53,646 bases of DNA from Candidatus Falkowiibacteriota bacterium (GTDB lineage Bacteria; Patescibacteriota; Patescibacteriia; Patescibacteriales; UBA12465). A model generated the notes under the pieces. That model had not been told where the DNA came from. It saw only the letters and a program-made list of their open reading frames with translations, and did no database searches. Position 1 is the stretch's first letter; the number at the start of each line of letters is the position of its first letter. The stretch spans positions 1 through 53,646 of the forward strand of contig VFKX01000093.1 of the NCBI GenBank assembly GCA_009885285.1. Direction: 5' to 3'. The position numbers and the translations under genes are program-made. Of this stretch, positions 1-53,646 are shown piece by piece.

Positions 1-539
1 TCCCAGACATGCTCCATGATCGCCTGACGTGACATGACTAGCCCCTTATGCTGTAAAAGATATTCTAATAGAGTAAATTCTTTTGCTGACAAGAATATTC
101 TTCGGCCGCGTTTTGTCACCAGAAATTTGTCAGGATCTAACTCTAAGTCATTGATTTTGAGCAGGCGGCCTTCCCATTTTTTTGGACGCCTCAGGACAGC
201 GCTTATTCTGGCTAATAATTCGGTGGTGGCAAACGGCTTGGTAAGATAATCATCGGCGCCGATATTTAACATGTCGACTTTCTCGTCAATCTCACTGTGG
301 ACCGTCAACATAATGATGGGGGTTGATAAGCCGAGCTGGCGGATATTCTTGATTACTTCTCGGCCATTCATTTTCGGCAGGTTATAATCCATTAATATCA
401 GGTCAAAGTTATTTGTCTGGGCAGCTAAGAGACCACCTTCTCCATCCTGCACTGCCTGGGCGACATATCCAGCTTCTTTGAGAGAAGGGAGTAGGGAGTT
501 TACTATGTCGACGTCATCTTCGACTAATAAGATTTTCAT
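1..539 (-). CDS. OmpR/PhoB-family response regulator (3' end truncated by window edge)
   Basis: Not in the ORF list because it runs off the edge. Reverse complement reads MKILLVEDDVDIVNSLLPSLKEAGYVAQAVQDGEGG...DLILMDYNLPKMNGREVIKNIRQLG...PIIMLT...GADDYLTKPF...RRPKKWEGRLLKINDLELDPDKFLV...LSAKEFTLLEYLL, i.e. receiver plus winged helix. Confidence 0.9.
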   Translation of the reverse strand, partial: MKILLVEDDVDIVNSLLPSLKEAGYVAQAVQDGEGGLLAAQTNNFDLILMDYNLPKMNGREVIKNIRQLGLSTPIIMLTVHSEIDEKVDMLNIGADDYLTKPFATTELLARISAVLRRPKKWEGRLLKINDLELDPDKFLVTKRGRRIFLSAKEFTLLEYLLQHKGLVMSRQAIMEHVW

Positions 540-720
540 ATGGTTTATAACTATAGTGAATATATATTTGGCAAAACTCACTTTACTGTCATTATAGAGT
601 ATCGGTGATAAATTAAAAATAAATAAATTATAAATATTAAATAAAATATGAAATAATTAAGTAAATTTGTCCAATCTAACCTTGCCATTCCCCCCTATCC
701 AGGCTAAAATCTTAACAGCT

Positions 721-2811
721 ATGCGTTTTAACTTCTTCAAAAATCGCCGGAAAAGCCGCTTAATCGAGTCCTTACAGGAAACCAAAGAGGATGTCTTTTT
801 GGTTAAGGAAGGGAAATTCAACTTCGGCGACATGAAGAATTCCTGTTATCAGACCGAATGGACGGAGGAATCTTTTTTGGCTGACGCTGGCCATAAAGTC
901 ATGGTAAGCCGTTCCTTTGAATTTGCCCGCCTCCGCCTTTTTATTATCTGTGCCTGTCTGGCCCTCGTTATTATTATTGCTCGAGTTTTTTGGCTCCAGG
1001 TTAATAAATATGAATATTATAGTCTGCTGTCTGAAAATAACCGCTTACGGGCGGAAGTCGTTGAGGCCAAGCGGGGAATTATTTATACCCGTGACTTACA
1101 GCCTTTGGTCCGCAATAAAGCCAACTTCGTTTTGTATTTTAAACCCATAAATTTACCGAAAGATGAGCTGGTGCGCGACGACATGCTGCGCCGCTTAAGC
1201 CATATCATTGAGACCGGGGCCACTTCGACGAGCTTAGCAAGCCCAACGTCTGACAAAATGTCAGTCGAAGCTGATAATGCCACTTTTTATCAATTGAAGG
1301 ATGCTTTGGCAAAGGTGAAAATCGGTTCCTTAGAGTCGTACCAGCCACTATTTGTCGCCGATAATATCGAGTATGATAAGGCGATGGCGATTATTCTTGA
1401 TTTGCCGCAGTGGCCGGGCGTCTTTTTGTCTAATAAAATCAAGCGTGAGTATTTACTGGGAACTTCTTCAAGCACGCCGCTAATCTTGGGGGCGAGTAGT
1501 TTTTCCCATCTCCTGGGCTATACCGGTAAAATCAACGCGGAAGAGCTAGCCGAATTGGGTAAAGATTATTCCCCGATTGATTATATCGGCAAAATGGGTA
1601 TTGAATATTATTGGGAAAAAGAATTGAAGGGTGTGCCTGGAAAAAAGAATATTGAAGTTGACGCTCTCGGCCGTCAGAAAAAGATTATTAATGAAGAGCC
1701 GGCCCGCGATGGTTATAACCTGCAATTATCTTTAGACATGGGCTTACAGAAAAAGGCCGAGGAAGTGACAAATGCTTATTTAGAAAAAGCCGGCTTGCAT
1801 CGAGCCAGCGTTATTATTATTGATCCGCGTAATGGAGAAATACTGGCTCTAGTCAGTTTGCCAGGCTATGATAACAACGCTTTCGCCAGCGGTATCGGAC
1901 AAGAACAATATTCCGCCTTCTTAAACGACCCTAACCGGCCTTTATTTAATCGAGCGGTGAGCGGTGAGTTTCCGTCAGGGTCCACTATTAAGCCGCTCTT
2001 TGCGGCCGGTGCTTTGCAAGATAATATAATTACGGCTGCCACAACGGTTCTTAGTACTGGCGGCTTGCGTATTGGCGAATGGGTTTTTCCTGACTGGAAG
2101 GCTGGCGGTCATGGCACGGTTGATGTTAAAGACGCGCTAGCCTGGTCGGTTAACACCTTTTTTTATTATATCGGTGGCGGCTATGGTGATTTTCAGGGCT
2201 TGGGTGTCGCAGGGTTGATCAAATATTCCCACTTATTCGGGCTGGGCGAAGTAACAGGCGTCGACTTGCCCGGTGAGAAGGCTGGTTTTGTTCCGACCGT
2301 TAAATGGAAAGAAGAGGTTAAAGACGAACCTTGGTATATCGGCGACACCTATCATTTCGCTATTGGTCAGGGAGATGTTTTAGTGACCCCATTGCAGGTG
2401 GCAAATTATACGGCGGCGCTCGCTAACGGCGGTACGCTGTATGTACCTCACTTAGTAGCTAAGATATTAGAGAAAGATAACCGAGTGGTTAGGGAAGTTG
2501 CGCCGCAAATTGTGCGCCGTAATTTTATTTCTCCGGAGAATATGGAGATTGTCCGCGCCGGTATGCGCGAAACCGTGACTTTAGGCAGCGCCCGGTCAAT
2601 GGCCGCCTTGCCGGTTGAAGCGGCCGGCAAAACAGGAACCGCTCAATGGTCATCTAAGAAAGCGCCGCATGCCTGGTTTATCGGCTTTGCTCCGTATGAT
2701 AATCCGGAGGTGGCGATTACTGTGCTGGTTGAAGAGGGTGTTGAGGGCAGTGCCATTGCTGTGCCCATCGCCAAAGACATTTTGAATTGGTATTATAGTG
2801 GGAGGAAATAA
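721..2811 (+). CDS. mrdA: Penicillin-binding protein 2 (peptidoglycan D,D-transpeptidase)
   Basis: PBP dimerisation domain, SGEFPSGSTIKP (SxxK), SVN, KTGTAQ motifs. ORF listed from TTG at 667; ATG at 721 (MRFNFFKNRRK) is the more likely start. Confidence 0.88.
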   Translation: MRFNFFKNRRKSRLIESLQETKEDVFLVKEGKFNFGDMKNSCYQTEWTEESFLADAGHKVMVSRSFEFARLRLFIICACLALVIIIARVFWLQVNKYEYYSLLSENNRLRAEVVEAKRGIIYTRDLQPLVRNKANFVLYFKPINLPKDELVRDDMLRRLSHIIETGATSTSLASPTSDKMSVEADNATFYQLKDALAKVKIGSLESYQPLFVADNIEYDKAMAIILDLPQWPGVFLSNKIKREYLLGTSSSTPLILGASSFSHLLGYTGKINAEELAELGKDYSPIDYIGKMGIEYYWEKELKGVPGKKNIEVDALGRQKKIINEEPARDGYNLQLSLDMGLQKKAEEVTNAYLEKAGLHRASVIIIDPRNGEILALVSLPGYDNNAFASGIGQEQYSAFLNDPNRPLFNRAVSGEFPSGSTIKPLFAAGALQDNIITAATTVLSTGGLRIGEWVFPDWKAGGHGTVDVKDALAWSVNTFFYYIGGGYGDFQGLGVAGLIKYSHLFGLGEVTGVDLPGEKAGFVPTVKWKEEVKDEPWYIGDTYHFAIGQGDVLVTPLQVANYTAALANGGTLYVPHLVAKILEKDNRVVREVAPQIVRRNFISPENMEIVRAGMRETVTLGSARSMAALPVEAAGKTGTAQWSSKKAPHAWFIGFAPYDNPEVAITVLVEEGVEGSAIAVPIAKDILNWYYSGRK

Positions 2812-2827
2812 ATAAACTTTATAATAT

Positions 2828-3325
2828 ATGCATATCCCTTTAGTTATTCATTTATCCATCCATTTTATCTTGGCAGTTCTGGCCGGATTTTTAGTCGGCA
2901 AACATTATCATAAGATTAATGTTGGTGTAATCGCCGGTATTATGGGCGGATTCCTGATTGATCTGGACCACGTCTTGGAATATTTTTTTACTTTCGGGCT
3001 CCGCTTCAATTTCACGTATTTTTTTCAGGGACGCCAATTCTTGCTCAGTAACCGCACTCTCTCAATTTTTCATGCTTGGGAATATATTCCGGTTATGATA
3101 ATCATTATTTACATATTCCGTCGTCGCCAGACTCTTAAGGTTTTCCTAATGGCCCTGACCTTGGGAGCGACTGTTCATTTAATCTCCGACTGCTTCTTGA
3201 ATAATTATCCAGCCAGGAATTACTCCATTATTTACCGGGCCTCAAAAGGCTTTAACTCTTCCTTAATGCTGGACGCGGACCAATTACGTTTTAATAACCA
3301 GTTGAAACAAGACTTGGGTATTTAG
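2828..3325 (+). CDS. Polytopic membrane protein, YdjM-like membrane-bound metal-dependent hydrolase family (tentative)
   Basis: Hydrophobic 165-aa protein with GGFLIDLDHVLE and HLISDCFLN motifs typical of that family. Confidence 0.6.
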   Translation: MHIPLVIHLSIHFILAVLAGFLVGKHYHKINVGVIAGIMGGFLIDLDHVLEYFFTFGLRFNFTYFFQGRQFLLSNRTLSIFHAWEYIPVMIIIIYIFRRRQTLKVFLMALTLGATVHLISDCFLNNYPARNYSIIYRASKGFNSSLMLDADQLRFNNQLKQDLGI

Positions 3326-3360
3326 TCGCGGACCGGCCATATTTATCGATTTTTTTGTAA

Positions 3361-3387
3361 TTAGCACTCTCTTGACTTGAGTGCTAA
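3361..3387 (+). promoter_or_regulatory. CIRCE operator (HrcA binding site), perfect TTAGCACTC-N9-GAGTGCTAA
   Basis: Exact consensus 9-N9-9 inverted repeat immediately upstream of hrcA. Confidence 0.97.
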
Positions 3388-3400
3388 TTTTGTTTATAAT
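3372..3400 (+). promoter_or_regulatory. Sigma70-type promoter TTGACT-17-TATAAT of hrcA operon, -35 embedded in CIRCE
   Basis: TTGACT 3372-3377, 17-bp spacer, TATAAT 3395-3400; ATG at 3409. Confidence 0.85.
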
Positions 3401-3408
3401 GGGTTTAT

Positions 3409-4101
3409 ATGATTTCCGACCGTAAAAAATTTATTCTAGACACGATTATCCAGGAATATGTGAAAACCGCGACGCCGGTTTCTTCTGGCGCGCTGGTCGA
3501 AAAATATAATTTGGATATCTCTCCGGCGACGGTCAGGAATGAAATGATGGAACTCGAAGATGAGGGCTATATCTATCAGCCGCATACCTCTTCTGGACGT
3601 ATTCCGACTGAGGCGGCCTATGAATTATTTATCGCTGGCCTAAGGGACGCAAAAAAAAAGAAGGGGCTGCGCGATTCCGAAGATAAACTTTTAGAAAAGA
3701 TTTTCGGAGACGACGAGGTTGCTCGTAAACTGACTGCCAAAACTATTGCCGAATTATCGAGCGCCGCCGTCTTCTGGGCCTTCCATAAGAACGATTTGTA
3801 TTATACCGGACTGAGCAATCTCTTTTCCCAGCCGGAGTTCCGCCAAGTGAACGCTGTCTGCGATGTCTCCGGAATCATAGATAGACTGGAAGAGATAATT
3901 GACGAAATCTTTGAAAATTTAGAGGACGGGGAACAAGTTTTGATCGGTTCTAAAAATCCCTTTGGAAACTTTCTCAGTGCTGTCGTCGTTAAGTATAAGC
4001 ATAATAATCAGAGCGGCGTCTTAGGCATTCTCGGACCGATGCGCATGGACTATGAAAAGAACCTGGCTCTGGCGGAATTTATTAAAAAGAAATTTGCATA
4101 A
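3409..4101 (+). CDS. hrcA: Heat-inducible transcription repressor HrcA (short form, 230 aa)
   Basis: N-terminal winged helix (ILDTIIQEYVKTATPVSSGALVEKYNLDISPATVRNEMMELEDEGYIYQPHTSSGRIPTE) is diagnostic; CIRCE upstream. Confidence 0.93.
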   Translation: MISDRKKFILDTIIQEYVKTATPVSSGALVEKYNLDISPATVRNEMMELEDEGYIYQPHTSSGRIPTEAAYELFIAGLRDAKKKKGLRDSEDKLLEKIFGDDEVARKLTAKTIAELSSAAVFWAFHKNDLYYTGLSNLFSQPEFRQVNAVCDVSGIIDRLEEIIDEIFENLEDGEQVLIGSKNPFGNFLSAVVVKYKHNNQSGVLGILGPMRMDYEKNLALAEFIKKKFA

Positions 4102-4106
4102 ACATT

Positions 4107-4727
4107 ATGAGTGAAGAAATAAAAAAAGGCGTCTATCACCATTATAAGGGCAATGAGTACCGCATCTTAAATGAAGCTAAAGATTCTGAGTCTCAAGCTG
4201 ACTTGGTCGTATATCAAGATATCTCTGACGAGCATAAAATTTGGACTCGCTCAAAAGAAGCATTCATTGAGGAGGTTGAGGTAGAGGGTAATAAGCAGCC
4301 GCGCTTTGAATTTATCCGTGATGAAGAGATTGAAAGCGGCGAACAAAAATACCTGCGCGCTTTAGCGGACTATCAGAACCTTTTAAAAACTACCGCCAAA
4401 GATAGGGAAGATTTTGTAAAATACGCTATCTCTGATTTCTTGCAAGATCTCTTGCCGATTTATGATCATTTAAAAATGTCTATTGCCGGCCTAAGCGAAG
4501 CAGAAGCGAAGAACCCCTGGGCGGTCGGCGTCGGTTATGTCTTAAAGCAATTTAAGGATTTATTGGAAGCAAAAGGCGTAGAAGAAATAAAAACAGTGGG
4601 CGAGCCGTTTGACCATGATTTAATGGAAGCGCTCGATGGCCAAGGCGATATTGTCAAACAGGAAATTGCTTCCGGTTACAAGCTTCGAGGCAAGGTTATT
4701 CGGCCAGCCAAAGTTATTGTCGGTTAA
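4107..4727 (+). CDS. grpE: GrpE nucleotide exchange factor with N-terminal DUF1653-like domain
   Basis: C-terminal GrpE (YLRALADYQNLLKTTAKDRE...LLPIYDHLKMSI...GVEEIKTVGEPFDHDLMEALDG...GYKLRGKVIRPAKVIVG); N-terminal KGVYHHYKGNEYRILNEAKDSESQADLVVYQDISDEHKIWTRSKEAFIEEVEVEGNKQPRFEFI matches the DUF1653 pattern. Confidence 0.88.
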   Translation: MSEEIKKGVYHHYKGNEYRILNEAKDSESQADLVVYQDISDEHKIWTRSKEAFIEEVEVEGNKQPRFEFIRDEEIESGEQKYLRALADYQNLLKTTAKDREDFVKYAISDFLQDLLPIYDHLKMSIAGLSEAEAKNPWAVGVGYVLKQFKDLLEAKGVEEIKTVGEPFDHDLMEALDGQGDIVKQEIASGYKLRGKVIRPAKVIVG

Positions 4728-4795
4728 AATCATTAATTTTTCCTCTTGTCTTTACTTGGTTATTATCAAGTTTTACCAGAGGATATCTATAATTT

Positions 4796-5227
4796 ATGTC
4801 ACTAATCAAATGGACGCCATTCTTCTCCGAGTTTGATGACATGGAGAAAGTAATGTCAGATATGACACCGGCCGTACGCGGTAATCAATTCGGGTTTACG
4901 CCAGCCATCGACATGTATGAAGACAAGGACAATGTCGTGGTGGAAACCCAGCTGGGCGGTATTGATCCGGAGAAAGTCGACATCTCCATTGAGAATAACG
5001 TCCTGACTATTAAAGGGGAGAGTGAGAAGAAGAGTGAGGTTGAGGATAAAAACTATTATCGCAAAGAGATCCGCCGTGGTTCTTTCTTTAGATCAATCCC
5101 GTTGCCGACGAAAGTCGACGGCGATATGGCGGTGGCGGTCAACGACGAGGGCATGCTCAAGGTGACTATTCCTAAGGCTCCGGAAATTAAGCCTAAGACC
5201 ATTAAGATATTCGCTAAGCAGAAATAA
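4796..5227 (+). CDS. Hsp20/alpha-crystallin small heat shock protein
   Basis: Alpha-crystallin domain ending VNDEGMLKVTIPKAPEIKPKTIKI. Confidence 0.93.
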   Translation: MSLIKWTPFFSEFDDMEKVMSDMTPAVRGNQFGFTPAIDMYEDKDNVVVETQLGGIDPEKVDISIENNVLTIKGESEKKSEVEDKNYYRKEIRRGSFFRSIPLPTKVDGDMAVAVNDEGMLKVTIPKAPEIKPKTIKIFAKQK

Positions 5228-5313
5228 TTGTTACCTGAGACTAGCCCTGATACAGTGCTAGGGATGAGGTAATAATTTAAATTTATAATCATTTATTAAG
5301 TTAAAAAAATCAT

Positions 5314-7227
5314 ATGTCAAAAATTCTAGGAATCGATCAGGGAACGACCAATTGCGCCATGGCGATCATGGAAGGCGGCGCTCCGAAGATCTTGGAGAAC
5401 ATCGAAGGCAATCGCACGACTCCGTCGATCATCGCGATGTCAAAAAACAACGAACGCATTGTCGGCCAGTCCGCTAAGCGTCAAGCTGTTATTAATCCAG
5501 AGAACACTGTTTACGCCGTGAAGCGTTTAATCGGCCGTCATTTTTCTGAAGACGAAGTGCAGCGTGATTTAAAGACTGTGCCATATAAGATCGTGCAGTC
5601 CGGAGAAGGTGTGAAGGTAAAAATGGGAGATAAAGATTATTCTCCTGAGGAAATTTCTGCCATGATCCTGACTAAGCTTAAGGCTGACGCTGAAGCAAAG
5701 ACTGGTGAGAAGATTACCGAGGCCATCATTACGGTGCCTGCCTATTTTAATGATGCGCAGCGCCAGGCCACTAAGGATGCTGGTACGATTGCCGGTCTCG
5801 ACGTGAAGCGTATTATTAATGAGCCGACCGCGGCTGCCTTAGCTTATGGCTTTGATAAAAAGCAGGGCCAGAAGATTGTCGTTTATGATTTAGGCGGCGG
5901 CACTTTCGATGTTTCCGTACTGGATATTTCCGCTGATACGGTTGAAGTAAAAGCCACTAACGGTGATACTCATTTGGGCGGCGAAGATTTTGACCAGCGC
6001 ATTATTAACTGGATTATTGAAGAATTTAAGAAAGACCAGGGCATCGATTTATCTAAGGATACTTTGGCTTTGCAACGCATTAAGGAGTCTGCCGAAAAAG
6101 CCAAGATTGAATTATCAACCGCTCAAGAAACTGAAATCAATCAGCCCTTTATTACCACTGATGCTAACGGTCCGAAACATTTAGTGATGAAAATATCCCG
6201 CGCCAAGTTAGAATCTTTAGTGATGGATCTTGTTGAAAAAACTATTGAGCCATGCAAAAAGGCCTTGGCTGATTCCGGTTTTCAATTAAACGAAATTAAT
6301 GAAGTCGTGATGGTTGGCGGCATGACCCGTATGCCTTTAGTGCTACAGAAGGTTAAGGAGTTCTTCGGTAAAGAGCCAAACTTAAGCGTTAACCCTGACG
6401 AAGTAGTGGCTTTAGGCGCCGCGGTTCAGGCCGGTGTTTTACAAGGCGACGTCAAAGATGTCTTATTACTTGACGTTACCCCGTTGACTTTAGGCATCGA
6501 AACTTTAGGCGGTGTGGCTACTCCGCTGATTGAAAGAAATACTACTATCCCTACTTCTAAGTCCCAGGTTTTCTCGACAGCCGCTGATGGTCAAACTGCT
6601 GTAGAAATTCATATCGTCCAAGGCGAACGCCCGATGGCGAGCGATAATAAGACTTTAGGCCACTTCACTTTAGACGGTATTCCGTCTGCTCCGCGCGGAG
6701 TTCCGCAGGTTGAAGTTAAATTTGATTTAGATGCTAACGGTATTTTAAATGTTTCTGCAACGGACAAGGCAACCGGCAAACAGCAGAAAATTACCATTAC
6801 CGCTTCTTCCGGCTTATCTAAAGAAGAAATCGAGAAAATGAAGAAGGAGGCAGAAATGCATTCTGAAGAGGATAAGAAAAAGAAGGAAGAAGTAGAAATC
6901 AAGAATCAGGCTGATGCCGTCGGTTTCACTATGGAAAAGATGATCAAGGAATCCGGCGACAAGATGAAGCCAGAGGATAAGAAAGAACTGGAAGATAAGA
7001 ATGCTGAACTGAAGGCCGCTAAAGATTCCGGTAATCTTGATGACATGAAAAAGAAGATGGAGGAAATTAACACCATCGCGCAGCGCATCGGTGCCGCTAT
7101 GTATCAGCAACCGGGGGCCGGTGCTCCAGGAGCCGAACAGGCTAGCACTACTGAGGCCGGGGCTGAAGCTGGCGAAGCCAAGAAGGACGAAAATGTAGTT
7201 GAAGGAGAGGTTGAAGAAAAGAAATAA
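5314..7227 (+). CDS. dnaK: Molecular chaperone DnaK
   Basis: [38 protein letters not shown], full-length Hsp70. Confidence 0.98.
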
Positions 7228-7241
7228 TTTAACTCTTATAG

Positions 7242-7282
7242 ATCGCCTCTTCATTTATCCGCCTACCGGCGAAAGGGGCGAT
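7242..7282 (+). terminator. dnaK-dnaJ intergenic hairpin (attenuator/processing hairpin or weak terminator)
   Basis: ATCGCCTCTT / AAGGGGCGAT stem with one wobble, nested CGCC-TACC-GGCG; followed by TTGTT. Confidence 0.6.
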
Positions 7283-7303
7283 TTGTTAAGAATTAAATAA
7301 ACT

Positions 7304-8392
7304 ATGTCCAAAGACTATTACAATATCTTAGGCGTCGATAAGAGCGCCTCTCAAGATGAGATTAAAACGGCTTTTCGTAAGAAAGCTCATGAACACCATC
7401 CCGATAAAGGCGGTGATGCTGAAAAATTCAAAGAACTGAATGAAGCGAATCAGGTGCTTGGTAATCCTGACAAACGGAAACAGTATGATCAATTTGGCTC
7501 TGCTTACCAAAACGGTCAAGCGGGCGGTGCCGGCGGCTATGGTGCTGGTTATGGCGGCTTTCAGGGCGGTGGCCAGGGTTTTGATTTTGAAGACTTGGGA
7601 GAAATGTTTGGTGGTTTCGGAGATATCTTCGGTTTTGGTGGTAATAGCAGTCGCGGTGGATCTAGAAAACAATCTCGCGGCCGTGATTTAGAAATGAAAA
7701 TTAATTTAGAATTTTTGGAAGCGGCTTTTGGTTTGGAGAAGGAAATCAGCTTTTCTAAAAATGTCACCTGTAATCATTGCAAGGGTAATGGCGCTGAACC
7801 GGGTGCTAAAGTTGATACTTGCACGACCTGTCACGGCTCGGGTCAAGTTAGCCGCATTCAGCGAACTATTCTTGGTAATATTCAGACGCAATCACCTTGC
7901 CAGTCTTGCAGTGGCGAAGGAAAAATATATTCCAAGAAATGCACGAAGTGCGAGGGCAGTGGCGTGAGTCATGAGCATGTCAGCTTCAAGGTTAAGATCC
8001 CGGCCGGAATTAATAACGGGGAATCAATTAGGTTATCCGGGCAAGGCGAAGCTGGCGAAAAGGGTGCTCCGGCTGGCGACCTGTTCTTACGGGTCAGCGT
8101 TAAGGACCATAAGAAATTTATCCGTGAGGGGTATGACATCAGGACTGAAGAAACCATCAGTATCAAGCAAGCCATTCTGGGTGATAAGATCTCTGTCGAT
8201 ACCATTCATGGCGAGTTTAACCTGAAGATTCCGGAAGGAACGCAGTCTGGTACTGTCTTCAAACTCAAGGAGAAGGGGGTTACTAAATTGAATAACCGCG
8301 GTATCGGCGACCAATATATCCGGGTCGTGGTAGAGATTCCTAAAGGCTTGAATAAGAAAAAAGCGCAGCTCTTGGCGGAATTGGATATCTAA
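7304..8392 (+). CDS. dnaJ: Molecular chaperone DnaJ
   Basis: J domain with HPD, G/F region, four CxxCxGxG-type Zn motifs. Confidence 0.97.
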
Positions 8393-8415
8393 TCACAATT
8401 TGCTAAAATATACCT

Positions 8416-9267
8416 ATGTTTATCGATACTCATGCCCATGTAAATTTTGCCGCTTTCAAAGACGACGCCGATGAGGTGATTCGCCGGTCTTTGGATAATA
8501 ATACCTGGATGGTACTGGTCGGCTCTGAAATGAAAACATCGAGCCGCGCTCTCACTTATGCTAATAAATATGAGAAAGGCGTTTACGCGGCTATCGGTCT
8601 GCACCCAGTCCATCTTGAAGAAGGGCCGGTTGATACCGGCGAAGAGGGCGCTAATGCTAATTTTACCGCTCGGGCAGAAGAATTCGATTACGGCAGTTAT
8701 GAGAAATTAGCTAAGTTTGAAAAAGTGGTTGCCATCGGTGAAATCGGCCTGGATTATTATCATCTCGATCCAACAAAAGACATGCAGGCAATTAAAAAGA
8801 AGCAGGCCGAAGTCTTTGCTCAGCAATTATTATTGGCTCGCAGCCTGGATTTACCGGTCATTATCCATTGCCGCCAAGCGCACGACGATTTGCTTGTCAT
8901 CCTGACTGAATTCAAAAAAGAATACGGTCATTTAATTAAGTCTGATCGTCCTTGGGGTGTTATTCATTGTTTTCCCGGAGACGAGGATTTGGCCTGGAAA
9001 TATTTCCGACTCGGCTTAATAATTTCATTTACCGGGCTGATTACTTTCAGTCAGCAATGGGATGATCTTATTCGCAAGATTCCTCTGGATAAGCTGATGA
9101 TTGAAACCGACACACCTTACATGACTCCAGAGCCATATCGCGGCCAACGCAACGAACCGGTGCTCGTCCAGTATGTGGCTAACCGCATCGCCGATATCCG
9201 GGGAATAAACCTGGAGAAAGTGGCGGAAATCACGACTGCCACCGCCCGTAATTTCTTTAAGATTTAG
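8416..9267 (+). CDS. tatD: TatD-family metal-dependent hydrolase (3'-5' DNase)
   Basis: MFIDTHAHVNF..., GEIGLDYYH, PVIIHCRQAHDD, IETDTPYMTPEPYRGQRNEP. Confidence 0.95.
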   Translation: MFIDTHAHVNFAAFKDDADEVIRRSLDNNTWMVLVGSEMKTSSRALTYANKYEKGVYAAIGLHPVHLEEGPVDTGEEGANANFTARAEEFDYGSYEKLAKFEKVVAIGEIGLDYYHLDPTKDMQAIKKKQAEVFAQQLLLARSLDLPVIIHCRQAHDDLLVILTEFKKEYGHLIKSDRPWGVIHCFPGDEDLAWKYFRLGLIISFTGLITFSQQWDDLIRKIPLDKLMIETDTPYMTPEPYRGQRNEPVLVQYVANRIADIRGINLEKVAEITTATARNFFKI

Positions 9268-9281
9268 GGGCTAAAACAACC

Positions 9282-9321
9282 AAGTGTTAAAATTTGAGAG
9301 GGTTGACACTTAGGTTTTTTT
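9282..9321 (+). terminator. Terminator after tatD overlapping the -35 of the atp operon promoter
   Basis: AAGTGTTAA / TTGACACTT inverted repeat followed by AGGTTTTTTT. Confidence 0.55.
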
Positions 9322-9331
9322 GCGTTATAAC
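9303..9331 (+). promoter_or_regulatory. atp operon promoter TTGACA-17-TATAAC
   Basis: TTGACA 9303-9308, TATAAC 9326-9331. Confidence 0.75.
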
Positions 9332-9356
9332 TGAGTTGTTAAAATAATAGAAATTT

Positions 9357-9635
9357 ATGAAAAATGAAACCTGGAGTTTAGCCTTAAAAGTAATGGCTAA
9401 TATTTCAGGCTGGATTGCGTTTCCAGTCATTATTGGCCTATTCCTGGGTAGATGGTTGGATAGGCGCTACGGCACTGAGCCTTGGCTATATTTAGCCACA
9501 ATTGGTGTCTGTTTCATGGTTTCCATTTTTGGACTAGTTAGAACATCCTTAAAAGAATTTAAAAAAATAGAAAAAGACTTTGCCGCCCAGAAGGAAAAGG
9601 AAGCGGCGGAGAAACAGATAATTAAACAACAATAA
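9357..9635 (+). CDS. AtpZ/AtpI-like F0F1-ATPase accessory protein
   Basis: Two-TM 92-aa protein (WIAFPVIIGLFLGRWLDRRYGTEPWLYLATIGVCFMVSIFGLVRT) at first position of the atp operon. Confidence 0.82.
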   Translation: MKNETWSLALKVMANISGWIAFPVIIGLFLGRWLDRRYGTEPWLYLATIGVCFMVSIFGLVRTSLKEFKKIEKDFAAQKEKEAAEKQIIKQQ

Positions 9636-9636
9636 A

Positions 9637-10452
9637 ATGGCAGGAGAAGAGATTATCCACGAAAATACTTTGTACGCCGAACCGATAGCCCATATCGGTC
9701 ATTTTGAGATTACTAACGCCTTGGCGACCTCAACCGTCGCTTTGGTTATTATCGTCATTCTCGGTATCGTCATTAACCGCAATATCAAGAAAGTACCGAC
9801 GGGCCTGCAGAATGGCTTAGAGATGATTATTGAAGGCTTCTTGGGTATCTTTGACGGTATTACCGGTAGCCGTAAGAAATCTTTGCAGTTCGCTCCAGTG
9901 GTTTTGGCTTTCTTCTTTTTCATTCTGATAAATAATTGGATGGGATTATTACCTGGTGTCGGTTCAATCGGTCAGATTGTGGAGGAGCATGGTCAGCTTA
10001 TTTTTATTCCATACTTGCGCGGCGCTACCGCTGACTTAAATACTACTTTAGCTCTGGCAACTTTAGGCGTAGTGCTGAGCCATATCATGGGCGTACTCGC
10101 CATCGGCTGGTGGAAGTATTTGAATAAGTTCATTAATATCAAGGCGTTCTTGGAAATTCCGAAGAAGATCAAGAAAGATCCGATGGTTATTCTGGTTAAT
10201 CCGATTAAAGCTTTCGTCGGCATCATTGAAGTAATTGGTGAAATGGCCAAGATTGCTTCACTCTCCTTCCGTTTATTCGGTAACGTTTTTGCCGGGGAAG
10301 TATTACTAGCCTCGATGTCGGCTATTTTAGCATATGGCGTTCCGATTCCGTTTATGTTTCTGGAAGTTCTGGTCGGCCTGATTCAGGCGCTTATCTTTGC
10401 GATGTTAATTCTCACATATTTGACTATTAACACGACAGCAGAAGAACATTAA
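9637..10452 (+). CDS. atpB: ATP synthase F0 subunit a
   Basis: SLSFRLFGNVFAGEVLL and polytopic topology. Confidence 0.96.
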   Translation: MAGEEIIHENTLYAEPIAHIGHFEITNALATSTVALVIIVILGIVINRNIKKVPTGLQNGLEMIIEGFLGIFDGITGSRKKSLQFAPVVLAFFFFILINNWMGLLPGVGSIGQIVEEHGQLIFIPYLRGATADLNTTLALATLGVVLSHIMGVLAIGWWKYLNKFINIKAFLEIPKKIKKDPMVILVNPIKAFVGIIEVIGEMAKIASLSFRLFGNVFAGEVLLASMSAILAYGVPIPFMFLEVLVGLIQALIFAMLILTYLTINTTAEEH

Positions 10453-10467
10453 TTAAAATGTAAATAA

Positions 10468-10722
<255 letters not shown>

Positions 10723-10734
10723 TACTTTGACGGA

Positions 10735-10768
10735 TTTCTCCTGTCCGCCAGCTGGCGGACGGGAGAAA
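10735..10768. repeat. 34-nt near-perfect palindrome between atpE and atpF
   Basis: TTTCTCCTGTCCGCCAG|CTGGCGGACGGGAGAAA, only one T-G wobble; no U-tract downstream. Confidence 0.9.
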
Positions 10769-10814
10769 GCGCTAGATTATTATCAATCACCAAGCATATT
10801 AATCATATATCTAT

Positions 10815-11303
10815 ATGGAGTCATTAATTTCAACTTTCCACGTCGACATTAAGTTATTAGTCGCCCAGCTCGTAAATTTCGCGATCGTTTTTTGCGTCCT
10901 GTATTTCTTCGCTTTTAAGCCCTTAGTCAAAGTGATGACTGAACGGACAGCGACGATTGATAAGAGCTTAAAAGATGCTGACGCCATCGAGAAGCGCTTG
11001 GCTTTGACTGAAACTGAACGCGATGAGATTATTGTAGCGGCTAAGAAACAGGCTAACCTGATTATTGAAGAGGCCGATAAGCGTGGCGAAGAAAGGAAGG
11101 GTGAGTTAATCGCTAAGGCGAAAGAAGAAATCGGCCAGGTCATTAATGCTGAGAAAGCCAAGTTAACCAGCGAGAAGGCGGAAACACTGAAAGAAATCAA
11201 GAAGGAAACTGCCGAACTGGTCATTCTGACGGTTGAGAAATTATTGAATGAAAAGATGACAGCCGATAAGGATAAGGAATTAATCAAGAAGCTAGTTAAG
11301 TAG
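10815..11303 (+). CDS. atpF: ATP synthase F0 subunit b
   Basis: N-terminal TM plus long charged coiled coil, operon position. Confidence 0.93.
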   Translation: MESLISTFHVDIKLLVAQLVNFAIVFCVLYFFAFKPLVKVMTERTATIDKSLKDADAIEKRLALTETERDEIIVAAKKQANLIIEEADKRGEERKGELIAKAKEEIGQVINAEKAKLTSEKAETLKEIKKETAELVILTVEKLLNEKMTADKDKELIKKLVK

Positions 11304-11304
11304 T

Positions 11305-11706
11305 ATGAAGATATCCATACAACAATACGCTCAAAGCTTATATGACTCTGTTGTCGGTAAGTCCGATCAGGAGGCTAAAGAGATTTGTAAAAATTTCGCT
11401 GCCATTTTAGATCGGAATCATGATCTGAATAAAGAAGAGGCGATTATTGCCGTCTTTAATGATCTTTGGAATACCGCTAATGGGGAAGTGGCCGCCACTT
11501 TATCTAGCGCCCGGGAATTAGATAAGGCTGCTCGTCAGGATGTAGTTGAATATCTGAAAGCTAGGACTGGAGCTCAGAGCGTTTCCTTGGCAGAGAAGAT
11601 TGATAAGGGGCTGATTGGCGGATTCGTTCTCCGGTACGGCAGTAAAGTGCTTGACGGTAGCCTGAAGAATAGCCTGGATAATTTAAAAAATAAGATTAGT
11701 AATTAG
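11305..11706 (+). CDS. atpH: ATP synthase F1 subunit delta
   Basis: Operon position; C-terminal EKIDKGLIGGFVLRYGSKVLDGSLKNSLDNLKNKI typical of delta/OSCP. Confidence 0.93.
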   Translation: MKISIQQYAQSLYDSVVGKSDQEAKEICKNFAAILDRNHDLNKEEAIIAVFNDLWNTANGEVAATLSSARELDKAARQDVVEYLKARTGAQSVSLAEKIDKGLIGGFVLRYGSKVLDGSLKNSLDNLKNKISN

Positions 11707-11729
11707 TTAAAATATTTTAGTATAAACGT

Positions 11730-13253
11730 ATGTCAACTACAAAGGATTTCATCGTCGATCAACTGAAAGCGGAAATATCCGGATTCAAAGCTGAGGTGAG
11801 CGAAAAATCAGTCGGAAAAGTTTTGAAGGTTTCCGACGGTATTGCTCTCGTCTCCGGTTTGGCTGAAGCGATGATGAGCGAAATTTTAATCTTTAAGACT
11901 GAAACCGTTGAAGTTACCGGCGTGGCTTTGAATCTCGAAGAAAACCAGGTTGGCGCTATCATTCTCGGAGACTACACCGCCATTAAGGAAGGTGACGAGG
12001 TTATTGCTACTAAGAGAATTTTGGAAGTTCCGGTCGGTGAAAATATGATTGGCCGCGTGGTTAATCCATTGGGCGAACCGATGGACGGCAAGGGTAAGAT
12101 TGAAACAACTAAATTCTATCCGGTAGAAAAAATCGCTCCGGGCGTTATTACTCGCGCTCCTGTCAAAGAGCCTGTTCAAACCGGTGTTAAGGCTATTGAC
12201 GCCATGATTCCGATTGGTCGTGGCCAGAGAGAACTTATTATTGGTGACCGCCAATTAGGGAAGACCGCTTTAGCAGTTGATACCATTATCAATCAGAAAG
12301 GCCAGAACATGAAATGTATTTATGTGGCTATCGGTCAGAAGGAATCCAAGGTGGCCAATATTGTTACTAAACTAACTGAGGCTGGCGCTATGGCTTACAC
12401 TACGGTCGTTTTAGCTGGCGCTTCCACTCCTGCTTCTTTGCTGTATATTGCTCCTTATGCCGGTTGCGCCATGGCTGAGTACTTCTGCGATAAGGGTGAG
12501 GATGTTTTGATTATTTATGATGATTTATCTAAACATGCTGTTTCTTACCGTGAAATTTCCTTATTGCTCCGTCGCCCACCGGGTCGTGAAGCTTATCCTG
12601 GCGATGTCTTCTATCTCCATTCCCGTTTATTGGAACGTGCTTGCAAATTAAACAAGGATTTTGGCGGCGGTTCTATTACCGCTTTACCAATCATTGAAAC
12701 CCAAGCTGGAGACTTATCCGCCTATATTCCGACTAACGTTATTTCCATTACCGATGGTCAGATTTTCTTGGAACCAGACTTATTCTATAAAGGCAATCGT
12801 CCGGCTGTTAACGCCGGCTTGTCAGTTTCCCGCGTCGGCTCTTCCGCTCAGATTAAGGCTATGAAGAAAGTAGCTGGTAAGATGCGTTTAGAAGCGGCTC
12901 AATACCGCGAACTGGCCGCTTTTGCCCAGTTCGGCTCTGACCTTGATTCTGAAACCCAGAAGAAGCTGGAGAGAGGCAAACGTTTGTATGAAGTCTTCAA
13001 GCAAGATCAGTACCAGCCATTATCAGTTGCTAAGCAGGTTGTTTGCTACTACGCTTTGATTAACGGCTTCATGGATAATGTTCCGGTAGAGAAGATTCGT
13101 GAATTTGAAGCTGGCTTATATAAATACGCTGATTTAAATGATGCGGCTCTGAAGTTGATCGACACTGTTAAAGAAATCAATGAAGAAGTTGAGAAGGGAA
13201 TTAAGAAATTGATTGAAGATTATAAGGCGACTGTTGACTATCTTATAAAATAA
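11730..13253 (+). CDS. atpA: ATP synthase F1 subunit alpha
   Basis: [36 protein letters not shown]. Confidence 0.98.
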
Positions 13254-13259
13254 GTAACG

Positions 13260-13361
13260 GATTGAAACATATTTTGGAGCGCAAATGATTTCGTAAAGGA
13301 AAAATTAATAAAATTATTTTTTTCCACAGAAATCATCTAAGCGATAAAATATGGTTCAATC
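13260..13361. repeat. Large imperfect inverted repeat (33-nt arms, 36-nt loop) between atpA and atpG
   Basis: Arm 1 GATTGAAACATATTTTGGAGCGCAAATGATTTC (13260-13292); arm 2 GAAATCATCTAAGCGATAAAATATGGTTCAATC (13329-13361). Ends pair 15/16 and 8/8; loop contains GGAAAAA...TTTTTCC. Confidence 0.85.
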
Positions 13362-13367
13362 AATAAT

Positions 13368-15697
<2,330 letters not shown>

Positions 15698-15730
15698 GAA
15701 GCTCTTTTAGTGATTTTGGATAATAAACCT

Positions 15731-16174
15731 ATGGCAACGAAAATAATTAAATTTGAAATCGTGACTCCGGAGCGGATAGTTCTGTCTCAGGACATCATGC
15801 AGATTAGCGTCCCAACGACCAGCGGGGAAATTACTATTCTACCTGATCATATCCCCTTGGTTTCAGTTCTGAAACCCGGCGTTATGGAAATAAAATTAGC
15901 TGATAATACTTTAGAAGTCATTTCTGTTTCCGGAGGGTTTATTGAAGTTATGAAAGATAAGGTAGTTATTTTAGCAGACACTGCCGAGCGAGCGGAAGAG
16001 CTTGACGAAGAGCGTGTTAAACAAGCGCATCTACGGGCCGAGAAGCTTAAGGAAGAAGCTCATAATATTGATGACGTCCAGTTTGCCGCCATGGCCGCTA
16101 AGATTGAAAAAGAAATGGCTAGGTTGCACGCGGTTAACCGCTGGCGGAGGCTGAAGGGAATAAATCAGAAATAA
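15731..16174 (+). CDS. atpC: ATP synthase F1 subunit epsilon
   Basis: IKFEIVTPERIVLSQDIMQISVPTTSGEITILPDHIPLVSVLKPGVM; ORF listed from GTG 15710, ATG 15731 preferred. Confidence 0.94.
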   Translation: MATKIIKFEIVTPERIVLSQDIMQISVPTTSGEITILPDHIPLVSVLKPGVMEIKLADNTLEVISVSGGFIEVMKDKVVILADTAERAEELDEERVKQAHLRAEKLKEEAHNIDDVQFAAMAAKIEKEMARLHAVNRWRRLKGINQK

Positions 16175-16208
16175 TTAATGATTATATATAGTACCTTGTA
16201 AATATTTT

Positions 16209-17168
16209 ATGTCTAACTTTGAAAATATCAATATGAAGAACATGAAAGAAGAATTGATCGATGAAGTAGCTGATGAAGCAATCATACTTGGTGAAGAAAT
16301 CCAGGTTCAAGAGAAGGCTGATTTTCAAGCTGATCATCACGAACGTCCGGCCGGACATGAGCACGGAGATAATAAACACGACCAGCATGATGAATCTTTA
16401 TTTGACGCGGCTTGGGAAAAATCTAGCCGCCATCCTTTAATTGAAGGTCTGAAAGCCGGTAAAAACATTGAAGATTTATTGGAGGCAATGACTGGATTCA
16501 AAGAGGCGTTCAGCCAAGAATCTCTTTTAAATAATCCTAATTGCTGCTTTGAATGTTCTGATGAACGCGTTAAGACCGGAGACTCAGTTAAGGGTGTTAA
16601 AGTTGCCTTGGCTGGGGAAGGCTTATTATTAAGTGCTGCTGATAAAGCTATTTTAGAAAAAGCTTTAGCTGGTAAGAATATTAAGATTACCGGACATGAG
16701 GGCTGCGGAGCGGCTAAATTAGCTCATCCTCATGAGAATGACAGTGATTCTTTCGGTTATTCTGATGCGGAAAAGTTAGCTAAAGAAACCGGCAATGTTT
16801 ATGAAAAGGTAACCAAGGAAAAATTCCGAAGCCCAGTTCATGATGGCCGAGCTTTAGTAGTTGACGGCACTTTATGTTTCAATTCCGCTTATCTAGACGG
16901 CTTTCCGGCATCTTTTCGCACTGATGCTCCAGGCTTAGGTTTGAGTGACGAATATGTCGTTACTGAAATTAATGCATTAACGAATATTGCTCTAGGTGAT
17001 CATGGGCTTGGAAAACGGTTCACCCAGGAAAGTCCATTTTACGTGATAATTTCTGCAGCCGGCCAGGAGCAGCTTGATAATTTAATGACATTAGCTAATA
17101 CTGCTATTCAGTCATTTAACGGTAGAGCTCAAGTTAAGGGTTTTATCGCTCCTCCGGTTAAAGAATAA
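16209..17168 (+). CDS. Divergent beta-type carbonic-anhydrase-like protein with His-rich N-terminus
   Basis: CSDERV ... ITGHEGCGAAK reproduces the beta-CA CxDxR + HxxC zinc-site pattern; N-terminal DHHERPAGHEHGDNKHDQHDES. Confidence 0.6.
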   Translation: MSNFENINMKNMKEELIDEVADEAIILGEEIQVQEKADFQADHHERPAGHEHGDNKHDQHDESLFDAAWEKSSRHPLIEGLKAGKNIEDLLEAMTGFKEAFSQESLLNNPNCCFECSDERVKTGDSVKGVKVALAGEGLLLSAADKAILEKALAGKNIKITGHEGCGAAKLAHPHENDSDSFGYSDAEKLAKETGNVYEKVTKEKFRSPVHDGRALVVDGTLCFNSAYLDGFPASFRTDAPGLGLSDEYVVTEINALTNIALGDHGLGKRFTQESPFYVIISAAGQEQLDNLMTLANTAIQSFNGRAQVKGFIAPPVKE

Positions 17169-17187
17169 GACATAGTAAGAATAATGA

Positions 17188-17214
17188 AAGGCCGTTACTA
17201 CAACGGCCTTTTTT
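17188..17214 (+). terminator. Rho-independent terminator
   Basis: AAGGCCGTT-ACTAC-AACGGCCTT-TTTT. Confidence 0.95.
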
Positions 17215-17246
17215 ATAGCTATATTACTTCGATTATTGCCTATTAC

Positions 17247-17275
17247 TTGACAATTATACTTAAATATGATATATT
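17247..17275 (+). promoter_or_regulatory. Promoter TTGACA-17-TATATT
   Basis: TTGACA 17247-17252, TATATT 17270-17275, upstream of the zinc-ribbon ORF. Confidence 0.65.
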
Positions 17276-17386
17276 TAATTTATCAATAGATCTTTAATAA
17301 TATTGTTTAAATTGGATTAATTATTAAATCCGCCTAAGTTAGGCGAACTTATAGTTAATCTAATTATTCATTAATAACTTATAATC

Positions 17387-17623
17387 ATGGCAACAGGAAA
17401 TTGTCCCCATTGTGGAGCTTATAAAACTGGTCTTGAACCGAATAAAACTTACGAGTGCTGCAAATGCGGCAAAGACTACTCAACGTTCTCTAATTATAGA
17501 ACTGAAAGCTCAGTCATGGAAAGTCAGCGCCAGTCAATTGCTTCTAACTTTACAAAGCTTGAAAAAGCTCTGGAAATTGTCAGCGGTGCTTGGGTGATGA
17601 ACAAAATATGGAAGAGTCTTTAA
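17387..17623 (+). CDS. Small zinc-ribbon protein (78 aa), function unknown
   Basis: CPHC...CCKC; own promoter and terminator. Confidence 0.7.
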   Translation: MATGNCPHCGAYKTGLEPNKTYECCKCGKDYSTFSNYRTESSVMESQRQSIASNFTKLEKALEIVSGAWVMNKIWKSL

Positions 17624-17644
17624 ATAGAGTCACAAAATTGCGAG

Positions 17645-17672
17645 GGAAGGACTAGTAATAGCCTTCCTTTTT
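17645..17672 (+). terminator. Rho-independent terminator
   Basis: GGAAGG...CCTTCCTTTTTT. Confidence 0.88.
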
Positions 17673-17680
17673 TATTTGTA

Positions 17681-17708
17681 TTGACAAAAATGTGTAATAT
17701 TATATAAT
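17681..17708 (+). promoter_or_regulatory. Promoter TTGACA-16-TATAAT
   Basis: TTGACA 17681-17686, TATAAT 17703-17708, 31 bp upstream of ATG 17740. Confidence 0.8.
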
Positions 17709-17739
17709 TTTTTCATATAATACCTTAATAATTTATTTA

Positions 17740-17970
17740 ATGGAAAAGCTTTGGAAAGTCTTGATAATGGTATTTCTGATATTATTTTGTCTGGGAATAC
17801 TCTCATTTATTAGTTCTTATGCCCTAGATTTGATGTTTGGTGCCCAGGCCCATATGTGCATGTGTCTGAATGAAATTGGTATCGCCGTCGCTAGCGTTTC
17901 AGTAATAGGAATATTAGTAGCCACCTCGAAGTATCTAGTCCATCTCTATGGTTCAAGAAGGATCGGATAA
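17740..17970 (+). CDS. Small two-TM membrane protein (76 aa), unknown
   Basis: Two hydrophobic segments; own promoter and terminator. Confidence 0.7.
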   Translation: MEKLWKVLIMVFLILFCLGILSFISSYALDLMFGAQAHMCMCLNEIGIAVASVSVIGILVATSKYLVHLYGSRRIG

Positions 17971-18001
17971 GATTAACTTTTACTAGAGTACTTACAGTAA
18001 T

Positions 18002-18028
18002 AGCCGCCTAGTATAGAGCGGCTTTTTT
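18002..18028 (+). terminator. Rho-independent terminator
   Basis: AGCCGC-CTAGTATAGA-GCGGCTTTTTT. Confidence 0.9.
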
Positions 18029-18116
18029 ATTGACAAAAATGGGCAAATACCGTAAAGTAGGGCTATAATAATTGATATATTGTCCCTTAACATAGTAATA
18101 ACTAAATATTCGTACC

Positions 18117-18455
18117 ATGAAGACAAATGTGTTCACTAATGAAGATGTTAAACAGGCGAATCTAAAGTCCATTAAATTGCGCCAAGAATCTAAAGAGAGT
18201 CTCGATCGTTTTAAGAGGTATTTCCGCCAGTGTTTATTAATTGTTTCAACTGTCGCTCCGCTCACTTACTTAATTATCTGGTTGATTGATAAGTCGTTTC
18301 AGCTGAATGAGATATTGATTTCAGGATCTTACATATTTTTGGCTGTAATCGTCATTGTTCTGATAATCGCGCTAATCGGTTTAAACGCTAATATCCACCG
18401 GTTAAATAAACAGAACAGAGGAACGTCAGTCACGCCGCTTGATGATTCTTTATAG
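18117..18455 (+). CDS. Small two-TM membrane protein (112 aa), unknown
   Basis: Charged N-terminus, two TM segments; TTGACA at 18030 just after the preceding terminator. Confidence 0.65.
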   Translation: MKTNVFTNEDVKQANLKSIKLRQESKESLDRFKRYFRQCLLIVSTVAPLTYLIIWLIDKSFQLNEILISGSYIFLAVIVIVLIIALIGLNANIHRLNKQNRGTSVTPLDDSL

Positions 18456-18487
18456 TCAATAATAATCATAATTAAACTTGTGTAAGA

Positions 18488-18790
18488 ATGAAGAAAAAGA
18501 AAGTTCGCCAGCCGGATATTTTGACGGCCAAGAGGTTTAATAATGCTCATTTGCGGCTGCCCGGGGTAATTAATAAATCACAGATAGTTATTGCCTGCAT
18601 GTTCTTTATCAGCAGTATTTATCTGGCTCTGAGTGCAGTCTTTAGTGCGTGGTCTCTGAATTGGCCACTGATATTTATTCTCGCTCTACTTCTTGTCGTT
18701 TATGTAGCGCTGAGAATAAAGGCTAGGCGTCTACGCAGTCTGATTGCTTGGAAACGTGTTAATGACGGCCTGGGTATCAGGTTGAAATAG
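18488..18790 (+). CDS. Small two-TM membrane protein (100 aa), unknown
   Basis: Two TM segments, basic flanks; operon-like spacing. Confidence 0.65.
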   Translation: MKKKKVRQPDILTAKRFNNAHLRLPGVINKSQIVIACMFFISSIYLALSAVFSAWSLNWPLIFILALLLVVYVALRIKARRLRSLIAWKRVNDGLGIRLK

Positions 18791-18818
18791 ATTTAGTGTT
18801 TATCTAATATTGTAAGTA

Positions 18819-19187
18819 ATGAAAGAGAATGACAATGAACAATTGGGTGACAATGAAGTTGAGGAGTCCGAGCTTGAGAGCCGAACTAAATACCAGAGTT
18901 ATGGAGCAAAACTGTTCGAATTAACTCAGCAAGCTTATTCGGGCCTAAAGCTGGTGAGAAGCTATAAAAAAAGAGATAAGGTTTTTAGAATAACCCTTAT
19001 ATCTTTATTGACAATCGCTATATTGCTTATCAGTGTCGATAAGTTGCTCACCGATTTAGGTCTGTGGGCTTATCGCTGGCCCGTCATTCTGATGCTTAGT
19101 ATTCAAGCCATTAGGTTTGTCGATCTGGTAATTTTGAACCGGAGCTTAGATAATTTGCATAGTAGTCCTCGGAAGCCTGTAAAATAG
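18819..19187 (+). CDS. Small two-TM membrane protein (122 aa), unknown
   Basis: Acidic N-terminus then two TM segments; operon-like spacing. Confidence 0.65.
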   Translation: MKENDNEQLGDNEVEESELESRTKYQSYGAKLFELTQQAYSGLKLVRSYKKRDKVFRITLISLLTIAILLISVDKLLTDLGLWAYRWPVILMLSIQAIRFVDLVILNRSLDNLHSSPRKPVK

Positions 19188-19237
19188 CTCGTAATAATCC
19201 CTAGTCAATGGAGTTTGTGGGAATTAATTTATTGTTT

Positions 19238-19264
19238 AGCCGTTATTTAAATAGCGGCTTTTTT
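19238..19264. terminator. Bidirectional terminator between small-membrane-protein array and uppP
   Basis: AGCCG...CGGCTTTTTT between convergent genes. Confidence 0.75.
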
Positions 19265-20072
19265 ATTTCCAGAAAAGCCAGACAGTAACAATAATACCCA
19301 GAACTATTCGGTACCAGCCGAAGGCACTGAAGTTATTTTTTTGGATGAATTTTAAGAAGAATTTTATACCCAGAATCGCGGTTATAAACGCGGTGATAAA
19401 ACCGATAGCCCAGATAAATATTTCCTGGCCAGTTAGGCTCATTAATAAATCGCGGCTTTTGAGCAAGTCGAGAGCGGTGGCGGCGGCCATAGTTGGAATA
19501 GCTAGCAGGAAGGAGAACTCGACAATATTTTGTCGGCTGATACCCAGACTGAGGCCACCAAGAATGGTGGCGGCTGAACGCGATACGCCCGGAACCATGG
19601 CTAGCGACTGGCAAGCCCCAATGGCTACGGCTTGCTGGTAAGTGATAGCTTTTAGTTCTATGTTGACTGGTGCAGTGGCCTTATCAATTTCTGATAATTT
19701 TTTGGCATGATATCTCTCCAGGAGAATGATAGCGATGCCGCCTAGGAAGAGGGCGCCGGCAATCAGGGGTAAGTCTTCCATCAGATAAGTCTTAACTAGT
19801 TTATACAGCCCTAGGCCGATAATGGAGGTGGTGGCAAAGGCTGCGCCAATCTTAAAGATCAGATTCCAGGAACTCCAGATTTTTTTCCAAAAGAGGATTA
19901 ATACGGCTAGAATGGCGCCGAGCTGGATGGAAATAGTAAAAGTCTTTAAAAAGTCAGTGGCGGGAATTTTTAGCCAGGCGCTCGCGATGATTAAATGAGC
20001 GGTTGAGGAGACGGGAATAAACTCGGTCAACCCTTCGATAATACCCAAAATCAGGCTGTGGAAAATAGTCAT
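19263..20072 (-). CDS. uppP: Undecaprenyl-diphosphatase
   Basis: LILGIIEGLTEFIPVSSTAHLIIAS and PGVSRSAATILGG motifs. Confidence 0.96.
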   Translation of the reverse strand: MTIFHSLILGIIEGLTEFIPVSSTAHLIIASAWLKIPATDFLKTFTISIQLGAILAVLILFWKKIWSSWNLIFKIGAAFATTSIIGLGLYKLVKTYLMEDLPLIAGALFLGGIAIILLERYHAKKLSEIDKATAPVNIELKAITYQQAVAIGACQSLAMVPGVSRSAATILGGLSLGISRQNIVEFSFLLAIPTMAAATALDLLKSRDLLMSLTGQEIFIWAIGFITAFITAILGIKFFLKFIQKNNFSAFGWYRIVLGIIVTVWLFWK

Positions 20073-20216
20073 AATGTAATTATTATATCTCTATTTTACT
20101 ATATTATTTTAACTGGCGATAGCTTGACATGGATAAGATAAATTGTCATCTTAAATCATTTTTATTTTGCTTGCTTTTTTGCTATAATAAGCTTATCTAA
20201 TTCGTATTCTTTCTTT

Positions 20217-20711
20217 ATGAAAAAAACTCCTAAAATTGATAAGCAAGATATTAGAAAGTCGGTTGTTGTGGCTGTTTCCGGGTATTTTAATCCGCTTCAT
20301 GTCGGCCATTTGGAAATGATCCAGAAGGCTAAAAAACTGGGCGATGAGCTGGTCGTGATTATTAATAACGATATTCAGGTCGCCTTGAAGGGCAGCGTTC
20401 CGTTTATGCCTTTAGCTGATCGTATTAAGATTGTTAAAGCCTTGCGCGATGTTGATCGAGTTTTTGTTTCTATCGATAAGGATAAGACTGTGTGTAAGTC
20501 ATTAATTAAAGTTCGTCCGAATATCTTTGCTAATGGTGGCGATCGCCACAGCATCGGCGATGTCCCGGAATATCCGCTTTGCCAGAAATATGACATTAAA
20601 ATGGTTGACGGCTTGGGTAGAAAAATCAGAGCCAGCTCACAATTAATTGCTAATGCGGCCGCCCTGAAAGAACAGCAGGCAAAAATTGAAAAAAAACGAA
20701 ATAAGGTTTAA
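20217..20711 (+). CDS. Cytidylyltransferase-like nucleotidyltransferase
   Basis: SGYFNPLHVGHLEMIQKAKKLGD (HxGH) ... RASSQLI. Confidence 0.85.
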   Translation: MKKTPKIDKQDIRKSVVVAVSGYFNPLHVGHLEMIQKAKKLGDELVVIINNDIQVALKGSVPFMPLADRIKIVKALRDVDRVFVSIDKDKTVCKSLIKVRPNIFANGGDRHSIGDVPEYPLCQKYDIKMVDGLGRKIRASSQLIANAAALKEQQAKIEKKRNKV

Positions 20712-20713
20712 TT

Positions 20714-21661
20714 ATGAAGAAATTAGTCAAATACTTTTCCATCGCGGCCGCCATATTCTTTGCCACTTCGCTGGTTATTGCTTTGTTTTATATCCGGTTT
20801 GTCTATCAGGCTCTGGTCTCTAATAATGAAGGCAAATTGCCGCCAGCTATCGTTCGTCTGATTGAAAAATTTTCTAAAACTAAACCAGCTCCAGCTCCCC
20901 AATTGCGCGCTGAGGAAACTATCCGTGTCCTAGAGGGCTGGACCACTAGGGATATCGGGCAATATTTTGCGGCTGAAGGAAAATGGACGGAAAAAGAATT
21001 TCTGGATGAGTCCGGCTGGCCAATGATTGATTACCGCAACAATAAAAAAAAGCCGGAGCTCCGCGACTGGTCAAACGATTTTCCATTTCTACAGGACAAG
21101 CCTGAATATTACGGCCTGGAAGGATATCTGTATCCGGATACTTATCGGATTTATGCCAGCTCAACCATTTCAGAGGTGATTGAAAAAATGCTGGGTAATT
21201 TTGACTCGAAGCTGGATGACAAAATGCGAGCAGATATTAAGAAACAGGGGAAGAGTATCTATGAAATAGTGACGATGGCTTCAATCATTGAGAAGGAAGC
21301 GCCGTTAAACTACGCGACTGGAGATAATCGCGAAGCACGTATTATTTCCGGTATTTTTTGGAACCGTCTGGAAATCGGCCAAGGACTGCAATCTGATGCC
21401 ACTTTAACGTATATCTTTGGCGATAATAATCCGGCTCATTCCGGCAAGGATTTAGAGATTGACTCTCCTTACAACACTTATAAATACCGCGGCCTGCCGC
21501 CAGGACCGATTGCTAATCCAGGTATCCTAGCCATCCAAGCGGCCATTTATCCGATTGCGACGGACTATTATTATTTTTTAACTTCCCCTGGCGATAATAA
21601 TGTTTACTATGCCCGTAGCTACGATGAGCATTTGAAAAATAAGTATAAATATTTAAAATAA
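20714..21661 (+). CDS. mltG: Endolytic transglycosylase MltG (YceG-like)
   Basis: VTMASIIEKEAP, LQSDATLTYIFG, SPYNTYKYRGLPPGPIANPG. Confidence 0.95.
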   Translation: MKKLVKYFSIAAAIFFATSLVIALFYIRFVYQALVSNNEGKLPPAIVRLIEKFSKTKPAPAPQLRAEETIRVLEGWTTRDIGQYFAAEGKWTEKEFLDESGWPMIDYRNNKKKPELRDWSNDFPFLQDKPEYYGLEGYLYPDTYRIYASSTISEVIEKMLGNFDSKLDDKMRADIKKQGKSIYEIVTMASIIEKEAPLNYATGDNREARIISGIFWNRLEIGQGLQSDATLTYIFGDNNPAHSGKDLEIDSPYNTYKYRGLPPGPIANPGILAIQAAIYPIATDYYYFLTSPGDNNVYYARSYDEHLKNKYKYLK

Positions 21662-21665
21662 GCTT

Positions 21666-24041
21666 ATGTTCTCCGAACCATCAACCATTCTTTCGTCAGA
21701 GCTCGGTTCTCCGGCTCCGGTTGCTTCATCGGGAATACCGGATGCACCGTCGGAATCGCCAATTAAGAAGATTGTCGTGATTATCGGCGTGATTATCTTG
21801 GTCGTGGCCTTAGTGACGGGTATAATCTGGGCCGTTAAGAAGCTGATGGCTCCAAAAACGGAAACACCAGCGGTAATTGATACCGCTACGACGACTATCG
21901 GTCAGGTTCCGACCACTTTACCAAATTTAAATGGATCTGATAACGCTAGTTCAACTCAAGAGACAGCCTCTTCTTCTCTTCTGGCTATTGAATACTTATC
22001 CTTCGCTGACTTTTATAAAGCGCCGGATAATGCCATTGTGCCGAAGCTGAATGATTATCAACTGCCGCTTAATATTAAGATGGATGTGATGAATTATTAT
22101 GACGTCTCACGGAAATTAAGCTTAGATAATGTTCTTGATAAAATAAATAATAATGGCTTTGCCACGATTGATAATCCCTGGGCAAAACAAGCGACGGATT
22201 TTTATGCTGTCTATGCTAGTCTAGATGATAAGCAATTACCTCTCATGATTACCTCAGACTTCATGATTTACTATTATCAGAATATCATGAAGAAGACTTT
22301 TAAAGACGTGGAGGAAAATGTTTTCTACGATAATCTCTGGGATATTAATAAGGAGTTGTATGACACTGCCAAAAACCGCTATGAAACCCGCCTAGCCGCC
22401 ATCGGCAATGTTAATGATTCAATTTTGGAAGGGGAGCGTTTGGAGATGGCCTATTTTGCCGTGGCTCTCGAGTTGATGAAGCCGGCACCGAATCAGATGC
22501 CGGGGGTCCAAACAAATTCTAGTACTGGAGTATTCAGCGTGACCGATGTTGATCGTTTTTATTTCGTCACCCCGCCTTACCTCAAGGAAGATGTACTGGC
22601 CGAAGTCAATCTTATCCGCGAAGCGAAGCTGGCGGTTAAGTCTCCGGTCATGCTTTATAGCCGTGATTATAAAGGCTTCCAGGTGCCGTTTGACTATCGC
22701 ACCAATGCCAAACTTAATAATTTTTATTTGACGACTGCTTGGCTTAATTCTGTTTTTCCTTTGAATTATCGGAGCAAAGATTGTCAGACTTGTTTGATTG
22801 ATGTCGCTGATTGGCGAAATAATATGATTGCCGCCACTTTCATGGCTCAAGATTTTTCTAAGCTGCCGGGCCTGAAGAATAAATGGGCCCGCATATACAA
22901 AGTGATGTCCTTCTTTAAGGGTCTGCGCGACGATTTAAATTATGTGCAGTACCGCGATGCCATGATTGCTCTTTTCGGCAATGATTATGTGATTGAAGAT
23001 ATCTTTGCCGACAGCAATAAAGAGGCGGCGGCGAATCTTGAAAAATTACGATCAAAGGTAGCAGCAAATAAATTTTCGGAAATTTCTGGAGGTTTAAGTA
23101 AGTCAGACCCAACCCTGAAACCGCAATTAGGCTTTAAGCTGCTGGCAGAAAATTATTGGCCGAATAATTATATTTTCAGTAAATTAACTTATCCGAGCGT
23201 GGGCCTCTTCCAGGGCACAAGTACTAAAATTACCAATATTACAGCCTGCCGGACTAATACCGGTCAGATTCGCTGTAATGGCGTGGCCCTGGACATTGTC
23301 AGTCTGATTTATCCTGTTCCGACGAGCAACTATTTGGCGGAAAATATAAATTATAATGGCTATAGTAAAGCGCTGACTGGTTTGCAGGGGGAATTACAAC
23401 CTAGTATCTGGCACTCAAATAATTACTGGGCTAATTTAAGTCTGGTTAAATCAATGCTGACTATCAACAGTAGTAATCTGCCACTGTTTGCCCGGTCCGC
23501 TGCCTGGCAGGACAAATCTTTAATTACCGCCGCCGGAGCCTGGATAAATCTACAATTACCGCCTGATAAATTTTCGGTCGCTCCGACTGTTAAGAGTGCC
23601 GGTTTTGAAAATGCCGTCCACTGGAATGAAAATTCTTATGTCGAACCGAACTTGAATCTGGTAAATGAGTTGATAGCTAATGCTGCTATGATGACCGAGA
23701 TGTTCTCGGCCTTACAGTTAGAAACTGAAGTACGTTTTGCTTTGCAAGACTTACGCAATTTCTCTACCACTATGGAGGCGATGAAAGCGATTGTACTTAA
23801 GGAGTTGAACGGGGAAGAATTGAATTCAGCTGATAATGAAGCGATTGCTGCTTTCACTAAGCAATTTAAAACCGAAGCCGCCACCGCCTCAGAAAAGCAA
23901 TTGAGCATTAAATTACCGAATCAAAAAAATCCCCTGAAAGAGGATTTGAGCCGCTTGAAATTATTATTGATTGTCCATCAAGAAGGGGCTAATAAGATAT
24001 TTTCAGTGGGTCCCGTCTGGGATTATCAAGAGAGCCGCTAG
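21666..24041 (+). CDS. Membrane-anchored DUF3160-family protein
   Basis: Single N-terminal TM, Thr/Ser-rich linker, then large domain with DFYAVYASLDDKQLPLMITSDFMIYYYQNIMKKTFKDVEENVFYDNL typical of DUF3160. Confidence 0.75.
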   Translation: MFSEPSTILSSELGSPAPVASSGIPDAPSESPIKKIVVIIGVIILVVALVTGIIWAVKKLMAPKTETPAVIDTATTTIGQVPTTLPNLNGSDNASSTQETASSSLLAIEYLSFADFYKAPDNAIVPKLNDYQLPLNIKMDVMNYYDVSRKLSLDNVLDKINNNGFATIDNPWAKQATDFYAVYASLDDKQLPLMITSDFMIYYYQNIMKKTFKDVEENVFYDNLWDINKELYDTAKNRYETRLAAIGNVNDSILEGERLEMAYFAVALELMKPAPNQMPGVQTNSSTGVFSVTDVDRFYFVTPPYLKEDVLAEVNLIREAKLAVKSPVMLYSRDYKGFQVPFDYRTNAKLNNFYLTTAWLNSVFPLNYRSKDCQTCLIDVADWRNNMIAATFMAQDFSKLPGLKNKWARIYKVMSFFKGLRDDLNYVQYRDAMIALFGNDYVIEDIFADSNKEAAANLEKLRSKVAANKFSEISGGLSKSDPTLKPQLGFKLLAENYWPNNYIFSKLTYPSVGLFQGTSTKITNITACRTNTGQIRCNGVALDIVSLIYPVPTSNYLAENINYNGYSKALTGLQGELQPSIWHSNNYWANLSLVKSMLTINSSNLPLFARSAAWQDKSLITAAGAWINLQLPPDKFSVAPTVKSAGFENAVHWNENSYVEPNLNLVNELIANAAMMTEMFSALQLETEVRFALQDLRNFSTTMEAMKAIVLKELNGEELNSADNEAIAAFTKQFKTEAATASEKQLSIKLPNQKNPLKEDLSRLKLLLIVHQEGANKIFSVGPVWDYQESR

Positions 24042-24060
24042 CCATAACATTGGATATTTA

Positions 24061-24093
24061 AAAAGAGCCAGAATTTTCATGCCTGGCTCTTTT
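24061..24093. terminator. Bidirectional terminator between convergent genes
   Basis: AAAAGAGCCAG...CTGGCTCTTTT. Confidence 0.9.
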
Positions 24094-24103
24094 CTGTTTT
24101 GCG

Positions 24104-26077
24104 CTAGCGTTCGTATTTGAAGACAAAGACTTCATTGTTTATCGTCCACCATTTATCTGCTTCTAGCTTGGCTTCATTGATAATCCGGCCGCTCTGATAC
24201 CAGTACTTATTGATTACTAAATAGCCTGCATTAACCCCGGTCAGGTCCATCGCTTCGTTTATACGTGACTTGTTTGGGCTTTTGTAAACCATATCCAGAT
24301 AATAGGCGTAGAGCGGACTGCCGGTGGGGATCGGATAGAAATACAGTTCGCCGGCCTTGGTCTGGTAATAATGATTGAAACCGAAAGTTGCCAGAGCGCC
24401 AGCGCTGACTTGCTGATTAGCTAAAACTATATACGGTTCGCGCGCTTCATTTTCGATCGACGATACTGCTGCTAAATCATTGGCACTGGTGCTATAGCCG
24501 CGGCTATTATAATACTGATCAATTCGCGGATAGGAAATGTATAGGGCGGCGCACAGGAAGCTCGTCCCGAAGGCCAGCCAGATGATAATAGTTATAGTCT
24601 TTCTTTTTAAAATTTGGCCGATTAAATCATTTAAGGAAATAATTATTAGCGGTAAGAGGAAAATGATAATAGCAACTTGCAGGCGCTCGGCAAAACCGGA
24701 TTGCTCGTAATAGATAATATTGTTAAAAATAATCTGACTGCTTAAGAAATAGGCTACCAAGAGGGCGGAGCTGAGGGAAATCAGAATGGGTCTGATGGCC
24801 AGTAGGCTACTGTTCGCTTTTAGCTTACGCGCGCTCAAGTATATGGACAGAACAATAATTATGATTATTAAGAAATGGTAATTATAAGCTATCAGGTAAA
24901 TGAAATTCAGGACCAGGCTTTCTTGTCCGGAGCTATTGGGATGGCCGAAGATATTTAAGAATGAGACTAATAATACTTTAAACCCTCCGACATTCTTCAA
25001 GTTTGAGCCGGAGCTCAAGAAGAGCGCTAGAGGAATGGCGATAGCAGTGAATAGCCAGATAAGCGCGGCGATACATTTTCTGACTACAGGTTTAATACCG
25101 TCTTTATAGTTGTTAAGGGTAAGAGCAGCTGTTAAAGCTAGGGCTGGTAAGCCGGCTAAGGGATGGATGGCGGCGGAGGCCAGGGATAGGACGGCTACAC
25201 GTTTATAGTTGTCACTGGCAGCGGCTGATAAGACGGCCAGGACTAAAAAGAGGTAGCTGAGATTCTGGGGAGTGGTGGCAATAAACGGTGAGAATGTTAG
25301 GGTTAGTAAAAAGAGGATTGATAAGAAGATTGCTGGTGTATTCCCGAGTCGTTTATTTGAGAAGTTGAATATGGCTGCTGGAAGAAATATTGCGGCAAGA
25401 GCCGGTACTAAAAATATATTAATGGCATGAATACCAAGGCCGAAAACTCTATGAAGAATGGTGATTAAGCCATATTCGCCGAGATAATATGGAGTCTTAG
25501 GGAGAATATATCCCTGGACGGAAATTATTTCCAGAGCAGCTTGATGGATAAAAGGATCAAAGCCATAACCGATCTTATAAATAATGGCGGCTACGCTGAA
25601 GGAGAGAAAATAGAAGATAGAAACTAAAAATAACTTGAGGCGACGAGAGACAGGCGGTCTGGCGAGAGTAAGACATAATGATACGGCGCTTAGTCCGTAT
25701 GCCCAGAAGAAGCGGGGGTTAACTGTTTGCCAAGGGGATATTAAGGCTCGGTCACTAACTCCGGCCAGTAGATATTTACCAGCCAAAAATACTGACGATA
25801 GGAAAATAATTATTAAGGCATGGCTGAGAATCGCTGTTTTGGCTTGAGGGATTAATTTCGCCTCGTCCTGATCAGTGTTAATGAAGAATCTTTTAGTTGC
25901 CCAGAAGCTGACTCCAGTTAAGACTAGGGTTAAGATTATTCCTATGGCGTTAAGGGCGTATAGGTAATAGATAATGGCGCTCCAGATGATAACTAATGAG
26001 CATAAAAGCAGGGCATGATCCAGCCCAAAACTCTTAATGGGCAGATATTTTTCCAGTATTTTCAGGTATTTTGACAT
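24104..26077 (-). CDS. Large polytopic membrane protein, GT-C-like (tentative)
   Basis: Many TM segments and C-terminal soluble part; start set at MSKYLKILEKY rather than the longer ORF from 26128. Confidence 0.7.
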   Translation of the reverse strand: MSKYLKILEKYLPIKSFGLDHALLLCSLVIIWSAIIYYLYALNAIGIILTLVLTGVSFWATKRFFINTDQDEAKLIPQAKTAILSHALIIIFLSSVFLAGKYLLAGVSDRALISPWQTVNPRFFWAYGLSAVSLCLTLARPPVSRRLKLFLVSIFYFLSFSVAAIIYKIGYGFDPFIHQAALEIISVQGYILPKTPYYLGEYGLITILHRVFGLGIHAINIFLVPALAAIFLPAAIFNFSNKRLGNTPAIFLSILFLLTLTFSPFIATTPQNLSYLFLVLAVLSAAASDNYKRVAVLSLASAAIHPLAGLPALALTAALTLNNYKDGIKPVVRKCIAALIWLFTAIAIPLALFLSSGSNLKNVGGFKVLLVSFLNIFGHPNSSGQESLVLNFIYLIAYNYHFLIIIIIVLSIYLSARKLKANSSLLAIRPILISLSSALLVAYFLSSQIIFNNIIYYEQSGFAERLQVAIIIFLLPLIIISLNDLIGQILKRKTITIIIWLAFGTSFLCAALYISYPRIDQYYNSRGYSTSANDLAAVSSIENEAREPYIVLANQQVSAGALATFGFNHYYQTKAGELYFYPIPTGSPLYAYYLDMVYKSPNKSRINEAMDLTGVNAGYLVINKYWYQSGRIINEAKLEADKWWTINNEVFVFKYER

Positions 26078-26164
26078 ATACGTTAATGATAGCAAATTCT
26101 TGCTAAAATGGGCAATTTCGGATAACATTAAGGCAGATTCAGTCTGAATTACTTCAATAATTAC

Positions 26165-27955
26165 ATGTTTTTCAAAAAATATCTTAATCTAATCATCGTG
26201 ACCTTTTTAGCGTTAGGCTTCTTTGCGGCTACCGCTAGTTTTAATTATTTTAGTCAAGAAAATGATTATGTAAAATGGACCTCGCCTGATGAAACGGCTA
26301 ATTATTTCTTCACTAAGAATTTTGCCATGACCGGAGAGCTGGCTGTCATGGAAAAAGCTAACTTACTGGGTAATAACCTGGTCGTGCCGCGTAGCGTCAG
26401 GAGCGATCAGGGCTTCATAAAACCGGTCAGCTTCTTAGGCATTAGTTTGATTTATGGGACAATCGCTGCATTAACTGATATCTCAGTTATCCCGTATCTT
26501 ACTCCCTTTTTCGCCGCTCTAGGAATTATCGTTTTCTATCTTACCATCCGCCGAATATTTTCCGATCGGGTTGGTCTCTGGTCCGCCTTTATGTTAGCGG
26601 TCTTTCCAGCCTATACGTATTATACGGTCCGGAGTATGTTCCATAATGTTTTGTTTATTGTCATGCTGCTCTTCGGTTTATATTTTTTCTTATTGTCCCT
26701 CGCTGAACGAAGAGAAAAGATTTATTGTCGTTTTTTGACCTGGAAGTTGCCGGTCAGGACTTGGTTGGAATTTTTAGCGGCGGCTTTATCCGGTATTTTT
26801 ATCGGACTGACTGTCATCACTCGCACTTCGGAGATACTCTGGCTCTTGCCGTCGCTTTTAATTATTTGGGTATTTTATGCGCGGCGCTACGGACTGGTTA
26901 AGACTTTGATATTTATCGCCGGATTAGCCTTGCCGTTGCTTTGGGTGGCTTATTACAATCAGATTCTTTACGGCTCCTTCTGGTATGGCGGCTACAATGA
27001 AATGAATAAATCGCTGGAAGATATTGCCAAGTCTGGCGGAGCGATTCTGCAGTTCGGCTTAGGCATGGATAGTTTAGCTTATTATCGCGATTATTTTCTG
27101 ACTATCGCGAAAAATATTTTTTACTTTGGTTTTAATCCGGGATTATCTAAGTCCATGTTTATCAATTACGTGGTTAAGATGTTTCCGGTCCTATTTTATG
27201 CTGGTCTGGCCGGATTATTGTTCTTGATTGTTCAGAATTGTCGCCGCTTTAAGAAGAAGCACCTGGTCTATGTTTTGGTCTGGCTACTATTTAGTACTTT
27301 CTTGATTGTTTATTACGGCAGTTGGCGCTTTAATGATAATCCGGACGTTACCCGCTTCACTATCGGTAATTCCTATACCCGTTATTGGCTACCCTTCTAT
27401 CTCGGCTTGATGCCGCTCGCTTCCTTAGCCTTAATCCGCGTTTCGCGAGCGCTCCTACTGATGAGTTCGAAAACCGTTTCGCGGGTGCGCCGATGGGCAG
27501 CGACGGGATTGCAGGCTATGGCCACAGCAGTCTTCGCCGCAATTTCTATCCTTTTCGTTCTATTCGGCTCGGAAGAGGGCTTAATGTATCTTTATTATAA
27601 TAACCTGGCCGAGAGGGATAATACGCGCCTGATCTGGTCTTTAACTGAGCCGTCAGGCATCATTATTACGCGGTATTATGACAAGTTTTTTTGGCCGGAA
27701 CGCCGGATTATTATGGGCGCTTTGCCGGATGACGGGATTCTGCGGGCCGTCCAGCAGCTAGTTAATTATTACCCAGTGTATTATTATAATTTTTACTTGA
27801 AGCCGGTGGACGTCGATTATTTGAACAATAGTAAATTCACTCCATATTATTTAAGGATGAGTGAGGTTAAAAAAGTTAATCCGAAATTTGGCTTATATAA
27901 ATTAGAGCTGGCGACTAGCACTCCAGCTACCAGCACTTCTATGCTTAAGAAATAA
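26165..27955 (+). CDS. PMT/ArnT-like glycosyltransferase (GT-C fold)
   Basis: DE motif in first extracytoplasmic loop (KWTSPDETANYFF), multiple TM segments. Confidence 0.75.
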   Translation: MFFKKYLNLIIVTFLALGFFAATASFNYFSQENDYVKWTSPDETANYFFTKNFAMTGELAVMEKANLLGNNLVVPRSVRSDQGFIKPVSFLGISLIYGTIAALTDISVIPYLTPFFAALGIIVFYLTIRRIFSDRVGLWSAFMLAVFPAYTYYTVRSMFHNVLFIVMLLFGLYFFLLSLAERREKIYCRFLTWKLPVRTWLEFLAAALSGIFIGLTVITRTSEILWLLPSLLIIWVFYARRYGLVKTLIFIAGLALPLLWVAYYNQILYGSFWYGGYNEMNKSLEDIAKSGGAILQFGLGMDSLAYYRDYFLTIAKNIFYFGFNPGLSKSMFINYVVKMFPVLFYAGLAGLLFLIVQNCRRFKKKHLVYVLVWLLFSTFLIVYYGSWRFNDNPDVTRFTIGNSYTRYWLPFYLGLMPLASLALIRVSRALLLMSSKTVSRVRRWAATGLQAMATAVFAAISILFVLFGSEEGLMYLYYNNLAERDNTRLIWSLTEPSGIIITRYYDKFFWPERRIIMGALPDDGILRAVQQLVNYYPVYYYNFYLKPVDVDYLNNSKFTPYYLRMSEVKKVNPKFGLYKLELATSTPATSTSMLKK

Positions 27956-27956
27956 T

Positions 27957-29294
27957 ATGAAGAAAAATAAAACCTACCACATTATTACTATCGGTTGCCA
28001 GATGAATCAGGTTGACAGCGAACGATTGTCTGCCTTTTTGGAGTCTTCTGGTTATAAATCATTGCCTGATTTTAAGAAGGCTGGTGTCGTAATTGTCAAT
28101 ACTTGCGGTATCCGCCAGATGGCCGAAGATCGAGCCTATGGCTTGGTTAATCAAGTCAGAAAATTCAATCCGGCCGCGCAAGTGGTCGTTACCGGCTGCC
28201 TAAGCAAACGAGCGGATGTCAAGAAACGGCTGGACGGGCGGGCAGACATTTTTTTGCCCATCAGTGAAATTATGCAGCTGCCAGGACTGCTCGAAGGTTT
28301 TGAATTTGAACCGCATTTCAGTCTCGATGAAGTTCGTTTAGAGCAGGGCGAAAAATATCTCGGCATTGCTCCGAACCATGAGAGCAAGTTTACCGCCTAT
28401 GTGCCGATTGGTAATGGTTGTAATAATTTTTGTGCTTACTGTGTCGTCCCTTATGCTCGCGGGCGGGAGGTCTATCGCCGCCAGGCTGATATTCTGAGGG
28501 AAGTCCGGGGGCTAGTTAAGAAGGGCTACAGGGAAATTATTCTTATCGCTCAGAACGTCAATAGTTATCATGATGAAGAGAAGCGCTTCCCGGGACTACT
28601 GCAGGCCGTCGTCAAGATTCCCGGCAAATTCTGGGTGCGTTTTTCATCCAGTCATCCGAAGGATATGAGCGACGATTTGATTAATGCCTTAGGGTCTTCT
28701 CCAAAACTTTGCCCGCATCTTCATTTAGCTGTGCAAGCTGGGGATGATGAAATTTTAAAAAAGATGAACCGGGGTTACACCTCAAAGCATTATCAAGGTC
28801 TGATTAAGAAGGTTCGAGATGTCCGACCAGGTATTTCTATTACGACCGATGTGATTGTCGGTTTTCCCGGAGAGACGAAAGCGCAATATGAAAATACAGT
28901 TAAGTTATTCAAGGTGGTTAAATTTGATTTAGCCTATATTGCCCAGTATAGTCCTCGCCCGGGGACAGTGTCGGCTGGTATGAAGGATAACGTTTCTCAA
29001 GATGAGAAGAAACGCCGTGCTAAGGAATTGAATGAAATTCTAAAAATCACGGCGGCCGCCAATAATCAAGCCTATCTCGGTAAAACTATCGAGGTGCTTA
29101 TTGAGGGGATTGATAAGCGCGGCCATTATTACGGCAAAGCCGGCTCTTATCAGACAGTGCGGATAAATACGGATATTAAAAAGGATAAGCGGTCCGGCTT
29201 GATTGGAGAATTTGCTTTGGTGATTATTGATAAGGCTTTACCTTTTGGCTTGGAGGGGGAATTAGCTCCAGTCGTCAAATCTTTGAAAAAATAA
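27957..29294 (+). CDS. miaB: tRNA-2-methylthio-N6-dimethylallyladenosine synthase MiaB
   Basis: GCQMNQVDSE, NTCGIR, GCNNFCAYCVVPYARGRE radical SAM, C-terminal TRAM. Confidence 0.95.
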   Translation: MKKNKTYHIITIGCQMNQVDSERLSAFLESSGYKSLPDFKKAGVVIVNTCGIRQMAEDRAYGLVNQVRKFNPAAQVVVTGCLSKRADVKKRLDGRADIFLPISEIMQLPGLLEGFEFEPHFSLDEVRLEQGEKYLGIAPNHESKFTAYVPIGNGCNNFCAYCVVPYARGREVYRRQADILREVRGLVKKGYREIILIAQNVNSYHDEEKRFPGLLQAVVKIPGKFWVRFSSSHPKDMSDDLINALGSSPKLCPHLHLAVQAGDDEILKKMNRGYTSKHYQGLIKKVRDVRPGISITTDVIVGFPGETKAQYENTVKLFKVVKFDLAYIAQYSPRPGTVSAGMKDNVSQDEKKRRAKELNEILKITAAANNQAYLGKTIEVLIEGIDKRGHYYGKAGSYQTVRINTDIKKDKRSGLIGEFALVIIDKALPFGLEGELAPVVKSLKK

Positions 29295-29296
29295 AT

Positions 29297-30244
29297 ATGG
29301 TTAAAAAAAATATAAAAAAAAATAAGCCCAAAATACTAGCTATCTTAGGTACAACTTCAGCTGGTAAAACTGGCGTAGCGGTTAAATTGGCAGCTAAATA
29401 TAATGGGGAAATTATTAGCGCTGACAGCCGCCAGGTTTATGTTGGCCTGGATATCGGGACCGGCAAGGACTTGGCAGAGTATAAGATTGGGCGAAAAAAA
29501 ATTCCATATCATTTGATTGATGTGGCTTCGCCCCAGACACAATTTGATTTGGCTAAATTTCAGAAACAGGCTTTAGTGGCCATTGAAGATATTTTGCAAC
29601 GCGGAAAATTGCCGATCGTTGCGGGCGGCAGCGGTCTTTATCTTCAGGCCTTGGTTGATAATTTTGATTTGTCGGAGGTAGGAGCTCATTCGGCGCAGCG
29701 GGATAAATGGGAGGCGCTCGGCGCCGTAAAATTATACGAGCTTATCACCAAGAAGAATCCGGATTTTGCCGGACGCTTGAATAATAGCGATAAGCACAAC
29801 GCCCGCCGCTTATCTCGGTATTTAGAAATAATTGAAAACGGCGACTTGAAAAAAGTTGGCAAGCAGTCAAGTTCTTATGATTGGCTCATTCTTGGCCTGG
29901 AGTGGCCTGATGATATTCTGCGCTTGCGGATTATTCAACGCTTGCTTGATCGCTTAGAAAAAGAAGGGTTGGTGGCAGAGGTGAAGAGGCTTAACGAAGA
30001 GGGTGTTTCCTCGGAGCGTTTGCAGGCTTTTGGCTTGGAATATAAATTCGTGTCGCGCCATCTGCTTGGCGAATTAAGCTATCCGGAATTAGTGGAGAAA
30101 TTGGGCTTTGCTCTATATCGTTTCGCTAAGCGCCAGAAAACCTGGTTTAGGCGCTGGGAGAAGCAGGGAGTTAAGATTGATTGGGTTAATGATCTTACTG
30201 TAGCGGAGAAGTTGATTGATGAGTGGCGAGTTGACTCTAAGTAA
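29297..30244 (+). CDS. miaA: tRNA dimethylallyltransferase MiaA
   Basis: GTTSAGKTGVAVKLAAKYNGEIISADSRQVYVGLDIGTGK. Confidence 0.96.
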   Translation: MVKKNIKKNKPKILAILGTTSAGKTGVAVKLAAKYNGEIISADSRQVYVGLDIGTGKDLAEYKIGRKKIPYHLIDVASPQTQFDLAKFQKQALVAIEDILQRGKLPIVAGGSGLYLQALVDNFDLSEVGAHSAQRDKWEALGAVKLYELITKKNPDFAGRLNNSDKHNARRLSRYLEIIENGDLKKVGKQSSSYDWLILGLEWPDDILRLRIIQRLLDRLEKEGLVAEVKRLNEEGVSSERLQAFGLEYKFVSRHLLGELSYPELVEKLGFALYRFAKRQKTWFRRWEKQGVKIDWVNDLTVAEKLIDEWRVDSK

Positions 30245-30284
30245 TCTCAACTCTGACACCGCTGGATTATTTTTAGATAAGAAA

Positions 30285-30309
30285 AAAAGCTATCTAATGG
30301 ATAGCTTTT
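30285..30309. terminator. Bidirectional terminator
   Basis: AAAAGCTATC-taatg-GATAGCTTTT. Confidence 0.92.
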
Positions 30310-30319
30310 ATGGTTATTG

Positions 30320-30571
30320 CTACAGGTAATACTTTTCCGTTTTCTTTCTAATTACCGACAGGTATACTGGATGATTTGATTTCCTGATCTTAATGTAAAT
30401 TCTGTTTAAAATTTGAAAAGGGAACTTAGCTATCGCCATAGCGTTAGTCAGCACCTCCTTTGTCCTAAACATTAGGTCAATTGAATTGGCAATATACTCT
30501 GGACTGGCGCCGTTCGCGTGTCCAGGCAGAAGCTCTTGAATAACTCTCTTCTGTTTTTGGCTGAATTTCAT
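30320..30571 (-). CDS. Small hypothetical protein (83 aa)
   Basis: Two nt from the upstream small membrane-protein gene, bounded by a terminator. Confidence 0.55.
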   Translation of the reverse strand: MKFSQKQKRVIQELLPGHANGASPEYIANSIDLMFRTKEVLTNAMAIAKFPFQILNRIYIKIRKSNHPVYLSVIRKKTEKYYL

Positions 30572-30573
30572 AA

Positions 30574-30819
30574 TTATTCTTCCGGCTCGTTATCTCCTGA
30601 CTTTGTCTCCGGTGTCTTTGGCAATGCTTCGATTATCCGTACGATGGGATAGAACATAAAACTGGATAAAACAATAATTGAGAGAATCATGACAAAGAAG
30701 GGCACCTTGGTGCAGACAGCGAAGACTTCTGACAGGGCAATAACGGTAAATGCAGCTAAAAGCATGGAAATTGTCCAGCTAAAGCTGAGTACAAGTGGAT
30801 TGATTTTTTTCTTATTCAT
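30574..30819 (-). CDS. Small two-TM membrane protein (81 aa)
   Basis: Two TM segments; TTGACA-17-CATACT upstream on the minus strand. Confidence 0.6.
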   Translation of the reverse strand: MNKKKINPLVLSFSWTISMLLAAFTVIALSEVFAVCTKVPFFVMILSIIVLSSFMFYPIVRIIEALPKTPETKSGDNEPEE

Positions 30820-30916
30820 CTTTTATATTTTAAAGTTCGATGCTAATAGTATGGTACATACTTTGGATAATGTCAAGTTATATGTAAAATTGCTAGTAAT
30901 TTTAGCTAAAATATAA

Positions 30917-30944
30917 AAAAGCCATACTTTAAGGTATGGCTTTT
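30917..30944 (-). terminator. Rho-independent terminator for 30961-31290
   Basis: AAAAGCCATAC-tttaag-GTATGGCTTTT. Confidence 0.92.
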
Positions 30945-30960
30945 GCATTTTTTGATGAAT

Positions 30961-31290
30961 TTAAGCACTTTTTTTGATTGATTGTTTATCAAGTAGCTTA
31001 GTTATTGGATTGATAAGTAGCACGTCGATGACAACTGCTGGGACTATTATCATATAAACTGGGGTATTCAATATAAACTGACGAGGATTTGGTAATATTA
31101 GCATGAAAATTATAAACAAAGCTATTGTTAAAATTAATGCATAGCATATTGCTATAATCATATTATCAAAGTGTTTACGTTCTTTTTTGGTTTCTTCTAA
31201 TTCCTCTTTCCACATATCAGCCATATCTCGGCCATGGTTTATCAGTATTTTTACAGAATCATTATCTTCTGTTAATTCTTTCTTTTCCAT
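30961..31290 (-). CDS. Small two-TM membrane protein (109 aa)
   Basis: Charged N-terminal helix and two TM segments; TTGACA-17-TATGAT upstream on the minus strand. Confidence 0.65.
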   Translation of the reverse strand: MEKKELTEDNDSVKILINHGRDMADMWKEELEETKKERKHFDNMIIAICYALILTIALFIIFMLILPNPRQFILNTPVYMIIVPAVVIDVLLINPITKLLDKQSIKKSA

Positions 31291-31379
31291 TTTTTGAATT
31301 ATTTAATTGTTAATAATACGAAATTTCTTATTTATTGATTATATCATATCATTTATCTGGTATTTTGTCAAGGCAAAGA

Positions 31380-31405
31380 AAAAGCCTCAGTTTAGTGAGG
31401 CTTTT
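31380..31405. terminator. gatB terminator
   Basis: AAAAGCCTCA-gtttag-TGAGGCTTTT. Confidence 0.93.
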
Positions 31406-31419
31406 CTTGATTCTTTGAC

Positions 31420-32943
31420 TTATTTTAAAGCTTTTTCCAGTGCTTCCTTGGCGAGTTTGGGATTGGCCTTACCTTGGGTTTCGGCCATCAGCTTGCCAAG
31501 CAGGAACTGGATGACATTAACCTTGCCGGCTCTATATTGGGCAGTTTGATCGGGATTGGCATCCAGAACTTTCTGGGCGGCTTTGTCCAAAGTAGCGCTA
31601 TCATCAATCTGCTCGAGGCCGGAATCGCGCATAATGTCAGTGGGGTCGCCACCTTTGGCATACATTTTTTCTAAAATATTCTGACCGGTGGTGGAATTAA
31701 TCTTGCCTTGGTAGATTAGGCAGGTTAATTCGGCGAAATTTTCCGGTGTGATTTTCAGGTCGGCAATGTTTTTATTATCGGCATTCAAGTGCTTAAGCAG
31801 AGGACCGCTGATCAGGTTGGCAGCGGCTTTGGCTAGGCGCCTTTCCTGACGGGCTTCATCATCGCCGTTTGCTTCTATCCAGGCATCAAGCTCAGATATT
31901 ACTTCCTCGGTCCAATTGGCCAGTTTCTTGTCGCTAGTTAAAACATCGGACATTTCGGGAGAGAGCTTGTATTCTGAAATGAAGCGTTGTCTCTTGGCAC
32001 CGGGCATTTCCGGCAATTCTGCGGTCAGGCGTTCCAGCCAGGCATCGTCAATAACTAGAGGAGGAATATCTGGTTCAGGGAAGTAGCGGTAGTCAGCGGC
32101 CGTTTCCTTGACGCGCTGGCTGACAGTTTGGGATTTATTTTCATCCCAGCCTCTGGTTTCAGCGACTATTTTTTCTCCAGCCTCGAGCGCTTCTGTCTGC
32201 CGCTTGATTTCAAAATTAATGGCTTTTTCAACGGAGCGGAAGGAGTTAATATTCTTAACTTCTACCTTCGGGTTCAGTTCATTAGTTCCGCCAAAAATAC
32301 TTTTTTTCTTCGGAACAATCAGCCCATCCTTATATTCCCAGCTGCCGGCTTTCTGCACACTGACATTAGCTTCGCAGCGCATCTCGCCTTGTTCCATATC
32401 CGCGTCGCTGACGCCGAGGTAGCGCAGGACTTGCTGGAAGGCTTGGCAGAATTTCTTGGCTTGCTCGGCGCTCGCAATCACTGGCTCGGTGACCATCTCC
32501 ATTAGCGGCGTACCGGCCCGGTTAAAGTCGAGCAGGGTATAATCAGAATCTTTTTTATGGGTCGATTTACCAGTATCCTCTTCTAAATGGATACGGGTAA
32601 TTTGGATATTATCGCCGTCCACTTCCAGGCTTGCCTCGTAAACCAGGGGCTGGTCATATTGGGTAATCTGGTAGCCTTTAGGCAAATCCGGATAGAAATA
32701 ATTCTTGCGGTCGAACTTGGACGAACGGTTAATCTTGCCGTGCAGAGCTAGGCCTGTGAGAATGGTCGCGTCAATTGCTTTGATGTTCGGGACTGGCAAA
32801 GTGCCTGGATGACCGAGGCAAATCGGGCAGACAGCAGTATTGGCAGCCAGGCCAGCAGAGTCGTTATTGCAGGAGCAGAACATCTTGCTCTTGGTTTTTA
32901 ATTCGGCGTGGATTTCCAGGCCGATGATGGTATCGTATTTCAT
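31420..32943 (-). CDS. gatB: Aspartyl/glutamyl-tRNA(Asn/Gln) amidotransferase subunit B
   Basis: IIGLEIHAELKTKSKMFCSC, CPICLGHPGTLP, C-terminal YqeY-like tail. Confidence 0.96.
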   Translation of the reverse strand: MKYDTIIGLEIHAELKTKSKMFCSCNNDSAGLAANTAVCPICLGHPGTLPVPNIKAIDATILTGLALHGKINRSSKFDRKNYFYPDLPKGYQITQYDQPLVYEASLEVDGDNIQITRIHLEEDTGKSTHKKDSDYTLLDFNRAGTPLMEMVTEPVIASAEQAKKFCQAFQQVLRYLGVSDADMEQGEMRCEANVSVQKAGSWEYKDGLIVPKKKSIFGGTNELNPKVEVKNINSFRSVEKAINFEIKRQTEALEAGEKIVAETRGWDENKSQTVSQRVKETAADYRYFPEPDIPPLVIDDAWLERLTAELPEMPGAKRQRFISEYKLSPEMSDVLTSDKKLANWTEEVISELDAWIEANGDDEARQERRLAKAAANLISGPLLKHLNADNKNIADLKITPENFAELTCLIYQGKINSTTGQNILEKMYAKGGDPTDIMRDSGLEQIDDSATLDKAAQKVLDANPDQTAQYRAGKVNVIQFLLGKLMAETQGKANPKLAKEALEKALK

Positions 32944-32961
32944 ATATTTTTAACGCAATTA

Positions 32962-34299
32962 TTAAAATTGACCGGTGCTGCCGAAGCCGTCAGCTTGACG
33001 GTCGGTAGAGTCAATGATTTTTTCTTCACTGACAATCGGCGAGGCAATCGGCTGGATTAAAATTTGAGCAATTTTCTGTTCCGGCACGATATTGAAAATT
33101 TCTTCGCTTAAATTCTTGACGATTACTTTAACCTCGCCGCGGAAGCTAGCATCAATGACTCCGCCCATCAGCGTTATACCTTGCGAGGCTAATCCGCTCT
33201 TATCCCAGATTAAGCCGACATGGCCGTTAGGGATAGCTATTTTGATGCCCGTACTGACCAATTCTTGGCTATAAGGAGGGATGGAATAATAATCGTTGGC
33301 GTAAAGGTCGTAGCCGGCATCATGAGTATATGCCTTGAAAGGTAATTTGGCACGGGGATTAGTTTTTTCAATAATTAATTTCAGTGGGGCGGTGACCGTT
33401 GGGATGATTGGATTATTATTTACTGTCTTCGGGATATCGACGCTAATTGTTTCAGTGATGGAAACTCGGTCCACAATTTTTTCTGCCATTACTTCCGGCT
33501 TCTGAGCTGGCTTATTGCCTTCAAAGATTAACTCTCGGTTATTGATAATCTGGCGATTAGAGCCGATGATATTGCTAATAGCCTGGAAGCCGGTGCCTTG
33601 GAAATTTTCACCGACGATAATCCTCTTAACTACCGGCCAGACTAACATACTTATTTCCTCACGGCTGAGGATTTCATTATTGCGGGTACAATTGATTAAA
33701 CGGAAATTCGGAAAGCTATTGGTGATTTCCAGGTAAACTCTCTCGGCTCTTTTCAGATGCTCAAGATTATCTTCATGGATATCGGTTTTTTTACCTTCCC
33801 AGTCTTCCCGGGCTCGGTTCTTCGCCATTTTCTGAGCAATGTCGGCTTCGACGTGGAGAATGATAGAAATATCCGGTCTCGGGATTTCAAAAATCTTATA
33901 CTCCAGATCATAGAGCCAATTGAAATATACTTTTCGCTCCAGTGGATTTTCAATCTTGCAGCCTTGGTGTCCCATGTTGGCGCTGGTATAGCGATTGGAT
34001 AAGACTATCTTGCCTTCAGATAACCATTGCCGAATTTTAAAGCTGGCGTCATAGCGATCAACGGCATAAAAGATGGAAGCTTTATATGGCCCGACTTCAT
34101 CAGCTTGGCCAAATTTTCCTGACAAGTATTCTTCAACCAGGCCGGCTGACTTAGTATTGTATTGCGGGAAATCCGCCAGAGCGACATCATAGCCATCTGC
34201 TTCCAGGCGCGCCTTAAGCAAAGCGAGCTGCGTTGATTTGCCGCTCCCGTCTGTGCCGTCGATGACGATAAATTTTCCGGATAATTCATTCTTGATCAT
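32962..34299 (-). CDS. Fused thymidylate kinase (N-term) - dUTPase (C-term)
   Basis: N-term IDGTDGSGKSTQ P-loop, LSNRYTSANMGHQG; C-term all five dUTPase motifs: HDAGYDLYAN, DKSGLASQGI, GGVIDASFRGEVKVIVKN, EQKIAQILI, RQADGFGSTG. Confidence 0.92.
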   Translation of the reverse strand: MIKNELSGKFIVIDGTDGSGKSTQLALLKARLEADGYDVALADFPQYNTKSAGLVEEYLSGKFGQADEVGPYKASIFYAVDRYDASFKIRQWLSEGKIVLSNRYTSANMGHQGCKIENPLERKVYFNWLYDLEYKIFEIPRPDISIILHVEADIAQKMAKNRAREDWEGKKTDIHEDNLEHLKRAERVYLEITNSFPNFRLINCTRNNEILSREEISMLVWPVVKRIIVGENFQGTGFQAISNIIGSNRQIINNRELIFEGNKPAQKPEVMAEKIVDRVSITETISVDIPKTVNNNPIIPTVTAPLKLIIEKTNPRAKLPFKAYTHDAGYDLYANDYYSIPPYSQELVSTGIKIAIPNGHVGLIWDKSGLASQGITLMGGVIDASFRGEVKVIVKNLSEEIFNIVPEQKIAQILIQPIASPIVSEEKIIDSTDRQADGFGSTGQF

Positions 34300-34323
34300 A
34301 AATCTGGGCTGCTGGTAAATTGG

Positions 34324-34890
34324 TTAAGCTTGAGTCTGGTTTTCTGTTTCGTTAATTATTTTATCAATTTGAGCATAAAGATCTTCCACACTGCCGTTAT
34401 TATTGAGGTGATGCTTGGCAGTGGCCATGACCTCAGGAATAGTTAATTCTGTTTCTTTTTGGTGGTCGGCTAGAAAATCTTCAAAGGTCTTATTGCTATC
34501 GCCGATATTTTCATTACGGAAACGGGCTCTGTCAAAACGTATTTTTGGGTCAGCGTCTATGCTAATCAGGATAAATCCTGGAATACGGTTCAGATATTCT
34601 AAGTCCGGGAGGCGCCTGACACCATCCACTACTACGAGGGAGGCAGGGGAGTTGTTGGCGTCGCTGGCTATGACTTTAGCCAGTAGGTCTTGGCCGAAAG
34701 TCTGTCTGGCCCAAGTTGATAAAGTGATAATGTTTTCCCGGCTCGTCGGCACACTGAGGCGGTTTAAGACATCGCGTAAGATGCTGGAAAAGCGGAAGCT
34801 CTTAGCCTCATATTTGCTTTCCAGATATTTCTTGCAGACATCCTTGCCGCTCGCGATTGGGCCAGTAAAGCCGAGGATAATTTTAGGCAT
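34324..34890 (-). CDS. UPF0200-like P-loop kinase, putative dNMP kinase
   Basis: LGFTGPIASGKDV Walker A, LVVVDGVRRLPDLEYL, RFRNENIGDSNKTFEDFLADHQKE. Confidence 0.7.
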   Translation of the reverse strand: MPKIILGFTGPIASGKDVCKKYLESKYEAKSFRFSSILRDVLNRLSVPTSRENIITLSTWARQTFGQDLLAKVIASDANNSPASLVVVDGVRRLPDLEYLNRIPGFILISIDADPKIRFDRARFRNENIGDSNKTFEDFLADHQKETELTIPEVMATAKHHLNNNGSVEDLYAQIDKIINETENQTQA

Positions 34891-34892
34891 AA

Positions 34893-36182
34893 TTATTTTT
34901 GGATGATATCCGCTAAGCCGCGACGGATATCCCAGTCGTCAAGCCCTAAATCGGAGTATAGTTTTAAATTAGGAAATTTTTCAGTGACGGCTTGATGCAT
35001 CTGGTGGGCAATATGTCTGAGTGACGGATGAACTGTCTTGTTTGACCGGAGCTCGATGACATAGGCCACGGCCGGCAGCGGGAAGGTGAAGCGGCAGGCA
35101 ACATTAAAGCCGATGGCCGTATAATATTGTTTAATTTCTGGAGTAGTCTCCAGTTTGTTAATCAGTTCTGTCTGAGCATTGATAAGGGTTTGAGCGCTCG
35201 CGCGGAGATCGTCCGGAAGTTGCTGCAAGTACCAGTCATGGAAGCCGAGGTCAGTAGTTAAGAGGGGCATGCGGCAGAGGCCGCTGCGATGGCGCTGGAT
35301 ATCGCGGAAAGACCCGTAGTCCAGGATGAAGTTAAAGGTGCAAGTTCCCAAGTCGCCTAAGAAATTTGGCAATGCAGTTTTCATCGGCCGGCTGTCTATT
35401 ACCTCCTGGTATTTCTGTAATTCATCCTTGCCGATGGTGGTCGTCATGGAAAAAGCCACGGGATTGGCCGGTGAAAAATATGAATATTTCCCGACAGTCG
35501 CGGCGCGGTAAGTTTCTTGGTCGTCCTGCTCGACATGGGAAAAGCTATGGGAATATTTTTCTTTTAATTTAGCAATCATTAATTCCGCGGTGGTCCGGGT
35601 TTCCTGGAGAGGGTGATGGCGGAGTAGCGCGAGGTGGTCCCAGGCTTGCCGGAGATTGGTATGCCAGCTTAATTGGGTTGTGATCCCGGCCGGCAGGAAA
35701 CCGCGCATAATATCAAAGCCGCGCGCTTTAATAGCTTTGGTATAGACGGTTTCATCTTCGTTCTCTTGGCGAGGATATTTTTCCTTGAGATACTGCTGAA
35801 TTTTTTCTTGATTGTTGTTATAGAACGCCATCCAGTTATTCAGTATCTGTTTTGACTCAGTAGTTCTGAGCGGATCAATGATAGCGCGGCGCCCCATATC
35901 GATATAGCGGGTGCTGGTTTCTTGGCCGCTATAGAGCTGCCAGTCCTGGATAGCCTTATCACTCAGGATGCTGATGTCTTCAATAAATATAGTAGTACTG
36001 CCGCAGTCAGCAATGCTTGCATGGCCATAACCGACATAGAAAGTGGCCATGAATTTTCCGGAGCCGCTCTGCTTAACTTTCTCGACGTGCTCGGTGACAC
36101 TTTTCGGACTCCGGGAATAGAGAGCCTGCATCATAGCCACATCCTCCGGACCGAATTCATCGTAGATATAAATATTGGACAT
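34893..36182 (-). CDS. ThyX-like flavin-dependent thymidylate synthase, two-domain form
   Basis: N-half YGHASIADCGSTTIFIEDISILSDKAIQDWQLYSGQETSTRY; C-half LGTCTFNFILDYGSFRDIQRHRSGLCRM (RHR). Confidence 0.75.
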   Translation of the reverse strand: MSNIYIYDEFGPEDVAMMQALYSRSPKSVTEHVEKVKQSGSGKFMATFYVGYGHASIADCGSTTIFIEDISILSDKAIQDWQLYSGQETSTRYIDMGRRAIIDPLRTTESKQILNNWMAFYNNNQEKIQQYLKEKYPRQENEDETVYTKAIKARGFDIMRGFLPAGITTQLSWHTNLRQAWDHLALLRHHPLQETRTTAELMIAKLKEKYSHSFSHVEQDDQETYRAATVGKYSYFSPANPVAFSMTTTIGKDELQKYQEVIDSRPMKTALPNFLGDLGTCTFNFILDYGSFRDIQRHRSGLCRMPLLTTDLGFHDWYLQQLPDDLRASAQTLINAQTELINKLETTPEIKQYYTAIGFNVACRFTFPLPAVAYVIELRSNKTVHPSLRHIAHQMHQAVTEKFPNLKLYSDLGLDDWDIRRGLADIIQK

Positions 36183-36207
36183 AAGTTCTTATTTATTCGT
36201 TGCTGAG

Positions 36208-36717
36208 TTATTGATCCTGATAAGTGGTTGTCTCGGAGCTGATCAAGGAATATTCGATGTTGGCTTCTTGAAAGATTTCTTTGCTCCTGGAGCCGGCATG
36301 GTAGTCCTGGGCGCAAACGATGCGCTTGATACCAGCATTAATAATCATTTTGGCACAGGCATAACAAGGAGTCATTTTGCAGTATAAGGTGCCGCCTTCG
36401 AGCGCGATACCCATGCGGGCCGCTTCACAAATCGCATTCTGCTCAGCGTGGGCAGTTCGGATGCAATGCCTGGTCTGAGTGCCGTCGTGATGAGTGACGG
36501 TATGCATTTCATGGCCGACTTCATCGCAATGGGGCAAACCGACCGGAGATCCGGCGTAACCGGTGGAGACAATACGGCGATCGCGAGTAATAACACAGCC
36601 CGCTCGACCCCGGTCGCAAGAACCACGACTACCGACCATTTCTACAATTTTCAAGAAATACTCATCCCAGGAAGGGCGGTGATAAGGAACGGATTCAAGC
36701 TCGTTTTCTGTGGTCAT
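36208..36717 (-). CDS. dCMP deaminase
   Basis: HAEQNAICEAARMG and TPCYACAKMIINAGIKRIV zinc motifs. Confidence 0.92.
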   Translation of the reverse strand: MTTENELESVPYHRPSWDEYFLKIVEMVGSRGSCDRGRAGCVITRDRRIVSTGYAGSPVGLPHCDEVGHEMHTVTHHDGTQTRHCIRTAHAEQNAICEAARMGIALEGGTLYCKMTPCYACAKMIINAGIKRIVCAQDYHAGSRSKEIFQEANIEYSLISSETTTYQDQ

Positions 36718-36884
36718 AAAATATATATTAAGTCCTAGGAATCACCTCTATTTTAACCTATTATCCAAATTATTAAAATCTTGACAGATGTGTTTTTATG
36801 TTATTGCGGCCTTTTAAAATGCTTAAAAAGAGGATAAACTATAGGCATATCCGAGGATGATGCGGTTTACCCCCTTTTTAATAT

Positions 36885-37151
36885 ATGATGACCAAATATC
36901 GAGATAAATTAGCTAATAATAAAGAACTGTATCTTAGCGTCAAGGTTTTGACCGGAGCCAGTAAAACAGCCTTAATGGAAGTTATGGCTGATGAGACCTT
37001 AAAGATTGCCGTGGCGGCTGTTCCGGAGAAAGGGAAGGCTAATACTGAGTTGATTAAGTTCTTAGCTCGGGAACTCGTGGCCGACAAGGGAGATATTAAA
37101 ATTATCAGCGGCGGGAGCGACAGGCATAAGCTGATTAAGATTATTAAATAA
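36885..37151 (+). CDS. DUF167/YggU-family protein
   Basis: LKIAVAAVPEKGKANTELIKFLARELV...IISGGSDRHKLIKI. Confidence 0.85.
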   Translation: MMTKYRDKLANNKELYLSVKVLTGASKTALMEVMADETLKIAVAAVPEKGKANTELIKFLARELVADKGDIKIISGGSDRHKLIKIIK

Positions 37152-37157
37152 TTATCT

Positions 37158-37994
37158 ATGGACCTCTCAATCATTATTGTGTCTTGGAACGTTAAAGATA
37201 AGCTCAAAGCTAACTTAGAGGCTCTTTTTAATTCAGAAGGAGTAGCTCATTTTGAAGTTTTTGTAGTTGATAATAAATCTGATGATGGCAGCGCGGCCAT
37301 GGTTAGAGCTGATTTCCCACAGGTCAGGCTAATTGAAAATCAAGAAAATCTGGGCTTTGCCAAAGCCAATAATCAAGCTATTAAATTAGCCAGTGGCCGC
37401 TTTATCTTATTGCTTAATCCGGATATGCGCGTCCGGCCGGATACCTTGAAAAATATTTTGGTTTGGATTGAAGATAATATGCCGGTTACCGTCTGCGGCT
37501 GCAAGTTAGTTGATGAGCAGGGTGCTGTCATTAAGCAGGTCCGCCGCTTTCCGAAGTTATTTGATCAATTAATGGTCACCTTAAAAGTTCCGCATATTTT
37601 TCCAGGAGTAATTAATTCCTATTTGCAAAGTAAATTTGATTATAGTCAGGCGGCTCGTGTTGATTCTATTCGCGGCGCTTTTTTCTTGATTAATACTGAG
37701 GCTTATAAGAAAATCAGTGGGTTGGATAAACCGTTTTTAGATGAAAGCTATTTTGTGTGGTTTGAAGAAGTTGATTTTTGCCGAGAAGTTTATCGCCTGG
37801 GCGGGGAAGTCTGGTATACGCCGACGGCTGAATGCGTTGATTATGTCGGAGCTAGTTTTAATCAATTGAAGAAGGGCAAGGCTCAAGAATATTTCAGCGA
37901 TTCCATGCTCAAATATTTTCAGAAATGGGAGCAGAGAGGTGATTATCTGATATTGCAAGCCGCCTGGAAAGCCGTTAGATTGCTGATAAAATAA
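37158..37994 (+). CDS. Family 2 glycosyltransferase
   Basis: MDLSIIIVSWNVKDKL, VVDNKSDDGS, LLLNPDMRV. Confidence 0.92.
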   Translation: MDLSIIIVSWNVKDKLKANLEALFNSEGVAHFEVFVVDNKSDDGSAAMVRADFPQVRLIENQENLGFAKANNQAIKLASGRFILLLNPDMRVRPDTLKNILVWIEDNMPVTVCGCKLVDEQGAVIKQVRRFPKLFDQLMVTLKVPHIFPGVINSYLQSKFDYSQAARVDSIRGAFFLINTEAYKKISGLDKPFLDESYFVWFEEVDFCREVYRLGGEVWYTPTAECVDYVGASFNQLKKGKAQEYFSDSMLKYFQKWEQRGDYLILQAAWKAVRLLIK

Positions 37995-38000
37995 ATATTT

Positions 38001-39068
38001 ATGAATAAAAAAGTCGGAATTATCCTGATTAACTACAAAGACTACGCGGCCCGCTTCTTGGAAGCCTGTCGCGATTCTTTGCGTGCTCAGGATTATCCAG
38101 CCGAGCTTACTAAGATTTACATAGTCGATAACGCTTCGACTCTGGAAACTGAGAAATACCTGCATGATATTTATCCTGAGGTTATTGTTTTGACCCGCTC
38201 TGACGGTAACTATGCGGCCGCTAATAATCTTGGCTTTTATCGAGCCATGCAGGATGGCTGCGAGTATTTGGTAACGGCCAATATGGACACAGTGATGGCT
38301 TCCGCCTGGCTTTCGGAGTTAGTTAAGGCTCTAAATGATAACCTGGAGGCCGGCATTGCCCAGTCAAAAATATTATTATTCCCGCGCACTGAGGAAGAGA
38401 AGAAGAGTCCGCGCCTCAATAGCCTCGGCAATATTATCCATTTTTTAGGCTTCGGCTTTACCTCTGGCTATGGCGAGCCTGATAGACAAGTTGCTGGTTA
38501 TCCGGAAATCAAAGGTTATGCCAGCGGTTGCTCATTTATTATTCGGGCAGAAATTTTTAAAACAATCGGCGGCTACAGCGAGGAATTCTACATGTATCAC
38601 GATGATTTGGAATTAAGTCTCAAGGTTCGCTTGGCAGGGCATAAGATAATCTTGGCGCCGCAATCAATAATATTTCATAAGTATGAATTTTCCCGCAGCG
38701 TCCGCATGCTCTATTATATGGAACGAAATCGTTATTTGACTATTCTAATATATTACCCGAATCGCCTGTTCTGGCTGATTTTGCCGCCTCTACTCGCTAT
38801 GGATCTAGTGATGCTTGCTTATTCGCTGGTAGCGGGCTGGTCAAAAGAGAAGCTGAGGATTTGGCAATACTTCTTGCGCCATGAAAACTTCGAAAAAGCA
38901 CGGCTGGTGCGTGAGGGGGTGAATAAATATAAAGTTATAAATTTTTCCGATATCGCCAACGATTTTGCCGGTCGAATTGAATTTCAGGAAATTGCGAATC
39001 CGCTTTTGAGATATATTGGCAATCCTCTCATGGCCGGGTACTGGAAACTAATCAAGAAAATTATTTAA
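38001..39068 (+). CDS. Family 2 glycosyltransferase
   Basis: VGIILINYKD, IVDNAST, YMYHDDLELSLKVRLAGHKI. Confidence 0.9.
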   Translation: MNKKVGIILINYKDYAARFLEACRDSLRAQDYPAELTKIYIVDNASTLETEKYLHDIYPEVIVLTRSDGNYAAANNLGFYRAMQDGCEYLVTANMDTVMASAWLSELVKALNDNLEAGIAQSKILLFPRTEEEKKSPRLNSLGNIIHFLGFGFTSGYGEPDRQVAGYPEIKGYASGCSFIIRAEIFKTIGGYSEEFYMYHDDLELSLKVRLAGHKIILAPQSIIFHKYEFSRSVRMLYYMERNRYLTILIYYPNRLFWLILPPLLAMDLVMLAYSLVAGWSKEKLRIWQYFLRHENFEKARLVREGVNKYKVINFSDIANDFAGRIEFQEIANPLLRYIGNPLMAGYWKLIKKII

Positions 39069-39077
39069 GGTAATTAT

Positions 39078-39893
39078 ATGGATTTATCAATTGTGATTGT
39101 AAATTATAAGAGCCGGGATAAGCTTTTGAATTGCTTGAAGTCAATCGCCGGAATGACGAGTCCTGATATTGCTTATGAAGTAATAGTGGTTGATAACGCT
39201 TCTGGCGATGATTTGAGCGGTTTAATGGAAGTCTATCCTGAGCTGCAATTAATTGAGAGTCCGAATAATCTGGGTATGGGCGGCGGAAATAATCTTGGTA
39301 TCACGGCCGCTCAGGCTCCCTATGTTTTTATTCTTAATCCGGATACAGTTATTCAAGGAGAGGTGATTTCCGTATTGTTTAATTACCTTAAGGCTCATCC
39401 GACTGTCGGTCTGGTAGGGCCGAAATTATTATATCCTGACGGATCCCTGCAATTATCTTGCTCCCGCTTTCCGAGTTTCTTTATGCCGCTCTTGCGGCGG
39501 ACTTTCTTGGGTGAATATTTTAAGACGGCACGTGACCGCTTTACTATGACGGATTTTGACCATAATTCCATTAAGCCGGTTGACTGGCTCATGGGCTCAA
39601 GTCTAATGTTCCGTAAAGAGATTGCCTTAGCCGACGGCAGTCAGTTCTTGCCGCGGTTTGATGAGCGTTACTTTATGTATTTTGAAGATATCGATCTGGC
39701 TCGTCAGTTCTGGACAAATGGTTTTCAGGTGGTCTATAATCCAGAGGCAGTCATTATCCATGACCATCAGCGCCAGAGCGCCAAATATCCTTGGTATATT
39801 GCCGTCATCGTCGATCGGTCCGCTTGGTGGCATATTCAGTCCTGGCTTAACTATTTTGCAAAATGGGGGTTAAGATCCCATAAAAATAAATAA
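39078..39893 (+). CDS. Family 2 glycosyltransferase
   Basis: MDLSIVIVNYKSRDKL, VVDNASGDD, FILNPDTVI, YFMYFEDIDLARQ. Confidence 0.92.
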   Translation: MDLSIVIVNYKSRDKLLNCLKSIAGMTSPDIAYEVIVVDNASGDDLSGLMEVYPELQLIESPNNLGMGGGNNLGITAAQAPYVFILNPDTVIQGEVISVLFNYLKAHPTVGLVGPKLLYPDGSLQLSCSRFPSFFMPLLRRTFLGEYFKTARDRFTMTDFDHNSIKPVDWLMGSSLMFRKEIALADGSQFLPRFDERYFMYFEDIDLARQFWTNGFQVVYNPEAVIIHDHQRQSAKYPWYIAVIVDRSAWWHIQSWLNYFAKWGLRSHKNK

Positions 39894-39894
39894 T

Positions 39895-40767
39895 ATGAAA
39901 AAAATTCGCAAAGCAATATTCCCAGTAGCCGGCTTTGGTACCCGTTTCCTGCCAGCCACTAAAGCTCAGCCGAAGGAGATGCTGATGGTGGTTGATAAGC
40001 CGGTTATCCAGTACTTGGTGGAGCAGGCGGTGGCGGCTGGTATTGAAGAAATTATCTTCGTGACGGGACGCGGCAAACGCGCCATTGAAGATCACTTCGA
40101 TTATTCTTTTGAATTAGAAAAGACCTTGGTAGAGAAAAATAAGCTCGACTTATTGCAGAAGGTTAAGGAAATCGAGAACCTAGCGAAGTTTTCATATGTC
40201 CGCCAGCCTATTCCATTAGGAGACGGGCATGCGGTTCTATGCGCGGCTCATTTAGTTGAGGAGGATGAGCCGGTGCTTATCATGTTCGGCGATACTTTGT
40301 ATGATGCGGCTGTCCCGCCGATTAAGCAAGTTATCGATCTCTATGAAAAATATGGCGATCCGGTAGTGGGATTATCCGAGGTTGATAAGAGCGAAGTGAA
40401 TAGGTATGGAGTAATTTCCGGAACTGATTTAGGAGAGGGGAACTTTGAAATCAAAAAGTTTATAGAAAAACCTAAAGTCGAGGAAGCTCCGTCAAACTTA
40501 GCGGCTGTCGGCATTTATGTTATTACTCCAGAGGTGCTTACTGTCTTGGGAACCATGCAGTCAGGTAAGTCTGGCGAAATCCGTTTGGCTGATGCCTTTG
40601 ATTTGATGTTGGAAAATAATCGTCCGCTGTACGGCAAGAAAATTGAAGGGGAATGGCTGGATACCGGTAATAAATTTAATTTTTTGAAAGCTTCGATTAA
40701 GTTCGGCTTGAAGGATGAAGAAATCGGTAAGGATTTGCAGAAATTGATCAATGAGCTGGCGAAATAA
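39895..40767 (+). CDS. galU: UTP-glucose-1-phosphate uridylyltransferase
   Basis: RKAIFPVAGFGTRFLPATKAQPKEMLMVVDKPVIQY. Confidence 0.95.
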   Translation: MKKIRKAIFPVAGFGTRFLPATKAQPKEMLMVVDKPVIQYLVEQAVAAGIEEIIFVTGRGKRAIEDHFDYSFELEKTLVEKNKLDLLQKVKEIENLAKFSYVRQPIPLGDGHAVLCAAHLVEEDEPVLIMFGDTLYDAAVPPIKQVIDLYEKYGDPVVGLSEVDKSEVNRYGVISGTDLGEGNFEIKKFIEKPKVEEAPSNLAAVGIYVITPEVLTVLGTMQSGKSGEIRLADAFDLMLENNRPLYGKKIEGEWLDTGNKFNFLKASIKFGLKDEEIGKDLQKLINELAK

Positions 40768-40800
40768 TTAGTGGAATTAAAATACATTCTTAGGCAATAA

Positions 40801-40826
40801 AAAAGCTACTGAAAACAGTAGCTTTT
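40801..40826. terminator. Bidirectional terminator
   Basis: AAAAGCTACTG-aaaa-CAGTAGCTTTT. Confidence 0.95.
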
Positions 40827-40861
40827 AAGTGTAAATTTAATTTGTTTTAAATAATATCACT

Positions 40862-41311
40862 TTAAGGATTAGTAGTTCTTGGTCGAAATATCATCGATCC
40901 ACCGCCATCCTTTAATGTGAAAATAAGATAGTCATCATCAATTCGATAACTTTCCGTGTTCATGATGCCGTTCATGTATTCGTATTCCTGACTTTCTTCG
41001 CAACCATCAGTATCAGCACCAGTGAAGGAACCGAAAGATATTTTATCCCCGTTTAGTTGATATTGGGCTCTGTAATTATTGCAATCGGACGTGCAGAATA
41101 TGGTGTCATTCATATTAAAGAATAGTCCGAAAGAAGCGGCTAGTTTTGGTCTGATCGAGCCAGTACCGCTTTTATAAAAACTGACCCATTGCCAACTGGT
41201 GTTCTGTATCGAAGTTACCGGTTTTCTTTGGCTGGTCTGGCTGTAGGCTGATGAACCTAACGGCATAATAGCGAATAGAGCTATTACTAAAAAAATCATT
41301 CGAATTCTCAT
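40862..41311 (-). CDS. Secreted META-domain (HslJ-like) protein
   Basis: Signal peptide; NTSWQWVSF...CTSDCNNYRAQYQLNGDKISFGSFTGADTDGCEESQEYEYMNGIMNTESYRIDDDYLIFTLKDGGGSMIF. Confidence 0.7.
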   Translation of the reverse strand: MRIRMIFLVIALFAIMPLGSSAYSQTSQRKPVTSIQNTSWQWVSFYKSGTGSIRPKLAASFGLFFNMNDTIFCTSDCNNYRAQYQLNGDKISFGSFTGADTDGCEESQEYEYMNGIMNTESYRIDDDYLIFTLKDGGGSMIFRPRTTNP

Positions 41312-41346
41312 GGTATCTCTTTTTAGAATGTTAAATAACTGTCAAC

Positions 41347-41375
41347 TTTATATCATTTATAACTGATATTGTCAA
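41347..41375 (-). promoter_or_regulatory. Promoter TTGACA-17-TATAAA for META-domain gene
   Basis: Minus strand -35 at 41370-41375, -10 at 41347-41352. Confidence 0.7.
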
Positions 41376-42704
41376 TTATTGTAAAATAATCTTATAGACT
41401 CCAGACTCCTGTCCCTGCCGTGCCCAGAAATAGAGGATATTTTCTTTCTTGTCTAAAACTGTGCCAGAAATTTTGTCAGTCGCATATACCTTAGTAGCCG
41501 TATTCATTTTCATATCAAGAGCATTTAGGCTATTGGCGGTTGAGAAAATCAAATAATTATTGTCGCCGTTCCAGATTATTTTTGTAATCTCTTCACCGAC
41601 GCGGGTTAACAAATCAGAGCGGCCAGCATTGAGGCTGAAACGAAAGATTTCCCATTTATTATGGTAGAGCAGAGCTTCATCGTCAAGCCATTGCCAGCTG
41701 ACGGCATTCTTGATCGTCTGGCTGCCGCTATGGAGGTTGTTAGGGTTTAATAAATACAGGGTCTGGTTCTGCAAGTCGTAAAGGACTAGTGATTGTGCGC
41801 TATCGGAACGGAATTCGTATTGGCCAACTGCTGGAAGATTTAACTCATCGACAATCTTCATGGCTGTTAATGAATATTTTTTGACAGAAGTCCGGCCGTT
41901 ATTGGTCGAGACGTAAAACAGGTCATTACCTCGCGGCTCATAAGTTTCAAATGTTTCGCCGCTGACAGCGGAAACACTAGTTTTGCTCGATAACTTTAAA
42001 TAGCTGATAGCATTCTTGTTCTGGTAGTAGAGGCGATTTTCACTTTCATCATAGAACCAATTATCAGTACCTGCGCCGATTAATTTTTCATAGTCAAGAT
42101 CATCTGCCGCGTCAGCGCCGTAAATATTGCCGGCTGATAATAGTTTATCGCTATTGTTTAGCCAGGCTGCTTTGTCGCTGTCAGTCGGGATGATCCGAGT
42201 GGTATTATTTTTTAGGGTAATCATGGCTTTAGTTGCCGGAATATAGAGATGTTTTCGGCTCGCACTCAATTGCGGTTCTGTTTCCGAACTGGCTAAAAGA
42301 AGCATCGGGGTGTCATTCTTGAAGAGGTTAATATCTTCGACGAAGCTGGTTTGGCCGGAATAGACATTTATTTTTTTTTGAAATGGCCAATAGCCTTCGC
42401 GCTCGAGGCGCAAGGTATATTCTCCCGGCAGGACATTTTTTACTTTGGCGGCTGTAGTTAAGTACTCGGTCTTAAAAGGGTTGAGTGAGAGGTTTGATTG
42501 CGGGACATCGTTTAAGAAAACGACGGCGCCGCTCGGCACAGAGTCAACGGCAATCATGCCAGTTTTAATAAGCAGGCGGTTTAGCTTCGGCGGCCAGCTC
42601 AGGTTAAATTTATATCCGGAGGCATAGAGGGAAATCAGGATAGTACCCGTGACAAAAAAGAATATGAAAAAATAAAAGATGTAATCCCTGGTTTTTTTGG
42701 TCAT
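41376..42704 (-). CDS. Membrane-anchored PEGA-domain protein with WD40/propeller-like C-terminus
   Basis: N-terminal TM then VDSVPSGAVVFLNDVPQS...VLPGEYTLRLEREGYWPFQKKINV (PEGA). Confidence 0.75.
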   Translation of the reverse strand: MTKKTRDYIFYFFIFFFVTGTILISLYASGYKFNLSWPPKLNRLLIKTGMIAVDSVPSGAVVFLNDVPQSNLSLNPFKTEYLTTAAKVKNVLPGEYTLRLEREGYWPFQKKINVYSGQTSFVEDINLFKNDTPMLLLASSETEPQLSASRKHLYIPATKAMITLKNNTTRIIPTDSDKAAWLNNSDKLLSAGNIYGADAADDLDYEKLIGAGTDNWFYDESENRLYYQNKNAISYLKLSSKTSVSAVSGETFETYEPRGNDLFYVSTNNGRTSVKKYSLTAMKIVDELNLPAVGQYEFRSDSAQSLVLYDLQNQTLYLLNPNNLHSGSQTIKNAVSWQWLDDEALLYHNKWEIFRFSLNAGRSDLLTRVGEEITKIIWNGDNNYLIFSTANSLNALDMKMNTATKVYATDKISGTVLDKKENILYFWARQGQESGVYKIILQ

Positions 42705-42712
42705 ATATTAGT

Positions 42713-43972
42713 TTATTCAACACGTTTGATATCGGCGCCTAATTGTCTTAAGCGTTCGTCGAGTTTTTCATAACCGCGGTCGATTTGATAGATGTTATCG
42801 ATTTCGGTTGTGCCCTCGGCGATAAGAGCGGCAATGACGAGAGCAATACCGGCTCGGATATCGGGGCTGATTAAGCGCTTACCGGCTAAACAAGTTGGGC
42901 CGGTAACAACGACGCGGTGCGGATCGCACATGATAATACTACCGCCCATCTGACAAAGCATGTCTGTCCAAATCAAGCGACGGTCATAAATAGTTTCTTG
43001 AATCAGGGAGGTGCCATGTGCCTGGGTCATTAAGACGACATAAGGAGACTGGAGGTCTGTCGAGAAGCCCGGGTATTCATGAGTCTTTAAGTCATAGGCT
43101 CGAATATTCGCTGATTTTTTCATGGCAATCCAATCGCTGCCTTTTTCATAGTTGACGCCGATTTTATCAAAGATAGCGAGCAGACTCAGGAGGTGTTCCG
43201 GATTGCAATGAGTAATTTTAATTTCAGAATTAGTGGCCGCAGCCATTAAGGCAAAAGACCCCGCTTCAATGCGGTCAGGAATAATATGACAATCGCCAGC
43301 GTTCAGTTTTTTTACACCTTCAATGACAACGGTCGGAGTGCCGGCTCCGACGATCTTAGCGCCCTGAGAGTTTAAATAGTTAGCCAAGGCTTCTACTTCC
43401 GGCTCCATGGCGCAATTTCTTAAAACTGTTCGGCCTTTAGCTAAACAGGCGGTCATAATCAAGCTCTGAGTGCCGGTCACAGTGGCTGTGGTAAAGAAAA
43501 AGTCACAGCCGGTTAATTGCTTGGCCTTGATTTCATAAAAATTGTCTTTGATTTCCACTTTAGCACCGAGAGCAGTAAAGCCTTCTAAAAAGAGGTCGAT
43601 TGGCCGTCCAGCGGCCCCAATAACACAGCCTCCTGGGTGCGGAAAGCGGACTTGGCCGAAACGGGCCAGCAGGGGGCCGACAAACATGACTGAAGTCCGG
43701 AATTTATCGGCAATCTTCTTATCAAGCTCAGTTTTGGCGATATTTTCGCAATTAATTTTGATATCTGCCCCGTTATCCTCAATTTTTGCCCCTAAATCGG
43801 CTAATAATTCCAAGGATTTTTCAACCCCATCAATTCTGGGCACATTATGGAGGCTAATGGTGCCTGCCGATAATAGGGCGACAGGCAGCATAATCTGGGC
43901 ATTATTCTTGGCTCCACCAGTGATAATCTCGCCTTTTAGCTCATTCTGACCGTTAATAATGAATTTTGGCAT
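42713..43972 (-). CDS. murA: UDP-N-acetylglucosamine 1-carboxyvinyltransferase
   Basis: MPKFIINGQNELKGEIITGGAKNNAQIMLPVALLS; start set at 43972 (MPKF). Confidence 0.95.
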   Translation of the reverse strand: MPKFIINGQNELKGEIITGGAKNNAQIMLPVALLSAGTISLHNVPRIDGVEKSLELLADLGAKIEDNGADIKINCENIAKTELDKKIADKFRTSVMFVGPLLARFGQVRFPHPGGCVIGAAGRPIDLFLEGFTALGAKVEIKDNFYEIKAKQLTGCDFFFTTATVTGTQSLIMTACLAKGRTVLRNCAMEPEVEALANYLNSQGAKIVGAGTPTVVIEGVKKLNAGDCHIIPDRIEAGSFALMAAATNSEIKITHCNPEHLLSLLAIFDKIGVNYEKGSDWIAMKKSANIRAYDLKTHEYPGFSTDLQSPYVVLMTQAHGTSLIQETIYDRRLIWTDMLCQMGGSIIMCDPHRVVVTGPTCLAGKRLISPDIRAGIALVIAALIAEGTTEIDNIYQIDRGYEKLDERLRQLGADIKRVE

Positions 43973-44022
43973 ATTTGTAAAGCGCATTTATAAGTTATTC
44001 TAGCTTCACTATAACCCATTTG

Positions 44023-44050
44023 TTGACATTTTTCAAATATTTGTTATCAT
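44023..44050 (+). promoter_or_regulatory. rplU promoter TTGACA-16-TATCAT
   Basis: TTGACA 44023-44028, TATCAT 44045-44050. Confidence 0.6.
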
Positions 44051-44100
44051 TATGTTAGTTCAGAGATACATCTGATTTTTTATTAAAAAAATTCGCTAAT

Positions 44101-44409
44101 ATGTCAAAAATTGCAGTAATTAAAACCGGAGGCAAACAGTATAAAGTCCAAGTTGGGGACACTATTAAAGTTGAGAAACTGGAAGCCGAAAACGGTACTA
44201 AAGTTAAGTTCGACACCCTTCTGATCGTTGATGGTGAGAAATTAGAAGTGGGTGAACCGAGCCTGGGTGAAAAAGTTGAAGCTGAAGTTATTGAAACTGC
44301 AAAAGGTAAAAAAGTTACCGTTGTTAAATATAAGAACAAGACCAGATACAAGAAAACTGTCGGCCATCGTCAGCAGTTTACTGCCGTTAAGGTTGTGAGC
44401 ATTGCTTAG
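44101..44409 (+). CDS. rplU: 50S ribosomal protein L21
   Basis: AVIKTGGKQYKVQVGDTIKVEKL...KKTVGHRQQFTAVKV. Confidence 0.96.
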   Translation: MSKIAVIKTGGKQYKVQVGDTIKVEKLEAENGTKVKFDTLLIVDGEKLEVGEPSLGEKVEAEVIETAKGKKVTVVKYKNKTRYKKTVGHRQQFTAVKVVSIA

Positions 44410-44432
44410 TGCCAATCAAACTTCTATAAATT

Positions 44433-44461
44433 AAAAACCGTTCTTTATTGGAACGGTTTTT
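44433..44461 (+). terminator. rplU terminator
   Basis: AAAAACCGTTC-tttattg-GAACGGTTTTT. Confidence 0.92.
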
Positions 44462-44789
44462 TTGTTGATCTAAAAGTTTTTCTGAGTTTAGCTAGGCTCT
44501 GCTGGCGCCGCGCTACTCTCTTTATCCTTCGTTCTTGCTGCTTAACCTTCAACCTCTTCAAGATTTTTATCAATAATAATTTTCTCTTGCGAGGAAATAT
44601 TTTGACTAAAATCTTCAGTCGTGAGGGCAGGCGCTTAATGTTTTGCCAGTTCATTTTTAATGTCCTGGCAAAGCTGATAATAAATATAACCTTGATAGCC
44701 ATCTTTCGGTTGAATAGGCCGATGAAGGCCATAATACCAAATGCTATTAAGGCTACAACAATCAGAGCTATTACTGACATGGTTACCAT
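44445..44789 (-). CDS. Small very basic membrane-anchored protein
   Basis: N-terminal TM segment(s) then extremely Lys/Arg-rich tail; its stop lies inside the rplU terminator. Confidence 0.5.
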   Translation of the reverse strand: MVTMSVIALIVVALIAFGIMAFIGLFNRKMAIKVIFIISFARTLKMNWQNIKRLPSRLKILVKIFPRKRKLLLIKILKRLKVKQQERRIKRVARRQQSLAKLRKTFRSTKKPFQ

Positions 44790-44803
44790 TTCTACTCCTT
44801 TCT

Positions 44804-45403
44804 TTATTTAGTCATTTCACTTCTATATTTTAAGGCATTGGCCAGCGTTAATTCATCGGCGTATTCCAGGTCGGAACCGGCCGGCAAGCCTTTAGCCAAG
44901 CGGGTAATTTTGAGGCGGTCTTTAAGAATCTTAGTTAGATAGAGAGAAGTAGTTTCGCCCTCGAGAGTAAAATTTAAAGCCAGAATAATTTCCTTGACCT
45001 CGCCAGTCTTAATTGTTCTTAAGAGTTTTTCTATGTTGAGGTCGTCGGGGCCGACGCCGCTAATAGTATTGATTAATCCGCCGAGAATATAATAACGGCC
45101 GTCGTATTGCCGAGTTGATTCAATGGCGTTTAAGTCCTGGATATTTTCCACTACACAAAGGACGTCACGACGCCGGGCCGGATCAGAGCAAATCGGACAG
45201 GGATTCTGTTCGCAGATGCTGAGGCAGTTATGACAGATGATAATTTTTTCTTGAAGTTCGGAAATCGCTTGGCCGAAACTTTTTAGCCTGTCCGGAGACT
45301 GCCGCAATAAATAAAAAGCATACCGCTCAGCGGTTTTTGGTCCGACGCTGGGCAGGTTGGATAATTTATCTATTAAAGTTTGGAGAGCGGTCGGATATTT
45401 CAT
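44804..45403 (-). CDS. recR: Recombination protein RecR
   Basis: LIDKLSNLPSVGPKTAERYAFYLL, CxxC zinc motif, Toprim. Confidence 0.95.
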   Translation of the reverse strand: MKYPTALQTLIDKLSNLPSVGPKTAERYAFYLLRQSPDRLKSFGQAISELQEKIIICHNCLSICEQNPCPICSDPARRRDVLCVVENIQDLNAIESTRQYDGRYYILGGLINTISGVGPDDLNIEKLLRTIKTGEVKEIILALNFTLEGETTSLYLTKILKDRLKITRLAKGLPAGSDLEYADELTLANALKYRSEMTK

Positions 45404-45421
45404 TGATTTACTATCGGGATA

Positions 45422-45697
45422 TTAGCTTAAGCCGGGAATACCGCCCATCTCCTGAAGTTTTTTAGCCATTAATTTTTGAGCGCTTTTTAGGGCTCCAGTG
45501 AAGCATTCTTTTAAGGCTTCTTCTTGTGCAGCTTTATTTAATTCGCCGTTAAGTTTGATTTCCAATACTTCCATATTACCGTTGAGGACGATTTTAACGC
45601 CGTTCTTTTCTTCGGTAACCGATTCTTGCGCTAAGGCAGTCTGCATGACTTTAGCCTGACTGCGTAAATCCTTAAATTGTTTTAATTTGCTGAACAT
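45422..45697 (-). CDS. YbaB/EbfC-family nucleoid-associated protein
   Basis: 91 aa, adjacent to recR, MFSKLKQFKDLRSQAKVMQTALAQE...MQEMGGIPGLS-like pattern. Confidence 0.88.
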   Translation of the reverse strand: MFSKLKQFKDLRSQAKVMQTALAQESVTEEKNGVKIVLNGNMEVLEIKLNGELNKAAQEEALKECFTGALKSAQKLMAKKLQEMGGIPGLS

Positions 45698-45739
45698 ATT
45701 TTTTAATTATTTTTTAAAATATTTATTAATTAATAAGGG

Positions 45740-47134
45740 TTAGAATTCTATCGGCGGGGAATCGTTTGGCATCTTGGCGAGATTCTTAAAGTTAGCGGTA
45801 TTTTCGTCAAAGAATAAGCTGATCATGCCGGTTGGTCCGTTACGATGCTTGGCGATGTGGATTTCCGCCTTATAGCGTTCGTCTTGCGGCAAGTCATTCG
45901 GATTATAGCCGCGATCAGCAGCTTTACGGTAAATGAACATGACGACGTCGGCGTCCTGTTCGATGGAACCGGAGTCGCGCAAATGGGAAAGTTTCGGAAT
46001 GGCCGGGTGGGTTAGTTCGACGGCGCGGGAGAGCTGAGCCAGAGCGAGAATCGGGATGTTGAGTTCGCGGGCGATAGATTTCAGACCGCGGCTGATTTCG
46101 GCGATTTCTTGAACGCGATTATCGCCGTATTTGCCTCGTCCTTCCATTAACTGCAAGTAGTCGATAACAATCAAGCCTAAGCCTTTTTCCATCTGTAAGC
46201 GGCGGCATTTAGCCCTAATTTCCATGATTGATAAAGTGCCTGAGTCGTCGATATAGATAGGCGCTTCAGCGAGCTTGCCCATGCCGTCATTTAACTTCAT
46301 GAAGTCTTCGTCGCTCAGGTTACCGGTTCTCATTTTCCATAAGCTGATATTGGACTGAGCGCAGAGCATACGATCAACTAATTGTTCCTTGCTCATTTCC
46401 AAAGAGAAGATACCGACGCCCTCTTTGCTTTTAATCGCAGCTTGGCGGGCGATATCGAGAGCAAAGGAAGTTTTACCAACGGAAGGGCGGGCAGCTAAAA
46501 TAACTAGATCAGATTTCTGTAAGCCGGCTAAAAGATTGTCTAATTCACCAAAACCGGTGGACAGTCCGCGGAGCTTGCCGCCACCGCCATACTTATGCAG
46601 GTCATCGATGCGGTCAAAAGCTGAGCTCAGCAAGTTATCGATCGGGACGAAAGCGTTCTTTAAGTATTTACGGGAAACTCCGAAGACCTTCTTTTCAGTT
46701 TCATCAAGAATCTCATCGATCTCTCGTTCTTCATTAAAGCTCATGGAGGAAATCTCGGCCGCTGCTTGTTGTAAGCGGCGGAGAGTCGCCTTTTTTTGAA
46801 TAATGGAAGAATAATGGACGATATTGCCGGATGTAGCGACGGTGTTGGATAGTTGTGCAAGATAGGCCCGGCCGCCAATGACCGCCATTTTTTTCTTATC
46901 TTCCAGGCGGTTGGACAGGGTGATAATATCGATCGGCTCCTGGTTCGCATATAATTCCTTAATGGAATCATAGATGATTCTATGAGCGTCCTTATAGAAA
47001 TCCTGGCTCATGATTGTGTCCGCGACTTTAATGATGGCGTCCTTATCAATCAAAAGGGAACCGAGTAATGATTCCTCGGCTTCTAAGCTGTGCGGCGGTA
47101 CTTTAGCGATGATATTGTCGTCGTTGCTAGTCAT
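45740..47134 (-). CDS. dnaB: Replicative DNA helicase DnaB
   Basis: VPPHSLEAEESLLGSLL, AARPSVGKTSFALDIARQAA, DYLQLMEG. Confidence 0.97.
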   Translation of the reverse strand: MTSNDDNIIAKVPPHSLEAEESLLGSLLIDKDAIIKVADTIMSQDFYKDAHRIIYDSIKELYANQEPIDIITLSNRLEDKKKMAVIGGRAYLAQLSNTVATSGNIVHYSSIIQKKATLRRLQQAAAEISSMSFNEEREIDEILDETEKKVFGVSRKYLKNAFVPIDNLLSSAFDRIDDLHKYGGGGKLRGLSTGFGELDNLLAGLQKSDLVILAARPSVGKTSFALDIARQAAIKSKEGVGIFSLEMSKEQLVDRMLCAQSNISLWKMRTGNLSDEDFMKLNDGMGKLAEAPIYIDDSGTLSIMEIRAKCRRLQMEKGLGLIVIDYLQLMEGRGKYGDNRVQEIAEISRGLKSIARELNIPILALAQLSRAVELTHPAIPKLSHLRDSGSIEQDADVVMFIYRKAADRGYNPNDLPQDERYKAEIHIAKHRNGPTGMISLFFDENTANFKNLAKMPNDSPPIEF

Positions 47135-47180
47135 CTTATTTTATGGGTTAGTCCGGTAATTTACGGATTTCAATATCCTT

Positions 47181-47209
47181 ATCTTAGCTCATGCTTACCA
47201 ATTTTTCAA
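47181..47209 (-). promoter_or_regulatory. dnaB promoter TTGAAA-17-TAAGAT
   Basis: Minus strand -35 47204-47209, -10 47181-47186. Confidence 0.6.
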
Positions 47210-47215
47210 TCAGTT

Positions 47216-47270
47216 GTTATTAACTGTTTATTAACCATTTATCAACTGTTTATGGGCAGTTTTATGGTTT
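47216..47270. repeat. Five degenerate 11-bp tandem units upstream of the dnaB promoter
   Basis: gttattaactg|tttattaacca|tttatcaactg|tttatgggcag|ttttatggttt. Confidence 0.7.
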
Positions 47271-47283
47271 GACGACCGGCAGT

Positions 47284-47913
47284 TTAAATGATGATGGTAA
47301 TATCGTAGGAGTATTTTTTTCTGTATTCGTCAATCCAGGTTAATATTGCTTTTAATAATTTAGTGTCAGGATAATTGATAGTGATGGTGCCATATTTTGA
47401 TTTATTTCTATAGGTGCCCTTTTTCCCCTCTTGAAGGAATGATTTGTAAAAGTTGCAGAGTGGTATACCAGTGGTTCTTGTCCAGAACTTAATTAGCTTG
47501 GCTTCGTTATGATCTGGGTAAATATGAATTAGGGCTTTTAATCGACTCTCGTCTACACCGCAGATTACTCGCAAAAAATCCAGAAACAACCTAATCATGG
47601 CCGGGTCGCTATTAGTGAATTTAACAACGTTCATTGTTTTAGCGCCCTCGCCCCAATACAGCATGATTCCGGCAGTCTTTAAATTAGCATCCGTGTCAGT
47701 TATTATGGTCTTTAATTGAAACGGCTTCTTATTCTGCTTGATGGCATACCAGTAGTTAATAGCCTCTGAACGTGACCTTCTGGGCGTACCTGATTTGTCC
47801 AGATGGTATCTAATTGTTGAAACTGACAGCTTTAGCTTCGACGCTATTTGAGCCATCGACATTTTCTTGCTTAAATACATGTCAGGAATTGTTTTTGCGA
47901 TATTTTTGTTCAT
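47284..47913 (-). CDS. HTH + LAGLIDADG-like (homing-endonuclease-related) protein
   Basis: N-terminal HTH (MSMAQIASKLKLSVSTIRYHLDKSGTPRRS) then AGIMLYWGEGAKTMNVVKFTNSDPAMIRLFLDFLRVICGV...WTRTTGIP. Confidence 0.65.
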   Translation of the reverse strand: MNKNIAKTIPDMYLSKKMSMAQIASKLKLSVSTIRYHLDKSGTPRRSRSEAINYWYAIKQNKKPFQLKTIITDTDANLKTAGIMLYWGEGAKTMNVVKFTNSDPAMIRLFLDFLRVICGVDESRLKALIHIYPDHNEAKLIKFWTRTTGIPLCNFYKSFLQEGKKGTYRNKSKYGTITINYPDTKLLKAILTWIDEYRKKYSYDITIII

Positions 47914-47916
47914 ATA

Positions 47917-47931
47917 GTGCTATTATAGCAC
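47917..47931 (-). promoter_or_regulatory. Palindrome GTGCTATAATAGCAC containing an extended -10 (TGCTATAAT)
   Basis: Perfect 7-1-7 palindrome; -10 lies 8 nt upstream of the ATG at 47913. Confidence 0.65.
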
Positions 47932-47976
47932 AACTATGGTTATGAGATAAATAGATATACTATAGAACAATATATA

Positions 47977-48009
47977 TAAAAAAATCGCCTAGGTAATACC
48001 CAAGCGATT
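47977..48009 (-). terminator. tRNA-Thr terminator
   Basis: Minus strand AATCGC...GCGATTTTTTT. Confidence 0.85.
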
Positions 48010-48017
48010 CTTCTGGG

Positions 48018-48090
48018 AGCCGACTGTCGGACTTGAACCGACGACCTGATGCTTACAAGGCAACTGCTCTACCAGCTGAGCTAAGTCGGC
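48018..48090 (-). tRNA. tRNA-Thr (anticodon UGU), CCA not encoded
   Basis: GCCGACTTAGCTCAGCTGGTAGAGCAGTTGCCTTGTAAGCATCAGGTCGTCGGTTCAAGTCCGACAGTCGGCT; cloverleaf with a U28-U42 mismatch. Confidence 0.95.
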
Positions 48091-48173
48091 TTAACTGACT
48101 TCATTAATATAAAAGATTTTAATAATTTTAGCAAGGGGTAATAAAAAAGGAGCCTGGCTGTAATGGATAATAT

Positions 48174-48197
48174 ACAAAAAAACAGGTAAAAACCTGT
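48174..48197 (-). terminator. tRNA-Lys terminator
   Basis: Minus strand ACAGGT-tttt-ACCTGTTTTTTTG. Confidence 0.85.
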
Positions 48198-48205
48198 CTT
48201 TTCTG

Positions 48206-48278
48206 TGCGCCCAGCTGGATTCGAACCAGCGACCATCAGCTTAAAAGGCTGTTGCTCTACCAACTGAGCTATAGGCGC
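48206..48278 (-). tRNA. tRNA-Lys (anticodon UUU), CCA not encoded
   Basis: GCGCCTATAGCTCAGTTGGTAGAGCAACAGCCTTTTAAGCTGATGGTCGCTGGTTCGAATCCAGCTGGGCGCA; A27-A43 mismatch. Confidence 0.95.
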
Positions 48279-48327
48279 TCGTATAATAAAACGGCCATAT
48301 AAATGAGCTAGTTTTATTACAAAGTTG

Positions 48328-48356
48328 ATAATATCAAAAGTTTTCCCATTTGACAA
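48328..48356 (-). promoter_or_regulatory. tRNA-Lys promoter TTGTCA-17-TATTAT
   Basis: Minus strand -35 48351-48356, -10 48328-48333. Confidence 0.7.
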
Positions 48357-48369
48357 GGGCTATAGAAAT

Positions 48370-48395
48370 AAAAAAGGCCTAATTTATACTAGGCC
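48370..48395 (-). terminator. Terminator of the 48429-48749 lipoprotein gene
   Basis: Minus strand GGCCTA-gtataaat-TAGGCCTTTTTT. Confidence 0.9.
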
Positions 48396-48428
48396 CTTTG
48401 CTTGAAGATTTGCTATTAGTCGCGCTTA

Positions 48429-48749
48429 TTACATGCCGCAAGAATAACTGACTGTTTCATTAGACTTAATGACGACGTTGGCGGTGCTGCAGCCTGTGCC
48501 GTCGTTGCCCACTAATTCCCAGACATATACCCCTGGACAGAGCTTGATGTCCTTCTTTTCGCCAGGTGTAAGCGTTCCTTTGTTTTCGCCGTTGACAATA
48601 ATCTGCTGGGTAACGCTTCTCGTACTAGTGTTGGTCAGGCTAAGCGTTCCTTGAACGCAGGGGTTAATCTTTTCCTTTTCGCAACCATTACTGAAAATGG
48701 TTAAGGCAATGATAGTTGTTAATACGAGTAAAATCTTAAATTTATTCAT
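48429..48749 (-). CDS. Small lipoprotein, paralog A
   Basis: Signal peptide with lipobox IFSNGC; shares its whole mature domain pattern with 50411-50740. Confidence 0.75.
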   Translation of the reverse strand: MNKFKILLVLTTIIALTIFSNGCEKEKINPCVQGTLSLTNTSTRSVTQQIIVNGENKGTLTPGEKKDIKLCPGVYVWELVGNDGTGCSTANVVIKSNETVSYSCGM

Positions 48750-48803
48750 GATTACGACTTTTTAAGTGATACTATTAATTGTTAATTTGCTTGAAGACAT
48801 TAT

Positions 48804-50183
48804 TTATTCGTATCGGGCCAGACTGCCATTAAGGCTCTGTCCAGTTTGCAATTTATCCTTTCTGATAACTGTTTGTCGAACAAATACCCTCTTGATGATA
48901 TCGCCATTTTCGTCCCGCAGGTGGCGGAAGTGGCCGCGCCGCAGATGGGGAGGCATCTCCCGGCCAGTATTTATTTTTATCTTTTGCCCTTTACTTCTTT
49001 TTTTCGGGGCAGTGATATAGGTAATACTGCTGCTTAAAACCTCAAACCACTTTGGTTTCTCGGTTATTAGCGCATCCTGAGTGATAGCGCTTGGTTCCAT
49101 ATAACTGTCGGCTATTTCGGTTTGTTCGGTCAGCTCACCTAAATCGGAGCAGTCATAGAGTTTGATGTTCTGAGGCGGTTCATAGTCGGCAAATAGTTTC
49201 CCGATACCGTTTAAAAGAAAGGGGAGAGCGTTCCAGGTCCAATCTTCTCTAATTAGGCGGAAGACAGCTTCACTGGAATCAGCTTCTTGGTAGACCAAAC
49301 CTCTCAGGGTTTCTATGAGATCGATGGAACCTAAGGAATAATTTTGGTCATAGACCAATAATTTTCCGGTCGACATATCAAGCTTCATTAGACTGAATTC
49401 AGAGACTAGATTGTTATAGCACTGATTTGATACAAATAGTTTGTTGAGTGCTCTTAAAGCTTTAGCGCTATTTGTTTTCTTAGACAGGCCATAAATTTCT
49501 TTAACGGCATCATGCTGGGCTTCGTTTAGGAGGACATCTTTGACATCTCCGGGAATGGAAAACATTGTTAAGATATTTTCTTCTCTGCAGATTACGTGAG
49601 TGCTGTAGTAACCGAAATGAACTGCTTCTTGACGGTTATCGTCGACATAAGTTTTTTTCAGCGGTTTATCCAACGTCAGGATAAAATTATCGTATGGCAG
49701 ATAAGCTAAGTAATTTTCCTTCCCAGGGTCGGCTAACGGAATATTTTCCGGGTGAGATATTTCACATATTTTTTTTCCTTTTAGCCACTTTTCCAGATAA
49801 ACGGGAATCAAGAATCTTCCAACGCTAGATATATCTTGATAAATTGACTCAATAAAATCTAGTTTAGTCGAAAACTTATCCCGCCAGCTTTTAGGAATGC
49901 GCGGCAGAAATTGCTCAGGATTAAAACTTTGCTGTGTGTCGAGAAAGCTGCGTAGGCGCTTATATCCTTCAATTCCTCGTCCCAGGGTAAATATGCCGGT
50001 GAGTTCTGAGCCGGTCAGTGTGCCGTGATTTATTCTATTTTCCTCATTGTTCAGACTCGCATGGTTTGGCAAAATTTTCTGACAGATATAGAATTTTAAA
50101 TCTCCTAAGAAATTAAATTCTTCCCAATATTGCAGGCATTGCTGTAATTGGATAAGTGATAGCAATTCATCAATTCTTTTCAT
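48804..50183 (-). CDS. 459-aa protein of unknown function with C-terminal PHLRRGHFRH motif
   Basis: Long ORF flanked by its own structured leader; C-terminus INTGREMPPHLRRGHFRHLRDENGDIIKRVFVRQTVIR. Confidence 0.7.
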   Translation of the reverse strand: MKRIDELLSLIQLQQCLQYWEEFNFLGDLKFYICQKILPNHASLNNEENRINHGTLTGSELTGIFTLGRGIEGYKRLRSFLDTQQSFNPEQFLPRIPKSWRDKFSTKLDFIESIYQDISSVGRFLIPVYLEKWLKGKKICEISHPENIPLADPGKENYLAYLPYDNFILTLDKPLKKTYVDDNRQEAVHFGYYSTHVICREENILTMFSIPGDVKDVLLNEAQHDAVKEIYGLSKKTNSAKALRALNKLFVSNQCYNNLVSEFSLMKLDMSTGKLLVYDQNYSLGSIDLIETLRGLVYQEADSSEAVFRLIREDWTWNALPFLLNGIGKLFADYEPPQNIKLYDCSDLGELTEQTEIADSYMEPSAITQDALITEKPKWFEVLSSSITYITAPKKRSKGQKIKINTGREMPPHLRRGHFRHLRDENGDIIKRVFVRQTVIRKDKLQTGQSLNGSLARYE

Positions 50184-50190
50184 TATTTGC

Positions 50191-50246
50191 TTTTATTTAG
50201 TTACCGCAGGGAGTTTTTGTAACCTCTCTCCGGCAACTAAATAAAA
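50191..50246. repeat. 56-nt imperfect inverted repeat abutting the start of the 459-aa ORF
   Basis: TTTTATTTAGTT (50191-50202) / AACTAAATAAAA (50235-50246), perfect 12-bp outer stem, inner ACCGCAGGGAG / CTCTCTCCGGC mostly paired. Confidence 0.85.
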
Positions 50247-50361
50247 GTAATTTTTAAAGGACTGTGACCAAAAAATATAGCATAATCTCCCGCTTTAAGT
50301 CAATAATGAGGAATAATATTAATGATACGTGATTAATAATGCGGGATCTATGTCTTTAAAT

Positions 50362-50390
50362 AAAAAACCCTCATTATTTGCTAATGAGGG
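50362..50390 (-). terminator. Terminator of lipoprotein paralog B
   Basis: Minus strand CCCTCATTA-gcaaa-TAATGAGGGTTTTTT. Confidence 0.92.
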
Positions 50391-50410
50391 TGGGGCATAA
50401 AAAGGGTCGA

Positions 50411-50740
50411 TTACTTACCGCTACAAGAATAGCCTTGATCTTCGCAAGCCACGATATTTACCTTAGCAGCACTGCAGCCAGTACCACCACTTAAACCAAC
50501 TAATTGCCAGTCATAAGTGCCGGGAGTGAGTTCGATTGATTTTTTATTGCCGGGATCCAGCGATCCATAGTTCACGCCATTGATCATGATACGCTGGACA
50601 GTGGTCAAGCTTTTATTTGTCAGAGTGAGCGTACCTTTTCCAGTACAAGGGCTGGCATCCAGTTTATCGCATGACAAATTAATGGACAGGGCAGCTATAA
50701 ATATGGCTGCCATTAGCAAAGCAAAATTAATTTTTTTCAT
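50411..50740 (-). CDS. Small lipoprotein, paralog B
   Basis: Start at MKKINFALLMAAIF (the listed ORF extends to 50797); lipobox INLSC; homologous to paralog A. Confidence 0.75.
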   Translation of the reverse strand: MKKINFALLMAAIFIAALSINLSCDKLDASPCTGKGTLTLTNKSLTTVQRIMINGVNYGSLDPGNKKSIELTPGTYDWQLVGLSGGTGCSAAKVNIVACEDQGYSCSGK

Positions 50741-50854
50741 CGCTACGTCTTTTAAATTAATACTTGAGTTTTTAACTAACTGCCTAAACGCTACCATATC
50801 TAAGTATAATTGTAAATAGGGAATGACTGGATGCGCCGAGTAGCTCTTTTAGTT

Positions 50855-50894
50855 ATAAAAAAGGCCTTGAGATAAATGTATTATCCTAAGGCCT
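50855..50894 (-). terminator. Terminator of 50912-51463
   Basis: Minus strand AGGCCTT...AAGGCCTTTTTT. Confidence 0.82.
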
Positions 50895-50911
50895 GGCATT
50901 TGTGCGAGTGT

Positions 50912-51463
50912 TTAATGTTTTTTCCAGTAGTACCAGAAGGGCTTTTTCTGTTTGAATGGCACTTCTTTTTTTTCACCATAGATATCGACTCCTTGTGGGA
51001 CGTGATTCACAGGCTCTTTACCCCAATACACTAAATTGAGCGTAATGGAAACGAGGGCTGATCCGGTCAATGCTCCGCCTAGGTCGTACTTTAAATCTTC
51101 GCGGCTGTAAAATCCGCCGTTGTTCTGGTCGTGGACTTCTTTTAAGTGTCCGGCAAGGGAAGTTAGTCCAATGCCTAGTCCAGCCCCAATAAGTCTGCTC
51201 TGCCACCACTTTAAGCCAACTTTATTGTATAAAACTTGCTGGCTTAGCATCTCTATGCTAAATGAAGACATAGTGCAAATAGTGAAATGGTTAAACTTAT
51301 CTTCGGGCATTCCTAAGTAGGTTTTGTCTTCAGATATAACTTTACTGTTGTAGGCTAAGCTGTTAAATTTGAGCGCTGGGTCGTTGAAATTCGTTTCGGT
51401 GAACTGGGCGCTGGTTGTTATAACAAGTGCCAATAATACTAAAGTAAACGCGAACTTTTTCAT
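50912..51463 (-). CDS. Secreted YfiM/DUF2279-like protein
   Basis: Signal peptide ending TTSAQ; DKFNHFTICTMSSFSIEML...AGHLKEVHDQNNGGFYSREDLKYDLGGALTGSAL. Confidence 0.65.
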   Translation of the reverse strand: MKKFAFTLVLLALVITTSAQFTETNFNDPALKFNSLAYNSKVISEDKTYLGMPEDKFNHFTICTMSSFSIEMLSQQVLYNKVGLKWWQSRLIGAGLGIGLTSLAGHLKEVHDQNNGGFYSREDLKYDLGGALTGSALVSITLNLVYWGKEPVNHVPQGVDIYGEKKEVPFKQKKPFWYYWKKH

Positions 51464-51672
51464 TTTTATTTATTTTTGATTATTAATGAATGATTAGACA
51501 AAGGTCGGGGTCATAAAATTAAGGCTCCGGCCTTTGTCTAATCTCCAAAATATCAAATTTGTGAAAGGGCTAGTCTTGATTAAATTAGCATTGTTTACGG
51601 ATATTGTCAAGAGCTGGGCGGGACAGGAGCAGATCTGAGGGATATTTTGACTTGGCGTTAAAATAGGTAATA

Positions 51673-51700
51673 AAAAGCAGACACTTTCGTGTCCGCTTTT
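51673..51700 (-). terminator. Terminator of response regulator gene
   Basis: AAAAGCAGACAC-tttc-GTGTCCGCTTTT (one mismatch). Confidence 0.85.
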
Positions 51701-51715
51701 CGGGGCATAGTTTAA

Positions 51716-52129
51716 TTAAGCTGCCTTTTTTGCAGTTTTGCTAATAATCATTTTTATTCTCTCAATGAAATCATCATTATTAATACCTTTTTGGATATAT
51801 TCAGTTATCGCAAACTCCTTCATCCATTTTTCTGACTCGAGTGATAAATCTGAGTTGGTAAGTAGGACTATCGGAATATTGGCGGTTTGAGGCTCTTTCT
51901 TCAGTCTACTAGAGGCAGTGATGCCGTCTACTATTGGCATTTCTATGTCCATTAAGATGAGGTCGGGTAGAAAACGTCTGGCTAATTCGCGCCCTTGGAC
52001 TGCGTCCGGAGAATATATTACTTCATATCCTGCTTTTCCGAGCAAACTACCATAAAGTCGGCGCATTACCTCGTCGTCGTCGATAATTAAAATATGTGGT
52101 TTTTTTACTGGTTCATTAACATCATTCAT
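51716..52129 (-). CDS. Single-domain response regulator
   Basis: HILIIDDDEVMRRLYGSLL...DLILMDIEMPIVDG...IPIVLLTNSD...YIQKG. Confidence 0.92.
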   Translation of the reverse strand: MNDVNEPVKKPHILIIDDDEVMRRLYGSLLGKAGYEVIYSPDAVQGRELARRFLPDLILMDIEMPIVDGITASSRLKKEPQTANIPIVLLTNSDLSLESEKWMKEFAITEYIQKGINNDDFIERIKMIISKTAKKAA

Positions 52130-52171
52130 ATTATTTAGGGTTAATAAAATAGTGATTAATTATTTGTGGCT

Positions 52172-52552
52172 CTAGTTATCTAAATATTCATTTACTTTTT
52201 TTACGACGTCTCGATATTCCCAGTCGCTTTTAACCATGAAATCCAGGATGCCAATTTTTTTGGCTCGAGACATTGTGCTTGAGTCATGAGAATTACTCCA
52301 CATCACGACTGGAGCCCCCTTACCCCACTTGTCGGCCCGAAGTTTCTCCAGGAAATAGAAACCATCGGTGTTGGGCATGAGGCTATCGACGATAATAAAG
52401 TCCGGATGTTCACTGAGTGCCTTATTCAAACCATCTTGGCCATTAGTTGCTTGAGTTACCAAGAATCCATCATGGGTAAATTTATCTGAAATACCATTTA
52501 AAAGCGACACCTCGTCCTCGATGATCAGTATTCTTTTTTGTATAGTACTCAT
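52172..52552 (-). CDS. Single-domain response regulator
   Basis: RILIIEDEVSLLNGI...DFIIVDSLMPNTDGF...APVVMWSNSHD...FMVKSDW. Confidence 0.9.
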   Translation of the reverse strand: MSTIQKRILIIEDEVSLLNGISDKFTHDGFLVTQATNGQDGLNKALSEHPDFIIVDSLMPNTDGFYFLEKLRADKWGKGAPVVMWSNSHDSSTMSRAKKIGILDFMVKSDWEYRDVVKKVNEYLDN

Positions 52553-52556
52553 AGTA

Positions 52557-53646
52557 TTAATGTTTTAATTCTAATCTTTTTGTACCTTCTTTCTTCTTCA
52601 TACCGCTAATCGGAGTGGTTACGTAAAATGTTGATCCTTTATTTTCCGTGGATTCAAACCAAATTTTTCCACCTGTTTTATCTAAGGTCGATTTAATTAT
52701 GTATAGTCCTAGTCCGGTCCCGTCAGGATCATTGACCCGAGCATTATCAGCTCGGAACATTTTGGTAAAAATTTTCGATTGGACGTTTTTGGGAATGCCG
52801 TAGCCTGTATCAGCCACTGAAATAAGAATATTATCCCCATCCTTTTTGATGTTGATATTAATTTTTCCGCCCGGAGCCGTATATTTTAACGCGTTGGTAA
52901 ATAGGTTCTGAAAAACCATTCTGACAATATTTAAATCGGCATTGATAATTGGGATATCTTTTTCAAATAAAGTTTCCACCAGCAGTTTTTTTTCCATAAC
53001 TCGCATTTGTAGATCTTTTAGGGCGTTTTCTGCCACACTTTTTAAATCTACAGGCTCTGGTTCAACAATAAATACATCAAGATCCACTCGCGAAACATTG
53101 AGGAGGGCTGTAATCAGACCAATCATGCGGTCATTGGCATTTTTTATTTCTTTTAGGTATTCGTTCTGCTTTTGGTTTACCAGCCCAGCATCGCCATCAA
53201 GAAGCATGCCTGTGTATCCTTTTATGGCTGTTAGGGGAGTACGGAGTTGGTGAGAGGCGATAGAAACGAATTCGTCTTTGGCCGCATCAAGCTTTCGTAA
53301 TTCTTCATTTATCAATTTGGTTTTTCGGGCAGTGGCGGCTAGTTTTTCGGCAGTCACTAAAAGTTTACGTCTGACACTCTCTTTTTCTTTAGCGGTTACA
53401 GCCAGTTTATTTTTAACGACCTCTGCTTCTTTGGCAGTTACGGCTAATTTCTTAGCGGTTACAGCCAGTTTATTTTTAACATCTTCCGCCTCTTTGGCGG
53501 TTTTGGCTAGTTTCTCGGCAGTCACGACTAGTTTACGTCTCACATCCTCTTTTTCTTTAGCGGTCACGACTAGTTTACGTCTCACATCCTCTTTTTCTTT
53601 AGCGGTTACAGCCAGCTTATTTTTAACATCTTCTGCCTCTTTGGCA
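52557..53646 (-). CDS. Sensor histidine kinase with long heptad-repeat coiled coil (5' end outside window)
   Basis: H-box DEFVSIASHQLRTPLTAIKGYTGML; HATPase NLFTNALKYTAPGG, ADTGYGIP, GTGLGLYI. The listed ORF start at 53585 is an internal GTG; the frame stays open to the window end. Confidence 0.93.
   Translation of the reverse strand, partial: AKEAEDVKNKLAVTAKEKEDVRRKLVVTAKEKEDVRRKLVVTAEKLAKTAKEAEDVKNKLAVTAKKLAVTAKEAEVVKNKLAVTAKEKESVRRKLLVTAEKLAATARKTKLINEELRKLDAAKDEFVSIASHQLRTPLTAIKGYTGMLLDGDAGLVNQKQNEYLKEIKNANDRMIGLITALLNVSRVDLDVFIVEPEPVDLKSVAENALKDLQMRVMEKKLLVETLFEKDIPIINADLNIVRMVFQNLFTNALKYTAPGGKININIKKDGDNILISVADTGYGIPKNVQSKIFTKMFRADNARVNDPDGTGLGLYIIKSTLDKTGGKIWFESTENKGSTFYVTTPISGMKKKEGTKRLELKH

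Follow-up and report, generated by a model that had tools for sequence, protein, structure and literature searches.

The imperfect palindrome that lies between atpA and atpG in this Falkowbacteria genome probably represents a non-autonomous MITE/REP-like element found dispersed in this order of Patescibacteria; this copy would have been inserted into a gap that originally measured 0–3 nt and would have no dedicated role for atpG. It belongs to a multicopy family with covarying stems and conserved loops, with intergenic insertion in either orientation and with site-specific outer stems on shared cores. The family, a set of structured, dispersed palindromes in Patescibacteria, appears to be undescribed; its description was not found in the open-access literature, and searches of Rfam and of plasmid, phage and viral collections together with viral contigs gave no matches to it. 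The preliminary description of the window (the whole stretch of DNA analysed, 53,646 nt) had offered a MITE-like insertion as one of two alternatives, and this was found to be right in kind, as the element occurs in several dispersed copies between genes, and most relatives lack it at the orthologous gap.

The whole element, as delimited by fold and arm analysis, occupies positions 13260-13361 on the forward strand, its sense being set by the conserved loops and coinciding here with the direction of atpA and atpG; the refined covariance model (R3) scored it at 87.7 bits on the + strand versus 31.3 on the − strand. The atpA gene (F1 alpha; Pfam PF00006/PF00306/PF02874; 11730-13253, +) ends 6 nt before it, and atpG (F1 gamma; Pfam PF00231; 13368-14297, +) begins 6 nt 3' of it. 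The best matches of atpG assign the host to Ca. Falkowbacteria. The two arms (13260-13292 and 13329-13361) are 33 nt each, 79% complementary and separated by 36 nt. Read on the + strand from the outside inward, the outer stem consists of a 5' arm (GATTGAAACATATTTT, 13260-13275), of which the inner 8 nt are semi-conserved across the family and the outer part is site-specific, and a 3' arm (AAAATATGGTTCAATC, 13346-13361). It is followed by the conserved internal loop 1, defined by the family alignment A4 (GGAGCGCAA, 13276-13284, on the 5' side and CTAAGCGAT, 13337-13345, on the 3' side), by a middle stem that covaries in the family (ATGATTTC, 13285-13292, and GAAATCAT, 13329-13336), by the conserved internal loop 2, likewise taken from the family alignment (GTAAA, 13293-13297, and ACA, 13326-13328), and by a tip stem that is variable and covarying in the family (GGAAAAA, 13298-13304, and TTTTTCC, 13319-13325). 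The coordinates and anatomy given in the preliminary description, with 15/16 basal pairs, 8/8 middle pairs, a 9-nt/9-nt internal loop and GGAAAAA/TTTTTCC within the 36-nt loop, were all recovered, and the palindrome does fill most of the 114-bp gap (13254-13367), stopping short of the atpG ATG at 13368. RNA folding, proposed there as a check, gave −32.6 kcal/mol versus −13.4 ± 3.0 in shuffled sequences (z = −6.4), with none of 200 shuffles as good. No intrinsic terminator (a G+C-rich stem followed by a T run) was detected within 13100-13500, and no Rfam model matched the palindrome above its gathering score, the best being microRNA-precursor models far under threshold.

When the palindrome was used as a query against its own genome, matches were obtained at three further sites; a pattern search confirmed four elements in all, and covariance model R2 found no copy beyond these. 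Of the other three, one directly precedes ruvA, one directly precedes a cvpA-like gene and one separates comF from a 414-aa ORF. The central motifs GCGCAWATGATTTC and CAGAAATCATYTAAGCG are common to all four, while the outer and tip stems are not shared, and one of the copies (G000b) has nearly full symmetry. In relatives, covariance-model searching found about 60 more copies, nearly all inside one Patescibacteria order. Model R2 matched 14 of 60 relatives, with up to 9 matches per Falkowbacteria genome. Of the 111 genomes of the order searched with model R3, 16 had copies, against at most one weak match in a sample of 379 others from the phylum. Copy numbers were 2–15 in most genomes, including 4 in the present one, 3 in the single-contig genome G003 and a maximum of 15 (R3).

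Every copy follows the same plan, namely a variable outer stem (median 24 bp), loop 1 (consensus GAGCGCMTRT/CCKAAGCG), a middle stem of 7–8 bp, loop 2 (consensus GTARAG/CCACAG) and a variable tip stem. The constants of the family are thus two asymmetric, conserved internal loops, whereas compensated variation affects the outer and tip stems and part of the middle stem. Covariation was assessed on 33 aligned copies and 29 pairs; 86.7% of the cells were paired, 22 of the 29 pairs had changed on both sides, and cells changed on both sides numbered 140 versus 51.5 ± 5.3 in shuffles. Shifting the partners by 1–3 columns abolished the signal. Pairing is therefore conserved across the family with strong covariation. 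According to the preliminary description, a chance structure would have neither conserved pairing in relatives nor other copies in the genome; both were found.

An unusual feature is that the sequence of the outer arms changes between sites with pairing retained. Up to a distance of about 26 nt from the core, pairing clearly exceeded that of mismatched-copy controls; farther out it was at control level. Pairs of copies with cores at least 88% identical mostly had near-chance arm identity, yet 75–100% pairing in the shell 8–16 nt out. The 71-bp cores of G013a and G013b differ at one position, whereas 8–24 nt out the arm identity of these copies is 0.38–0.5 and their pairing 0.83–1.0. In the orthologous copies G003b and G009a, with flanks 85–90% identical, the outer stem is kept and the middle and tip stems differ with compensation; in the orthologous G003a and G009c, the core is identical and the outer stem has changed with compensation. 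These contrasts indicate that core and outer stem evolve separately. The clearest empty site is that of G003c, filled in G003 and empty in G009, with flanks 74–84% identical. When aligned by eye, the outer half of the G003c 5' arm (GCGATTAA) matched the ancestral flank (ATGATTAA), the 3' arm (TTAAGCGC) being new sequence; on this alignment the site suggests that neighbouring target sequence may have been copied from a hairpin primer. It is conceivable, though doubtful, that the hairpin is mobile as a folded single strand and leaves behind an inverted copy of about 8–17 bp of neighbouring target with no direct duplication, so that each insertion would come to be closed by an outer stem newly formed for its site and perfectly paired. 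The ancestral arm is inconsistent, being the 5' arm in G003c and perhaps G013a and the 3' arm in G014c, and a rule by which the same arm is always ancestral was not established; because the weaker sites disagree in this way, the inverted-copy origin is not put forward as the main claim.

Copies are almost exclusively intergenic, often within about 30 nt of either neighbouring gene, and adjoin unrelated genes (ruvA, cvpA, comF and a tRNA) in both orientations. Between tandem genes, 20 were sense and 16 antisense, counts that are approximate as they rest on simple ORF calling, and at one shared site the G013 and G014 copies are oppositely oriented. Such placement of tandem-gene copies in either orientation argues against an atpG regulator or gene-specific leader RNA. 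All five full-length atpA-atpG copies are oriented as the genes, so that orientation at that junction is not visibly random. Mismatched pairs in the outer stems were counted as read on the element's strand, with a scoring that treats all mismatches equally, and G.T pairs outnumbered A.C pairs by 56 to 15 on the element's own strand (p = 1e-6), the second unusual feature of the family. Outside the semi-conserved inner 8–9 bp the bias was modest (20:8, p = 0.036), and the evidence is good but not conclusive, since those inner positions contribute about half of the G.T pairs and these are not independent. In a count limited to the first 45 copies, elements sense to the genes gave a ratio of 22:6 and antisense ones 23:6; were the structure one kept in the mRNA of the flanking genes, antisense copies should show the reverse ratio. 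The G.T excess suggests that the element's own strand folds single-stranded, as ssDNA or RNA.

The same observations bear on the possibility that a once-mobile element has become a set of domesticated, general intergenic hairpins, such as transcript stabilisers or RNase III sites, whose pairing is kept by selection on transcripts. The positions between tandem genes and the compensatory changes in the orthologous pairs G003a/G009c and G003b/G009a are in line with it, but copies stand in both orientations with a strand-specific G.T bias, presence is patchy, unrelated stems sit on near-identical cores, and cores are more alike inside a genome than across genomes (0 of 2000 permutations), as expected from recent spread or homogenisation. 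Domestication of this kind is therefore regarded as unlikely.

That the element is an insertion follows from the empty gaps, mostly of 0–3 nt, and from its patchy occupancy on the gene tree. The survey of the atpA-atpG gap took in the 36 genomes of the family in which atpG had been matched, and in 35 the gap was readable. In 29 of these the gene order is kept with no element; most of their gaps measure 0–3 nt, and some longer gaps are also without it. The six filled gaps, each with an unrelated outer stem, hold the element or a variant in G000, G002, G018, G021 and G033 and a miniature version in G012, and gaps with the full element measure 114–205 nt. On a tree of atpA and atpG the six filled genomes require at least five changes on well-supported branches, with G000, G018 and G021 each having an empty sister. 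This distribution calls for numerous gains or else numerous precise losses, and gains are favoured because the outer stems are unrelated. Orthologous sites of several other copies were also empty in relatives; the boundaries of empty sites are imprecise, as the relatives are at most about 86% identical, and G064 and G054/G063 have diverged too far for precise empty-site comparison.

Upstream of the full element, the gaps of G033 (L166) and G002 (L147) contain what seems to be the truncated 5' half of another copy (TTTTTTAGCGAATTGGTT... and TTTTAGAGCGACTC..., respectively), suggesting that the site has been hit by insertion repeatedly. In another Falkowbacterium (L066), an unrelated palindromic repeat (GTTCATAAAGTT...) was observed inside a 92-nt atpA-atpG gap, which indicates that this gap accepts different hairpins.

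The empty sites favour insertion after divergence from close relatives, and this speaks against neutral upkeep, in which old palindromic repeats without current mobility would be maintained by template-switch correction of quasi-palindromes and by gene conversion of cores. Upkeep of this kind could account for outer stems that are near-perfect though unrelated in sequence, for the near-full symmetry to which G000b would have been corrected and for the similarity of cores within genomes, but the internal loops are still asymmetric in nearly all copies and correction predicts no excess of G.T over A.C on one strand; it is thus considered quite improbable. Least probable is the other alternative of the preliminary description, in which a cis-acting RNA structure of the atp mRNA would adjust atpG relative to atpA, for although the fold is strong and covarying, the stop and the start are each 6 nt away from the element and the five full-length copies at this junction are sense, most relatives with the same gene order lack the element where a cis-regulatory atpG leader should be conserved, and the family adjoins unrelated genes, also in antisense, with an equal G.T excess in antisense copies. 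A dedicated role of the palindrome as an ATP-synthase switch is accordingly very unlikely, although in this particular genome the insertion may affect the expression of atpG locally.

If the palindrome is a mobile element of the MITE/REP-like kind, one strand would fold into a long hairpin, either as single-stranded DNA or as an RNA copy, and a putative host or borrowed enzyme would recognise the folded strand through the two conserved internal loops and move the core. The outer stem would then form, or form anew, at every site, possibly by inverted copying of the adjoining target sequence.

Among the candidates tested, no transposase or recombinase was found to track the elements. The Y1 transposase (PF01797) is absent from the element-bearing genomes G003, G007, G009, G013, G014 and G015, the distribution of the IS66 transposase does not follow that of the elements, and reverse transcriptases are absent from the element-bearing G003, G009 and G014. 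Many relatives (L309-L317) have reverse transcriptases that by eye resemble those of diversity-generating retroelements, some of them adjoining a frame for a small helical protein and a possible variable protein; the loci read around reverse transcriptases held no element. No copy carrying a gene inside was seen, and no target-site duplication was found for the Falkowbacteria copies, the best direct repeat reaching 6.70 of 8 positions versus 6.59 in the control. In G044, a genome of another family (L245-L263), some 20 copies of a related core were found within repeats of roughly 190 bp whose ends (GTAACTGCTCACTAT) are constant and which are flanked by 8-bp direct target duplications (on average 6.1 of 8 positions matching, versus 2.9 when shuffled). 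These repeats are ordinary MITEs carrying a related core; their ends (GTAAC...) we take to resemble those of the IS66 family, and the genome has one IS66-type transposase match.

Compared with known systems, the element shares features with several. A REP normally occurs in more than 100 copies per genome and is linked to a rayt gene (PMC2817692). Like REP/BIME sequences with RAYT, the elements are short imperfect palindromes, dispersed, intergenic and apparently recognised as a folded single strand; unlike them, they measure about 100–120 bp, occur in 2–15 copies in most genomes without high copy number or BIME arrangement, and have no correlated cognate Y1 (IS200/IS605-like) gene. With MITEs they have in common that they are small, gene-less, palindromic and multicopy, with sites empty in relatives, but the ends of MITEs are constant terminal inverted repeats flanked by direct repeats, whereas the Falkowbacteria ends are site-specific, with unrelated outer arms on near-identical cores. 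Integron attC sites, which act as one folded strand, are long and imperfectly palindromic; they have conserved boxes, bases left unpaired and a variable tip. The present elements have a similar build, but their variable part takes in the outermost stem, no cassette arrays were seen, most copies standing singly between genes, and no end boxes of the attC type (RYYYAAC/GTTRRRY) were seen by eye. ERIC, RUP and Correia-type repeats are intergenic palindromes of about 100–150 bp without genes and with conserved ends; the elements described here are likewise intergenic and gene-less, but differ in host phyla and sequence, and their ends are not conserved. The family is best filed as an apparently undescribed REP/MITE-like variant. 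At the site corresponding to G064c, G063 (L361, C35) has a different palindrome, starting with TCATTGCGAGGAGCG and ending with GCTCGCAATGA, which presumably resembles a repeat occurring in many bacteria.

Patescibacteria genomes are compact, often with few bases between genes, and a dispersed hairpin family in such genomes is of note. The case also cautions that a hairpin between operon genes should not be called a regulator before further copies and empty sites have been checked. If it were true that the site-specific stems arise by inverted copying of target DNA, this would be a new outcome of insertion.

Elsewhere in the window, a 209-aa ORF on the minus strand (47284-48278) with a helix-turn-helix-like start lies beside two tRNA genes and, judged by eye, possibly encodes a LAGLIDADG-type endonuclease. 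Two small secreted-looking proteins, also on the minus strand (48429-48749 and 50411-50797), are similar to each other (CVQGTLSLTN and CTGKGTLTLTN), a resemblance that likely reflects a duplication.
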